Positions 1-47,681 of a stretch of DNA of 47,681 nucleotides are shown here, one piece after another (position 1 is the stretch's first letter; each line of letters opens with the position of its first letter). This DNA comes from Candidatus Cloacimonadota bacterium (GTDB taxonomy: Bacteria > Cloacimonadota > Cloacimonadia > JGIOTU-2). A model generated the notes under the pieces. That model had not been told where the DNA came from. It was given only the letters and a program-made list of their open reading frames with translations, and did not search any database. Location of the stretch: the NCBI GenBank assembly GCA_034661015.1, contig JAYEKN010000090.1, positions 5,158 to 52,838 of the forward strand, read 5' to 3'. The position numbers were made by a program, and so were the translations under genes.

Positions 1-178
1 CTACTTTACGGACAGACACTAAGTAATTTCAATTTATTACGGGAATAAAATTTCTGAAAATCTTTTAAAATCGGCTTTAAGAGGAAAATGCAAAAAAAAA
101 ATGTGAAAAGTTTGACACAAAAAAGCACCAGTGAGCATTTTGTGTTCTCCAAATAGAAAGAATTCAAAAATCAATTAC
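1..178. other. Leader region ahead of the tRNA-tuf operon
   Basis: No gene can be supported here. Frame 1 from base 1 reads 15 codons to a TAA at 46-48, which could be the tail of an upstream gene but is too short to judge. A TTGACA hexamer at 112-117 would suit a -35 box for the tRNA-tuf operon, but no good -10 lies 16-18 bases downstream, so a promoter is only suspected. Confidence 0.3.
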
Positions 179-253
179 GCCACCATAGCTCAGTGGTAGA
201 GCAGGGGTTTTGTAAACCTCTGGCCGTGGGTTCGACTCCCTCTGGTGGCTCCA
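179..253 (+). tRNA. tRNA-Thr (anticodon TGT)
   Basis: A full cloverleaf can be drawn. The acceptor GCCACCA pairs with TGGTGGC (243-249), the D arm is GCTC/GAGC, and the anticodon stem GGGGT/ACCTC holds the loop TTTGTAA with TGT at 211-213. The T loop is TTCGACT and CCA is encoded at 251-253. The T stem has a T-T mismatch at its second pair. It is the first of four tRNAs ahead of tuf, in the same order (Thr-Tyr-Gly-Thr) as the E. coli thrU-tyrU-glyT-thrT-tufB operon. Confidence 0.96.
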
Positions 254-318
254 TAAGTGTTAGAAAATCGTGTAAAATGGAAACCCATAGCAAGCGACAA
301 TTAAAATTATCGCCTTAT

Positions 319-403
319 GGGGAGATACCCTAGCGGTCAAAGGGAGCAGACTGTAAATCTGCCGGCGACGCCTTCGGAGGTTCGAATCCTTCTCTCCCCA
401 CCA
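319..403 (+). tRNA. tRNA-Tyr (anticodon GTA)
   Basis: The acceptor GGGGAGA pairs with TCTCCCC (393-399), and CCA is encoded at 401-403. The anticodon stem GCAGA/TCTGC encloses CTGTAAA with GTA at 353-355. A long variable arm between the anticodon and T arms is what a class II tRNA-Tyr should have. It lies 65 bases after tRNA-Thr and 13 bases before tRNA-Gly, so processing from one transcript is likely. Confidence 0.96.
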
Positions 404-416
404 TTTCATTTAATTT

Positions 417-493
417 GCGGGAATAGCTCAGCTGGCTAGAGCATTAGCCTTCCAAGCTAAGGGTCGCGGGTTCGAACCCCGTTTCCCGCTCCA
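417..493 (+). tRNA. tRNA-Gly (anticodon TCC)
   Basis: The acceptor GCGGGAA pairs with TTCCCGC (483-489), and CCA is encoded at 491-493. The anticodon stem TTAGC/GCTAA encloses CTTCCAA with TCC at 451-453, and the T loop is TTCGAAC. Only one base separates it from the next tRNA, which points to endonucleolytic maturation of a shared precursor. Confidence 0.96.
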
Positions 494-494
494 T

Positions 495-569
<75 letters not shown>

Positions 570-595
570 TATCTATCATCATTTTGGGAGGATGT

Positions 596-1786
596 ATGGC
601 TAAAGAAAAATACGTTAGAAACAAACCACACGTTAATGTTGGAACAATTGGTCACATTGATCACGGAAAAACCACATTAACAGCAGCTATGACCAAAATC
701 TTAGCAGCAAAAGGACAGGCAGAGTTTATTGATTTCGATCATATTGATAATGCCCCCGAAGAAAAAGAACGCGGTATTACTATCGCAACAGCACATGTCG
801 AATATGAAAGTGATAATCGGCATTATGCGCATGTGGATTGTCCCGGACATGCTGATTATATCAAAAATATGATCACCGGTGCAGCCCAAATGGATGGCGC
901 CATCTTGGTTGTTAGTGCAGCCGATGGTGTTATGCCTCAAACAAGAGAACATATTCTTTTGGCAAAACAGGTTAATGTCCCTAAAGTCGTTGTTTTTTTA
1001 AACAAAGTTGACTTAGTGGATGATCCTGAATTGATTGAACTTGTAGAATTGGAAGTTCGTGACTTGCTAAATGAATATAAATTCGATGGAGATGATGCTC
1101 CTGTTATTATGGGCAGTGCTCTTGAGATGCTTAACGATTCGGAAGATCCCGAAAAGATTAAACCTGTTTATGAATTGATACAAGCTCTTGATGACTATAT
1201 CCCAACTCCGGAAAGAGAAACGGATAAACCATTCTTAATGCCAATCGAAGACGTTTTCAGCATTCCCGGACGCGGAACAGTAGTTACAGGTCGAATCGAA
1301 CGTGGCGTTATTAAAACTGGAGACAAAGTCGAACGAGTTGGTATTCGTGAAACAAAATCAACAGTTGTTACCGGTGTTGAAATGTTCAGAAAAATTTTGG
1401 ACAGAGGTGAAGCCGGTGATAATGCGGGATTGCTTTTACGTGGTATCGCAAAAGATGAAGTAGAACGTGGAATGGTTATTGCCGCTCCTGGTAGCATAAC
1501 CCCTCATAAGAAATTTAAAGGTGAAACCTACATTCTTACAAAAGATGAAGGTGGAAGACATAAACCTTTCTTCAATGGTTATAGACCACAGTTGTATTTC
1601 AGAACAACAGATGTAACAGGAACTCTTAATTTACCTGAAGGCGTTGATATGGTAATGCCAGGTGATAACATCACAATGGAAATCGAACTTATTAAGTATA
1701 TTGCCATGGAATCAGGATTACGTTTCGCTATTCGTGAAGGTGGACGTACTGTTGGAGCCGGTGTCGTAACTGAAATTATTGAATAG
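596..1786 (+). CDS. tuf: Elongation factor Tu
   Basis: EF-Tu is the GTPase that brings aminoacyl-tRNA to the ribosomal A site. The 396-residue product has the usual family length: P-loop GHIDHGKT at residues 19-26, the DCPGH switch II motif, NKVD for guanine recognition, and the C-terminal barrel motif [16 protein letters not shown]. The frame is open upstream through the tRNA, but the ATG at 596 is chosen because GGGAGG precedes it and MAKEK is the family start. It follows the tRNA cluster and precedes rpmG by 10 bases. No second tuf occurs after fusA in this window. Confidence 0.98.
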
Positions 1787-1796
1787 GGCTTGAAGA

Positions 1797-1946
1797 ATGC
1801 GAGTATATATAAAATTAGAGTGTACCGAATGCAAATCACGTAATTATACGACAAAAAAAAATCGTCAAACGCATCCTAAGAGAGTTGTATTTAAAAAATA
1901 TTGTCCGGTTTGTAAAAAACATACCGAGCATAAGGAAACAAGATAA
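1797..1946 (+). CDS. rpmG: 50S ribosomal protein bL33
   Basis: This is a 49-residue small ribosomal protein of the large subunit. It starts [17 protein letters not shown] and has two CxxC pairs (CTEC and CPVC), the zinc-ribbon form of L33, with a conserved basic middle. A Shine-Dalgarno-like TGAAGAA lies close to the ATG. Its position between tuf and tRNA-Trp/secE is the common one in bacteria. It is short but fits the family along its whole length. Confidence 0.95.
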
Positions 1947-1955
1947 TTCCTGCGT

Positions 1956-2031
1956 AGGCTCGTAGCTTAATTGGCAAAGCAGCGGTCTCCAAAACCGAAG
2001 AGTGCGGGTTCAATTCCTGCCGGGCCTGCCA
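1956..2031 (+). tRNA. tRNA-Trp (anticodon CCA)
   Basis: The acceptor AGGCTCG pairs with CGGGCCT (2021-2027), discriminator G is at 2028, and CCA is at 2029-2031. The anticodon loop CTCCAAA carries CCA at 1989-1991. The anticodon stem GCGGT/ACCGA has a G-A mismatch at pair 27-43; the other arms are sound. A tRNA-Trp between rpmG and secE is a recurrent arrangement in bacteria. Confidence 0.95.
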
Positions 2032-2056
2032 TTATTTTCTGATATTGGATGAAACT

Positions 2057-2245
2057 ATGTTTAAAAAGACTATAAAATTTTTTAAAGAAGTAAAACAAGA
2101 ATTACGTCATGTCGCCTGGCCTAGTATGGTTGACCTAAAAGAAGGTACCTACGTTGTGCTCAGTTTTTCTGTCTTATTTGGTGTTTTTATCTGGCTGGTA
2201 GATAATATCTTCACGCAAATTCTAGGGTTTGTATTATTTAAATAA
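2057..2245 (+). CDS. secE: Preprotein translocase subunit SecE
   Basis: SecE is the small clamp subunit of the SecYEG protein channel in the inner membrane. The 62-residue single-span form starts MFKKTIKFFKEVKQELR, has the conserved W-P pair (HVAWPS) of the amphipathic helix, then one membrane helix (about residues 32-57). The ATG at 2057 is preferred to an upstream in-frame TTG at 2045, because GGAT sits about 6 bases before the ATG and the protein begins as usual for the family. Its stop overlaps the nusG start by one base (TAATG). Confidence 0.95.
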   Translation: MFKKTIKFFKEVKQELRHVAWPSMVDLKEGTYVVLSFSVLFGVFIWLVDNIFTQILGFVLFK

Positions 2246-2775
2246 TGGAAAAAAAGTGGTATGTTCTCCAAACTTATGTAAATCGGGAGAACCAAATTAA
2301 GTTAGCCTTGGAAAAATTACTTACAGAAAGTGATCTGGCAGAATACTTTGGTGATATTCATATTTCATCTCATAAAACTTTTATCGTTCGGAATGGGAAA
2401 AGGATTGTTAAAGAAAAAAAAATATTCCCCAGCTATATCATGATCGAAATGGTGATGACACCTGAAACAAAAAGATTGGTCATGTCAATACCGAAAGCGA
2501 TGAAATTTATGGGAAGCGGACAAACCCCAATCCCCATATCAGATAAAGAAAAGAATAGGATACTTGGTATCAAACAGGATGACGGTGAAACTATTAGTGA
2601 AATAAATTTTATTGTCGGAAGTCGTATGAAAATTATTGAAGGACCTTTCAAAGATTTTGAGGGTTCAATTGGAAAAATTAATTCTGACAAGCAGAAACTT
2701 GTAGTTAATGTAACCGTTTTCGGTCGCATTACACCAGTTGAAGTGAATTATAATCAGGTTGAATTACTTGATTGA
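2245..2775 (+). CDS. nusG: Transcription termination/antitermination factor NusG
   Basis: NusG binds RNA polymerase, suppresses pausing, and couples transcription to Rho or to the ribosome. At 176 residues it is the usual size. The NGN domain begins KKWYVLQTYVNRENQIK and contains FPSYIMIEM. The C-terminal KOW domain (about residues 125-176) has GSRMKIIEGPFKDFEG and ends in NQVELLD. It is translationally coupled to secE and lies 13 bases ahead of rplK, as in most bacteria. Confidence 0.97.
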   Translation: MEKKWYVLQTYVNRENQIKLALEKLLTESDLAEYFGDIHISSHKTFIVRNGKRIVKEKKIFPSYIMIEMVMTPETKRLVMSIPKAMKFMGSGQTPIPISDKEKNRILGIKQDDGETISEINFIVGSRMKIIEGPFKDFEGSIGKINSDKQKLVVNVTVFGRITPVEVNYNQVELLD

Positions 2776-2788
2776 AGGATAAATAATT

Positions 2789-3220
2789 ATGGCAAAACAA
2801 ATTTTAGGTAAAGTTAAATTGCAATTAAAAGCTGGGCAAGCAACCCCAGCCCCTCCAGTTGGTCCTGCATTAGGTCAATATGGTGTAAATATTCCAGGTT
2901 TTTGTAAACAATTTAACGATATTACAAAAAAAGATCAAGGCTTGATAATCCCTGCTGAAGTAACAATTTATAAAGATAGATCGTTTAAATTTATTGTGAA
3001 AACTCCCCCGGCAGCTATCCTTTTAAAAAAAGAAGTTGGACTTGCAAAAGGATCTCCTACTTCTCATACGGAAAAGGTTGGTTCTGTCACGGAAGAGCAG
3101 CTGGAAAAAATTGCTAAGATTAAAATGAAAGACCTTAATGCGTCTGATATGGAAGCAGCAAAAAGAATGATTGCCGGGACTGCTAGAAGCATGGGTATAA
3201 CTATTCAAAAAAAGGGCTAA
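2789..3220 (+). CDS. rplK: 50S ribosomal protein uL11
   Basis: uL11 forms the GTPase-associated centre with 23S rRNA helices 43/44 and the L10-L12 stalk. The 143-residue protein has the hallmark proline-rich N-terminal segment ([18 protein letters not shown]) and the C-terminal rRNA-binding domain with [19 protein letters not shown] lies ahead of the ATG. It pairs with rplA downstream in the usual L11 operon. Confidence 0.98.
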
Positions 3221-3238
3221 AAATACGAGAGTGATATT

Positions 3239-3946
3239 ATGAAAAAGGGAAAAAAATACATACAAGCACAAGAAGAGTTTGATACATTAGAATTATATTC
3301 AATATCGGAATCGCTTGAGCTTTTGAAAAAAATTCCGCATAAAAAATTTGACGAAACGGTTGAATTACATCTGGTTATGGGAGTAAATCCCAAAAAAGCA
3401 AATGAGATGATTCGCGGAACAGTTGTTCTTCCGAACGGAACCGGTAGAGATGTAACAGTTCTGGTTTTTGCAAAAGGTGACAAAGCGGATGAAGCAAAAG
3501 AAGCAGGTGCTGATTTCGTTGGGATGGAAGATCTTGCCGAGAAAATTAATGGCGGTTGGACAAATTTTGATGTGGCAATTGCAACCCCGAACATGATGAG
3601 ATTTGTCGGTAAACTCGGTCGTGTACTTGGGCCGAGGAAATTAATGCCAAATCCCAAAACAGGAACAGTTACTTTGGAAGTTGAAAAAGCAGTAACAGAA
3701 GCAAAAGCAGGTAAAGTCGAATATCGAGTAGATAAGCATGCAAATATTCATCTCCCCGTTGGAAAAATTTCTTTTGACAATGATAAATTAATTGAAAATA
3801 TTGGTGCAGCTATGGCTGCTATCTTGCACGATAAACCGGCAGCATCAAAAGGTAAATATATAAAAAAAATGACTATTTGTTCAACCATGAGCCCGGGAAT
3901 TCGAATTGATTCTCCTGCTTATATTAAAGAACTAAAAGCAAAGTAG
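3239..3946 (+). CDS. rplA: 50S ribosomal protein uL1
   Basis: uL1 forms the mobile L1 stalk at the E site and, in many bacteria, represses its own operon. The 235-residue product has the conserved [15 protein letters not shown] core (about residues 128-142) and a C-terminal VKIST-like segment ([16 protein letters not shown]). The start has only a weak GAGAG Shine-Dalgarno, 18 bases after rplK. The next gene, rplJ, follows after 5 bases. Confidence 0.98.
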
Positions 3947-3951
3947 GATTT

Positions 3952-4494
3952 ATGGCAGAAAGACAAATTAATCCCCAAAAAATAGAAAAAGTTGATATAC
4001 TGACAAAGCGAATACAAGGTGCAAAATCGTTGCTTCTTGTGGATTATAAGGGAATTACAGTAGAAGAGGATACTGCTTTAAGAGGACAATTTAGAGAAAG
4101 TAATGTAGATTATTTCATTTGTAAAAACACATTACTAAAAAGGGCTCTGAGTAACCTTGAAATAGGTGGATTAGATTCTTATCTTGTTGGTCCGACTTCA
4201 ATAGCGTTATCCAAAGAAGATGAAGCTGCTCCAATCAGAATTCTCGCAAATTTTAAAAAGAAACTTCCCGAAGAAAAAAGTATTCTGGATTTTAAGATAG
4301 GCATTGTTGATAAAATAGTTATGAATCCTGATAAACTGAATCAAATCGTGGACTTGCCGTCAAAAGAAGAACTTTTGGCAAGAGTCGTGGGTGGTTTCAA
4401 TGCGCCGATTAGCGGATTTGTTGTATGTCTGAATGGTATTTTACAAAAGTTTGTATTAGCATTAAACGCAATTAAAGATAAAAAAGAAGCATAA
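3952..4494 (+). CDS. rplJ: 50S ribosomal protein uL10
   Basis: uL10 anchors the L7/L12 dimers on the stalk base. The 180-residue protein shows the family pattern: an N-terminal rRNA-binding domain with SLLLVDYKGITVEE and the VDYFICKNTLLKRAL segment, then a C-terminal helix that would carry the L12 dimers. AGGA precedes the ATG. The gap to rplA is only 5 bases, so the classical L10 leader for autoregulation has no room upstream. A 129-base AT-rich gap separates it from rplL. Confidence 0.97.
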   Translation: MAERQINPQKIEKVDILTKRIQGAKSLLLVDYKGITVEEDTALRGQFRESNVDYFICKNTLLKRALSNLEIGGLDSYLVGPTSIALSKEDEAAPIRILANFKKKLPEEKSILDFKIGIVDKIVMNPDKLNQIVDLPSKEELLARVVGGFNAPISGFVVCLNGILQKFVLALNAIKDKKEA

Positions 4495-4623
4495 TTTCAT
4501 TAAAATCAAAATTTAAAAATATACATATTATATAAAATAAATCCTAACCGAAATACAAAGAAATGTTAACAATAATTAGAATTAAATTAGAAAAAATTAT
4601 TCTGAAACCTTATAGGAGGATTA

Positions 4624-5004
4624 ATGTCCGAAACTAATAAGAAGGATAAAATCGTTGAACTTGTAAAAGAGTTAAACGTGATGGAATTAGCCGAGCTCGT
4701 AAAAACCCTTGAAGAAGTGTTTGGTGTAAGCGCCTCAGCTTCAGTAGCAGTTGCAGCTCCAGCTGCCGCAGCCGTAGAAAAAGAAGAAGAAAAAACAGAA
4801 TTCGATGTAATTCTGAAATCATTCGGTGCTAAGAAAATTCAAGTTATCAAGGTTGTAAGACAAATCACAAAACTTGGTCTTAAAGAATCAAAAGCATTAG
4901 TAGATGATGCACCTAGCCCAATCGTTGAAGGTGTTCCCAAAGATGAAGCCGAATCTGTCAAAAAGCAAATTGAAGCCCAAGGTGGTGAAGTCGAGATTAA
5001 GTAG
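4624..5004 (+). CDS. rplL: 50S ribosomal protein bL12 (L7/L12)
   Basis: bL12 is the multicopy stalk protein that recruits translational GTPases. The 126-residue product has an N-terminal dimerisation domain (to about residue 34), an Ala/Val-rich hinge (about 36-52) followed by a Glu/Lys run, and the globular C-terminal domain with [20 protein letters not shown] and [13 protein letters not shown]. The very strong Shine-Dalgarno TAGGAGGA and the separate 129-base leader fit its need for higher output than uL10. Confidence 0.98.
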
Positions 5005-5052
5005 TAATAAATTATATGTTGAATTCTATTACTAGGCGAAAGCCTGTTCTAT

Positions 5053-5089
5053 AATTATTTCGTTCCGATACGTTCGGAACGAAATAATT
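5053..5089 (+). promoter_or_regulatory. 16-bp hairpin between rplL and rpoB
   Basis: A perfect 16-bp stem (5053-5068 with 5074-5089) closes a 5-base loop. It ends 5 bases before the rpoB Shine-Dalgarno AAGGAG (5095-5100). A smaller AGGC-GAAA-GCCT hairpin (5034-5045) precedes it. No U-tract follows, so it is not a classical terminator. An attenuator or an RNA-processing site is the natural reading, since the E. coli rplL-rpoB gap has both; this is inference. Confidence 0.65.
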
Positions 5090-5105
5090 TATATAAGGAG
5101 AAAGC

Positions 5106-8100
5106 TTGGAACAAAGAAAGAGCTTTTCAAAATTAAGGAAAAATTTACACGGTTTTAAACTCCCGAAGATTGAAATCCCAAATCTGTTATCAATGCAGAA
5201 AAATTCTTATGCTAAATTCCTTCAGAAAGATATCCATCCTCAAAAAAGAGATGAGGATGTTGGATTAGAAAAGGTATTCAGACATCACTTTCCTATTGAA
5301 GACCCACGTGGACAATATCGGCTTGAATATATAAATTATTCTTTACTTACTGAAAAATATGATGCTGATGAATGTAATGATAGAAATTTAACTTATCAAG
5401 CACCCTTAAAAGTTAAATTTCGACTTACAGTCTTTGAAAAAACTGCTCAGGATGAACCAAAACGAGTAAAAAATGTTATTGAGCAGGAAATGTTTCTTGG
5501 AGAAATTCCAGTCATTACAGATAAAGGCACATTTATTATCAATGGTGAGGAGAAGGTAATTATCAACCAACTTCACAGATCACCCGGTATTGTTTTCACC
5601 GGTAAAACCCATGGAAGTGGGAAAAGGTTATTCACGGCAAAAGTAATTCCTGTACACGGTTCGTGGTTTCAATTTAAAACCGACACAAAGGATATAATTT
5701 ATGCTTTGATAGACAGAAAACACAAAATTCCAGTAACCACATTATTCCGATGCTTGGGGATTTCCGACAATGACACTATTCGCTCGATTTTCTACAAAAC
5801 CGAGGAAATTGATATTTTTGTACCGCCGGTAGAATCTGAAGCGGATTCTTCCGATCAGTCAAAAGGCAGAAAAAATCCCCTTGCCGGTAATGAAGATAGA
5901 ATCATTTTCCGTGATATAATTGATGAAGAAAGCGGAGAAATTATTGCCGAAGGTGGAAATATTCTAACCAACGCACTTGTTGATAAATTAACCGCTGCTG
6001 GATATAAAAAAGTTACCGTAATTCACAGTGATTGCGAAGTTTCCCAAAGAATTATAGAGTCAACCCTCTCCAAAGACACAAGCAGTAATCAAGAAGAAGC
6101 TCTGAAATTTATTTATAACTTGATTCGACCGGGAGAAGAACCAACCAAAGAAGTCGCTGAAGAACTAATAAATCGAATTTATTTCAACAAGAAAAGATAT
6201 AGCCTCGGGAAAATCGGTAGATTTAAATTAAATAGACGTTTGGGTATTGACATTGATATTAATACGCAAATTATGACAAAAGAAGATTTTGTGGCTATCT
6301 CAAAAGAAATCATCTCTCTTGTTAAGGGTGAAAGTTCCACCGACGATATTGATCATCTCGCAAACAGAAATGTAAGTGGCGTGGGAGATTTGGTTGCAAA
6401 TCAATTCTCTATCGGACTTGCTCGAATTGTTAGAATCGCTCGTGAAAGAATGACTTTGAGCAATCCGACTGATATTCGCATTGTAAAATTAATTAATACG
6501 AATGCACTGATGGGCGTTGTTCATTCTTTTTTCCTGACTGGTGAACTTTCACAATTTATGGAACAAGCGAATCCGCTTGCTGCAATCACTCATATGAGAA
6601 GATTGAGTGCATTGGGTCCAGGTGGGTTGAAACGTGAACGCGCTGGCTTTGAAGTGCGTGATGTTCATTATTCCCATTACGGTAGAATTTGTCCTATCGA
6701 AACTCCGGAAGGACCAAATATCGGACTCCTCACATCCCCTTCTTTATACGCAAAACTTGATGAATATGGATTTTTAGTTACCCCATATATCAAGATAAAA
6801 GAGGGAAAATTGACTCAGGAAGTTGTTTATTTGGATTCTATTTCGGAAGAAGGGAAGAAGATAGCGCAGGCTGGTATTCGCGTTGATGCTCATGGAAATA
6901 TCAAGGATAAATCCTTACAGTGCCTTCTGAGTGGAGACTTTATAAAAGTTCCCAAAGAAGAAGTTGATTATGTTGATGCCTCCAAACAGCAAATTGTGAG
7001 TATGTCCACAGCGTTAATTCCATTTCTTGAGCATGATGATGCAAATCGTGCTTTAATGGGTTCCAATATGCAAAGGCAGGGAGTTCCCCTTATTAATCCA
7101 CAGGCGGCAATCGTTGCTACAGGGATCGAAAAAATAATTGCTCGAGACTCTGAACTGGCTGTAAAATCTCCTTTTGATGCGGTTGTGAAATCGGTTACCT
7201 CAAATAAAATTGTTCTGAAAAGGGAAGAAGAAGATGGTGTTCTCAGTTTAGACAATGAAGCGGAAATACACTTTAAGAAATTTGAAAGAACAAATCAGGA
7301 TACTTGCATTAATCAACATCCGGAAGTAGAAATTGGACAGAAAGTAAAAAAAGATGAATTAATATCAGATGGACCTGCAATTAAAGATGGTGAGCTTGCT
7401 CTCGGAAGAAATATGCGAGTCGCATTTATGCCTTGGTATGGTTATAATTATGAAGATGCGATTATTATCAATGAACAAGTAGCTCGAGATGATGAACTTA
7501 CTTCAATTTATATTGATGAGCTCGAAGTTTTAGTTCGAACTACACGCGAAGGCGATGAAGAATTAACGAGTGATATACCGAATGTTCCCAAAGTAGCACT
7601 GCGAAATCTTGATGAAGATGGGATTGTGAAAGTTGGTTCAAGGATAAAAGCCGGTGATATTCTCGTTGGTAAAATTACTCCAAAATCATCAGGGATTGAC
7701 CTTTCTCCTGAAGAAAAGTTGATGAGAGCTCTTTTCGGTGAACGAGCTGGAGATTTTTCCAACTCATCCTTAAAAGCAAAACCAGGGATGGAAGGTGTTG
7801 TTGTGGATGTGAAAATATTCGCAAGGAAAGATGGTACCGAAGAAAACGAAGAAGAGAAAAAAGAACAATTGAAACAATTGAAAGTAGTATTTCAAAATGA
7901 AAATCGTAAGATCTATGATTTTTTGAAGAAACGATTAACAAAGTCAATTCTCGGCGAAAAATCTAATAGACTTATGGAAAAGAAAACCGGCAGGTTTTAT
8001 CTACCGCCTAACAAGAAAATTACAGAAAAAAATATCAACAAGATTAGCTTTAGCAAATTGAATCTCGAACAGCAGTTAATTCAGGATGAATCAAAACAGG

Positions 8101-8966
8101 ATAAAATTTATTCTGGCATTATTTTCCAAGTTAAGCGCTTGTTAGATGATAATGAAAATGAATATAAGAAAAAATGTGATAGAGTAAAGTATGGTGACGA
8201 ACTTCAATCGGGTATTTTGCAAATGGTGAAAATATTCATCGCAAAAAAACGTCAGATTGAAGTTGGTGATAAAATGGCTGGAAGACATGGAAATAAAGGA
8301 GTTATAGCAAAAATAGCTCCAATTGAAGATATGCCATTTATGGAAGACGGTACAACTGTGGATATTATTCTAAATCCAATGGGTGTTCCATCTCGAATGA
8401 ATATTGGGCAGATTTTGGAAACACATCTTGGTTGGGCTGCTCAGGCTCTGGGATATAAGGCTGAAACACCTGTCTTTGATGGTGCTACTATTGATGAAAT
8501 CACTAAGGAATTAGAAAAAGCCGGATATGATGGTGATGGAAAAACGGTACTCTACGATGGAAAAACCGGAGAAGCATTTCACAATAGAGTAACAGTTGGT
8601 ATCATCTATATGTTGAAATTGAACCACCTTGTTGTTGATAAAATGTATGGAAGATCCACAGGTCCTTATTCGCTTGTAACCCAACAACCACTCGGTGGTA
8701 AAGCACAACATGGCGGACAAAGATTAGGAGAAATGGAAGTCTGGGCTCTTGAAGCTTATGGTGCCTCACGTCTTCTGCAGGAAATGCTTACGGTTAAATC
8801 GGATGACGTTATAGGTAGAAACAAAACTTACGAAGCCATAACAAAAGGCAAAGAATTGCCTAAACCAGGAATCCCGGAATCGTTTAACGTGTTAGTTTCC
8901 GAACTTAAAAGTTTGGGGCTTAATGTCGAGTTGATTTCGGAAAATATTGATGATATTCAAGGATAA
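5106..8966 (+). CDS. rpoB: DNA-directed RNA polymerase subunit beta
   Basis: This is the catalytic beta subunit of RNA polymerase, 1286 residues. Clear landmarks are LGPGGLKRERAGFEVRDVH and ICPIETPEGPNIGLL near residues 501-540, the active-site segments NEDRIIFRD and GYNYEDAIIINE, and the C-terminal GGKAQHGGQRLGEMEVWALE. It starts at TTG 5106 with AAGGAG five bases upstream. The rifampicin-cluster region (482-501) differs from E. coli at several positions: Glu486 for D516, Ala488 for N518, Ala492 for S522, Ala493 for E523 and Met497 for K527. It is followed by a structured 68-base gap and rpoC. Confidence 0.98.
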   Translation: MEQRKSFSKLRKNLHGFKLPKIEIPNLLSMQKNSYAKFLQKDIHPQKRDEDVGLEKVFRHHFPIEDPRGQYRLEYINYSLLTEKYDADECNDRNLTYQAPLKVKFRLTVFEKTAQDEPKRVKNVIEQEMFLGEIPVITDKGTFIINGEEKVIINQLHRSPGIVFTGKTHGSGKRLFTAKVIPVHGSWFQFKTDTKDIIYALIDRKHKIPVTTLFRCLGISDNDTIRSIFYKTEEIDIFVPPVESEADSSDQSKGRKNPLAGNEDRIIFRDIIDEESGEIIAEGGNILTNALVDKLTAAGYKKVTVIHSDCEVSQRIIESTLSKDTSSNQEEALKFIYNLIRPGEEPTKEVAEELINRIYFNKKRYSLGKIGRFKLNRRLGIDIDINTQIMTKEDFVAISKEIISLVKGESSTDDIDHLANRNVSGVGDLVANQFSIGLARIVRIARERMTLSNPTDIRIVKLINTNALMGVVHSFFLTGELSQFMEQANPLAAITHMRRLSALGPGGLKRERAGFEVRDVHYSHYGRICPIETPEGPNIGLLTSPSLYAKLDEYGFLVTPYIKIKEGKLTQEVVYLDSISEEGKKIAQAGIRVDAHGNIKDKSLQCLLSGDFIKVPKEEVDYVDASKQQIVSMSTALIPFLEHDDANRALMGSNMQRQGVPLINPQAAIVATGIEKIIARDSELAVKSPFDAVVKSVTSNKIVLKREEEDGVLSLDNEAEIHFKKFERTNQDTCINQHPEVEIGQKVKKDELISDGPAIKDGELALGRNMRVAFMPWYGYNYEDAIIINEQVARDDELTSIYIDELEVLVRTTREGDEELTSDIPNVPKVALRNLDEDGIVKVGSRIKAGDILVGKITPKSSGIDLSPEEKLMRALFGERAGDFSNSSLKAKPGMEGVVVDVKIFARKDGTEENEEEKKEQLKQLKVVFQNENRKIYDFLKKRLTKSILGEKSNRLMEKKTGRFYLPPNKKITEKNINKISFSKLNLEQQLIQDESKQDKIYSGIIFQVKRLLDDNENEYKKKCDRVKYGDELQSGILQMVKIFIAKKRQIEVGDKMAGRHGNKGVIAKIAPIEDMPFMEDGTTVDIILNPMGVPSRMNIGQILETHLGWAAQALGYKAETPVFDGATIDEITKELEKAGYDGDGKTVLYDGKTGEAFHNRVTVGIIYMLKLNHLVVDKMYGRSTGPYSLVTQQPLGGKAQHGGQRLGEMEVWALEAYGASRLLQEMLTVKSDDVIGRNKTYEAITKGKELPKPGIPESFNVLVSELKSLGLNVELISENIDDIQG

Positions 8967-8972
8967 TCTCCC

Positions 8973-9028
8973 CCGCAATTTGCGGATGAAGGATTAGCCG
9001 CCACTAGCGGAGATCCTCCTTAGGAGGA
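8973..9028 (+). promoter_or_regulatory. Hairpins sequestering the rpoC ribosome-binding site
   Basis: The short rpoB-rpoC gap holds three possible hairpins. CCGCA/TGCGG is at 8973-8985. CCGC/GCGG (8998-9010) has an outer GGAT/ATCC pair (8991-8994 with 9013-9016). TCCTCC/GGAGGA (9014-9028) has a 3-base loop and its 3' arm is the rpoC Shine-Dalgarno. The second and third compete for bases 9014-9016, so the arrangement could act as a translational switch. The pairings are read directly from the sequence; regulation is inferred. Confidence 0.55.
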
Positions 9029-9034
9029 AAATAA

Positions 9035-12000
9035 ATGATTAGAGAGTTAAAACGAGACGTAAAAATAAAAAGTTATGATGCAGTACGCATCAAAATTGCC
9101 TCTCCCGAAAAAATTCGCGACTGGTCTTTCGGTGAAGTAACCAGACCGGAAACCATAAACTATAGAACCCTTAAACCCGAAAGAGACGGTCTGTTTTGTG
9201 AAAAAATATTCGGACCTGAAAAGGATTATGAGTGTTCTTGCGGAAAATATAAGAAGTATAGATTCAAGGGTTTGATTTGCGATCGGTGTGGGGTTGAGGT
9301 TACAAGTTCAAAAGTTCGCAGATCCCGAATGGGTCATATAGAATTGGCTGTACCTATTGCTCACATCTGGTTTGTGAAGTCAATTCCGAGCCCTTTGCAA
9401 CACCTTCTTGGCTTGAGCAAAAAAGAACTGGAAAGAGTTCTTTATTATGAATCGTATGTTGTTCTCGAATCCGGCGCTTCCGATTATGAAACCGGTGAAG
9501 TTATTGATGAGGATTCATATTTAGAAACAATCGAGCGATATCCCGTAGGTTTCAAAGCGGGAATGGGTGCGGCGCCGATTAGAGAGTTGCTTTCGAAACT
9601 TGATTTAGACGATGAGATAGATAAATTGAGGATAGCAATTAAATTTGAAACAAAAACCAAAAAGCAGAAACTTATAAAAAAATTAAAAATCATTGATTCG
9701 TTGATTAGCTCCGGCAATAAACCGGAGTGGATGATAATGGAAGTCCTTCCTGTTATGCCACCAGACTTACGACCTTTGGTTTATCTTGAAGGTGGAAGTT
9801 TTGCAACTGCCGATTTCAATGATCTCTATAGACGAGTAATTACACGAAATAACCGTTTAAGATCACTCCTCGAAGGAAATGCTCCGGAAGTAATCTTGAG
9901 AAACGAGAAAAGAATTTTGCAAGAAGCTGTTGATGCTCTTTTTGACAATAGTAGGAAATCCAGACCTGTTAAGGGAAGAGGAAAACGCGTTCTCAAATCA
10001 CTAACAGATCAACTTAAAGGAAAGCAGGGACGCTTCCGCCAAAATCTTCTTGGTAAACGTGTGGATTATTCGGGTAGATCCGTTATTGTTATAGGTCCTG
10101 ATTTGAAATTGAACCAATGTGGATTACCAAAAAAAATGGCTCTGGAACTTTTCAAACCTTTTATAATTGAAAAAATTGAAAAGCTGGAGGGTGTAAAAAA
10201 CACAAAACAGGCAAAACATTTCATTGAGCAAAAGAAACCTGAAGTATGGAAAATCTTAGAAGAAGTGATTAAAGATTATCCCGTAATCTTGAATCGTGCT
10301 CCAACATTGCACAGATTAAGTATGCAAGCATTCTATCCTGTTCTCACCGAAGAAAAGGCAATTCAACTTCATCCCCTTCTTTGCTTCCCGTTTAATGCTG
10401 ATTTTGACGGTGACCAGATGGCTGTACATATTCCACTTTCAGGTGAAGCACAGATGGAAGCAAGAATATTGATGACCCCAGGACAGAATATTCTTTCACC
10501 GGCAAATGGTGCTCCGGTTCTAAAAGCAAGTCAAGATATCGTCTTGGGATTCAATTTCTTAACAATTGCCAAGTCTCTAAAACCCAAGGGTGTGTCTATT
10601 AAGAAATTGTCCCATTTTGCTTCTGCAGAAGAAGTGATTATGGCTTTTGAATATTCAAAAGATGCTATCTGTCAAAAGTATTCCGCTGGAACACAAACAA
10701 ATCATAAAATTGAGGAAAAAGTTCTTGACTTTCACAACTGGATTTATTTTAGAGAACCAAAATCAAAAAAGAATATAGTAACTACTGTGGGTAGAGTTAT
10801 CCTTAATGAAATTATTCCTGATGAATTGGAATTTAAAAATTATGTTTTTGACAAAGGTAAGATAAATCAATTATCGGCTGAAGTTTTTCAAAATTGTACA
10901 AATTATCGAACTGTTCAATTTCTCGATGATTTGAAAGAAATCGGATTCCGTTATGCTAGTAAATCCAGTGTAACTTTTAGTATGAGTGATATTGTTGTTC
11001 CTGAGGAAAAGGAAAAAATTCTGAATGAAACCGAGAAAGAAGTCAGGGAAATTCAAAATGATTGGGAAACCGGTATTATTACCGCAGGTGAACGATATGA
11101 TCGTTTGATTGATAAATGGAAAGCAGCTACAGATGAAGTTACAGATTATATGATGGAGAAACTTGAAAAAGATCAAAATGGATTCAATCCCATCTGGATT
11201 ATGGCTAATTCCGGTGCTCGTGGTGGACGAGACCAAATTAAGCAACTTGGTGCGATGCGTGGACTAATGGAAAAACCTCAGAGAAAAATTACAGGCGGAA
11301 TTGGTGAAATAATTGAAAATCCAATTAAGTCGAGTTTCAAGGATGGATTAACAGTTCTTGAATACTTTATCTCTACGCATGGTGCCAGAAAAGGTTTGGC
11401 TGATACTGCTCTCAAAACTGCTGATGCCGGATATCTTACCAGACGTTTGGTGGATGTCGCTCAGTCAATGGTTGTTTCTCAAGAAGATTGTGGCACTATG
11501 GATGGTGTTATGATGAAAGCTTTAAAAGAGGGAAATCGTGTTATAGAACCATTAAGTGATAGAATTAGAGGGCGTACATCTGCAGAAGACGTGGTGGATC
11601 CGGTAAGTAATAAAATTATTGCTCAAGCTGGTGAAACAATTTCAGATGAAAAAGCGAATATTATTCAGAAGCATGGAATTCAATCTGTAAAAATACGTTC
11701 TGTCCTTACTTGTGAGGCTTCCAAAGGAATTTGTGTAAAATGTTATGGGAGAAATCTCGCTACCAACAAACCGGTAGTAATCGGTGATCCGGTTGGAGTT
11801 ATTGCCGCCCAGAGTATTGGTGAACCGGGCACACAACTTACATTACGCACATTCCATATCGGTGGTGCCGCAAGTACTTTGGTGGAACAGGCAGAAGTGA
11901 ATGCCGAAAATGACGGAATTATCAAATTTGATCGAATTGATTTTGTTGAAAATAGAGACAAAAATAAAATATGTATAAGTAATAAAGGTAAAATTGGGAT

Positions 12001-13198
12001 CCTAGATCCATCCGATAATAAAGAAATTGCTTCCTACGTGGTGGAATATGGTGCAACTATCTTTGTTTCTGAGAATGAAAAAGTTGTTAAAGATACTTTG
12101 CTGTGCAGTTGGGACACATATAACCATCCTCTTATTGCTACAAAAGACGGAACTGTAAAATTTAAAAATTTTGTGGAGAATTCTACTTATGAAACTGAAT
12201 TCAACGAAACAACTGGTAAATCTGAAATTAATATTATTCAATCACTTGAACCAAAAAAACAAGCTGAATTAGTCATCATAACTGATGAAGGTGAACATAT
12301 TAGTTATCCCTTAACGGAAGGATTAAGTTTAGAAGTTGAAGATAAATCCGTGGTATTCAAAGGTGATATCTTGGGTAAGACAACTAGGGTAACAATTAAA
12401 GCGAAAGATATTACTGGTGGTCTTCCACGTGTTGTAGAATTATTTGAAGCTCGCTCTCCAAAAGAAAAAGCTATTATTTCGGAAATTGAGGGTACTGTTC
12501 ATATCGGTAAATTAACTCGTTTTGGCAGAAGAATGACAGTCGTGGCTGAAGACAGTGGAATTGAAGAAAAATATACTGTTCCCTACGGCAGAAGAATTAT
12601 CGTTCATGAAAATGATAAGATAAGAAGTGGTGATCCTCTCTCTGATGGTTCGATAGATCCTCACGATTTGCTGGAAGCTCGTGGTATAGTTGAAACACAA
12701 GAGTTTATTACAAATGAAATTCTGGAAGTTTACAGAAAACAGGGTGTTGATATCAATGATAAACATATTCGATTGATTATCCGCCAGATGCTCCAAAAAG
12801 TAAAAATAATTAACCCGGGTGATACGTATTTCCTCGAAGGTGAAATCGTGGATAAATTTGAAGTGAAAAGGGTGAATATTAATGTCGAAGAAGATGGTGG
12901 TGAAGTTGCCACTTTTACACAGCTGCTTATGGGTATTACAAAATCTGCCCTAAATACGGAAAGTTTTATTTCAGCAGCCTCGTTCCAAAATACGACCAAA
13001 GTACTTACACAAGCAGCAATCGCCGGAAAAGTGGATACGCTTGAAGGATTAAAGGAAAGCGTGATCATTGGTCATATAATTCCAGCTGGTACCGGAACTC
13101 CAAAATATCGAAATCTGGTAAAAAGCACATTAGAAGATAAAATTAGCATGAAAAAAACCGTTAACGAATTATTGTTCAAAAAAACAAAACACAAATAA
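9035..13198 (+). CDS. rpoC: DNA-directed RNA polymerase subunit beta'
   Basis: This is the largest RNA polymerase subunit, 1387 residues. The magnesium-binding NADFDGD motif falls at residues 454-460 (Asp456, 458 and 460). The N-terminal zinc site reads [19 protein letters not shown], and the second zinc site lies in [13 protein letters not shown]. The bridge and trigger segments include [14 protein letters not shown]. The ATG at 9035 follows GGAGGA. Length and motifs are those of an intact Gram-negative-type beta'; no split or inserted domain is evident. Confidence 0.98.
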
Positions 13199-13205
13199 CA
13201 AAACG

Positions 13206-13244
13206 AGGGGAGATATCCCCTTGTAGGAGGCTAAATTGCCTACA
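13206..13244 (+). promoter_or_regulatory. Terminator-like hairpin and rpsL start-codon hairpin
   Basis: AGGGGA/TCCCCT (13206-13211 with 13216-13221) forms a 6-bp stem with a GATA loop just after rpoC. Immediately next, TGTAGG (13222-13227), part of the TAGGAGG Shine-Dalgarno, can pair with CCTACA (13239-13244) just after the TTG start codon of rpsL. That would hide the ribosome-binding site and start. These are direct complementarities; a role in autoregulating S12/S7 synthesis is only a suggestion. Confidence 0.5.
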
Positions 13245-13613
13245 ATATCACAACTTGTACGAAATGGTAGAAAAAAATTTACCAAAGCAAAAAAAAATAA
13301 GGCTCTTGACGGATGTCCGCAAAAACGAGGTGTCTGCACACGTGTCTATACTACTACTCCCAAAAAACCAAATTCTGCTTTAAGAAAAGTTGCTCGCGTA
13401 AGACTTTCAAACGGAAAAGAGGTTACGTGTTATATTCCCGGTGAGGGACATAATCTTCAAGAACACTCTCTTGTTCTTGTTCGTGGAGGTCGTGTAAAAG
13501 ATCTTCCCGGTGTGAGATACCATCTTATTCGAGGTACACTGGATGCCATGGGCGTTGATGACCGTAAACAAAGTCGTTCAAAATATGGAACGAAGAAAAC
13601 AAAAGGATTGTAA
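13236..13613 (+). CDS. rpsL: 30S ribosomal protein uS12
   Basis: uS12 lies at the decoding centre and affects fidelity. The 125-residue protein has the invariant [16 protein letters not shown] block and the [20 protein letters not shown] loop, both in wild-type form at the usual streptomycin-resistance lysines. The start is TTG at 13236 with TAGGAGG upstream, giving the family start MPTISQLVR. rpsG follows 16 bases later, as in the str operon. Confidence 0.98.
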
Positions 13614-13629
13614 TCAATTGTGAGGATAT

Positions 13630-14100
13630 ATGTCTAGAAGAAAAAAAGCTCAGAAACGAGAAGTTAGCCCTGATCCGATTTATCGCGAAATTATTGTAAC
13701 TCAATTTATTAATCGCTTGATGTTGGCTGGGAAAAAGAGTCTTGCAGAAAGAAAATTCTATATGGCATTAGATATTATAAAGGATAAACTTAATGAAGAC
13801 CCTTTGGAAGTATTTAAACAAGCTATAGAAAATGTTAAACCAAAAATTGAGGTTAAAACTCGCCGTGTCGGTGGTGCAAATTATCAAGTCCCACTTCAAG
13901 TTAGACCTGGAAGGCAACAAACTTTGGCTTTTCGTTGGATTGTAAAGTATGCACGAAAAAGAAATGAACGACGTATTGAAAACCAATTGGCGGGTGAACT
14001 AATGGATGCATATAAAAATCAAGGTGCATCTATTGATAAACGAAAAGAAGTTTGGAGAATGGCAGAAGCAAATAAAGCATTTGCCCATTTTAGATTCTAA
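13630..14100 (+). CDS. rpsG: 30S ribosomal protein uS7
   Basis: uS7 nucleates assembly of the 30S head by binding the 3' domain of 16S rRNA. The 156-residue product begins MSRRKKAQKR, has VGGANYQVPLQVRPGRQQTLA and ends KREVWRMAEANKAFAHFR-like, all standard. GAGGA precedes the ATG. It is the second str-operon gene and is followed by a 175-base structured gap before fusA. Confidence 0.98.
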   Translation: MSRRKKAQKREVSPDPIYREIIVTQFINRLMLAGKKSLAERKFYMALDIIKDKLNEDPLEVFKQAIENVKPKIEVKTRRVGGANYQVPLQVRPGRQQTLAFRWIVKYARKRNERRIENQLAGELMDAYKNQGASIDKRKEVWRMAEANKAFAHFRF

Positions 14101-14142
14101 GTATTTAGGATGAATAATATAAGGCACGAAACCACTCAAGAG

Positions 14143-14250
14143 CACCCGGGAAAGAATATGCAACCGCGATATATAAAAAAATATTTTTTTTATTTTTGTG
14201 TAATTTTGCCCGCCCGGTGAAATGCTTTTATCTGTTTAATTTCACGGTTG
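14143..14250 (+). promoter_or_regulatory. Structured leader of fusA
   Basis: The 175-base rpsG-fusA gap contains several complementary segments: CACCCGGG (14143-14150) with CCCGGTG (14213-14219), CAACCG (14161-14166) with CGGTTG (14245-14250), and GTGAAAT (14217-14223) with ATTTCAC (14239-14245). Some are mutually exclusive or would form a pseudoknot. No Shine-Dalgarno precedes the fusA ATG; the last 25 bases are A/T-rich. I recognise no known riboswitch or protein-binding leader. Confidence 0.4.
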
Positions 14251-14275
14251 TGGCGAAAAATTAAAAAATTAAAAA

Positions 14276-16393
14276 ATGGATTATTCCCTTAAAAAGATCA
14301 GAAACATCGGTTTCATTGCTCATATTGATGCCGGTAAAACTACTGTAACAGAAAGAATTCTGTATTACACGGGGATACTTCACCAGATCGGTGAAGTTCA
14401 TGAAGGCACCGCTACTATGGACTGGATGGATCAGGAAAAGGAACGTGGTATTACCATAACCTCTGCTGCTACAACTTGCTTCTGGAAGAATAACAGAATT
14501 AATGTCATAGACACACCCGGTCATGTTGATTTTACGGTGGAAGTTGAAAGAAGTTTGCGGGTTTTAGATGGCGCTGTTGTGATTTTTTGTGGTGTTGCCG
14601 GGGTAGAGCCCCAGTCCGAAACCGTCTGGCATCAAGCGGATAAATACAATATTCCCCGAATAGCTTTTGTGAATAAACTTGATAGAGTCGGTGCAGATAT
14701 CGAATATGCGGTTGAAACAATAAAATCAAAATTACAACCGAATTCATTTCTAATCCAATTTCCGATTTTCTTAGATGAAAAATTTGTAGGTGTAATTGAT
14801 CTCGTTGAGCAAAAATCTTACCTTTTTAATGAAGAGCAACTGGGAATAAAATTTATTACAAAAAACTGGGAAGAAACTGAGAAATTATTAGAATTGAATC
14901 AATTGGCACTAAAAAATGCCGGAATGCTTCGCTTGGCACTAATAGAAAAACTTGCTGATTACGATGAAAATATTTTCCAAAAATTTGTCGAAGAAGAAAA
15001 AATATTTCCCGAAGAAATACGAGCTGCTATAAGAAAAGCAACTCTTAGTTGTAAATTTGTTCCGGTACTTTGTGGTTCCGCTTTAAAAAATAAAGCACTC
15101 CAGATGTTACTTGATGCTATAGTTGATTATCTTCCATCTCCAAATGATGTTCCCCCGATTAAAGCTCATAAACCGGGCTCGGATGATGTTGTAGAAATCA
15201 CACCTTGGGGAACAAAATCCTTTTCCGCTCTTGCTTTCAAAACTCAGATTGATTCTTATGTTGGCAAATTAACCTTTATTCGTGCATATTCGGGAAGATT
15301 GAATAAGGGTGAATACGTCTTGAATGTAAATAACGATAAGAAAGAAAGAGTTACAAGAATTCTCAAAATGCATGCAAATAAATCTGTGAATGTGGATCAT
15401 ATTTCTGCTGGTGAAATTTCCGCAGTTGTTGGACTTGATAATACAACATCCGGGAATAGCATTACTGATAAAAACCATCCTTATCTACTTGAGACGATAA
15501 AGTTTGCCGAACCTGTCATGTCAATTGCAATAGAATCACGAACAAAAGAGGATGAAGATAATCTGAAGGAAATACTTCCGCGATTATTGGAAGATGATCC
15601 GACCTATCAGTTGAAAGAGGATAAAGAGACCGGTCAAACTTTGATATCAGGAATGGGAGAACTCCATCTTGAAATTTTGGTAAACAGGCTTCTATCAGAT
15701 TTTAAGGTTAATGTAAATGTGGGAAAACCGCGAGTGAATTTTAAAGAAACCATTTCCGGAGAAGTTACCGCAAAAGGAATTCTTACAAGAAAAATCGGAA
15801 GTCATGGGCAGTTTGCAGAAGCAGAAATCAAAGTTGAACACCATAAAGTTGACAGAGAAAGTGCTGCTCAAAAAACATGGTTTACAAATAATACTTCTGA
15901 AGAAGAAATCCCCAAGCAGTTTATCCCGGCTGTCGTGGCAGGTATAAGGGAAACAGCAGCAGGTGGATTGCTAACAGGCAATGAAGTGCAGGACATAAAA
16001 GTTACCTTGACCGGTGGCTCCTATAGCGAAGTAGATTCATCAGAAGTTGCTTTTAAAATCGCCGGTTCTATTGCTTTTGTAAATGCACTCAGAAAAGCAA
16101 AAACAGTTTTATTAGAACCTATCATGGAAATAAATATAATAACTCCCGATGCTTATCTTGGGAAAGTTATTAATGATTTAAATAGTAGACGCGGAAGAGT
16201 AACGAACGTGAAAGAAAAAGAGTCAATAAAAATTATACACGGTTATGTGCCTTTGAAAGAAACTTTTGGGTACTCCACAAACCTGCGATCTGTTTCGCAG
16301 GGAAGAGCTTCTTATTCTATGGAATTCTATAGATATGAGGAAATTCCTGAAAATATTTCAAAGGGAATTATTGAAAAAATGCGAGGATATTAA
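14276..16393 (+). CDS. fusA: Elongation factor G
   Basis: EF-G is the GTPase that drives tRNA-mRNA translocation. At 705 residues it shows AHIDAGKTT, the [20 protein letters not shown] switch region, DTPGHVD, NKLDR and the C-terminal [20 protein letters not shown]. Domain IV has [10 protein letters not shown] and [11 protein letters not shown], where Ser584 stands in place of the conserved tip histidine (H583 in E. coli, in GSYHDVDSSE). The gene sits in the str position, so it is probably the main EF-G, though a specialised paralogue cannot be excluded. Its ATG lacks a Shine-Dalgarno. Confidence 0.95.
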
Positions 16394-16408
16394 TAATACG
16401 AGGCGAAA

Positions 16409-16711
16409 ATGAACAAAATTAGAATTAAATTAAAAGCGTATGACCATTTCCTTCTGGACAAATCTGTAGTTGAAATTATTCGTAACACCAAAGGGACAGG
16501 TGCAAAAATTATTGGTCCTATCCCACTTCCAACCAGAAAAAAAATTTATACTGTTCTTCGTTCCCCGCATGTGGATAGCAAGTCGCGGGAGCAGTTTGAA
16601 ATGAGAACATATAAACGGTTGGTTGATATTGAAAATGTAACCCCCAAAACAACTGATGCTATCAAAAATCTTAATATCCCTGCTGGTGTTCATATTGAGA
16701 TAAAGGCATAA
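16409..16711 (+). CDS. rpsJ: 30S ribosomal protein uS10
   Basis: uS10 is part of the 30S head and also the NusB partner in antitermination. The 100-residue protein has [27 protein letters not shown] and [20 protein letters not shown], all diagnostic. GAGG lies just before the ATG. It begins the S10 operon 15 bases after fusA, with no tuf between them. Confidence 0.98.
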
Positions 16712-16769
16712 ATTTGAATTTATTTTGTCCACCTAAGGTGAATCTACCTCAGGTATAAAAGGAGTTAAA

Positions 16770-17396
16770 ATGTTAGGATTGATCGGAAAAAAAATTGGAA
16801 TGACGAGAGTTTTCTCTGAAAACGGAAAATCTATCAATGTTACTGTAATTCAGGCTGGACCTTGTGTTGTTACCCAAAAAAGGAATGTTGAGAATGAGGG
16901 ATATTCTGCTATTCAGATGGGTTTTAGTGAAACTAAAGAAAAACGTATCAAGAAACCGCAAATCGGACAATTTAAGAAAAATGGATTAAAATATTATAAA
17001 TATTTAAAAGAATTTAGACTTAGTGATGAAGAATTGAATGCCTATGACATTGGTTCTGAAATTGATGTGAATATCTTCAAAGAAAATGAAAATGTAAATG
17101 TAACCGGTACATCAAAAGGTCGTGGGTTTGCCGGTGTGATAAAAAGGCATGGTTTTCATGGAAAAATTGCGACACATGGTACGCATGAATCATTTCGTGG
17201 AACAGGTTCGGTAGGACAGTGCGCCACCCCTGCAAGAATTTTTAAAGGAAAAAAAATGCCAGGACATATGGGTAATGCAAAAGTTACTGTTCAGAATCTT
17301 CAAATCATTAGAATTGATAAAGAAAAGAATATTCTCTTAGTAAAAGGTGCTGTTCCCGGACATAGGAACACTCTGCTTACAATTAAAAAAAAGTAA
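16770..17396 (+). CDS. rplC: 50S ribosomal protein uL3
   Basis: uL3 is an early-assembly protein whose loop reaches the peptidyl-transferase centre. The 208-residue protein begins MLGLIGKKIGMTRVF and has GRGFAGVIKRHGFHG and SIGQCATP-like (GSVGQCATPARIFKGKKMPG). AAAGGAG precedes the ATG. Two small CCT-AGG hairpins lie in the 58-base gap after rpsJ (within 16729-16755). Confidence 0.98.
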   Translation: MLGLIGKKIGMTRVFSENGKSINVTVIQAGPCVVTQKRNVENEGYSAIQMGFSETKEKRIKKPQIGQFKKNGLKYYKYLKEFRLSDEELNAYDIGSEIDVNIFKENENVNVTGTSKGRGFAGVIKRHGFHGKIATHGTHESFRGTGSVGQCATPARIFKGKKMPGHMGNAKVTVQNLQIIRIDKEKNILLVKGAVPGHRNTLLTIKKK

Positions 17397-17410
17397 ATTA
17401 AGGTCTCATT

Positions 17411-18031
17411 ATGGAAGCTATAAAATATTCAAAAATAGGTGAGAAGATCGAAGAGATCAAATTGCCCGAAAATCTTTTTGATGCAGAAGTCAATGAAGCG
17501 GTTTTGCACGAAGTAGTTACTATGTATCATAGAAATCAAAGGCAGGGAACAAAATCTACCAAGAGTCGCTCGGATGTGAAATGCTCCGGTAGAAAATTAT
17601 ATCGTCAGAAAGGTACGGGTAGAGCCCGTGCTGGTGATGCCGGTAGCCCAACTCGCGTCGGCGGTGGAGTCGCTTTTGCCCATAAGCCAAAGAATTGGAC
17701 AAAAAAAATACCCAAAAAGAAAAAAAGATTGGCACTTCGTTCTGCATTGAGTAGCAAAAATGAACATATCTTCATTGTAGAAGATTTTGATTTTGAAAAA
17801 GCATCTACAAAACAGGCAAATGAAATTATAAAAAAAATGGACATTGGTTTCAGAAAGTGCCTTCTTTTAATGCCGGATAATTCCTCAATCGTAAGAAAAT
17901 CTTTTGGTAATTTAAAAAATTTTCAAACAAGTCGTGCTCAGGATGTTCACCCATATCTGATTTTAAATTCAAGTGATATTATAATTACTGAAAATGCTCT
18001 TAAAATGATGGAGGAGACATTCCATGAATAA
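17411..18031 (+). CDS. rplD: 50S ribosomal protein uL4
   Basis: uL4 binds 23S domain I and lines the exit tunnel; in E. coli it also represses the S10 operon. The 206-residue protein has the extended-loop motif RQKGTGRARAGDAGSPTRVGG (about residues 72-92, split here only by mild changes) and KKKRLALRSALS. It overlaps rplW by 8 bases, so the two are translationally coupled. Confidence 0.97.
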   Translation: MEAIKYSKIGEKIEEIKLPENLFDAEVNEAVLHEVVTMYHRNQRQGTKSTKSRSDVKCSGRKLYRQKGTGRARAGDAGSPTRVGGGVAFAHKPKNWTKKIPKKKKRLALRSALSSKNEHIFIVEDFDFEKASTKQANEIIKKMDIGFRKCLLLMPDNSSIVRKSFGNLKNFQTSRAQDVHPYLILNSSDIIITENALKMMEETFHE

Positions 18032-18314
18032 GCATCCACGAAAAATCATTCTCGAAACAATGTTTACTGAAAAAAGCACACATCTTAAGGAAGATAATAA
18101 TTGCTATATTTTTAAGGTGGATAGAACTGCTAATAAAATTGAAATCAAAAATGCAATTCAAGAAATTTTTGAAGTGAAAGTAAGGAAAATTAATACAATG
18201 TATTATAAGGGAAAACCCAAAACATTAGGCAGACATACTGGCAGAAGACCAGCTTGGAAAAAGGCAGCTGTCTATCTTGAAAGAGGTGAATCAATTAAAG
18301 AATTTGAAGTTTAG
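18024..18314 (+). CDS. rplW: 50S ribosomal protein uL23
   Basis: uL23 surrounds the tunnel exit and docks signal recognition particle and trigger factor. The 96-residue protein has PTEKST-like (MFTEKSTHLKEDN), the FKVDRTANKIEIKNAI helix and GRRPAWKKAAVYL. GGAGG inside rplD serves as its ribosome-binding site. A 174-base AT-rich gap follows before rplB; it contains a TTGACA at 18431-18436 without a clear -10. Confidence 0.97.
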   Translation: MNKHPRKIILETMFTEKSTHLKEDNNCYIFKVDRTANKIEIKNAIQEIFEVKVRKINTMYYKGKPKTLGRHTGRRPAWKKAAVYLERGESIKEFEV

Positions 18315-18488
18315 TAACATTTAGCCACTTCTTATACAGATAAAAATAAGATGAAATATTTAAAAAGATTTCTTTAATTTTTCTCTGTTTTTGCGGCATA
18401 AATTTATTACTCATTTTATTTCTGATATTATTGACAGGAATTCGTGAACTTTGAGTTTTTAGCACCTATTTAATTACGGAGTTAATTT

Positions 18489-19328
18489 ATGGCAATTAAG
18501 AAACATAAACCCAATACACCAGGTCAAAGGTTTTATACCAGCGACGATTTTGAGTTCATTACGGCTTCAAAATCGGAGAAATCTCTTTTAGAGAAAAAGA
18601 GGAGAGGATCAGGTAGAAATAGCCAAGGTCGTATTACAATTCGATCTCGTGGTGGCGGGCATAAAAAAATTTATAGAAAGATTGATTTTAAAAGATACGA
18701 TAAAAAGGGCATACCCGCTCTCGTCCATTCTGTTGAATATGATCCAAACCGTTCGGCTTATATCGCTCTCCTATTTTATGTTGATGGTGAAAAACGATAT
18801 ATTGTTGCTCCAAACCAAATACATGTGGGTGATAAAATTGTAGCTGATGAAGCAGTTGAGATAAAATCAGGAAATTCTACACCTGTAGAAAAAATCCCCA
18901 TAGGCTCACTTGTGAATAATGTAGAATTTACACCCGGAAAAGGTGGGCAAATAGCTCGAAGTGCCGGCACTGCTGCTCAGATTGTTGCCAAAGATGGAAA
19001 TTATGTTCATATTAAAATGCCTTCCGGTTCGATTCAAAAAATACGGAAGGAATGTTATGCCACTATCGGACAGATTGGCAATATTGATAATAACAGATAT
19101 TGTCTTGGAAAAGCCGGAAGAAATCGTTGGCTCGGAAAACGTCCTCACACCAGAGGTGTTGCTATGAATCCGGTTGACCATCCTATGGGTGGTGGCGAAG
19201 GAAAAAGTTCCGGTGGACGTCATCCGATATCACCTTGGGGACAACCCGCAAAAGGTTATAGAACCAGAAAAAGTAAAAAGTATTCAAATAGTTATATCAT
19301 TAAAGCAAAAAAGAGAAAGAAAAAGTAA
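18489..19328 (+). CDS. rplB: 50S ribosomal protein uL2
   Basis: uL2 is needed for subunit joining and peptidyl-transferase activity. The 279-residue protein has GRNSQGRITIRSRGGGHKK, ARSAGTAAQIVAKDG and the conserved C-terminal MNPVDHPMGGGEGKSSGGRH with the critical histidine. ACGGAG lies before the ATG. The tail ends in a lysine-rich stretch, somewhat longer than in E. coli. Confidence 0.98.
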   Translation: MAIKKHKPNTPGQRFYTSDDFEFITASKSEKSLLEKKRRGSGRNSQGRITIRSRGGGHKKIYRKIDFKRYDKKGIPALVHSVEYDPNRSAYIALLFYVDGEKRYIVAPNQIHVGDKIVADEAVEIKSGNSTPVEKIPIGSLVNNVEFTPGKGGQIARSAGTAAQIVAKDGNYVHIKMPSGSIQKIRKECYATIGQIGNIDNNRYCLGKAGRNRWLGKRPHTRGVAMNPVDHPMGGGEGKSSGGRHPISPWGQPAKGYRTRKSKKYSNSYIIKAKKRKKK

Positions 19329-19358
19329 TGTTTTTATTGAATTCGGAGGATCATAGTT

Positions 19359-19631
19359 ATGCCTAGATCATTAAAAAAAGGACCATTTGTTGACGATTAT
19401 CTCATGCAAAAAATTGAGAAGTTAAACAAAAAAAAATCAAAAAAAGTCATTAAAACTTGGTCCAGACGCTCAGTTGTGTTACCGGATTTTATCGGGCACA
19501 CTATTGCTGTTCATAATGGAAAAAAATTTGTTCCTGTTTATATCGTTGAAGATATGGTTGGTCATAAGCTGGGAGAATTTTCTCCAACGAGAATTTTTCG
19601 TGGACATAAAAGGAAAAAGGGAGTAGTGTAG
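19359..19631 (+). CDS. rpsS: 30S ribosomal protein uS19
   Basis: uS19 sits on the 30S head next to S13. The 90-residue protein begins [16 protein letters not shown] and has [23 protein letters not shown]-type sequence and [12 protein letters not shown], all invariant family features. CGGAGG precedes the ATG. It is followed after 6 bases by rplV. Confidence 0.98.
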
Positions 19632-19637
19632 GTTATT

Positions 19638-20009
19638 ATGGAAGCCATCGCAAAAGTTAAAGATCAAAAAGGTTCTGCAACTAAAGTGCGTCTTGTTGCC
19701 GACCTGATTCGAAATAAAAAAATCGAAGAAGCAAAAAGTATTCTTCATTTTTCCAAAAAGCATTCCGCTAAAACAGTCTTAAAAGTTTTGAATGCTGCAA
19801 TTGCTAACATGCAAGTTAAGGAATCCAAATTGCAGCTAAATGATTTGTATATAAATAAAATTTTCATAGATGAAGGACGCACTATGAAACGCACTCGTCC
19901 CAGAGCTCGGGGGATGGCTGATTTGATCAGAAAAAGAACTCATCATATAATGATATCGGTTTCTGATCTAAATCTGAATAAAGAGGAAGGAGCCAAAAAT
20001 GGGTCATAA
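19638..20009 (+). CDS. rplV: 50S ribosomal protein uL22
   Basis: uL22 extends a beta hairpin into the exit tunnel, where macrolide sensitivity is set. The 123-residue protein has KVRLVADLIRNKK and the hairpin segment DEGRTMKRTRPRARGMADLI. The C-terminal 14 residues run past the usual end (DLNLNKEEGAKNGS), and the gene overlaps rpsC by 11 bases. Confidence 0.97.
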   Translation: MEAIAKVKDQKGSATKVRLVADLIRNKKIEEAKSILHFSKKHSAKTVLKVLNAAIANMQVKESKLQLNDLYINKIFIDEGRTMKRTRPRARGMADLIRKRTHHIMISVSDLNLNKEEGAKNGS

Positions 20010-20661
20010 AACACATCCAACCGGTTTTAGGATTGGTTTTAACAAAAATTGGGATTCTGTTTGGTTTGCCGATTCCCGAAAAGAGTATATAGATAAATTT
20101 TTTGAAGATATGGAAATTACGAAATATATTATGAGACGATTTTTCGGCGCTATGGTTTCCAAAGTTGAGATTAAACGAAAAACGGATAAATTGAAAATTA
20201 TCATCCGCACCGCAAGACCGGGAATAGTCATTGGGAGAAAAGGTTCGGAAATTGAAAAATTGAAACAAGAAATACTCACTCTTCTTAAAATGAATTCTCA
20301 AGACGATTATAATAAATTGATAATTGATGTTCGTGAGATAAAAAGACCACAAATTGACGCTGAATTGATTGGTCAGGATATTGCTCGTCAACTCGAAGGT
20401 AGAATATCATATAGAAGAGCAATGAAAAGATCTATGTTTCGCGCCATAGAATCTGGTGCTGAAGGTATCAAAATTAAAATTAGTGGCAGATTGAATGGTG
20501 CAGAGATCGCTCGCACTGAAGAATATCATCAGGGACAAAACCCACTCCAAACCCTTAGAGCAAATATTGATTATGCATTAGTTGAAGCCAAAACAAAATA
20601 CGGAATCATCGGAATTAAAATTTGGGTCTGCAACGGTGAATTAATGCAAATTCAAAGATAA
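19999..20661 (+). CDS. rpsC: 30S ribosomal protein uS3
   Basis: uS3 lines the mRNA entry tunnel and helps unwind mRNA. The 220-residue protein begins MGHKTHPTGFRIG. It has the KH-domain loop GIVIGRKGSEIEKLK, the RAMKRSMFRAIESGAEGIKI block and the end GIIGIKIWVCNGE. AAGGAG within rplV is its Shine-Dalgarno; the 11-base overlap couples the two genes. Confidence 0.98.
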   Translation: MGHKTHPTGFRIGFNKNWDSVWFADSRKEYIDKFFEDMEITKYIMRRFFGAMVSKVEIKRKTDKLKIIIRTARPGIVIGRKGSEIEKLKQEILTLLKMNSQDDYNKLIIDVREIKRPQIDAELIGQDIARQLEGRISYRRAMKRSMFRAIESGAEGIKIKISGRLNGAEIARTEEYHQGQNPLQTLRANIDYALVEAKTKYGIIGIKIWVCNGELMQIQR

Positions 20662-20719
20662 ACTTAGATAACTTATGTTTATCTGGATCGAATTACGATA
20701 GTAGAATAAAGGTGAAATT

Positions 20720-21133
20720 ATGTTAATGCCAACAAAAGTCAAACATAGAAAGCAGCAACGCGGAAGAAGACGTGGAAAAGCTTACCGAGGAAATAAGTTA
20801 ACTTTCGGTGAATATGGAATAATTTCTACAGAGACTGGATGGATAAAGTCTCGACAAATAGAAGCAACCCGTATTTCTCTTGCTCATCAACTGAAAGATA
20901 GCGGAAAAGTATGGATAAAAATTTTTCCGGACAAACCTTGTACTGTCAAACCTGCAGAAACCAGAATGGGTAAAGGCAAGGGTGCCCCAGAATATTGGGT
21001 AGCAGTTGTAAAACCCGGTAGAGTCTTGTTTGAGCTGGGAGGCTTGGACGAAGAAGTGGCAAAAAAAGCCCTTCGTATTGCAAGTCATAAACTTCCTGTA
21101 GCAACAAAATTTATTACAAGGTATATGATTTGA
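20720..21133 (+). CDS. rplP: 50S ribosomal protein uL16
   Basis: uL16 organises the A-site side of the 23S rRNA late in assembly. The 137-residue protein begins [19 protein letters not shown] and has [20 protein letters not shown] and the KLPVATKFI end. AAGGTG lies before the ATG; a second in-frame ATG two codons on is less typical of the family. Confidence 0.98.
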
Positions 21134-21140
21134 GGTTACC

Positions 21141-21362
21141 ATGAAAACAGATGAAATTAGAGAAATGAATATGAATGAATTAGTTTTGGAAGAAGATGAT
21201 TTGAGAGAGCAATATTTTAATCTTCGCTTTCAAAAACTGATGAACCGTCTTGAAAATACATCTCAATTGAGTAAAATCAAAAAGAATATTGCTCGAGTTA
21301 AAACAATTATTAGAGAAAAAGAGCTTCAAATCAAAACTATTGGCGATCAGCCGAACAGTTAA
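21141..21362 (+). CDS. rpmC: 50S ribosomal protein uL29
   Basis: uL29 is a small two-helix protein near the tunnel exit. The 73-residue product has the family core [21 protein letters not shown]-like sequence and the [14 protein letters not shown] helix. It lies 7 bases after rplP and 29 before rpsQ, the standard S10-operon order. Confidence 0.96.
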
Positions 21363-21391
21363 TTCTACGGCAAAATTTAATTAGGATAAAT

Positions 21392-21667
21392 ATGAATAAA
21401 ATAGAAGCAAGAACAAAAAAAAAATCAACCAGAATAGGTGTTGTTACAAGTGATAAAATGGATAAGACCATTGTTGTTGAAGTTGAAAGAAAATTTAAGC
21501 ACCCTTTGTACGGCAAATACATTCGCAAACACAAAAAATACAAAGTCCATGATGAAGAAAATGAATCACACTTCGGAGACACTGTCATTATTGAAGAATG
21601 CAGACCTATTAGTAAAACGAAACAGTGGAAATTGACAGAAATTACAAACAGAATGATTGTCGAGTAG
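21392..21667 (+). CDS. rpsQ: 30S ribosomal protein uS17
   Basis: uS17 binds 16S helix 11 early in 30S assembly. The 91-residue protein has [41 protein letters not shown] and the [17 protein letters not shown] block. These are the main signatures of the family. AGGA precedes the ATG; rplN follows after 9 bases. Confidence 0.98.
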
Positions 21668-21676
21668 GGAGTTGAA

Positions 21677-22045
21677 ATGATACAGCAAGAAACGAGATTG
21701 AAGGTAGCAGACAATTCTGGCGCAAAGATTGTCCAGTGTATTAAGGTCCTCGGTGGCTCGAAAAGAAGATATGCTTATGTCGGTGACATAATCAAAATAT
21801 CAGTTAAATCTGCTACTCCTAATTCAGAAATTCGTGCAGGAACTGTCCATGAGGGTGTTATCGTCAGAACAAGAAAAGCAATTAGACGCGAGGATGGAAC
21901 TTATGTCCGCTTTGGAGATAATGCGATTGTGTTAATTAATGAGGTTTTAGAGCCAATTGGAACACGTATTTTTGGACCGGTAGCCCGTGAATTAAGAGAT
22001 AATAATTTTATGAAAATTCTCTCACTTGCACCTGAAGTGGTATAG
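21677..22045 (+). CDS. rplN: 50S ribosomal protein uL14
   Basis: uL14 contacts 16S rRNA in an intersubunit bridge and is the docking site of the silencing factor RsfS. The 122-residue protein has the usual length and begins [17 protein letters not shown]. It contains VIVRTRK and the C-terminal [13 protein letters not shown]. It is a standard spc-operon member. Confidence 0.98.
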
Positions 22046-22053
22046 GAGAAAAC

Positions 22054-22362
22054 ATGCGAATCAAAAAAGGTGATAAAGTTAAAGTCATCACAGGTGTTTA
22101 TAACGGTGTGATTGGTGAAGTTTTAAAAGCCATTCCCAGCACGAATAAAATTATCGTTGAAAAAGTTAATTTTGCAAAAAAACACCAAAGACCCACTCAA
22201 CAAAATCAAGCGGGTGGTATTTTTGAGATTGAAGCACCAATAGATGTATCAAATGTGAGATTTATTTGCCCTAAATGTGGCGAAGTTTCAAAAACAAGAA
22301 TAAAAATCCTTGAAGACAAAAGCAGAATCAGATATTGTGTGAAATGTGAAGATATGGTTTGA
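22054..22362 (+). CDS. rplX: 50S ribosomal protein uL24
   Basis: uL24 initiates 50S assembly. The 102-residue product has an N-terminal KOW motif ([21 protein letters not shown]), the [20 protein letters not shown] loop and a C-terminal CPKC/CVKC zinc-ribbon-like pair. AGGAG lies before the ATG. Eight bases separate it from rplN. Confidence 0.98.
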
Positions 22363-22371
22363 TGAGGTATA

Positions 22372-22914
22372 ATGAATAGATTAAAAGAAAAATATCAAAA
22401 TGTTTTGAAAAAAGAAATTCAACAAAAACTTGAGTTTAAAAATATTATGCAAGTTCCTAAACTCATTAAAGTTTCTGTGAATATGGGAGTTGGTGAAGCT
22501 GTGGTGAATCGGAGTGCTGTAGAAAATGCTCGCAAACAGTTAGAATTACTCACCGGCCAACATTCACTGATAACAAAAGCAAGACGGTCTATCTCGAATT
22601 TTAAAATCCGAGAAGGTGATCCAATTGGAACGAAAACAACTCTGCGAAGTGAAATAATGTATAACTTTGTTGATAAACTTTTTAGTATAGTTATTCCTCG
22701 ATTACGTGACTTTGAAGGTATTTCACCTAAGGGTTTTGATGGGTACGGAAATTTCACTTTAGGATTTAAAGATCAGACAGTTTTTCCGGAAATTGAATAT
22801 GATAAGGTTGATAAAGTTAGAGGTTTAAATATAACTTTTGTTACTACTGCAAATAATGACGAAGAAGGCTATGTGCTTTTAAAATCACTCGGAATGCCTT
22901 TTAAAAAGAAATAG
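22372..22914 (+). CDS. rplE: 50S ribosomal protein uL5
   Basis: uL5 binds 5S rRNA and contacts the P-site tRNA. The 180-residue protein has [19 protein letters not shown], the [22 protein letters not shown] block and [20 protein letters not shown]. The end is [22 protein letters not shown], as in most bacteria. Standard length, spc order. Confidence 0.98.
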
Positions 22915-22926
22915 TAAGGATAATTT

Positions 22927-23112
22927 ATGGCAAAAAAATCTTGGGTAGTTAAAAATAAAAAGGAACAAAAATTTAAGGTCCGTGAATATAGCAGATGCCG
23001 AATATGTGGCAGAACGAGAGCATATATGCGAGATTTTGGGATTTGTAGATTATGTTTTAGAAAGCTTGCTCGTCAGGGAAAAATTCCTGGTGTAAAGAAA
23101 GCAAGCTGGTAG
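22927..23112 (+). CDS. rpsN: 30S ribosomal protein uS14, zinc-binding type
   Basis: uS14 is in the 30S head. This is the short zinc-binding (type Z) form, 61 residues, with [20 protein letters not shown] providing four cysteines. The family end [11 protein letters not shown] is intact. GGAT-rich TAAGGA precedes the ATG. It lies between rplE and rpsH as usual. Confidence 0.98.
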
Positions 23113-23123
23113 ATGGAGGAATA

Positions 23124-23537
23124 ATGCCTATTACTGATCCGATAGCAAATTTGCTTTGTATGGTTAAAAATGGTGTAACCAGAAAAAAGAAAGACATCAT
23201 TATTGATTCGTCTAATGTTCGAAAAGAAATCATGCGGATATTAAAAGATGAAAAATATATTGAGAATTTTGAAATATTAGAACCAACGGTTGATAAAAAA
23301 AGAAAATTTGAACAAATTAAAATTTATTTTCGATATTTGGAAAATGGTGAATCCTTTATTCGAGATGTGAAAAGAGTCAGTAAACCCGGAAAAAGAATTT
23401 ATGTTAATTCAACCAATATTCCGATTGTCTTGAATCATATCGGCATTGCCATAATTTCTACTAATAAAGGAATTTTAACAGATGCTCATGCCCGTCAACA
23501 ACATGTCGGCGGGGAATATTTATGCAAAATATGGTAA
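23124..23537 (+). CDS. rpsH: 30S ribosomal protein uS8
   Basis: uS8 binds 16S helix 21 and, in E. coli, represses the spc operon at rplE. The 137-residue protein begins MPITDPIANLLCMVKNG. It has the KRVSKPGKRIYV motif, and the C-terminal STNKGILTDAHARQQHVGGEYLC segment varies from the usual GVMTDREAR. GGAGGA lies just before the ATG. Confidence 0.97.
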   Translation: MPITDPIANLLCMVKNGVTRKKKDIIIDSSNVRKEIMRILKDEKYIENFEILEPTVDKKRKFEQIKIYFRYLENGESFIRDVKRVSKPGKRIYVNSTNIPIVLNHIGIAIISTNKGILTDAHARQQHVGGEYLCKIW

Positions 23538-23551
23538 GTTGAGGTAATAAT

Positions 23552-24142
23552 ATGTCCAGAATAGGGAAACAACCAATCAAGATACCTGAACTAGTGAATG
23601 TAAAAATTGATAAACAGAATATTGCAGTAAAAGGTCCGAAGGGTAATTTGAGTTTAACAGTTAGTAAGGGAATAACTGCAGAAATAATTGATAAAGAAAT
23701 TATCGTAACCAGAAAAAATGACGAAAAAGAAAATCGCAGCTTGCATGGATTAAATCGTGTCTTGATCGACAATATGATTGTTGGAGTTTCTGAAGGTTAT
23801 ATGAAGAAATTATTTGTCGTTGGCACCGGCTATAAAGTAGCCATACAAGGCAAATGGTTGATTTTATCTCTCGGATTTTCGCACGATGTGTATGTTGAAA
23901 TGCCAAAAACCGTTGAAGTACAAACTGAAAAAATAAGTCGAGCAGCTGCCAGCGATATTCCTGAATTGCAAGCAATTATAGATTTGTATTCTTGTGATAA
24001 AGAGCTGTTGGGAAATGTAACGGCTTCTATTCGTGCAGTTCGACCTCCCGGAGCTTTTAATAAGTGTAAGGGAATTCGTTATTCTGATGAACGTGTGAAG
24101 AAAAAACCTGGTAAAGTCGCTGGTGGTACCGATGCAGGATAA
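23552..24142 (+). CDS. rplF: 50S ribosomal protein uL6
   Basis: uL6 supports the factor-binding face of the 50S. The N-terminal half is standard (MSRIGKQPIKIPELV, SLHGLNRVLIDNMIVGVSEG, VGTGYKVAIQG). At 196 residues it is longer than usual: between the VEVQTEK strand and the ELLGNVTASIRAVRPP block about a dozen extra residues occur (around 126-147). The normal EPYKGKG loop reads GAFNKCKG. The C-terminus runs to GGTDAG. Confidence 0.96.
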   Translation: MSRIGKQPIKIPELVNVKIDKQNIAVKGPKGNLSLTVSKGITAEIIDKEIIVTRKNDEKENRSLHGLNRVLIDNMIVGVSEGYMKKLFVVGTGYKVAIQGKWLILSLGFSHDVYVEMPKTVEVQTEKISRAAASDIPELQAIIDLYSCDKELLGNVTASIRAVRPPGAFNKCKGIRYSDERVKKKPGKVAGGTDAG

Positions 24143-24183
24143 TTCTGTTCTCAATCTGATTGGAAGAATGAAAGGAATATTTT

Positions 24184-24561
24184 ATGTTGAATAAAAGAGT
24201 AAATAAAAATAAATTATTAAGACAAAGAAGAAAAATTACAATACGGAAAAAGATATCCGGAACGCCGGAAATGCCACGTGTTTCTGTATATAGAAGCATA
24301 AAGCATATTTATGCTCAAGTTATTGATGATGTCCATAATACAACTCTCGTTTCTGCGTCCACGTTACAATCCCAATTTGAAGAGTTGAAAAAAGATAAGA
24401 TGAAACCGGTTGAAAAGGCATTTTTAGTCGGTAAAATTCTTGCTGAAAAATGTAAAAAAATGAATGTTAATGCTGTAAGCTTCGATCGTAATGGATTTAA
24501 ATATCACGGTAGAGTGAAAGCGTTAGCTGATGGTGCCAGAAAAAGCGGCTTGAAACTATAG
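24184..24561 (+). CDS. rplR: 50S ribosomal protein uL18
   Basis: uL18 binds 5S rRNA with uL5. The 125-residue product has RKKISGTPEMPRVSVYRS, IYAQVIDDVHNTTLVSAST, KCKKMNVNAVSFDRNGFKYHG and the RVKALADGARKSGLKL end. All are standard signatures. AAAGGAATATTTT precedes the ATG; rpsE follows after 5 bases. Confidence 0.98.
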   Translation: MLNKRVNKNKLLRQRRKITIRKKISGTPEMPRVSVYRSIKHIYAQVIDDVHNTTLVSASTLQSQFEELKKDKMKPVEKAFLVGKILAEKCKKMNVNAVSFDRNGFKYHGRVKALADGARKSGLKL

Positions 24562-24566
24562 GAGAA

Positions 24567-25085
24567 ATGATTAAAATGCGGAAAAAATTTAATAATAAAC
24601 CCGAAGACGAATACGTTTTTGAACAAGTTGTCTCTACCAGACGTGTAGCAAAAGTTGTAAAAGGTGGGAAAAATTTTCGCTTTACAGCAACTATGGTTGT
24701 TGGCAATAAAAAGGGAAAAGTAGGTTTTGGTATGGGAAAAGCAAATCAAATTGTGTCGGCAATAAATAAAGCTAAAGATAGAGCAAAAAAAGATGCTTTC
24801 ACTTTTCCAATGAGAAACGGTACAATTCCTCATGAAGTTAAGACGAAATTTGGCGGAAGTAAAGTTATGATAAAGCCGGCTGCTCCAGGAACTGGAATTA
24901 TTGCAGGTGGTCCTGTGCGTGCAATGATGGAAGGTGCAGGGGTAGAAAACGTGCTTACAAAATCTTTCGGGTCAAATACAAAACATAACATTGTTAAAGC
25001 AACTGAAAAGGCACTTAAATCTCTGCGTTCACATGAAGAACTTGCTAAATTACGCGGAAAAACTATAGCCGAATTAATGGCATAA
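24567..25085 (+). CDS. rpsE: 30S ribosomal protein uS5
   Basis: uS5 sits at the mRNA entry and affects decoding fidelity. The 172-residue protein has RRVAKVVKGGKNFRFTATMV, the VGFGMGKANQIVSAI motif and the C-terminal GTGIIAGGPVRAMMEGAGVE and SFGSNTKHNIVKAT. AGGAGA precedes the ATG. It is followed by a 78-base gap where rpmD (uL30) usually lies. Confidence 0.98.
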   Translation: MIKMRKKFNNKPEDEYVFEQVVSTRRVAKVVKGGKNFRFTATMVVGNKKGKVGFGMGKANQIVSAINKAKDRAKKDAFTFPMRNGTIPHEVKTKFGGSKVMIKPAAPGTGIIAGGPVRAMMEGAGVENVLTKSFGSNTKHNIVKATEKALKSLRSHEELAKLRGKTIAELMA

Positions 25086-25099
25086 TTGATAAATTTTGT

Positions 25100-25140
25100 C
25101 CCCAAATTATTGGGGCGGATCTCCCTCCGGCACAAAGTGC
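25100..25140 (+). promoter_or_regulatory. Two small hairpins in the rpsE-rplO gap
   Basis: CCCCAA (25100-25105) pairs with TTGGGG (25110-25115) around a 4-base loop, and GCAC (25130-25133) pairs with GTGC (25137-25140). The gap has no uL30-like open frame. No U-tract follows either hairpin, so they are more likely RNA-processing or translation-tuning structures than terminators, but function is unknown. Confidence 0.4.
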
Positions 25141-25163
25141 AGAAGAAAGGTTTGGTTTTGAAA

Positions 25164-25616
25164 ATGAAGTTGAATGAATTAAGAGTTCCTAAGAATTCAA
25201 AAAAAACAAAAAAAAGATTTGGAAAAGGTGACGGATCTGGAATTGGGAAAACTTCCGGGCGTGGAATGAATGGACAAAAATCACGTAGTGGTGGTAGTAT
25301 TCCTGTCTGGTTTGAAGGTGGGCAAATGCCTATTCATCGAAGAATCCCAAGAAAAGGATTTACAAATATTTTTAAAAAAGAGTTTAGAATTGTATCTTTA
25401 AACAAACTTGCTCAGGTGGAAGAAGAAATCATAGACATTGATATAATGGAAAAATTTGGGCTCATTAAGACCTGTAAAACCAAAAAATTACCGGTTAAAA
25501 TTCTTGGAAATAAAGAAAACCAATTTAATGAGAGAAAAATTATTAAAGCAAATAAATTTACCAAATCTGCAATAGCAATAATTGAAAAGAATGGTGGGAA
25601 AGCAGAGGTTCTATAG
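25164..25616 (+). CDS. rplO: 50S ribosomal protein uL15
   Basis: uL15 helps fold the central core of the 50S. The 150-residue protein begins MKLNELRVPKNSKKTKKRFGKG and has GSGIGKTSGRGMNGQKSRSGG and FEGGQMPIHRRIPRKGF. I chose the ATG at 25164 to match the family start. An in-frame TTG at 25158 would be better spaced (7 bases) from the upstream AAAGG, and the real start could be there. It follows rpsE with no rpmD, and its stop overlaps the secY start by one base. Confidence 0.96.
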   Translation: MKLNELRVPKNSKKTKKRFGKGDGSGIGKTSGRGMNGQKSRSGGSIPVWFEGGQMPIHRRIPRKGFTNIFKKEFRIVSLNKLAQVEEEIIDIDIMEKFGLIKTCKTKKLPVKILGNKENQFNERKIIKANKFTKSAIAIIEKNGGKAEVL

Positions 25617-26926
25617 TGATGAAGTCATTGGTAAATGTTTTTAAAGTACCGGATCTTAAGAAAAAAGTTCTTTTTACTTTAGGCATTTTGATAGTTTATC
25701 GTTTGGGAGGACATATCCCCGCTCCAGGTATCAACGCTCAAGCTCTTGGTGAATTTTTTACTTCAAGAGGTAATACGCTTTTTGGCATGCTTGATTTATT
25801 CGTAGGCGGAAATCTTAGTAAAGCAACGATTTTCGCACTTGGTATAATGCCGTATATTACCGCTTCGATCGTGATGCAATTACTCGGTGGAATTATTCCT
25901 TATTTTGAAAAATTGAAAAAGCAAGGTGCCGAAGGGCAGAAAAAAATTACTCAATACACAAGATACGGCACTGTTGTAATCGGAATTTTCAATGCTTTAG
26001 GTATTACTTTTTTTCTGGAAAGTATTACAACTTCTTCAGGTGTACTTATTGTTTCCCATCCGGGTTTGATTTTCAAGCTTGTTACAATATTAACATTCGT
26101 AACAGGTACAATTTTTGTAATGTGGTTGGGGGAGCAAATTAATGATAAGGGTATCGGAAACGGTATCTCCTTGATAATTTTTGTTGGAATTATTGCAAGG
26201 TATCCTGGCGGATTCATTAATATGGGAAATATGATTATTAATGGAACTATGAGTTTGATACTCGCAATCTTTGTTATTGTTTTGATGATTTTCGTTACGG
26301 CTGCGGTGATTCTTGTAACAGAGGCAAATCGGAAAATTCCAGTTCAATATGCAAAACGGGTTATTGGTAGAAAAATTTACGGTGGGCAAAGTACTCACAT
26401 ACCATTAAAAGTGAATTCTGCCGGAGTTATTCCAATTATTTTTGCCCAAGCTGTGCTTATGTTCCCGAAAACAATTACAACATTTTTTCCACAAAGTGAT
26501 TTTATGAACACTATCTCTGCATGGCTATCACCAGGTGCTTTCCTCTATACTGTTTTGTATATGCTGATGATTATTTTCTTCGCATATTTTTACACAGCTA
26601 TTGTTTTGAATCCGGTTGAAATTGCCAACAACATGAAAAAATATGGTGGTTTCATTCCCGGAAGAAAACCCGGCAAAAAAACTGCTGATTATATCAATAG
26701 CGTTATAACCAGAATTACTTTACCAGGAGCAATATTCTTTGCCATTATTGCGGTTATGCCCACATTTTTGATAAAATATGCAAAAATGCCCTTCTATTTT
26801 GGCGGAACAGGATTGATAATTATTGTTGGCGTTGCCCTTGATACTTTGAAACAAATTGAATCTCAATTAGTTATGAGACATTACGATGGATTTATGAAGA
26901 AGGGAAAACTTCGAGGTAGAAGGTGA
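25616..26926 (+). CDS. secY: Protein translocase subunit SecY
   Basis: SecY is the ten-span pore of the Sec channel in the inner membrane. The 436-residue product has the typical PDLKKKVLFTLGILIVYRLGGHIPAPGIN start, GIMPYITASIVMQLL, GNGISLIIFVGI, and the C-terminal GTGLIIIVGVALDTLKQIESQL. It may start at GTG 25616 or at the ATG at 25619; AGAGG (25604-25608) is better placed for the GTG. adk overlaps its end by 4 bases (GTGA), as in many spc operons. Confidence 0.98.
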   Translation: MMKSLVNVFKVPDLKKKVLFTLGILIVYRLGGHIPAPGINAQALGEFFTSRGNTLFGMLDLFVGGNLSKATIFALGIMPYITASIVMQLLGGIIPYFEKLKKQGAEGQKKITQYTRYGTVVIGIFNALGITFFLESITTSSGVLIVSHPGLIFKLVTILTFVTGTIFVMWLGEQINDKGIGNGISLIIFVGIIARYPGGFINMGNMIINGTMSLILAIFVIVLMIFVTAAVILVTEANRKIPVQYAKRVIGRKIYGGQSTHIPLKVNSAGVIPIIFAQAVLMFPKTITTFFPQSDFMNTISAWLSPGAFLYTVLYMLMIIFFAYFYTAIVLNPVEIANNMKKYGGFIPGRKPGKKTADYINSVITRITLPGAIFFAIIAVMPTFLIKYAKMPFYFGGTGLIIIVGVALDTLKQIESQLVMRHYDGFMKKGKLRGRR

Positions 26927-27591
26927 AGAAATTTTCTCGCTTAATTGTAGTTCTGCTTGGTCCTCCAGGTGCTGGAAAAGGCACTCAATCTGAAATGCTT
27001 CATAAAGAATTTGGTGTACCACATCTCTCAACAGGAGACATACTTAGGGATTCAATCAAGCAAGGAACTAAAATTGGCAAAGAAGCTCAAAACTATATGC
27101 ACAAAGGTGAATTAGTTCCTGACGATATTATATTTAACCTTATAGAATCTCGTGTTAATGAAGATGACTGCGCTAATGGAGCGATTTTTGACGGTTTTCC
27201 TCGAAATTTATCACAAGCAAAGAATTTTCTGAATTTAGAATATGTAAAAAATGCGGATTTAGTTACTTCTATTCTTGTTAATATTTCTGATGCGGATGCA
27301 GTTAAGCGATTATCAAGTAGGCGTTATTGTCCAAAATGCAATAAAATTTTCAGTTTGGCAGTTAAACCACCCAAATTGGAGAATGGAACATATATTTGCG
27401 ATAATTGTGGAACCGAACTTGAAATTCGCGATGATGACAAAATTGAGACGATAAAAAATAGGCTTAGTGTTTATCATAGTTTTGCCCGACCTATGCTTGA
27501 TCTGTTTGACGAAAGAGCAATTTTGAGAATAGTGGATGGAAACCAAGAATCTACTGAAGTTTCAAAGTTAATTATAAAGGAATTATCCTAA
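26923..27591 (+). CDS. adk: Adenylate kinase
   Basis: Adenylate kinase interconverts ATP, ADP and AMP in the cytosol. The 222-residue long-type enzyme has GPPGAGKGTQ (13-22), FDGFPRN and the LID domain with four cysteines (136, 139, 159, 162) that should bind zinc. The GTG start overlaps the secY stop by 4 bases. Its place between secY and map is conserved in many bacteria. Confidence 0.97.
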   Translation: MKKFSRLIVVLLGPPGAGKGTQSEMLHKEFGVPHLSTGDILRDSIKQGTKIGKEAQNYMHKGELVPDDIIFNLIESRVNEDDCANGAIFDGFPRNLSQAKNFLNLEYVKNADLVTSILVNISDADAVKRLSSRRYCPKCNKIFSLAVKPPKLENGTYICDNCGTELEIRDDDKIETIKNRLSVYHSFARPMLDLFDERAILRIVDGNQESTEVSKLIIKELS

Positions 27592-28389
27592 ATGATTTCG
27601 ATTAAAAACGAACGAGAAATTGAGTTTATGCGCGAGTCAAATCGGATTGTTGGAGAGGTTCTCTTTCAATTAGGGCAAATGATAAAACCTGGAATTTCTA
27701 CAAAAGATCTCAATGCACGTGCTGGTGAAATTATTTCTGAAAATAAAGCAACAGCAGAATTCAATGGTTTTTCAGTTGATGGGCTTAAGCCATATCCCTA
27801 TAATATTTGTGCATCTCTGAATAATGAGATCGTACATGGTTATTCTTCTTCAGAAAAAATCCTCAAAGATGGTGACATTATTAGCATTGATGTTGGCACA
27901 CGCAAAAACGGTTTTTGTGGTGATGGTGCCAGAACCTTTGCCGTAGGAGAAATAAGTGCAGAGAATAAAAAATTGATGGATGTTACTCAATTGGCTTTAG
28001 AGCGAGCAATTGAAAAATGTGTTGTTGGAAATAGAATTGGTGATATTTCAGCTATTATTGAACAAACTGCTAAAGAAAATAATCTGTTTGTTGCAGAGAA
28101 TCTTACGGGACACGGTGTAGGTAGAGAACTTCACGAAGATCCAATAGTTTTTAATTCTGGCAAAAAAAATAAAGGACCACGCCTAAAAAAAGGAATGACT
28201 ATTGCAATTGAGCCGATGTTTAGTATTGGTACTTCAAAAATTATTGAGCATGAATGGGTCTATTTAACAGCTGACAATTCCAATGCTGCTCATTTTGAAA
28301 ACACGATATTGATTACCGAAAATAAACCGGAAATATTAACTAAGTTCAGTAACGGTAAAGTTAAGTATAATCAATTGGAGAAGAAATAG
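27592..28389 (+). CDS. map: Methionine aminopeptidase, type I
   Basis: This enzyme removes the initiator methionine from nascent proteins. The 265-residue single-domain form has all five metal ligands in context: two Asp in [20 protein letters not shown], His in [13 protein letters not shown], Glu in IAIEPMFS, and Glu in [12 protein letters not shown]. The active-site His is in NEIVHGY. It starts one base after adk and overlaps infA by one base. Confidence 0.97.
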
Positions 28390-28607
28390 TGGGAAAAAGT
28401 AGCGTTATTGAGGTTGATGGAATTGTTGAAGAAACTTTGCCTGGAACAAAATTTAAGGTTAAATTAGAAAATGGGCACGTAATTTTAGCACATATCTCAG
28501 GCAAAATGAGAATGAATTATATTCGCATTTTAGTCGGTGATAAAGTGAAAATGGAATTATCACCCTATGACCTTACAAAAGGTAGAATTGTTTATCGTTA
28601 TAAATAG
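28389..28607 (+). CDS. infA: Translation initiation factor IF-1
   Basis: IF-1 blocks the ribosomal A site during initiation. The 72-residue OB-fold protein has [41 protein letters not shown] and [14 protein letters not shown], which is near-textbook. The start is GTG, overlapping the last base of map. rpmJ and rpsM follow. Confidence 0.97.
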
Positions 28608-28622
28608 AAAAAAGAGGTATAA

Positions 28623-28736
28623 ATGAAAGTATTATCATCAGTTAAGAAACGTTGTAAAGATTGTAAAATCGTTAAACGTAAAGGTACAATATATGTTATT
28701 TGTAAAAATCCGAAACATAAACAGAGACAAGGTTAA
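28623..28736 (+). CDS. rpmJ: 50S ribosomal protein bL36
   Basis: bL36 is the smallest ribosomal protein, here 37 residues. It begins [20 protein letters not shown] and has the zinc ligands C11, C14, C27 and H32, and the KHKQRQG end. AGAGG precedes the ATG. It lies between infA and rpsM, the standard order. Confidence 0.97.
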
Positions 28737-28784
28737 ATATTCACCGTTGAGTGGATTAACTTTTCATATATAAGGAGGAAGAAA

Positions 28785-29147
28785 TTGGCTAGAATTGCTG
28801 GTGTAGATTTACCAAATAATAAAAGAATTGAAATCGCATTGACCTATATTTTTGGTATAGGAAGAACTTTATCAAAAAAAATTTTGGTTATAGCAGGAAT
28901 TGACGAAAATATCCGTGCAAAAGATCTTTCAAATCAGGAAGTTAAAGAATTAAGAGAAATTATTACAGACAACTATACAATTGAAGGTGATTTGCGAAAA
29001 GAAAATAAAATGAATTTGAACCGACTCAAAGAAATTGGTTGCTATAGAGGTTTGAGACATAGAATTGGATTACCGTGTCGTGGACAAAAAACACATGCTA
29101 ATGCTCGAACTCTAAAAGGTCCCAGACTTGGAAGAATAAAGAAATAA
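28785..29147 (+). CDS. rpsM: 30S ribosomal protein uS13
   Basis: uS13 sits on the 30S head and forms bridges to the 50S. The 120-residue protein has [27 protein letters not shown], and the C-terminal [27 protein letters not shown]. The start is TTG at 28785, supported by AGGAGG 8 bases upstream and the family start MARIAGV. It opens the alpha operon. Confidence 0.97.
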
Positions 29148-29186
29148 TTCAAAAATGCGAATAGCAAACCTCAATAGGAGAATTTG

Positions 29187-29579
29187 ATGGCTATTAAAAA
29201 AGCAAAAGTTCGGAAAAAAAAAGTTAAGCTAACTTTTAATGATGGTGTTGCTCATATCAAAGCAACTTTTAATAACACCATTATAACGATAACTGATATG
29301 GGTGGAAATGTTCTTGCCTGGTCAAGTGGTGGCAAAATTGGAAATAAGGGTAGTAGAAAAAGTACATCTTATGCTGCTCAACTTTCTTCAACAGAAGTAG
29401 CAAGAGAAGTAGTAAATCAAGGATTAAGAAAGGTGCATGTGGAAATTAAAGGTCCTGGTGCCGGAAGAGATTCATCAATTCGAGCCCTTGAATCAAATGG
29501 TTTGGAGATTCTTTCAATAAAAGACATTACCCCAATCCCACATAACGGTTGTAGGCCGCCAAAACGAAGAAGAATATAA
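29187..29579 (+). CDS. rpsK: 30S ribosomal protein uS11
   Basis: uS11 lines the mRNA exit channel. The 130-residue protein has [25 protein letters not shown] and the C-terminal [19 protein letters not shown] and [12 protein letters not shown], which are diagnostic. The ATG at 29187 lies 6 bases after TAGGAG; a TTG directly before it is in frame but less likely. Confidence 0.98.
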
Positions 29580-29589
29580 AGGAATTATA

Positions 29590-30219
29590 ATGGGTAGATA
29601 TACAGATGCAAAATGTAAATTATGTAGAAGAGAGGGTACTAAACTTTTCTTAAAAGGTTCAAGATGCTATTCTGATAAATGTAGTTTGCAACGAAATAGT
29701 TCTCCTCCCGGAGAAAAAAACAAAAAATTCCGAAGCAGACAAAGCGATTATGCAGTTCACTTGCGAGAAAAACAAAAAACAAAAAGAATGTATGGGCTTT
29801 TTGAGAAACAATTTAAAAATACATTTGAAAAAGCAGAAAAAATGAAAGGTGTTAGTGGCGAAAACTTGCTGAAACTTTTGGAAATACGTCTTGATAATGT
29901 TGTTTACAGAATGGGTTTTGCTCCATCCAGAAATTCTGCGAGACAACTTGTTAATCATGGTCATATTTTAGTTGACGGAAAGAAAGTTGATATCCCCTCT
30001 TTCTGGGTTAAACCAGGTCAGGAAATTCAAATTCGAAATCGAAGCAGACAAATACCTATTATACGGGAAGGTATGGACTCCTATAACAAATTGGAACAAT
30101 TCAACTGGTTGGAAGTCAATCATGAAAATTTTATAGGCTCTGTGAAAAGTTTTCCAGATAAGGAACAGCTTCCACAGGATATCGATACCAGACTTATTGT
30201 TGAATTCTATTCAAAATAA
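29590..30219 (+). CDS. rpsD: 30S ribosomal protein uS4, zinc-binding type
   Basis: uS4 nucleates the 5' domain of 16S rRNA. The 209-residue product has four N-terminal cysteines (CKLC and CYSDKC), the zinc-binding form of S4. The S4 RNA-binding domain contains LDNVVYRMGFAPSRNSARQLVNHGHILVDGKKVDIPS-type sequence near residues 98-133. It lies 10 bases after rpsK and 14 before rpoA. Confidence 0.98.
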   Translation: MGRYTDAKCKLCRREGTKLFLKGSRCYSDKCSLQRNSSPPGEKNKKFRSRQSDYAVHLREKQKTKRMYGLFEKQFKNTFEKAEKMKGVSGENLLKLLEIRLDNVVYRMGFAPSRNSARQLVNHGHILVDGKKVDIPSFWVKPGQEIQIRNRSRQIPIIREGMDSYNKLEQFNWLEVNHENFIGSVKSFPDKEQLPQDIDTRLIVEFYSK

Positions 30220-30233
30220 TCTCAGGAGATTTT

Positions 30234-31256
30234 ATGGCAAATATTGAACCTATTCAGTTACCACAATACAGAAAAAAGGATAAAAAAACTTTTTCGGATA
30301 CTTATGGAAAATTCGAAATAGGTCCCTTTGAACCTGGCTTTGGTACTACAATTGGAAATTCTCTTAGAAGAACACTCTTATCATCAATACAAGGTGGTGC
30401 AGTTAAATTTGTCCATATAGACGGATTACACCATCAATATATCGCCATTCCAGGAGCTAGAGAAGACTATATCGAACTAATTCTAAATTTAAAAAATCTC
30501 ATTCTCGTAATTGATTCAAATAAGGAACAAGTGTTAGAGTTAAACATTAAAGGTCCCAAAAAAGTTACGGCAAAAGATATTTCAGCTCCGCAAAATGTAA
30601 CTATAGTTAATAAAGATCACTATCTTCTAGAATTAACTGAAAAAGTTGCATTGAATATTACTCTATGGGTTGGAAATGGAATTGGGTATAAAAGAGAAAA
30701 CGAGCATATCATTGATGAAGAAAAACCTGTTGGTGTTATTGCAATTGATTCAATATATTCACCCATACGAAAAGTTAATTATCACGTCGGCAAAGAACGT
30801 GTTGACAAGAAAATAAATTATGATAAAATCATTTTAGAGATTACTACCGACGGAAGCATTTCACCAGAGGAGTCTCTGAATTTGGCTGCAAAGCTTCTAA
30901 AGGATTCGTTTGATTCGATTATGCAGTTTAAGGAAGAACCTAAATATATAAAGCGGGAAAAAGTCGATCCCGAGTTGCGAAATCTACAAAAATTGATGAA
31001 AATGGATGTAGCAGAACTCGAATTGAGTGTGAGATGCAGAAACTGTCTTGCCGCTGCAAAAATTGACAATGTCAAAGAACTTGTAGCACTCTCAGAAACA
31101 AACACATTACGTTTGCGAAATTTCGGAAAGAAATCATTAGCAGAAGTGAAAAAGGTTCTAAAGCGATATGGTTTGAAACTTGGAATGGATGTAAAGGAAA
31201 TTGATGAGAAATTAAAAAGAATTGAAGAGATTGAGGAAAATAATGAAACACCGTAA
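30234..31256 (+). CDS. rpoA: DNA-directed RNA polymerase subunit alpha
   Basis: Alpha is the assembly platform of RNA polymerase and, through its C-terminal domain, an activator target. The 340-residue protein has GPFEPGFGTTIGNSLRRTLL and the C-terminal LELSVRCRNCLAAAKIDNV and NFGKKSLAEVKKVL, typical of the alpha-CTD. The C-terminus overlaps the rplQ start by 14 bases. Confidence 0.98.
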   Translation: MANIEPIQLPQYRKKDKKTFSDTYGKFEIGPFEPGFGTTIGNSLRRTLLSSIQGGAVKFVHIDGLHHQYIAIPGAREDYIELILNLKNLILVIDSNKEQVLELNIKGPKKVTAKDISAPQNVTIVNKDHYLLELTEKVALNITLWVGNGIGYKRENEHIIDEEKPVGVIAIDSIYSPIRKVNYHVGKERVDKKINYDKIILEITTDGSISPEESLNLAAKLLKDSFDSIMQFKEEPKYIKREKVDPELRNLQKLMKMDVAELELSVRCRNCLAAAKIDNVKELVALSETNTLRLRNFGKKSLAEVKKVLKRYGLKLGMDVKEIDEKLKRIEEIEENNETP

Positions 31257-31614
31257 AAATGGAACAACCACTTTTGGAAAACGCAAAGCACACAGAAAAT
31301 CTATGCTTTATAATATGGCTGCGCAACTTATTATACACAATAGAATTGAGACAACTCATAGAAGAGCTAAAGAAGTACAAAAGATATCTGACAGATTGAT
31401 TACTGTCGGGAAAAATGATTCAATCCATTCTCGCAGACAAGCTTTTAAAATATTAACCAACCGTGATCTTGTAAAAAAATTATTTGATGATATTGCCCCC
31501 AAATATAAAAACAGGAACGGTGGATATACTCGAGTTATAAAGATTGGACATCGTCGTGGTGATGCTGCCCCTATTTCAATTCTTGAATATGTGGAAGAAG
31601 CAGAAAAAAACTAA
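31243..31614 (+). CDS. rplQ: 50S ribosomal protein bL17
   Basis: bL17 is near the tunnel exit. The 123-residue protein begins MKHRKNGTTTFGKRKAHRKSM and has the RIETTHRRAKEVQKISDRLIT helix. The ATG at 31243 is chosen over an in-frame TTG at 31222, because the family starts at MKHR and GAGG lies just before it. It ends the superoperon; the terminator follows at 31703. Confidence 0.97.
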   Translation: MKHRKNGTTTFGKRKAHRKSMLYNMAAQLIIHNRIETTHRRAKEVQKISDRLITVGKNDSIHSRRQAFKILTNRDLVKKLFDDIAPKYKNRNGGYTRVIKIGHRRGDAAPISILEYVEEAEKN

Positions 31615-31630
31615 AAAATGTAGAAATATG

Positions 31631-31658
31631 TTGACATAATTTTTACTTAGATTAAATT
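31631..31658 (+). promoter_or_regulatory. Possible promoter after rplQ
   Basis: TTGACA (31631-31636) and TAAATT (31653-31658) are separated by 16 bases, a reasonable sigma-70-like pair. What it would transcribe is unclear, because a strong hairpin with U-tracts follows at 31703. A short regulatory RNA ending at that hairpin is possible. Weak evidence only. Confidence 0.25.
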
Positions 31659-31702
31659 GTAGTTACAATATTTTCCCCCCTAAAGCGGTTGAAACACCGC
31701 AT

Positions 31703-31768
31703 AAAAGACCTCCTCAGCACTGGTGGCCTCCCCTCTGCCAGTGCTTTTTATTTTAGGTCTTTTTTTTT
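31703..31768 (+). terminator. Nested intrinsic terminator closing the ribosomal superoperon
   Basis: An inner 8-bp stem AGCACTGG/CCAGTGCT (31716-31723 with 31738-31745) is followed by TTTTTATTTT. An outer 9-bp stem AAAAGACCT/AGGTCTTTT (31703-31711 with 31755-31763) encloses it and is followed by a run of T to 31768. This gives two consecutive U-tracts. A smaller GCGGT/ACCGC hairpin (31685-31700) lies just upstream. The outer A-run would also allow termination from the other strand. Confidence 0.9.
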
Positions 31769-31809
31769 GCAACTTTATATGGTAAATTAATAAATAATCT
31801 CGTTAATGC

Positions 31810-31836
31810 TTGACAATTAAATTGCTTAATTTAATT
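31810..31836 (+). promoter_or_regulatory. Palindromic operator-like site before a small secreted protein
   Basis: AATTAAATT (31815-31823) and AATTTAATT (31828-31836) form a perfect 9-bp inverted repeat around GCTT. It overlaps a TTGACA at 31810-31815. It lies 28 bases before the start codon of the next gene. This fits a promoter with an overlapping repressor site, but AT-richness raises the chance of coincidence and no clear -10 is seen. Confidence 0.35.
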
Positions 31837-31864
31837 TATAGCAAAATTTAAAAAGGAGATAAAG

Positions 31865-32176
31865 ATGCTAAATAAAATAGTTTTTATTCTTTCTCTTGCA
31901 CTGCTATTAACCAGTTTAGGCTTTTGTGAAGACATAAATAATCCCACTGTTTATGCCCAACAGTCTTCATTCATTACCAATCTTTTTCATTCATTTACAA
32001 TAAATTTACAAACTCCGTCTAATTACCAAAATAATTTTGAAAGTGAATTTACTAATAGTATTAATCCTCTTAGTGGTGACCCTGATGGCGGAAATAATGT
32101 AGATCTTCGACGCGGACACAGAATTCGAAAAAAAATTACAGCAGAAAAAAAGAATTCTTGTACTACTTACAAATAG
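31865..32176 (+). CDS. Small secreted protein, unrecognised
   Basis: I do not recognise this 103-residue protein. It has a clear signal peptide (MLNKIVFILSLALLLTSLGFC, likely cut near residues 20-22), so it should be exported. The mature part is Asn/Ser/Thr-rich to about residue 65, then has a DPDGG turn and a Lys/Arg-rich tail. AAAGGAG gives it a very good Shine-Dalgarno. It stands alone between the superoperon terminator and the methionine remnant. It could be a truncated larger protein. Confidence 0.6.
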   Translation: MLNKIVFILSLALLLTSLGFCEDINNPTVYAQQSSFITNLFHSFTINLQTPSNYQNNFESEFTNSINPLSGDPDGGNNVDLRRGHRIRKKITAEKKNSCTTYK

Positions 32177-32396
32177 TGTATATTTAATTATCTAATTGAA
32201 TTAATCTTTTTTGCCGAGAAGGTCACTCAATATGAGTAGAATTTTTTGTTGATTAGAATAAAAAAAACCATACAAACAGTATTGGGCAATGATTTGATGG
32301 ATTGGATTAGGGGAACTTATTTTTTTAGTTTTTTTATTATAAATTAATTTTGTGATTGCATATGTTGGTTACTGATTATCTAAAATAAGGGGCATT
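32177..32396. other. 220-base gap before the metF remnant
   Basis: This gap holds no coding frame. A weak hairpin ACTCA/TGAGT (32225-32237) followed by T6 (32242-32247) may end the small secreted-protein transcript. I looked for a SAM or cobalamin riboswitch ahead of the methionine remnant and saw no recognisable core. Confidence 0.4.
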
Positions 32397-32570
32397 ATGC
32401 AAATAACCGAGTATATAAAAGAATCATCTAAACCATTTTTTTCCCTTGAAATCACTCCACCAAAAAGAGGGAAAGGGATAAAAAAATTCCTTACCAAGCT
32501 GTTACTGACTTTTTCCGCAAACAAATTGAGGGAGTTAGAGACACTTGTGCGTTTCAGTTGGTTACCTTAG
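32397..32570 (+). pseudogene. metF: N-terminal remnant of 5,10-methylenetetrahydrofolate reductase (metF)
   Basis: The first ~28 codons read MQITEYIKESSKPFFSLEIT then PPKRGKGI, a convincing MetF start (compare the FSFEILPPLKG-type opening in Bacteroidetes MetF). After codon 28 the similarity ends and the frame stops at TAG 32568. The other ~90 % of MetF, including the barrel and FAD site, is absent. The normal AAGGGGC ribosome site and start remain. The change occurs at an A7 run near 32480, where the reading switches to the MetH-derived segment in another frame. Confidence 0.75.
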
Positions 32571-32947
32571 GTGCAGAAGTTGTGGGTTTTGCGAATAAAT
32601 TACAGATGGATGGAAAATATCAGGATTATTTTCTTTGGAACGGTTATTGTTCTGCTCTTACTGAAGCGTATGCCGGATTGATTCATTTACAAATCAGGAG
32701 GGAACTCAAAATTGAAAAATTGGTAAATGGTAAAAAAGAATTGGATTCCCCCAAGAATTATCAAGGTGCACGTTATAGCTTTGGGTATAAGTGCTGCCCA
32801 AATCTTTCCGTACAAAGACATGTGTTAAAACTGCTCGGTGCAAATCGAATAAATGTGAGCATGAATTTCGCAGATCAATTAGTTCCAGAATTTTCAACCT
32901 GTGCTTTAATTTTCCAACACTCTCAATCGAGATATTTTGATTTGTAA
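32486..32947 (+). pseudogene. metH: C-terminal activation-domain remnant of methionine synthase (metH)
   Basis: In the +1-shifted frame, about 150 residues match the C-terminal activation domain of cobalamin-dependent methionine synthase. Diagnostic parts are LVTLGAEVVGFANKL, TEAYAGLIHLQIRREL, NYQGARYSFGYKCCPNLSVQ and VPEFSTCALIFQHSQSRYF. These form the region that binds S-adenosylmethionine for reductive reactivation. The catalytic homocysteine, folate and B12 domains are missing. An internal TTG (32558) could start a shorter product, but there is no good ribosome site. A free-standing activation protein is the main alternative. Confidence 0.7.
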
Positions 32948-33001
32948 TTTACTTGACTTTAAATGTTGGAATTTCGTTCTGTTGGATAATTACGTAACTC
33001 A

Positions 33002-33019
33002 ATCCGCCCGCTGGCGGAT
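33002..33019. repeat. Dispersed palindromic repeat, copy 1
   Basis: ATCCGCC and GGCGGAT form a 7-bp stem around CGCT, followed by GGAAAGCAACA. Nearly the same palindrome recurs at 36610-36626 and 39813-39830, giving a consensus ATCCGCCAGCTGGCGGAT. This copy lies in the leader of ahcY, 41 bases before the start codon, so it could also affect that mRNA. Confidence 0.75.
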
Positions 33020-33060
33020 GGAAAGCAACAAACAAAATATAATATAAAATTGGAGTACAA

Positions 33061-34464
33061 ATGAAAATGAATGATTATAAGGTAAAAGACATTTCCTTAG
33101 CAGAGTTTGGCAGGAAAGAAATTGATATTGCCGAAAAAGAGATGCCCGGATTAATGGCAATCCGAAAGAAGTTTTCAAAAAGCAAACCACTTCAAGGAGT
33201 CAAAATTACCGGTTCTTTGCATATGACAATTCAAACGGCGGTTCTGATAAAAACCTTAGTTGAATTGGGAGCTGACGTTCGTTGGGCAAGCTGCAATATC
33301 TATTCAACTCAAGATCACGCTGCTGCTGCAATTGCAGAAATGGGCATACCTGTTTTTGCATGGAAAGGTGAAACTCAGGACGAATACTGGTGGTGCACGA
33401 ATAATGCATTGACCTTCCCAGACGGAACAGGTCCAAATTTAATCGTTGATGACGGAGGTGATGCAACTCTCATGCTTCATCGTGGGTATTATGCAGAGGA
33501 AAATCCGGAAATATTAAACAAAGAAGTGGAAGGCGATGATGAGAGAGCTTTGCTGGATAAATTGAGGGAAATTTATGAGAAGAATCCAACCAAATGGCAT
33601 GAAGCCGCTAAGATTTTGAAAGGGATTTCTGAAGAAACCACTACAGGTGTTCATCGCCTCTATCAAAGGAAAAGAGACAATAACCTTTTAGCCCCTGCCA
33701 TGAATGTTAACGATTCGGTAACAAAATCGAAATTTGACAATCTCTATGGTTGCCGAGAATCTTTGGCAGATGGAATAAAGCGAGCCACTGATGTAATGAT
33801 TGCCGGAAAGGTTGTAGTTGTGCTTGGTTACGGAGATGTTGGCAAGGGATGCGCCCATTCCATGAAAAGTTATGGAGCTCGTGTTATCGTTACGGAAATA
33901 GATCCGATTTGTGCGTTGCAAGCTGCTATGGAAGGTTTTGAGGTTTCTACCATCGAAGACGCTCTTCCTGAAGGAAATATCTATGTTACAACTACCGGAA
34001 ATCTGCATGTAATTACGGCTGAACACATATCAAAGATGAATGATCAGGCAATTGTATGCAATATTGGTCATTTTGACAATGAAATACAGGTTGCACAATT
34101 GAAAAAATATTCCGGTATAAAGGCAGAAAACATCAAACCGCAAGTGGATAAATATACTTTTCCGGATGGTCATTCAATATTTCTTCTCGCTGATGGACGG
34201 TTAGTAAATCTCGGTTGTGCTACCGGACACCCATCATTTGTGATGAGTAATTCTTTCACAAATCAAGTTCTCGCCCAAATCGATCTATGGGAAAATGATT
34301 ATGAAATAGATGTTTATCGTCTTTCAAAATATCTTGATGAAGAAGTTGCCCGATTGCATTTAGAAAAAATTGGAGTGAAATTGACAAAGATGACCCCAGA
34401 ACAATCTGAATATATTGGCTATCCCGTACAGGGACCTTATAAACCGGATCATTACCGATATTAA
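33061..34464 (+). CDS. ahcY: S-adenosylhomocysteine hydrolase
   Basis: This enzyme splits S-adenosylhomocysteine into homocysteine and adenosine, using tightly bound NAD. The 467-residue protein is the long bacterial form, with an insert near residues 140-190. It has [41 protein letters not shown], the NAD fold GYGDVGKG (256-263) and the C-terminal [16 protein letters not shown] precedes the ATG. It lies between the metF/metH scar and metK, so the surviving genes form the SAM-to-homocysteine half of the methyl cycle. Confidence 0.98.
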
Positions 34465-34495
34465 AAACAAGAAAAAAACTGAACGGAGAAATATA

Positions 34496-35650
34496 ATGAA
34501 TATACAAAAACAATTATTTACTTCAGAATCTGTAACTGAAGGTCATCCCGATAAAGTATGTGATCAGATAAGTGATGCAGTATTAGATGATTGCTTAAGG
34601 CAGGATTCAGAATCTCGTGTGGCGGTTGAATCAGCCGCAAAAAACGGAACTATTTGGGTTTTCGGTGAGATCACTACAGAAGGTTTCGTCTCTGTGGACG
34701 ACATTGTAAGAAGAACCTTAAAGAAAATTGGTTATACAAATACGGATTATGGAATTGATTATGGAAATTGTGGGGTTTTATCAAGTCTTGTTCCCCAATC
34801 ACCGAATATTAGTATTGGTGTTTCAAGGGGTGAAGGACTTCACAAAGAGCAAGGTGCGGGTGACCAGGGTATGATGTTTGGATATGCCTGTCGAGAAACA
34901 ACAGAATTGATGCCAATGCCGATTATGGTGGCACACCATTTGACTAAACGACTTGCAGAAGTTAGGAAAAACGGAATACTACCATTTTTAGGACCAGATG
35001 GAAAATCTCAAGCAACTGTGGAATATGAAAATGGAAAACCCAAACGAATTCATACGGTCGTTGTTTCCACCCAGCATCTCAAAGGTGTGAAGAAAATCAA
35101 AGATGAAATAGTGCGACATGTAATTAAACCAATTTGCAAAGAAATGATGGACGATGAAACGATTGTTCATGTAAATCCTACAGGTGAATTTATCATTGGT
35201 GGACCGCAAGCAGATGCAGGTCTCACAGGTAGAAAAATAATTGTTGATACTTACGGTGGGATGGGAAGACACGGTGGGGGAGCCTTTTCCGGAAAAGATC
35301 CTTCCAAAGTGGATAGAAGTGCTGCCTACGCCGCAAGGTATATTGCCAAAAATATTGTTGCTGCCGGAATTGCCGACAGGTTCGAAATTGAATTATCCTA
35401 CGCAATTGGTGTGGCTGAACCTTTAAGCATTTGGGTAAATACTTTCGGAACAGAAAAGATTAAGAAAGAAAAAATCATAGAAATTGTGCGTGAACATTTT
35501 CCCTTAACTCCGGAAGCAATAATTTCTCATTTGAAATTAAAACGACCAATATATGAAATAACTGCTTCATATGGTCATTTTGGTAGAAATGAAGAAACTT
35601 TTACTTGGGAAAAAACAGATAAATTAGATGTTTTGAAAAAATATTTATAA
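34496..35650 (+). CDS. metK: S-adenosylmethionine synthetase
   Basis: MetK makes S-adenosylmethionine from methionine and ATP. The 384-residue protein has [30 protein letters not shown] and [20 protein letters not shown]. All three signatures match. The frame is open upstream into ahcY, but the ATG at 34496 with GGAGA 6 bases before it and the family start is preferred. It lies 31 bases after ahcY, so the two are likely co-transcribed. Confidence 0.98.
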
Positions 35651-35657
35651 AAGAAAA

Positions 35658-35711
35658 ACGGAAAGGGGAAAAAGGAGAGCCGTAACAGATCTCCTATTTT
35701 CTATTTTCCGT
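35658..35711 (+). terminator. Hairpin after metK
   Basis: Inner stem AGGAGA/TCTCCT (35673-35678 with 35690-35695) lies within an outer ACGGAAA/TTTCCGT stem (35658-35664 with 35705-35711). The inner stem is followed by TATTTTCTATTTT. It could be a leaky terminator between metK and the acyltransferase gene or a stabilising 3' structure. The T-rich stretch is interrupted, so efficiency is uncertain. Confidence 0.5.
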
Positions 35712-35722
35712 GTAAGGTAAAC

Positions 35723-36475
35723 ATGACAAAACATATTGCAGAAAATATAGTTGTTGGAAAAGATACAGAATTCGGGAAAAATGTTATCATTGAAGAAAAT
35801 GTAGAAATTGGAATCGGGTGTATGATCGGGCATAATGTTGTGATTCATGCTGGAAGTAAAATCGGAAATAATGTAAGAATTGATGATAATACAATTATCG
35901 GAAAGAACCCGCTATATTCTCCGAGAAGTATCTTCAAAATAAAGAAATATACCCCCACCGAAATTGATGACGATTGTCTAATTGGTGGGAATGTAATCAT
36001 TTATGTTGGTTGTTCGATAGGGAAAAAAAATCTAATCGCAGATATGGCTACAATTCGAGAGAATGTGAAGATCGGTGATTTGAACATAATCGGCAGGAAT
36101 GTGGCAATAGAAAATTATGTAAAAATAGGCAATCGGTGTAAGTTTGAAACCAATGTTTACATTACAGCCTACTCGGAGATTGAAGACTATTGTTTTGTTG
36201 CTCCCTGCGTAGCAACCAGCAATGATAATTATATGGCTCGCAACAAGGAAAGGTATGAGCATTTTAAGGGCATAACAATTAAAAAGGGCGGTAGGATTGG
36301 AGTAAATGCTACGATTTTACCGGGAAAAATTATTAACGAAGATGGAATGGTTGCTGCCGGAGCTATTGTAACAAAGGATGTTCCTAAGGGAAAAATTGTT
36401 ATTGGTTTTCCTGCAAAAGTTTATAAAGACGTGAGTGAAAAGCAGTTGCTGAAAAATAATATGGATAAAAAGTGA
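35723..36475 (+). CDS. Hexapeptide-repeat sugar N-acyltransferase, WbpD/WlbB-like
   Basis: This 250-residue protein is built of left-handed beta-helix hexapeptide repeats (IGIGCMIGHNVVIHAGSKIG and similar, from about residue 10 to 160), with the acyl-CoA-site-like segment GRIGVNATILPGKII and the VTKDVPKGKIVIGFPAK end of sugar O/N-acetyltransferases. The neighbouring DegT aminotransferase suggests it acylates the amino group that enzyme makes on a UDP-sugar (as WbpD follows WbpE). LpxA/LpxD-like acyltransfer is the alternative. ATG 35723 follows TAAGG. Confidence 0.8.
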   Translation: MTKHIAENIVVGKDTEFGKNVIIEENVEIGIGCMIGHNVVIHAGSKIGNNVRIDDNTIIGKNPLYSPRSIFKIKKYTPTEIDDDCLIGGNVIIYVGCSIGKKNLIADMATIRENVKIGDLNIIGRNVAIENYVKIGNRCKFETNVYITAYSEIEDYCFVAPCVATSNDNYMARNKERYEHFKGITIKKGGRIGVNATILPGKIINEDGMVAAGAIVTKDVPKGKIVIGFPAKVYKDVSEKQLLKNNMDKK

Positions 36476-36676
36476 AAAAGAATCTGTCCACTAAGGTCAT
36501 TGATTTTCACGAATTAATAAGTCCACTTAAAAAAGGGGATTTAACCATTAAAATTTTTCTTAAATTAAGCGATTCTCGTTCCCAAGCCCTCAACAGTATT
36601 CTCGTTCCCATCCGCCAGCTGGCTGAGAAGAATAATAATAAAAAAACACAAATTGAAATGATAAAAAGGAGTCTAT
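36476..36676. other. Gap between acyltransferase and aminotransferase genes, with repeats
   Basis: The 201-base gap contains a 13-base direct repeat (ATTCTCGTTCCCA at 36572-36584 and 36598-36610) and palindromic-repeat copy 2. An open frame that runs through it from 36472 lacks coding character and overlaps the repeats, so I do not call it. AAAGGAG before 36677 is the ribosome site of the next gene. Confidence 0.6.
36572..36626. repeat. Direct repeat pair plus dispersed palindrome, copy 2
   Basis: ATTCTCGTTCCCA occurs twice, 26 bases apart. The second is joined directly to ATCCGCCAGCTGGCTGAG (36610-36627), a decayed copy of the palindrome seen at 33002 and 39813. The core GCCAGCTGGC (36614-36623) is intact. 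The direct-repeat unit resembles a half of a TCGTTCCCAAGC-type repeat, but no full second arm is present. Confidence 0.6.
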
Positions 36677-37774
36677 ATGAAAGTTCCAATGCTGGATCTT
36701 AATGCTCAATATGAACCAATCAAAAAGGATATTTTTGCCGCATTTGAAGATGTTTTTGAAACGAAACGGTTTATCGGTGGACCAAAAATTGAAGAGTTGG
36801 AGAGTAAGATTGCCGAATATTGTCAATGCAAATATGCGATTGGAGTTTCTTCCGGAACTGATGCGTTAATTATCTCTTTGACAGCATTAAATATTGGTGA
36901 AGATGATGAAGTCATCACAACCCCGTTTACTTTTTTTGCAACTGCCGGTTCAATACATAGAGTTGGTGCGAAACCGGTTTTTGTGGATATTGATCAGAAA
37001 ACCTATAACATTAATTCAAATTTAATTGAAGAAAAAATTACCGATAAAACAAAAGCAATTTTGGCTGTTCATCTTTTCGGGCAGATTGCAGAAATGGATA
37101 AAATTAATGAAATAGCCAAAAAATATAACCTTGCTGTGATCGAAGACGCTGCTCAGGCAATCGGTTCCGAATACAAAAGTAAAAGAGCCGGTTCTATCGG
37201 TAATGTCGGATGCTTTTCTTTTTTCCCAAGCAAAAATCTCGGCTGTCTCGGTGATGGTGGAATTGTTACTACGAATGATAAAACTCTCGCAGAAAAAATA
37301 GGGATACTTCGTAATCATGGAAGCAAACCGAAATATCATCACCATATAATCGGTGGCAATTTTCGATTGGATGCATTACAAGCTGCATTTTTGCTCCAGA
37401 AATTTCCTTTATTAGAAAATTGGCATAGAAAGCGACAAGAAAATGCAGAATTCTATAATGAAAATTTGAAGAACTTGCTAACCGTCCCTTATGTAGAAGA
37501 TTACAATCGTATGATTTATAACCAATATACTTTGCGGAGCAAAAAACGTGATGAGTTGGAACTAAAATTAACGGAAGCAAATATCGGGAATGCCATTTAT
37601 TATCCGATACCATTGCATTTACAGGAATGCTTTGAATTTTTGGGTTATAAAAAGGGTGATTTCCCGGAAGCAGAAAAAGCTGCAAAACAGGTTCTTTCCA
37701 TTCCGATTTATAGTGAACTTAACGAAAAGCAGAAGAATTATATTGTTGATAATATCAAATCCGTTTTTGAATAA
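36677..37774 (+). CDS. DegT/DnrJ/EryC1-family PLP sugar aminotransferase, WbpE-like
   Basis: This 365-residue fold-I aminotransferase probably converts a keto-sugar nucleotide to an amino sugar. It has VPMLDLNAQYEPIKKDI, GVSSGTDALIISL, the DAAQAIGS motif with Asp157, and Lys186 in SFFPSKNLGCLGDGG as the PLP lysine. The C-terminal YNQYTLR and YYPIPLHLQ segments are also typical. With the upstream acyltransferase it forms a two-step module (amination then acylation) like WbpE-WbpD for 2,3-diacetamido uronic acids. The exact substrate is not readable from sequence. Confidence 0.88.
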   Translation: MKVPMLDLNAQYEPIKKDIFAAFEDVFETKRFIGGPKIEELESKIAEYCQCKYAIGVSSGTDALIISLTALNIGEDDEVITTPFTFFATAGSIHRVGAKPVFVDIDQKTYNINSNLIEEKITDKTKAILAVHLFGQIAEMDKINEIAKKYNLAVIEDAAQAIGSEYKSKRAGSIGNVGCFSFFPSKNLGCLGDGGIVTTNDKTLAEKIGILRNHGSKPKYHHHIIGGNFRLDALQAAFLLQKFPLLENWHRKRQENAEFYNENLKNLLTVPYVEDYNRMIYNQYTLRSKKRDELELKLTEANIGNAIYYPIPLHLQECFEFLGYKKGDFPEAEKAAKQVLSIPIYSELNEKQKNYIVDNIKSVFE

Positions 37775-37835
37775 GCGAAAGTAGGAACTTTTATGCAATG
37801 CATATTATCCAAATAATAAGAAAGGGGGTAATCCA

Positions 37836-38183
37836 ATGAATAAGAAAGCACCGAGCTTGAATAGAATTAGTTTGGCTGGTAATATTGTCAGAGACCCGGA
37901 AGTCCGTCATGTTGGCTCGAAGAAAACTGCTGTTACGAATATCACAATCGCAAATAATCGTTCTTATCTCGACAAAGATAAAAATTGGCAGGAAGAAACT
38001 ACGTATGTTGAGACTGAAATTTGGGGCAGACAAGCGGAAAAAGTTGAAGAGAAATGTAAAAAAGGCGATCCTGTAATCATTGAGGGTTCTTTGAAAAATA
38101 GCAATTGGAAAGACAAAGACGGTAACTCACACTCGAAATTACTTGTCAAAGTTGATAAGGTACATATCTTACAGAATTCATAA
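37836..38183 (+). CDS. ssb: Single-stranded DNA-binding protein, short
   Basis: This 115-residue OB-fold protein begins LNRISLAGNIVRDPEVRHVG and has VTNITIANNRSY, ETTYVETEIWGRQAEKVEEKCKKGD and GSLKNSNWKDKDGNSHSKL, the SSB core. It lacks the Gly/Pro-rich linker and the acidic DDDIPF-like tail that recruits repair proteins. This suggests a secondary SSB or a lineage variant. AAAGGGGGT gives a strong ribosome site. A strong terminator follows. Confidence 0.9.
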   Translation: MNKKAPSLNRISLAGNIVRDPEVRHVGSKKTAVTNITIANNRSYLDKDKNWQEETTYVETEIWGRQAEKVEEKCKKGDPVIIEGSLKNSNWKDKDGNSHSKLLVKVDKVHILQNS

Positions 38184-38229
38184 TTCAATTTAATGTCCTT
38201 AATCTGAGAAATCTGTTTGGGACAATGCA

Positions 38230-38264
38230 AAGAAGCCGAGATTAATAGTCTTGGCTTCTTTTTT
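38230..38264 (+). terminator. Intrinsic terminator after ssb
   Basis: A 12-bp stem with one G-T pair (38230-38241 with 38249-38260) closes a 7-base loop, and TTTTTT follows within and after the stem. The stem carries AAGAAGCC/GGCTTCTT. It also separates the convergent pgs operon from ssb. Confidence 0.92.
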
Positions 38265-38388
38265 CAATATCAAATTATTTTTCATTTTCTTAACCGATCT
38301 TTATTATTGAGAAAATCGTAAGCAAATAAAAACTATTCTATTCGTTTAACCCAAAATTTTATCCCTCAAGAACTAAAATTTAAAAAGG

Positions 38389-39423
38389 TTAGAAATTCAA
38401 ACTAATCCCCAAACCCCAGCTATAAGCAGTATAATTTTTTTCTCGCTTCACGATTTCTTTGGGTGAATAAGTTTTTCGTTGTTTAAATTCGTAAAGTCCC
38501 CTGAGAGTGATATTTTCAAAAACCGAATATTTCAGAATAATGTTATGATCAATAATTTGATCATTTCTGTTTTTATGGAATTCGTCAATTTCGATTGGTA
38601 GATTAGATTGATAATATTTGTCCTCAAATTCCCAGGAATAAATAAATCGAGTTCGCAAACCCAACATGTTCAAAGGAAAATTGAGTGAAAGAAAGTAAAT
38701 ATCCGAATTGTACGAAGCATCCATTACTTCCTGTCCTGCTTGAACAAAAATATCTGTAAGTGAAAATTTGTATGAATATTTTGCCTTGATCTTAAAATTT
38801 TTCAAAGGAAAAAATTCCACCGAAAACGAATTATTAAAAATATCGGCATTGTAATAAGTAAAATATTGGTTATGATAGCTTTGGGCAAATTCAAATGAAT
38901 ATTCAAATCTGAACAAATTAGGGATACTTAATTTACCTCCCGAAACATATTTATCTTTTGAATATGCCAATTCACGATACTCGTCAGAGGATTCTAATTC
39001 ACTCTTATATTGATTGATATATATGTTTGGATAATAGTAATATTTCGCAAAACATTTAAAATATTTATTTAAGTATTGGTCAATCTGTAAACTAATAAAT
39101 TTGAAATCATTAAATCCGTTTTTTTGATATTTATCATATCCGAATGTGATTTTGTCGATCTGGGTGTGTCCACCTACGAGATAATTTTTGTAGTTTAGAT
39201 TTACTCTGAATGAGTAAATTAAATCATCCACAGACTTCAGTTTATACTGTCCTGAATATGCTGAATATGTATCTGCTAAAAATTGATCTATATCATTCTC
39301 GGAAAGATGCAGAATATTGCTTTCATAAGATGTTGTAAACCTGAAATTTAAGGAAGAATTATCGGCAGAGAGATTACCGAAGAGAATAATTAAGAAACAA
39401 ATGAGACTTAAAATCTTTTTCAT
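38389..39423 (-). CDS. Probable outer-membrane beta-barrel protein
   Basis: The 344-residue protein has a signal peptide (MKKILSLICFLIILFGNLSA, cut near residue 20) followed by alternating aromatic/polar strands, many Tyr/Phe, and a C-terminal Phe (GLGISLNF) as recognised by the BAM complex. No family is recognised. It is the last gene of the pgs operon; its start lies 2 bases after the preceding stop. I infer an outer-membrane partner for poly-gamma-glutamate release, with a simple porin-like role as the alternative. Confidence 0.75.
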   Translation of the reverse strand: MKKILSLICFLIILFGNLSADNSSLNFRFTTSYESNILHLSENDIDQFLADTYSAYSGQYKLKSVDDLIYSFRVNLNYKNYLVGGHTQIDKITFGYDKYQKNGFNDFKFISLQIDQYLNKYFKCFAKYYYYPNIYINQYKSELESSDEYRELAYSKDKYVSGGKLSIPNLFRFEYSFEFAQSYHNQYFTYYNADIFNNSFSVEFFPLKNFKIKAKYSYKFSLTDIFVQAGQEVMDASYNSDIYFLSLNFPLNMLGLRTRFIYSWEFEDKYYQSNLPIEIDEFHKNRNDQIIDHNIILKYSVFENITLRGLYEFKQRKTYSPKEIVKREKNYTAYSWGLGISLNF

Positions 39424-39425
39424 TT

Positions 39426-40322
39426 TTACTCTTTTGAATTTACAACTTTATTGAGATAAACGCTAAAAATAACCTCTCTGTTTACATTAGGGTTTTTTAT
39501 TTCAATATTATGTAATCCATTTTCAAAAGTAAGGATATTTATATCTCCTGTGGAAGGTATTTGTGCCTTAGTATCTGTTAAAATTGCTTCTGAAGAACGG
39601 AAAGCAAGTTCTATGAATTTTTCAACCAATTTTTCATTATCATAAACATCAAATCTGTAACGAAATTTGTCGGAAATATCATCACTATCAATGATAATCC
39701 GGCTCACAATCTTCAATTTAAATGGACCGATCAAAGTGAATTTTACAGATTTGGAATTTGCTGAATAATAAGTGTATTTTTGTTCATTGATTGCAAGAAT
39801 TTTCTCGTCTTCATCCGCCAGCTGGCGGATTGGAAAAGAAATATATTTATATTGATCTGTTAGTGCTTTAAGTGATTCATATTTAATCTTCAACAAAATT
39901 TTATAATCAGAATCATTAAAAAATTGTAGCGAATTGCTACTATCACTAAAAAAACACAAATATTTGTTGTAGGAAGTTACATTATCACCGGATAATCCTT
40001 TTGATATTTGGGAAATATTAGCAGATTTGTGAATTATTTTTTCGATGGAATTGTTTAGAATCAGTTTATACGTATATGCGATATTTTTATCGGTATCAGT
40101 GATTAGCCTTGTGTAAATTTTTGCACTATCACAATTATCTATCTGAAGTTGCGTGGAATTATTTGGGAAAATTAGCTTATACTTAAATATTTTACCCGTA
40201 TTTTCATTAAAAATTGCATAATCTTGTAGATCTGCGTATTTATGTGTAATTTCTGCATCTAAAGGATGAAAGGTTGATAAACAAATCAGAAAAATCAGTG
40301 GCATTAAAAATAGTTTGTTCAT
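39426..40322 (-). CDS. Exported periplasmic protein of the pgs operon, unrecognised
   Basis: This 298-residue protein has a signal peptide (MNKLFLMPLIFLICLSTFHPLDA, cut near residue 23) and no other membrane segment, so it is probably periplasmic. The rest is beta-rich with repeated charged/aromatic strands; I see no known fold. ATG 40322 overlaps the pgsW-like stop by 4 bases and follows GGAGGAA, which ties it to the pgs operon. Around residues 163-171 (SFPIRQLAD) the coding sequence contains the 18-base palindromic repeat in frame. Confidence 0.72.
   Translation of the reverse strand: MNKLFLMPLIFLICLSTFHPLDAEITHKYADLQDYAIFNENTGKIFKYKLIFPNNSTQLQIDNCDSAKIYTRLITDTDKNIAYTYKLILNNSIEKIIHKSANISQISKGLSGDNVTSYNKYLCFFSDSSNSLQFFNDSDYKILLKIKYESLKALTDQYKYISFPIRQLADEDEKILAINEQKYTYYSANSKSVKFTLIGPFKLKIVSRIIIDSDDISDKFRYRFDVYDNEKLVEKFIELAFRSSEAILTDTKAQIPSTGDINILTFENGLHNIEIKNPNVNREVIFSVYLNKVVNSKE
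39813..39830. repeat. Dispersed palindromic repeat, copy 3, inside a gene
   Basis: ATCCGCCAGCTGGCGGAT is a perfect 18-base palindrome. It lies within the exported-protein gene of the pgs operon and is read there as IRQLAD, preserving the frame. The same core occurs in intergenic regions at 33002 and 36610. An in-frame repeat in a coding region resembles the behaviour of palindromic elements such as those of Rickettsia. Confidence 0.75.
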
Positions 40323-41437
40323 AAATTTTCCTCCGTTTTAATTATATCTTTTTCGCTAAATTTTTGCCGTTTATGATCAAACAATATTACCGTTAGAATC
40401 AAGATAAACATAATCATTAACGATATGGCTGCCACTGTAATATTATATCTGTCTTCGATGAAAACATTTCCCACACCAGGTTTTGGTAAAGGGACCGGTG
40501 CAACAAGCAATTCATTTTCTTTCGCTAATATGGCAATATTTTCAAGATGGATTATTGGGATACCTTTTTGGGCGAAAAGAATCATCGTTCCCTTAGCATG
40601 ATAATTTTTAACCGGAATATTTTTGTGATATCCTGTCTCAATCAATTCTCCGTTCAATGAGCTCCCCAGACTGGATAATCCTCCCCCCACATTCACATAC
40701 AATTTTATCTTTTTTGTTTTTTCGGTATTGAAGAACTCCATTTTCTTCTCGACACTTGCCATTAGGCTGTCTTCCTTGATAAGGGGAATATTATTTCGAT
40801 GAATAGAGTTTTCAAGCAGTTCTCTACCTTGTTTACTCAAACCTCGTCCATTATCTTCTCCACCACCGATGGAAGAGGCAACCGATCTGTATGGAAATAT
40901 TCCTTCTCGATACAACAAATTTTCCATATCAAGCCAGGTAAATTGGGGGTCAGTAGCTCCGAACATGGAAGCTCCTGGTGAACTAATAATTACCAAGTCC
41001 AGTTCAAGAATTTTTGCAGCACTCAAAACAGCAATATTCAAAGCCGGAAATGAGCCGGTGTAACTAACTGCAACAGCATCTCCCTGTTGCAATCCTGTTT
41101 TCTTGAAAAATTCAACGATCACAGCAGCAAAATTCGGATTCAGGGATGTAAGTTTAGACTCTAACTTGCCCTCTTCTGTAGTAATTTGTGTATATTTTTC
41201 ACCGATTAAACCTGTTTTATTCGGGTCGTTGACTTCATCAATAAAGATTCCCTGTTCAATTCGATAATCTTTCAAAATTTTTTCAGCCTTTTCCATTAAT
41301 ACAGCTGCTGCCAATTTTTCTTTATAGTATTTTTGCTTTTGTTTTACCCGGCTGTTATTAGACCATGCAAATAGCATTAACGAAATGATCAATAATGATA
41401 TCAAACTAAATTTAGATTTTGCACTTGGAATAAACAT
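40319..41437 (-). CDS. Poly-gamma-glutamate system protein (PgsW-like)
   Basis: The 372-residue protein has one N-terminal membrane helix (about 10-27), a large periplasmic part and a C-terminal helix (about 333-353). I recognise it as the poly-gamma-glutamate system protein that accompanies PgsB/PgsC in several diderms. Landmarks are DAVAVSYTGSFPALNIAVLSA, SSPGASMFGATDPQFTWLDME, SIGGGEDNGRGLS and NVGGGLSSLGSS. Its chemistry is unknown. GAGGT lies before its ATG, 16 bases after pgsC; it overlaps the next gene by 4 bases. Confidence 0.8.
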   Translation of the reverse strand: MFIPSAKSKFSLISLLIISLMLFAWSNNSRVKQKQKYYKEKLAAAVLMEKAEKILKDYRIEQGIFIDEVNDPNKTGLIGEKYTQITTEEGKLESKLTSLNPNFAAVIVEFFKKTGLQQGDAVAVSYTGSFPALNIAVLSAAKILELDLVIISSPGASMFGATDPQFTWLDMENLLYREGIFPYRSVASSIGGGEDNGRGLSKQGRELLENSIHRNNIPLIKEDSLMASVEKKMEFFNTEKTKKIKLYVNVGGGLSSLGSSLNGELIETGYHKNIPVKNYHAKGTMILFAQKGIPIIHLENIAILAKENELLVAPVPLPKPGVGNVFIEDRYNITVAAISLMIMFILILTVILFDHKRQKFSEKDIIKTEENL

Positions 41438-41453
41438 ATTTTACCTCAATTTG

Positions 41454-41900
41454 TTAAATGATCTTTCCTGAAAAAACCAAAACCATAATAAACCTAACAA
41501 TTACAGCTGCCATACCCATTATTGTTAAAGTCGGCACGATACCTTGACGATCCATAGAATTTGCAATAAGACCGGGAATGATGTATCCAATTACCTGAGC
41601 AGAATAATCTCCGGGTAAATATCCGAACAAACCATACCAACGAACAAGCCAGCCAAGAATAAAACCGGCAAGAACAGAAATCACCATCCTTCGTCGTCCA
41701 TACATAAAAACCCATATGCCAATTAATTTGACGATTCCATACGCTAAGAAGCTAATCATCAATGTTCCCAAAACTGTCCACGGTTGATGCAAATACATTG
41801 CTACATATCCACTAACAACGATTCCGCCGGCAGCAGCGCCGAACGTTTCTAAAAAGAACAAACTAATTATAACTCCAAATCCAATTGAGGCTTCAAACAT
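41454..41900 (-). CDS. pgsC: Poly-gamma-glutamate biosynthesis membrane protein PgsC/CapC
   Basis: PgsC is the integral membrane partner of PgsB. The 148-residue protein has at least four predicted membrane helices, the start IGFGVIISLFFLETFGAAAGGIVVSGYVA, and the GYIIPGLIANSMDRQGIVPTL segment typical of the family. AGGAG lies before its ATG. It follows pgsB after 125 bases and precedes the pgsW-like gene by 16. Confidence 0.9.
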   Translation of the reverse strand: MFEASIGFGVIISLFFLETFGAAAGGIVVSGYVAMYLHQPWTVLGTLMISFLAYGIVKLIGIWVFMYGRRRMVISVLAGFILGWLVRWYGLFGYLPGDYSAQVIGYIIPGLIANSMDRQGIVPTLTIMGMAAVIVRFIMVLVFSGKII

Positions 41901-42025
41901 ATTTTATACTCCTAAAATTTATTTGCTTCATACTAAAAAAGTTTAATCACAAAAAAAACGTGAAAAAAATTCATTGCTATTTTTTCCTTTGCCCACTTTT
42001 AATCTTATGATGTAGTGATTGTGAT

Positions 42026-43195
42026 TTATAAAGTTTTCCGGTGCTGCTCCTTAAAATAATCAACGATCATCCCACCGTTTCCACCAATATTGCCTATTCC
42101 AATCAGTAAAACGGTTTTATCTTCAAGTTGATTTACTTTACTCATAAGCTCGTCTCCTCTTGTCCAGCCCATTTCTTCAATTTTATTTCCATCAATTTTA
42201 TGTCTCAAAGCAAATGACTTGATGGATGAGGATTCTTCTCCTATTAGAAATAACCTGTCAAAAGCAACATCTGTAAGCATTTGTATCAGCTGTTTGGAGC
42301 GATACATCCTATCAGCTCGAGTATTCAGAACTAATCCAAAATGGTCAATATTCGGATGCAAATTTTTGATATAATCAACAATGTATTTTGTTGATTCCGG
42401 GTCATTGGCAGCAAATGAATGGACAAAATAAATTATTTTGCCATTAATATTCATATTATATATTCTCGTAGCTCCAATGTCAGGATTCGTCTTTTTCATT
42501 GCAGATAAGGCAATTTTCCTATCTATCCCACAATTTTCACATACGTCAAGTGACAGACTTACGTTTTCTTTATGCTCAATAAATGGAAAATCTTCTATGT
42601 CTTCGTTTGCAATTTCATTGGGATTACAATAGTGAATTGTTGTATTTCGCTTTTTTGCAATTTTTTCCATCACAGGAAATAATTTTTTTTCACTGGTAAA
42701 CGCTGTTGAATTTGTGGGAATCGTATTACAAATGGAATAAGTAACGTTTTTCATACCTGGTCCCATCAAGTCAAGGTGATCCAGCCGAATATTAGTTATC
42801 ACACCCACTTCGGAATGTAACATTTTTTGTTCTGTAATCCACTGATATTCAGGAGTTACCGCCATACACTCAAGCACAAGTACATCAATATTTCTCTTGG
42901 AGGCAAATTCAACTATTTTTAATTGCTCTTTAATATTTGCACCAAAAAATCTGGCAATTGGTATTTCATTACCATTTTCCAAAATAATTCGAGGAGCGGA
43001 GCCTGTCGTTTTTGCAACTATTTTGAGACCACCAGCACGTAAACCTGAGGCAATTAAACGAGTTACACTTGATTTTCCCCTTGTTCCGTTTACGTGAATG
43101 ATTTTGGGTATCTGCTTCCTATACCGTTGATGTCTATGATACTCAAAAAGAGAATAGAGAATCAGAGTAGTGAAAAAAATGAATAAAACGAGCAT
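42026..43195 (-). CDS. pgsB: Poly-gamma-glutamate synthase PgsB/CapB
   Basis: PgsB is an ATP-dependent amide ligase related to the Mur ligases that adds glutamate through its gamma-carboxyl. The 389-residue protein has an N-terminal membrane anchor (1-16), the P-loop NGTRGKSS (36-43), and the family blocks LVLECMAVTPEYQWITEQKM, TNIRLDHLDLMGPG, and NTRADRMYRSKQL. GIGNIGGNGGMIVDYF closes it. AAAGGA precedes the ATG. It opens the five-gene operon; no PgsA/CapA hydrolase or exporter homologue is present here. Confidence 0.93.
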   Translation of the reverse strand: MLVLFIFFTTLILYSLFEYHRHQRYRKQIPKIIHVNGTRGKSSVTRLIASGLRAGGLKIVAKTTGSAPRIILENGNEIPIARFFGANIKEQLKIVEFASKRNIDVLVLECMAVTPEYQWITEQKMLHSEVGVITNIRLDHLDLMGPGMKNVTYSICNTIPTNSTAFTSEKKLFPVMEKIAKKRNTTIHYCNPNEIANEDIEDFPFIEHKENVSLSLDVCENCGIDRKIALSAMKKTNPDIGATRIYNMNINGKIIYFVHSFAANDPESTKYIVDYIKNLHPNIDHFGLVLNTRADRMYRSKQLIQMLTDVAFDRLFLIGEESSSIKSFALRHKIDGNKIEEMGWTRGDELMSKVNQLEDKTVLLIGIGNIGGNGGMIVDYFKEQHRKTL

Positions 43196-43330
43196 ATTTT
43201 TTTAAGTCCTTTAAGAAGAAATATTTTAATCAAATTATTTTGAGTAAAAAAATTTTACATAGAAAGTGTTGTCAATGAATTTAAAAACAGGACTATGGTT
43301 TGCTTGGAATTTAAACTCACTTTTGGTTGC
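43196..43330 (-). other. Upstream region of the pgs operon
   Basis: This stretch holds no gene. On the - strand a TTGACA lies at 43275-43270, 75 bases before pgsB, but no convincing -10 follows at normal spacing. The pgsB ribosome site is AAAGGA. The pgs operon is separated from rpsA upstream by a strong terminator. Confidence 0.35.
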
Positions 43331-43363
43331 AAAAAAAAAGGGAAGAATCGTTCGATCCTTCCC
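43331..43363 (-). terminator. Intrinsic terminator of the cmk-plsC-ispH-rpsA operon
   Basis: On the - strand GGGAAG (43363-43358) pairs with CTTCCC (43345-43340), with further pairing of ATCG inside, and is followed by nine T (43339-43331). It lies 17 bases after the rpsA stop codon. It separates ribosomal S1 expression from the downstream pgs genes. Confidence 0.92.
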
Positions 43364-43380
43364 AATATGTTTATTTATAA

Positions 43381-45351
43381 TTATGCTTTTGTATCTTCAG
43401 GTTTTTGTTCCCGTGTTTTCTTATTGCGTTTTTTAATTCGATCTGATCGAGCAGATTTAATTTTTTTCAAATGTTCTCTAACATATTCATTAATTTCCTG
43501 TTCTTCTCTACCAAAGTAATAAGTCTTCACACTAAGAATTAATCTTCGATTTCCTTGATCAACTTCAATCACTTTTACAGGTAATTCATCACCCTTATTA
43601 AAGGCAAGTTTTGGTTCTTGCAATCCGGGAATTCCAAGATGAGATGCCGGAATAAATCCTTCAATATTATCTTTTGTAATTACAATTGCACCTTTATTAA
43701 TTATCTTGTCAACTGCCACAATATGTTCTGAGTTTAATGGCATTTTATCTTCGATCATTTCCCACGGATCATCTTCCAATTGTTTCAATCCAAGTGCAAT
43801 ACGTTGCATCACATTATCGATAGATAGAACAACAGCGGTAATTTCTTGTCCTACTTTTAGAGTTTCTCTCGGATGCATAATTCTTCTCGTCCAAGAAAGA
43901 TCGGATACGTGGATAAGTCCGTCAATATCATCTTCAACTTCCATAAAGGCACCGAATTCTGTAATATTTTTTATTTTTCCGGTAACTTTGCTACCTACAG
44001 GATGCATAATCTCAATGGTTAGCCAGGGATTAGGTTCAATCTGTTTTAGCCCAAGAGAAATTCGATGCTCATCCTTATCAATATCTAAAATAATGGCTTC
44101 GACTTCATTACCAAGCTGTAATAATTGTTTGGGGTGGCTAATTTTTTTTGTCCATGACATTTCCGATATATGAATCAAGCCTTCAACACCTTTTTCGAGT
44201 TCAACGAAAGCACCAAAATTGGCAAGATTTGTAACTTTTCCTTTTATTTTGGAACCTTCAGGATATTTTATTTCGATATTTTTCCAAGGATGAGGGACTA
44301 ATTGTTTGAGTCCGAGAGATATTTTTTCCTTATCTTTATCAAAATTCAACACTCGCACCTTAACCTTATCTCCTATTGAAAGCATTTCAGAAGGATGGTC
44401 AATATGTCCCCATGACATGTCTGAAATGTGAACAAGTCCGTCCATTCCACCTAAATCGACAAAAACACCATAGTCCATAATGTTTTTAACCACACCATCA
44501 ACTTCGGAATTTTTTTCTAATTTCTCAACCAACTGATCCTTTTGCTTTTTAATGTCCTTTTGCAAAACGATTTTACGGGAATAAACAAGATTATTTTTTA
44601 AACGTTCAAGGCTAATAATTTTAACAACAAGTTCCTTATTAATAAGATGATCAAGGTTGGGAAGAATTTTTAAGGCAACTTGTGAAGCTGGCAAAAATCC
44701 CTGAACACCTTTATAAACCGTGATTAAACCTCCTTTAACCCTTTTAATAACTTTGACAGTTAAAGAAACGTTGTCTTTTTCTAATTGTTCCAGTTCATCC
44801 CAAGTGTTTTTAATATCGGCTTTTTTCTTAGACAATCTGGGTCGCCCTGCTTTGTTTTCTTGGGATACAATATAAACGGAAATTATATCACCAACTTTTA
44901 CTTCTTCACTAAAAGCATGAAGAGGGATAATACCTTCGGCTTTAAACCCGATATCCACGTAAACTTCGTTTGAATCTACTTTGATGATTTTACCATCAAT
45001 TATGTTACCAACTTTCACGCTCTCCATTGTTTTTTCATACATTGCAATTTCTTTTTGAAGGGCAGAATTGTTGCTTTCAGATTTCTTTTCAGAATCTTCA
45101 GCAGGTTTTTCGTCAGAATCCGACTCGGGTTGTTCTGCTTCCAAATCAGATTCTTCTGAGCTCTCGGCAATATCCTCGGGTTTACTTTTAGAGGGTTCTT
45201 CTTTTGCCGGTGAATCTTGTGTGAGATTTTTGCTCTCAATCAAGGATTCATCCTGTTTTTCATCAATAGTAATTTTGGACTTATTATTGTCCTCCTTTTC
45301 ACTTACTTGGTTTACGTTCAATTTTTCCTTTTCATTGACATTAACAGCCAT
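43381..45351 (-). CDS. rpsA: 30S ribosomal protein bS1
   Basis: bS1 captures mRNA on the 30S platform. The 656-residue protein has six S1 domains at about residues 112-175, 192-262, 280-350, 364-437, 451-524 and 537-610. Domains 3-5 carry the repeated GLVHISDMSW-type motif. A ~110-residue N-terminal extension rich in Glu, Ser, Asp and Lys is predicted to be disordered; a basic tail closes the protein. It lies 38 bases after ispH, in the cmk-plsC-ispH-rpsA order seen in many bacteria. Confidence 0.96.
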   Translation of the reverse strand: MAVNVNEKEKLNVNQVSEKEDNNKSKITIDEKQDESLIESKNLTQDSPAKEEPSKSKPEDIAESSEESDLEAEQPESDSDEKPAEDSEKKSESNNSALQKEIAMYEKTMESVKVGNIIDGKIIKVDSNEVYVDIGFKAEGIIPLHAFSEEVKVGDIISVYIVSQENKAGRPRLSKKKADIKNTWDELEQLEKDNVSLTVKVIKRVKGGLITVYKGVQGFLPASQVALKILPNLDHLINKELVVKIISLERLKNNLVYSRKIVLQKDIKKQKDQLVEKLEKNSEVDGVVKNIMDYGVFVDLGGMDGLVHISDMSWGHIDHPSEMLSIGDKVKVRVLNFDKDKEKISLGLKQLVPHPWKNIEIKYPEGSKIKGKVTNLANFGAFVELEKGVEGLIHISEMSWTKKISHPKQLLQLGNEVEAIILDIDKDEHRISLGLKQIEPNPWLTIEIMHPVGSKVTGKIKNITEFGAFMEVEDDIDGLIHVSDLSWTRRIMHPRETLKVGQEITAVVLSIDNVMQRIALGLKQLEDDPWEMIEDKMPLNSEHIVAVDKIINKGAIVITKDNIEGFIPASHLGIPGLQEPKLAFNKGDELPVKVIEVDQGNRRLILSVKTYYFGREEQEINEYVREHLKKIKSARSDRIKKRNKKTREQKPEDTKA

Positions 45352-45389
45352 TTTTCCTCCGAATTATTTGAGGATACATAATTTTTAAT

Positions 45390-46250
45390 TTACACATTTA
45401 AATTATCCTCACATAGATATTTATTTATTTTATTTTTTACATTATTAATAATCCAAGCAGGAGTTGATGCTCCGGCGCAGATTCCTACCTTCTGATTGGA
45501 GCGAAACATTTTATTATGAATTTCATCGGCAGTTTCAATGTGAAAAGATTCACATCTTTCCTGTCTGGCAATTTCTGCAAGACGGGTTGTGTTTGCGCTA
45601 TTTTTTCCGCCAACAATAAACATAATATCAACTTTTTTTGCAATCATTCTTGTCTCTTCTTGCCGCAATTTTGTTGCATTGCATATTGTTTTTACAACGT
45701 GCAATTCGCGACACATTTTTAACAACTTAAAGCCCAGCAATTCAAACGTTTCTTCGCTTTGAGTGGTTTGGGCGATCAAGGCAATTTTCATATCATCCAG
45801 TTCCAGCTTCTCATTAGGATTATCAACAACAATAGATTTGTCATCGACATAGCTCAAAAGAGCTTCAACTTCGGGATGAGCCTTTTCGCCCAAAATAACC
45901 AGTTGGTAGTCTTTCGCTGTCAATTTTTTCGCAAAATTTTGTGCCTTTTTAACGATTGGACAAGTCGCATCAATAATGATTACATTTTTTTCTTGCAGCT
46001 TTTTATAATTTTCATTTGTGATTCCATGTGATCTGATAATGACAACCTGATCTGTAATTTCTTCAATGGAATTCACGCATCCCAACCCTTTTTTCTGTAG
46101 GTATTGAACCATTTGCGGATTGTGGATAATTGGACCAAGAGTTACCACATTTTCGTATTCTTTCAAGGCTTGCAGAGCCATTTGAATTGCTCGCTCTACT
46201 CCAAAGCAAAATCCGGAGTGTTCTGAAATTTCTATACTACATTTAGTCAT
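45390..46250 (-). CDS. ispH: 4-hydroxy-3-methylbut-2-enyl diphosphate reductase
   Basis: IspH carries out the last step of the non-mevalonate isoprenoid pathway, reducing HMBPP to IPP and DMAPP with a 4Fe-4S cluster. The 286-residue protein has all three cluster cysteines (Cys15 in SGFCFGV, Cys97 in DATCP, Cys190 in ICNAT), His43, His75 and His125-Glu127 near the substrate, and the GGKNSANTTRLAEIA motif. Its start overlaps the plsC stop by one base. Confidence 0.97.
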   Translation of the reverse strand: MTKCSIEISEHSGFCFGVERAIQMALQALKEYENVVTLGPIIHNPQMVQYLQKKGLGCVNSIEEITDQVVIIRSHGITNENYKKLQEKNVIIIDATCPIVKKAQNFAKKLTAKDYQLVILGEKAHPEVEALLSYVDDKSIVVDNPNEKLELDDMKIALIAQTTQSEETFELLGFKLLKMCRELHVVKTICNATKLRQEETRMIAKKVDIMFIVGGKNSANTTRLAEIARQERCESFHIETADEIHNKMFRSNQKVGICAGASTPAWIINNVKNKINKYLCEDNLNV

Positions 46251-46831
46251 TATTCGTTTATCCTATCGAGAATGATCTGAGATAATTTGCGATAATTCGG
46301 TTTCTCATCCGTATATTTTTTATGCCAGCCCGGTTTGAAAGGTTTTTTAAAAATAAAGGTTAAATTTTTTTTATGAAAAAAGCACTCTTTGAAATTATTG
46401 GCATTCAAAATTTTTACGGGATAAATAGTTGCTCCGGTAGATATTGCGATTCTGGCAATACCAGCTTTAGCTTTAAAAGATTTTCTGCTGCCTTCCGGAA
46501 ATATTATCAGATTCTTTTTGTTTCTAATCAGCTCTTCACTTTTTTTTATTGTGCTTCCTGAATAACTATCCCTTTTTACAGGTATAGCATTAAAAAAGGA
46601 GATGATTATTCCGAAAAGTTTATTTTTAAAAAGTTCACTTTTTGCAATGAAGTATGATTCAAAAGGTAAAATAGAACCCAGAAAAGGTGGATCAAGTAAA
46701 TTCTGATGATTGGCACAAACTATAATCCCACTTTTTTCTTCAATTATATTTATCCCAACCACTTTTAGATTCAAGAATGCCTTCATTGTGAAAAGAAAAG
46801 TTTTTTGAGCAATTTTAAAAGGTAATCCCAT
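46250..46831 (-). CDS. plsC: 1-acyl-sn-glycerol-3-phosphate acyltransferase
   Basis: This enzyme probably acylates lysophosphatidic acid to phosphatidic acid at the inner membrane. The 193-residue protein has the family blocks NHQNLLD (41-47), with the catalytic His42 and Asp47 (HX4D), and FPEGSR (111-116). Its N-terminus is hydrophobic. It is between cmk and ispH, a frequent grouping. The acyl acceptor is assumed from family membership. Confidence 0.9.
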   Translation of the reverse strand: MGLPFKIAQKTFLFTMKAFLNLKVVGINIIEEKSGIIVCANHQNLLDPPFLGSILPFESYFIAKSELFKNKLFGIIISFFNAIPVKRDSYSGSTIKKSEELIRNKKNLIIFPEGSRKSFKAKAGIARIAISTGATIYPVKILNANNFKECFFHKKNLTFIFKKPFKPGWHKKYTDEKPNYRKLSQIILDRINE

Positions 46832-46844
46832 AAGAATATAATTT

Positions 46845-47525
46845 TTAAAAATTTATCATCTGATAAATTTTGTTTACTTGTTCTGCAATTGTGAGGAATG
46901 TTGTATCAATCAAAATTGCATCATCAGGTTTTCGGAGAGGTGAAATTTTTCTGGTGCTATCCGATTCATCCCGCCATTCAAGTTCTTTGATCACATCTTC
47001 AAGAGATTTGGTTTCACCCTTTTTTTGTAATTCATCCCACCTTCTTCGGGCACGTTCCTTCACATCTGCGATAATGTAGAATTTATAATCCGCATTGGGA
47101 AAGACAACTGTGCCGATATCTCTTCCGTCCATAACAATGGATTTTCGTTGAGATATCTGACGCTGGAGTTCAACCAATTTGGTTCTAACCGCACCCATAC
47201 GAGCAACGAGAGATGAATATTTGGATACCTTCGGTTTTCGTATATCTTGTGTAACATCTTTCCCATTCAGTAAAATTATATTCCCGTCCTCATTATTATA
47301 ATTGATGATCTCAATGGAAATGTCTTTTAAGCATACGCTGATTTTTTTTTCATCTTTAATATCAATTCCATTTTCAATTAGATACAAGCCCACAGCACGA
47401 TACATAGCTCCACTGTCAATATAAACGCAGCCGAGCTTATCTGCCAATTGTTTGGCAGTTGTGCTTTTTCCTGAACTGGCAGGTCCGTCAATAGCAATGA
47501 CGAATTTCTTTTTAATTTTTTTCAT
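46845..47525 (-). CDS. cmk: Cytidylate kinase
   Basis: Cmk phosphorylates CMP and dCMP. The 226-residue protein has the P-loop GPASSGKST (14-22), YIDSGAMYRAVGLYL, MDGRDIGTVVFPNADYKFYI and the RRWDELQ and RDESDSTRKISPL segments of the CMP-specific form. It opens the cmk-plsC-ispH-rpsA group; the next upstream gene on the same strand ends at 47562. Confidence 0.96.
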   Translation of the reverse strand: MKKIKKKFVIAIDGPASSGKSTTAKQLADKLGCVYIDSGAMYRAVGLYLIENGIDIKDEKKISVCLKDISIEIINYNNEDGNIILLNGKDVTQDIRKPKVSKYSSLVARMGAVRTKLVELQRQISQRKSIVMDGRDIGTVVFPNADYKFYIIADVKERARRRWDELQKKGETKSLEDVIKELEWRDESDSTRKISPLRKPDDAILIDTTFLTIAEQVNKIYQMINF

Positions 47526-47561
47526 AGAATTTGCAAAAAACTTAAATGTGGATTTTTTCAG

Positions 47562-47681
47562 TCAATGTTTTAAGAAAGTAAAACCGGGCGAATGATTGAT
47601 GATCTTATCAAGATGTGAATCGTAAACGGTTTTTCTGAAGTGTTTCGCGCCCAACGTTTCGGAGAAACGTATTACTGTATT
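47562..47681 (-). CDS. C-terminal end of an upstream gene, partial
   Basis: A frame open from the window edge reads 39 codons to a TGA at 47564-47562. The peptide, beginning NTVIRFSETLGAKHFRKTV, has normal coding composition and aligns with the direction of the cmk group. I do not recognise it. It lies 36 bases before cmk, so it may be the first visible part of the same operon. Confidence 0.45.
   Translation of the reverse strand, partial: NTVIRFSETLGAKHFRKTVYDSHLDKIINHSPGFTFLKH

Follow-up and report, generated by a model that had tools for sequence, protein, structure and literature searches.

A poly-gamma-glutamate operon of Cloacimonadota that ends in genes for a predicted periplasmic protein and a predicted outer-membrane barrel

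Most of what is known about poly-gamma-glutamate (PGA) comes from Gram-positive bacteria, whose cells have no second membrane for it to cross. Its presence in the Cloacimonadota has already been reported by Calusinska et al. (2026, PMC13082233), who found that 99% of Cloacimonadota genomes from digesters carry PGA genes and saw a PGA matrix around Ca. Cloacimonas fortuita by staining with DAPI, which is not a specific stain. Anaerobic digesters commonly harbour members of this phylum, and PGA has been suggested to keep syntrophic partners together there (PMC13082233). The operon described there has three genes (CapB, CapC and CapA/PgsF) in the typical Gram-positive order, and the text of that paper never mentions an "outer membrane". 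Polymers are known to cross the outer membrane either through barrels of 16-18 strands that work with TPR partners or by OPX systems (PMC9601211). As far as the literature searched shows, the route by which PGA would leave a two-membrane cell has not been described.

The window (the whole stretch of DNA that was analysed, 47,681 nucleotides) comes from a Candidatus Cloacimonadota genome of 2.43 Mb that is 99% complete. Judged by PgsW, its closest named relatives are Candidatus Cloacimonadota. Five open reading frames run along its minus strand from 43195 to 38389. The first is pgsB (42026..43195, 389 aa), which has a Mur_ligase_M domain and scores 414.8 bits against TIGR04012 (cut-off 222.7). 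After 125 bp comes pgsC (41454..41900, 148 aa), at 116.2 bits against TIGR04011 (cut-off 96.45) and 112.5 bits against PF14102. The third gene encodes PgsW (40319..41437, 372 aa), a gamma_Glu_sys protein with 331.7 bits against TIGR04332 (cut-off 100). The last two encode a signal-peptide protein of 298 aa, here called U (39426..40322), and a 344-aa protein with a signal peptide and a C-terminal Phe, here called B (38389..39423). The initial annotation gave exactly these limits, and its reading of the first three genes as pgsB, pgsC and a pgsW-like gene holds, all three being above the NCBIfam cut-offs. The 4-base overlap (ATGA) that it saw between PgsW and U and the 2-base gap between U and B are both exact in the sequence. 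A hairpin with a 10-pair stem and a T run (43340..43363, minus strand), terminator-like by its match to a consensus, sits ahead of pgsB, in the gap to the S1-domain gene upstream, and it is likely the upstream boundary of the operon. We claim no promoter, since matches to a sigma-70-type consensus are no commoner than in shuffled sequence (26 versus 25.9).

PgsB and PgsC belong to the same families as the Bacillus PgsBCA/CapBCA proteins (TIGR04012 and TIGR04011), so this part of the synthetase is of the PgsBCA type. By homology PgsB would be the Mur-ligase-like gamma-glutamate ligase that builds the polymer, and PgsC is its small integral membrane partner. PgsW has hydrophobic segments close to either end with a large domain in between, and this central domain is probably periplasmic. 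No relative was found when a PgsW profile was compared with Pfam and the PDB. The operon differs from that of Bacillus in having PgsW, U and B instead of PgsA/CapA. None of the five operon proteins matches the PgsA/CapA domain (PF09587). One can imagine that CapA is missing from this genome altogether, which we rejected on finding the domain on another contig (C284), where it is part of a secreted protein of 1023 aa (L168, 20-3091) that also has a PKD domain and a type IX-like C-terminal tail. Upstream of it is a 1624-aa secreted protein that resembles a C25-type peptidase, and proteins of 980-1030 aa similar to the CapA-domain protein are seen in many relatives. One related genome (G001) has a PF09587 protein that starts some 2.5 kb downstream of the barrel gene, past a gpsA-like gene. 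Two others that are 99% complete and carry pgsB, pgsC, PgsW, U and B (G046 and G084) have no PF09587 match. CapA is thus neither part of this operon nor universal, since it lies on another contig here and is unmatched in those two genomes.

The initial annotation took the last gene product for a likely beta-barrel ending in Phe, and the AlphaFold2 model agrees. B is predicted to be a 14-stranded outer-membrane barrel (pLDDT 92.8, pTM 0.88), following an apparent signal peptide (...NLSA/DN), with the final strand reaching residue 343 of its 344. Nor does it fall in some unrelated transporter family: no Pfam or NCBIfam family is above cut-off, and the fold is a generic 14-strand, porin-like one. 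A profile sequence search of the PDB returned nothing useful for B. Foldseek matches it best to the PDB folds of CymA, OmpG and general porins, with TM about 0.5-0.67 for CymA and OmpG, and polymer exporters are further down the list (PgaA at rank 39, PelB at rank 49). Conservation across the barrel is highest in the extracellular loops (0.44), then the strands (0.37) and then the periplasmic turns (0.29). The conserved residues N36, S41, D66, D67, N102, D192, R286, D288 and K329 are mainly in the extracellular loops. With the lumen side assigned from hydrophobicity and not from model coordinates, the lumen-facing residues predicted for the window protein include 22 K/R and 12 D/E, and 41 of the 47 B family members have a net basic predicted lumen.

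U has an apparent signal peptide too (...FHPLDA/EI), as was first noticed, and, as with B, no family in Pfam or NCBIfam matches it above cut-off. AlphaFold2 predicts two tandem beta-sandwich domains (pLDDT 88.8), their arrangement relative to each other being uncertain (pTM 0.56). Foldseek gives weak matches to tandem CBM22 (TM about 0.25), and a profile sequence search of the PDB gave nothing useful. There is no TPR match in U. Its relatives were gathered as a family of 47 rows (A1), and no Poly_export (OPX) domain was matched by Pfam in U or the 46 relatives. The median predicted pI among the relatives is 9.5, and a basic U is not general since that of the window is only 6.4. Some U proteins are fused to B in a single chain. 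These occur in the Cloacimonadota (L056, L060 and L061), in the Hydrothermota phylum (L136, L137 and L179) and in the phylum of genome G126 (L077, L145-L148 and L150), where several have an extra U domain ahead of the fusion. The order in the fusions is signal peptide, U, barrel. Mapped on the PgsW tree, fusion requires four changes and appears in three separate lineages. A domain attached to the N-terminus of a barrel with an even number of strands is on the periplasmic side, and from this topology we infer that U, placed ahead of the barrel, is in the periplasm. U is a putative periplasmic adaptor.

The initial annotation suggested asking whether the two downstream proteins co-occur with pgsB in other two-membrane genomes. 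Within the Cloacimonadota, PgsW is found in 105 of 125 genomes and the barrel in 106; 102 have both, 16 have neither and 7 are discordant, so that the barrel is in 102 of the 105 genomes with PgsW. Those of the discordant genomes that were examined are explained by contig ends (G109, G026, G030, G007 and G086). In G050 the barrel starts at base 9 of its contig, and in G051 it is on a different contig from PgsW, which is followed by an unrelated gene. The barrel is essentially single-copy in the phylum; four genomes have a second match, and three of these are fragments. Loci were also picked by diversity and by length of contig, with 2.2 kb or more of sequence beyond PgsW, and among the 38 of these from the Cloacimonadota the barrel follows PgsW in 37. 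It is thus not absent beside pgsBC in related genomes. In four Cloacimonadota loci (L037, L054, L055 and L059) the barrel comes straight after PgsW and no U was detected. In Ca. Cloacimonas-type loci the barrel is followed by a 110-aa protein with no Pfam match (L041, 9813-10145) and then by a gpsA-like gene, and a similar 95-aa reading frame is after the fused barrel in L056.

The same arrangement is found in other phyla. TIGR04332 detects PgsW in 13 of 396 Chlorobi/Bacteroidota genomes, 21 of 60 from the Hydrothermota phylum, 28 of 80 from the G126 phylum and 37 of 237 Myxococcota. Strong barrel matches occur in 6 of the 13 Chlorobi/Bacteroidota genomes that have PgsW versus 0 of the 383 that lack it, three weak matches (E 5e-5 to 7e-4) being disregarded. 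For the Hydrothermota phylum the figures are 20 of 21 versus 0 of 39. The barrel is almost never present without PgsW, and Fisher p-values for their co-occurrence, which ignore relatedness and are descriptive only, are 7e-14 (Cloacimonadota), 5e-15 (Hydrothermota phylum) and 3e-10 (Chlorobi/Bacteroidota). In loci chosen as above the barrel follows PgsW in 14 of 15 from the Hydrothermota phylum, 7 of 10 from the G126 phylum, 7 of 13 from the Chlorobi/Bacteroidota and 0 of 10 from the Myxococcota. In genome G131 (L083) the barrel is also on the contig that has PgsB. The gene order is kept across loci with short gaps or ATGA overlaps, and the median gap between U and B is -4 bp (56 loci). Since both the order and the coupling recur across phyla, this arrangement is far from chance. 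That U and B are associated with PGA synthesis is well demonstrated.

It must be noted that this association is not universal. PgsB, PgsC and PgsW are found without U or B in all 10 Myxococcota loci (L154-L163), with no barrel match in the 12 genomes searched from that phylum, and 5 of the 13 Chlorobi/Bacteroidota loci have neither protein. U and B are therefore not a general requirement for PGA in two-membrane bacteria, and where they are missing another route must exist or the PGA is not exported. On a PgsW tree built by a quick method with SH-aLRT support only, every PgsW that comes with U and B is on one side of a branch with support 100. The other side has 6 Bacteroidota and 3 G126-phylum rows, which are without U and B. 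The Myxococcota proteins are nested in the U/B side yet lack U and B, which suggests that the pair was lost or replaced there. Proteins of 430-560 aa that follow PgsW in five loci (L129-L132 and L151) were considered as U or B and rejected; they are not relatives of either. Three of these loci have a similar-looking secreted protein of 430-460 aa (L129, 4634-6007; L131, 6241-7539; L151, 6102-7472), and the L131 and L151 proteins match a type IX C-terminal tail model, the latter just below cut-off. These loci without U and B are possibly a different PGA variant. A Flavobacteriales locus (L078, 9129-10858) keeps U and has a different, 272-aa barrel-like protein in the place of B. In the Chlorobi/Bacteroidota and the Hydrothermota phylum, a lipoprotein-like LVIVD beta-propeller often comes directly after the barrel. 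It is homologous across 12 loci (for example L126, 2493-3491; L135, 2512-3474; L143, 8414-9667), and none was seen as a sixth gene in the Cloacimonadota.

We argue that the five genes are probably an operon for PGA synthesis and outer-membrane export in a two-membrane bacterium, with the export step read from gene context and predicted structure. PgsB and PgsC, going by their homologs, would join glutamate into the polymer at the inner membrane. PgsW, which seems to be anchored in that membrane, may pass on or organise the emerging chain. The operon coupling and the fusions suggest that soluble U would span the periplasm and dock to the barrel. B would then let the polyanionic chain out through its predicted 14-stranded barrel, whose predicted lumen is net basic. 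Points that speak against this reading are the strand number of B, low beside the 16-18 of known polymer exporters, the weak fold match of U, and the loci in which U or both proteins are missing. We lean towards the broader proposal that PgsW, U and B, joined by the lipoprotein propeller in some phyla, are the first recognised outer-membrane export machine for PGA, present in several phyla of two-membrane bacteria and built from parts distinct from all known polymer exporters.

One can imagine instead that U and B hold PGA at the cell surface in a Wzi-like manner while the chain exits by some other route. The conserved residues of B would then mark a surface binding site, for which a place mainly in the extracellular loops is to be expected, and the Myxococcota have the synthesis genes and PgsW without the pair. 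However, a periplasmic partner fused to the N-terminus of the barrel and a basic predicted lumen both suit a conduit better, and the operon has no other conserved outer-membrane candidate, so we consider surface holding unlikely. B could also act on PGA as an enzyme in the outer membrane, by trimming, releasing or attaching it, the role of CapD, PgsS and hydrolases in Gram-positive systems. Outer-membrane barrel enzymes with active sites on the extracellular side are known (the OmpT type), and the model puts near-invariant acidic and basic residues of B, as well as a mostly conserved H283, on that side. Against this, no enzyme family matches, a catalytic triad was not identified and Foldseek ranks porins first, which makes an enzyme quite improbable. 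That U and B are unrelated passengers, a periplasmic protein and a general porin there by chance or shared regulation only, could be drawn from the separate barrel contig of G051, but it is barely credible when a nearly single-copy barrel is tied to PgsW across phyla, is not strongly matched in the PgsW-less Chlorobi/Bacteroidota and Hydrothermota-phylum genomes, and has been fused to U repeatedly.

If export is the correct reading, the system shares its logic with synthase-dependent secretion (PgaA, BcsC, AlgK/AlgE, PelBC), which also has a synthase, a periplasmic adaptor and an outer-membrane barrel, the last two sometimes fused as in the U-B chains. The parts differ. The cargo there is a polysaccharide and here a polyamide; the adaptor there is a TPR protein, whereas U is predicted to be beta-sandwich; the barrel there has 16-18 strands and B a predicted 14; and the synthase there is an inner-membrane glycosyltransferase, not a Mur-ligase-like PgsB. 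We found no sequence homology to the parts of those systems. The PGA system would thus work like synthase-dependent secretion in outline, by analogy, without being a member of it. The composite OPX/beta-barrel translocon EpsY/EpsX (PMC9601211) likewise has a separate barrel and a small periplasmic partner from adjoining genes, but EpsX is 18-stranded and the cargo is a polysaccharide, and U is without the OPX domain. Some relatives of B have sub-threshold matches to EpsL (TIGR03014), whose annotation is that of an outer-membrane protein of polysaccharide biosynthesis (matched by 5 of the 47 members of the B family, best E 2.8e-4), and to BBP2_2 (PF10082; best E 3.9e-6). The window B matches neither.

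The literature searched, mostly open-access, yielded no paper that deals with U, B or PgsW. The operon of PMC13082233 is from the same phylum and has the same capB and capC, and U and B are not described there. Our finding corrects the view of the Cloacimonadota operon as simply of the Gram-positive type. U and B are a defined, conserved gene pair that can be tested, and the single-chain fusions are natural constructs.
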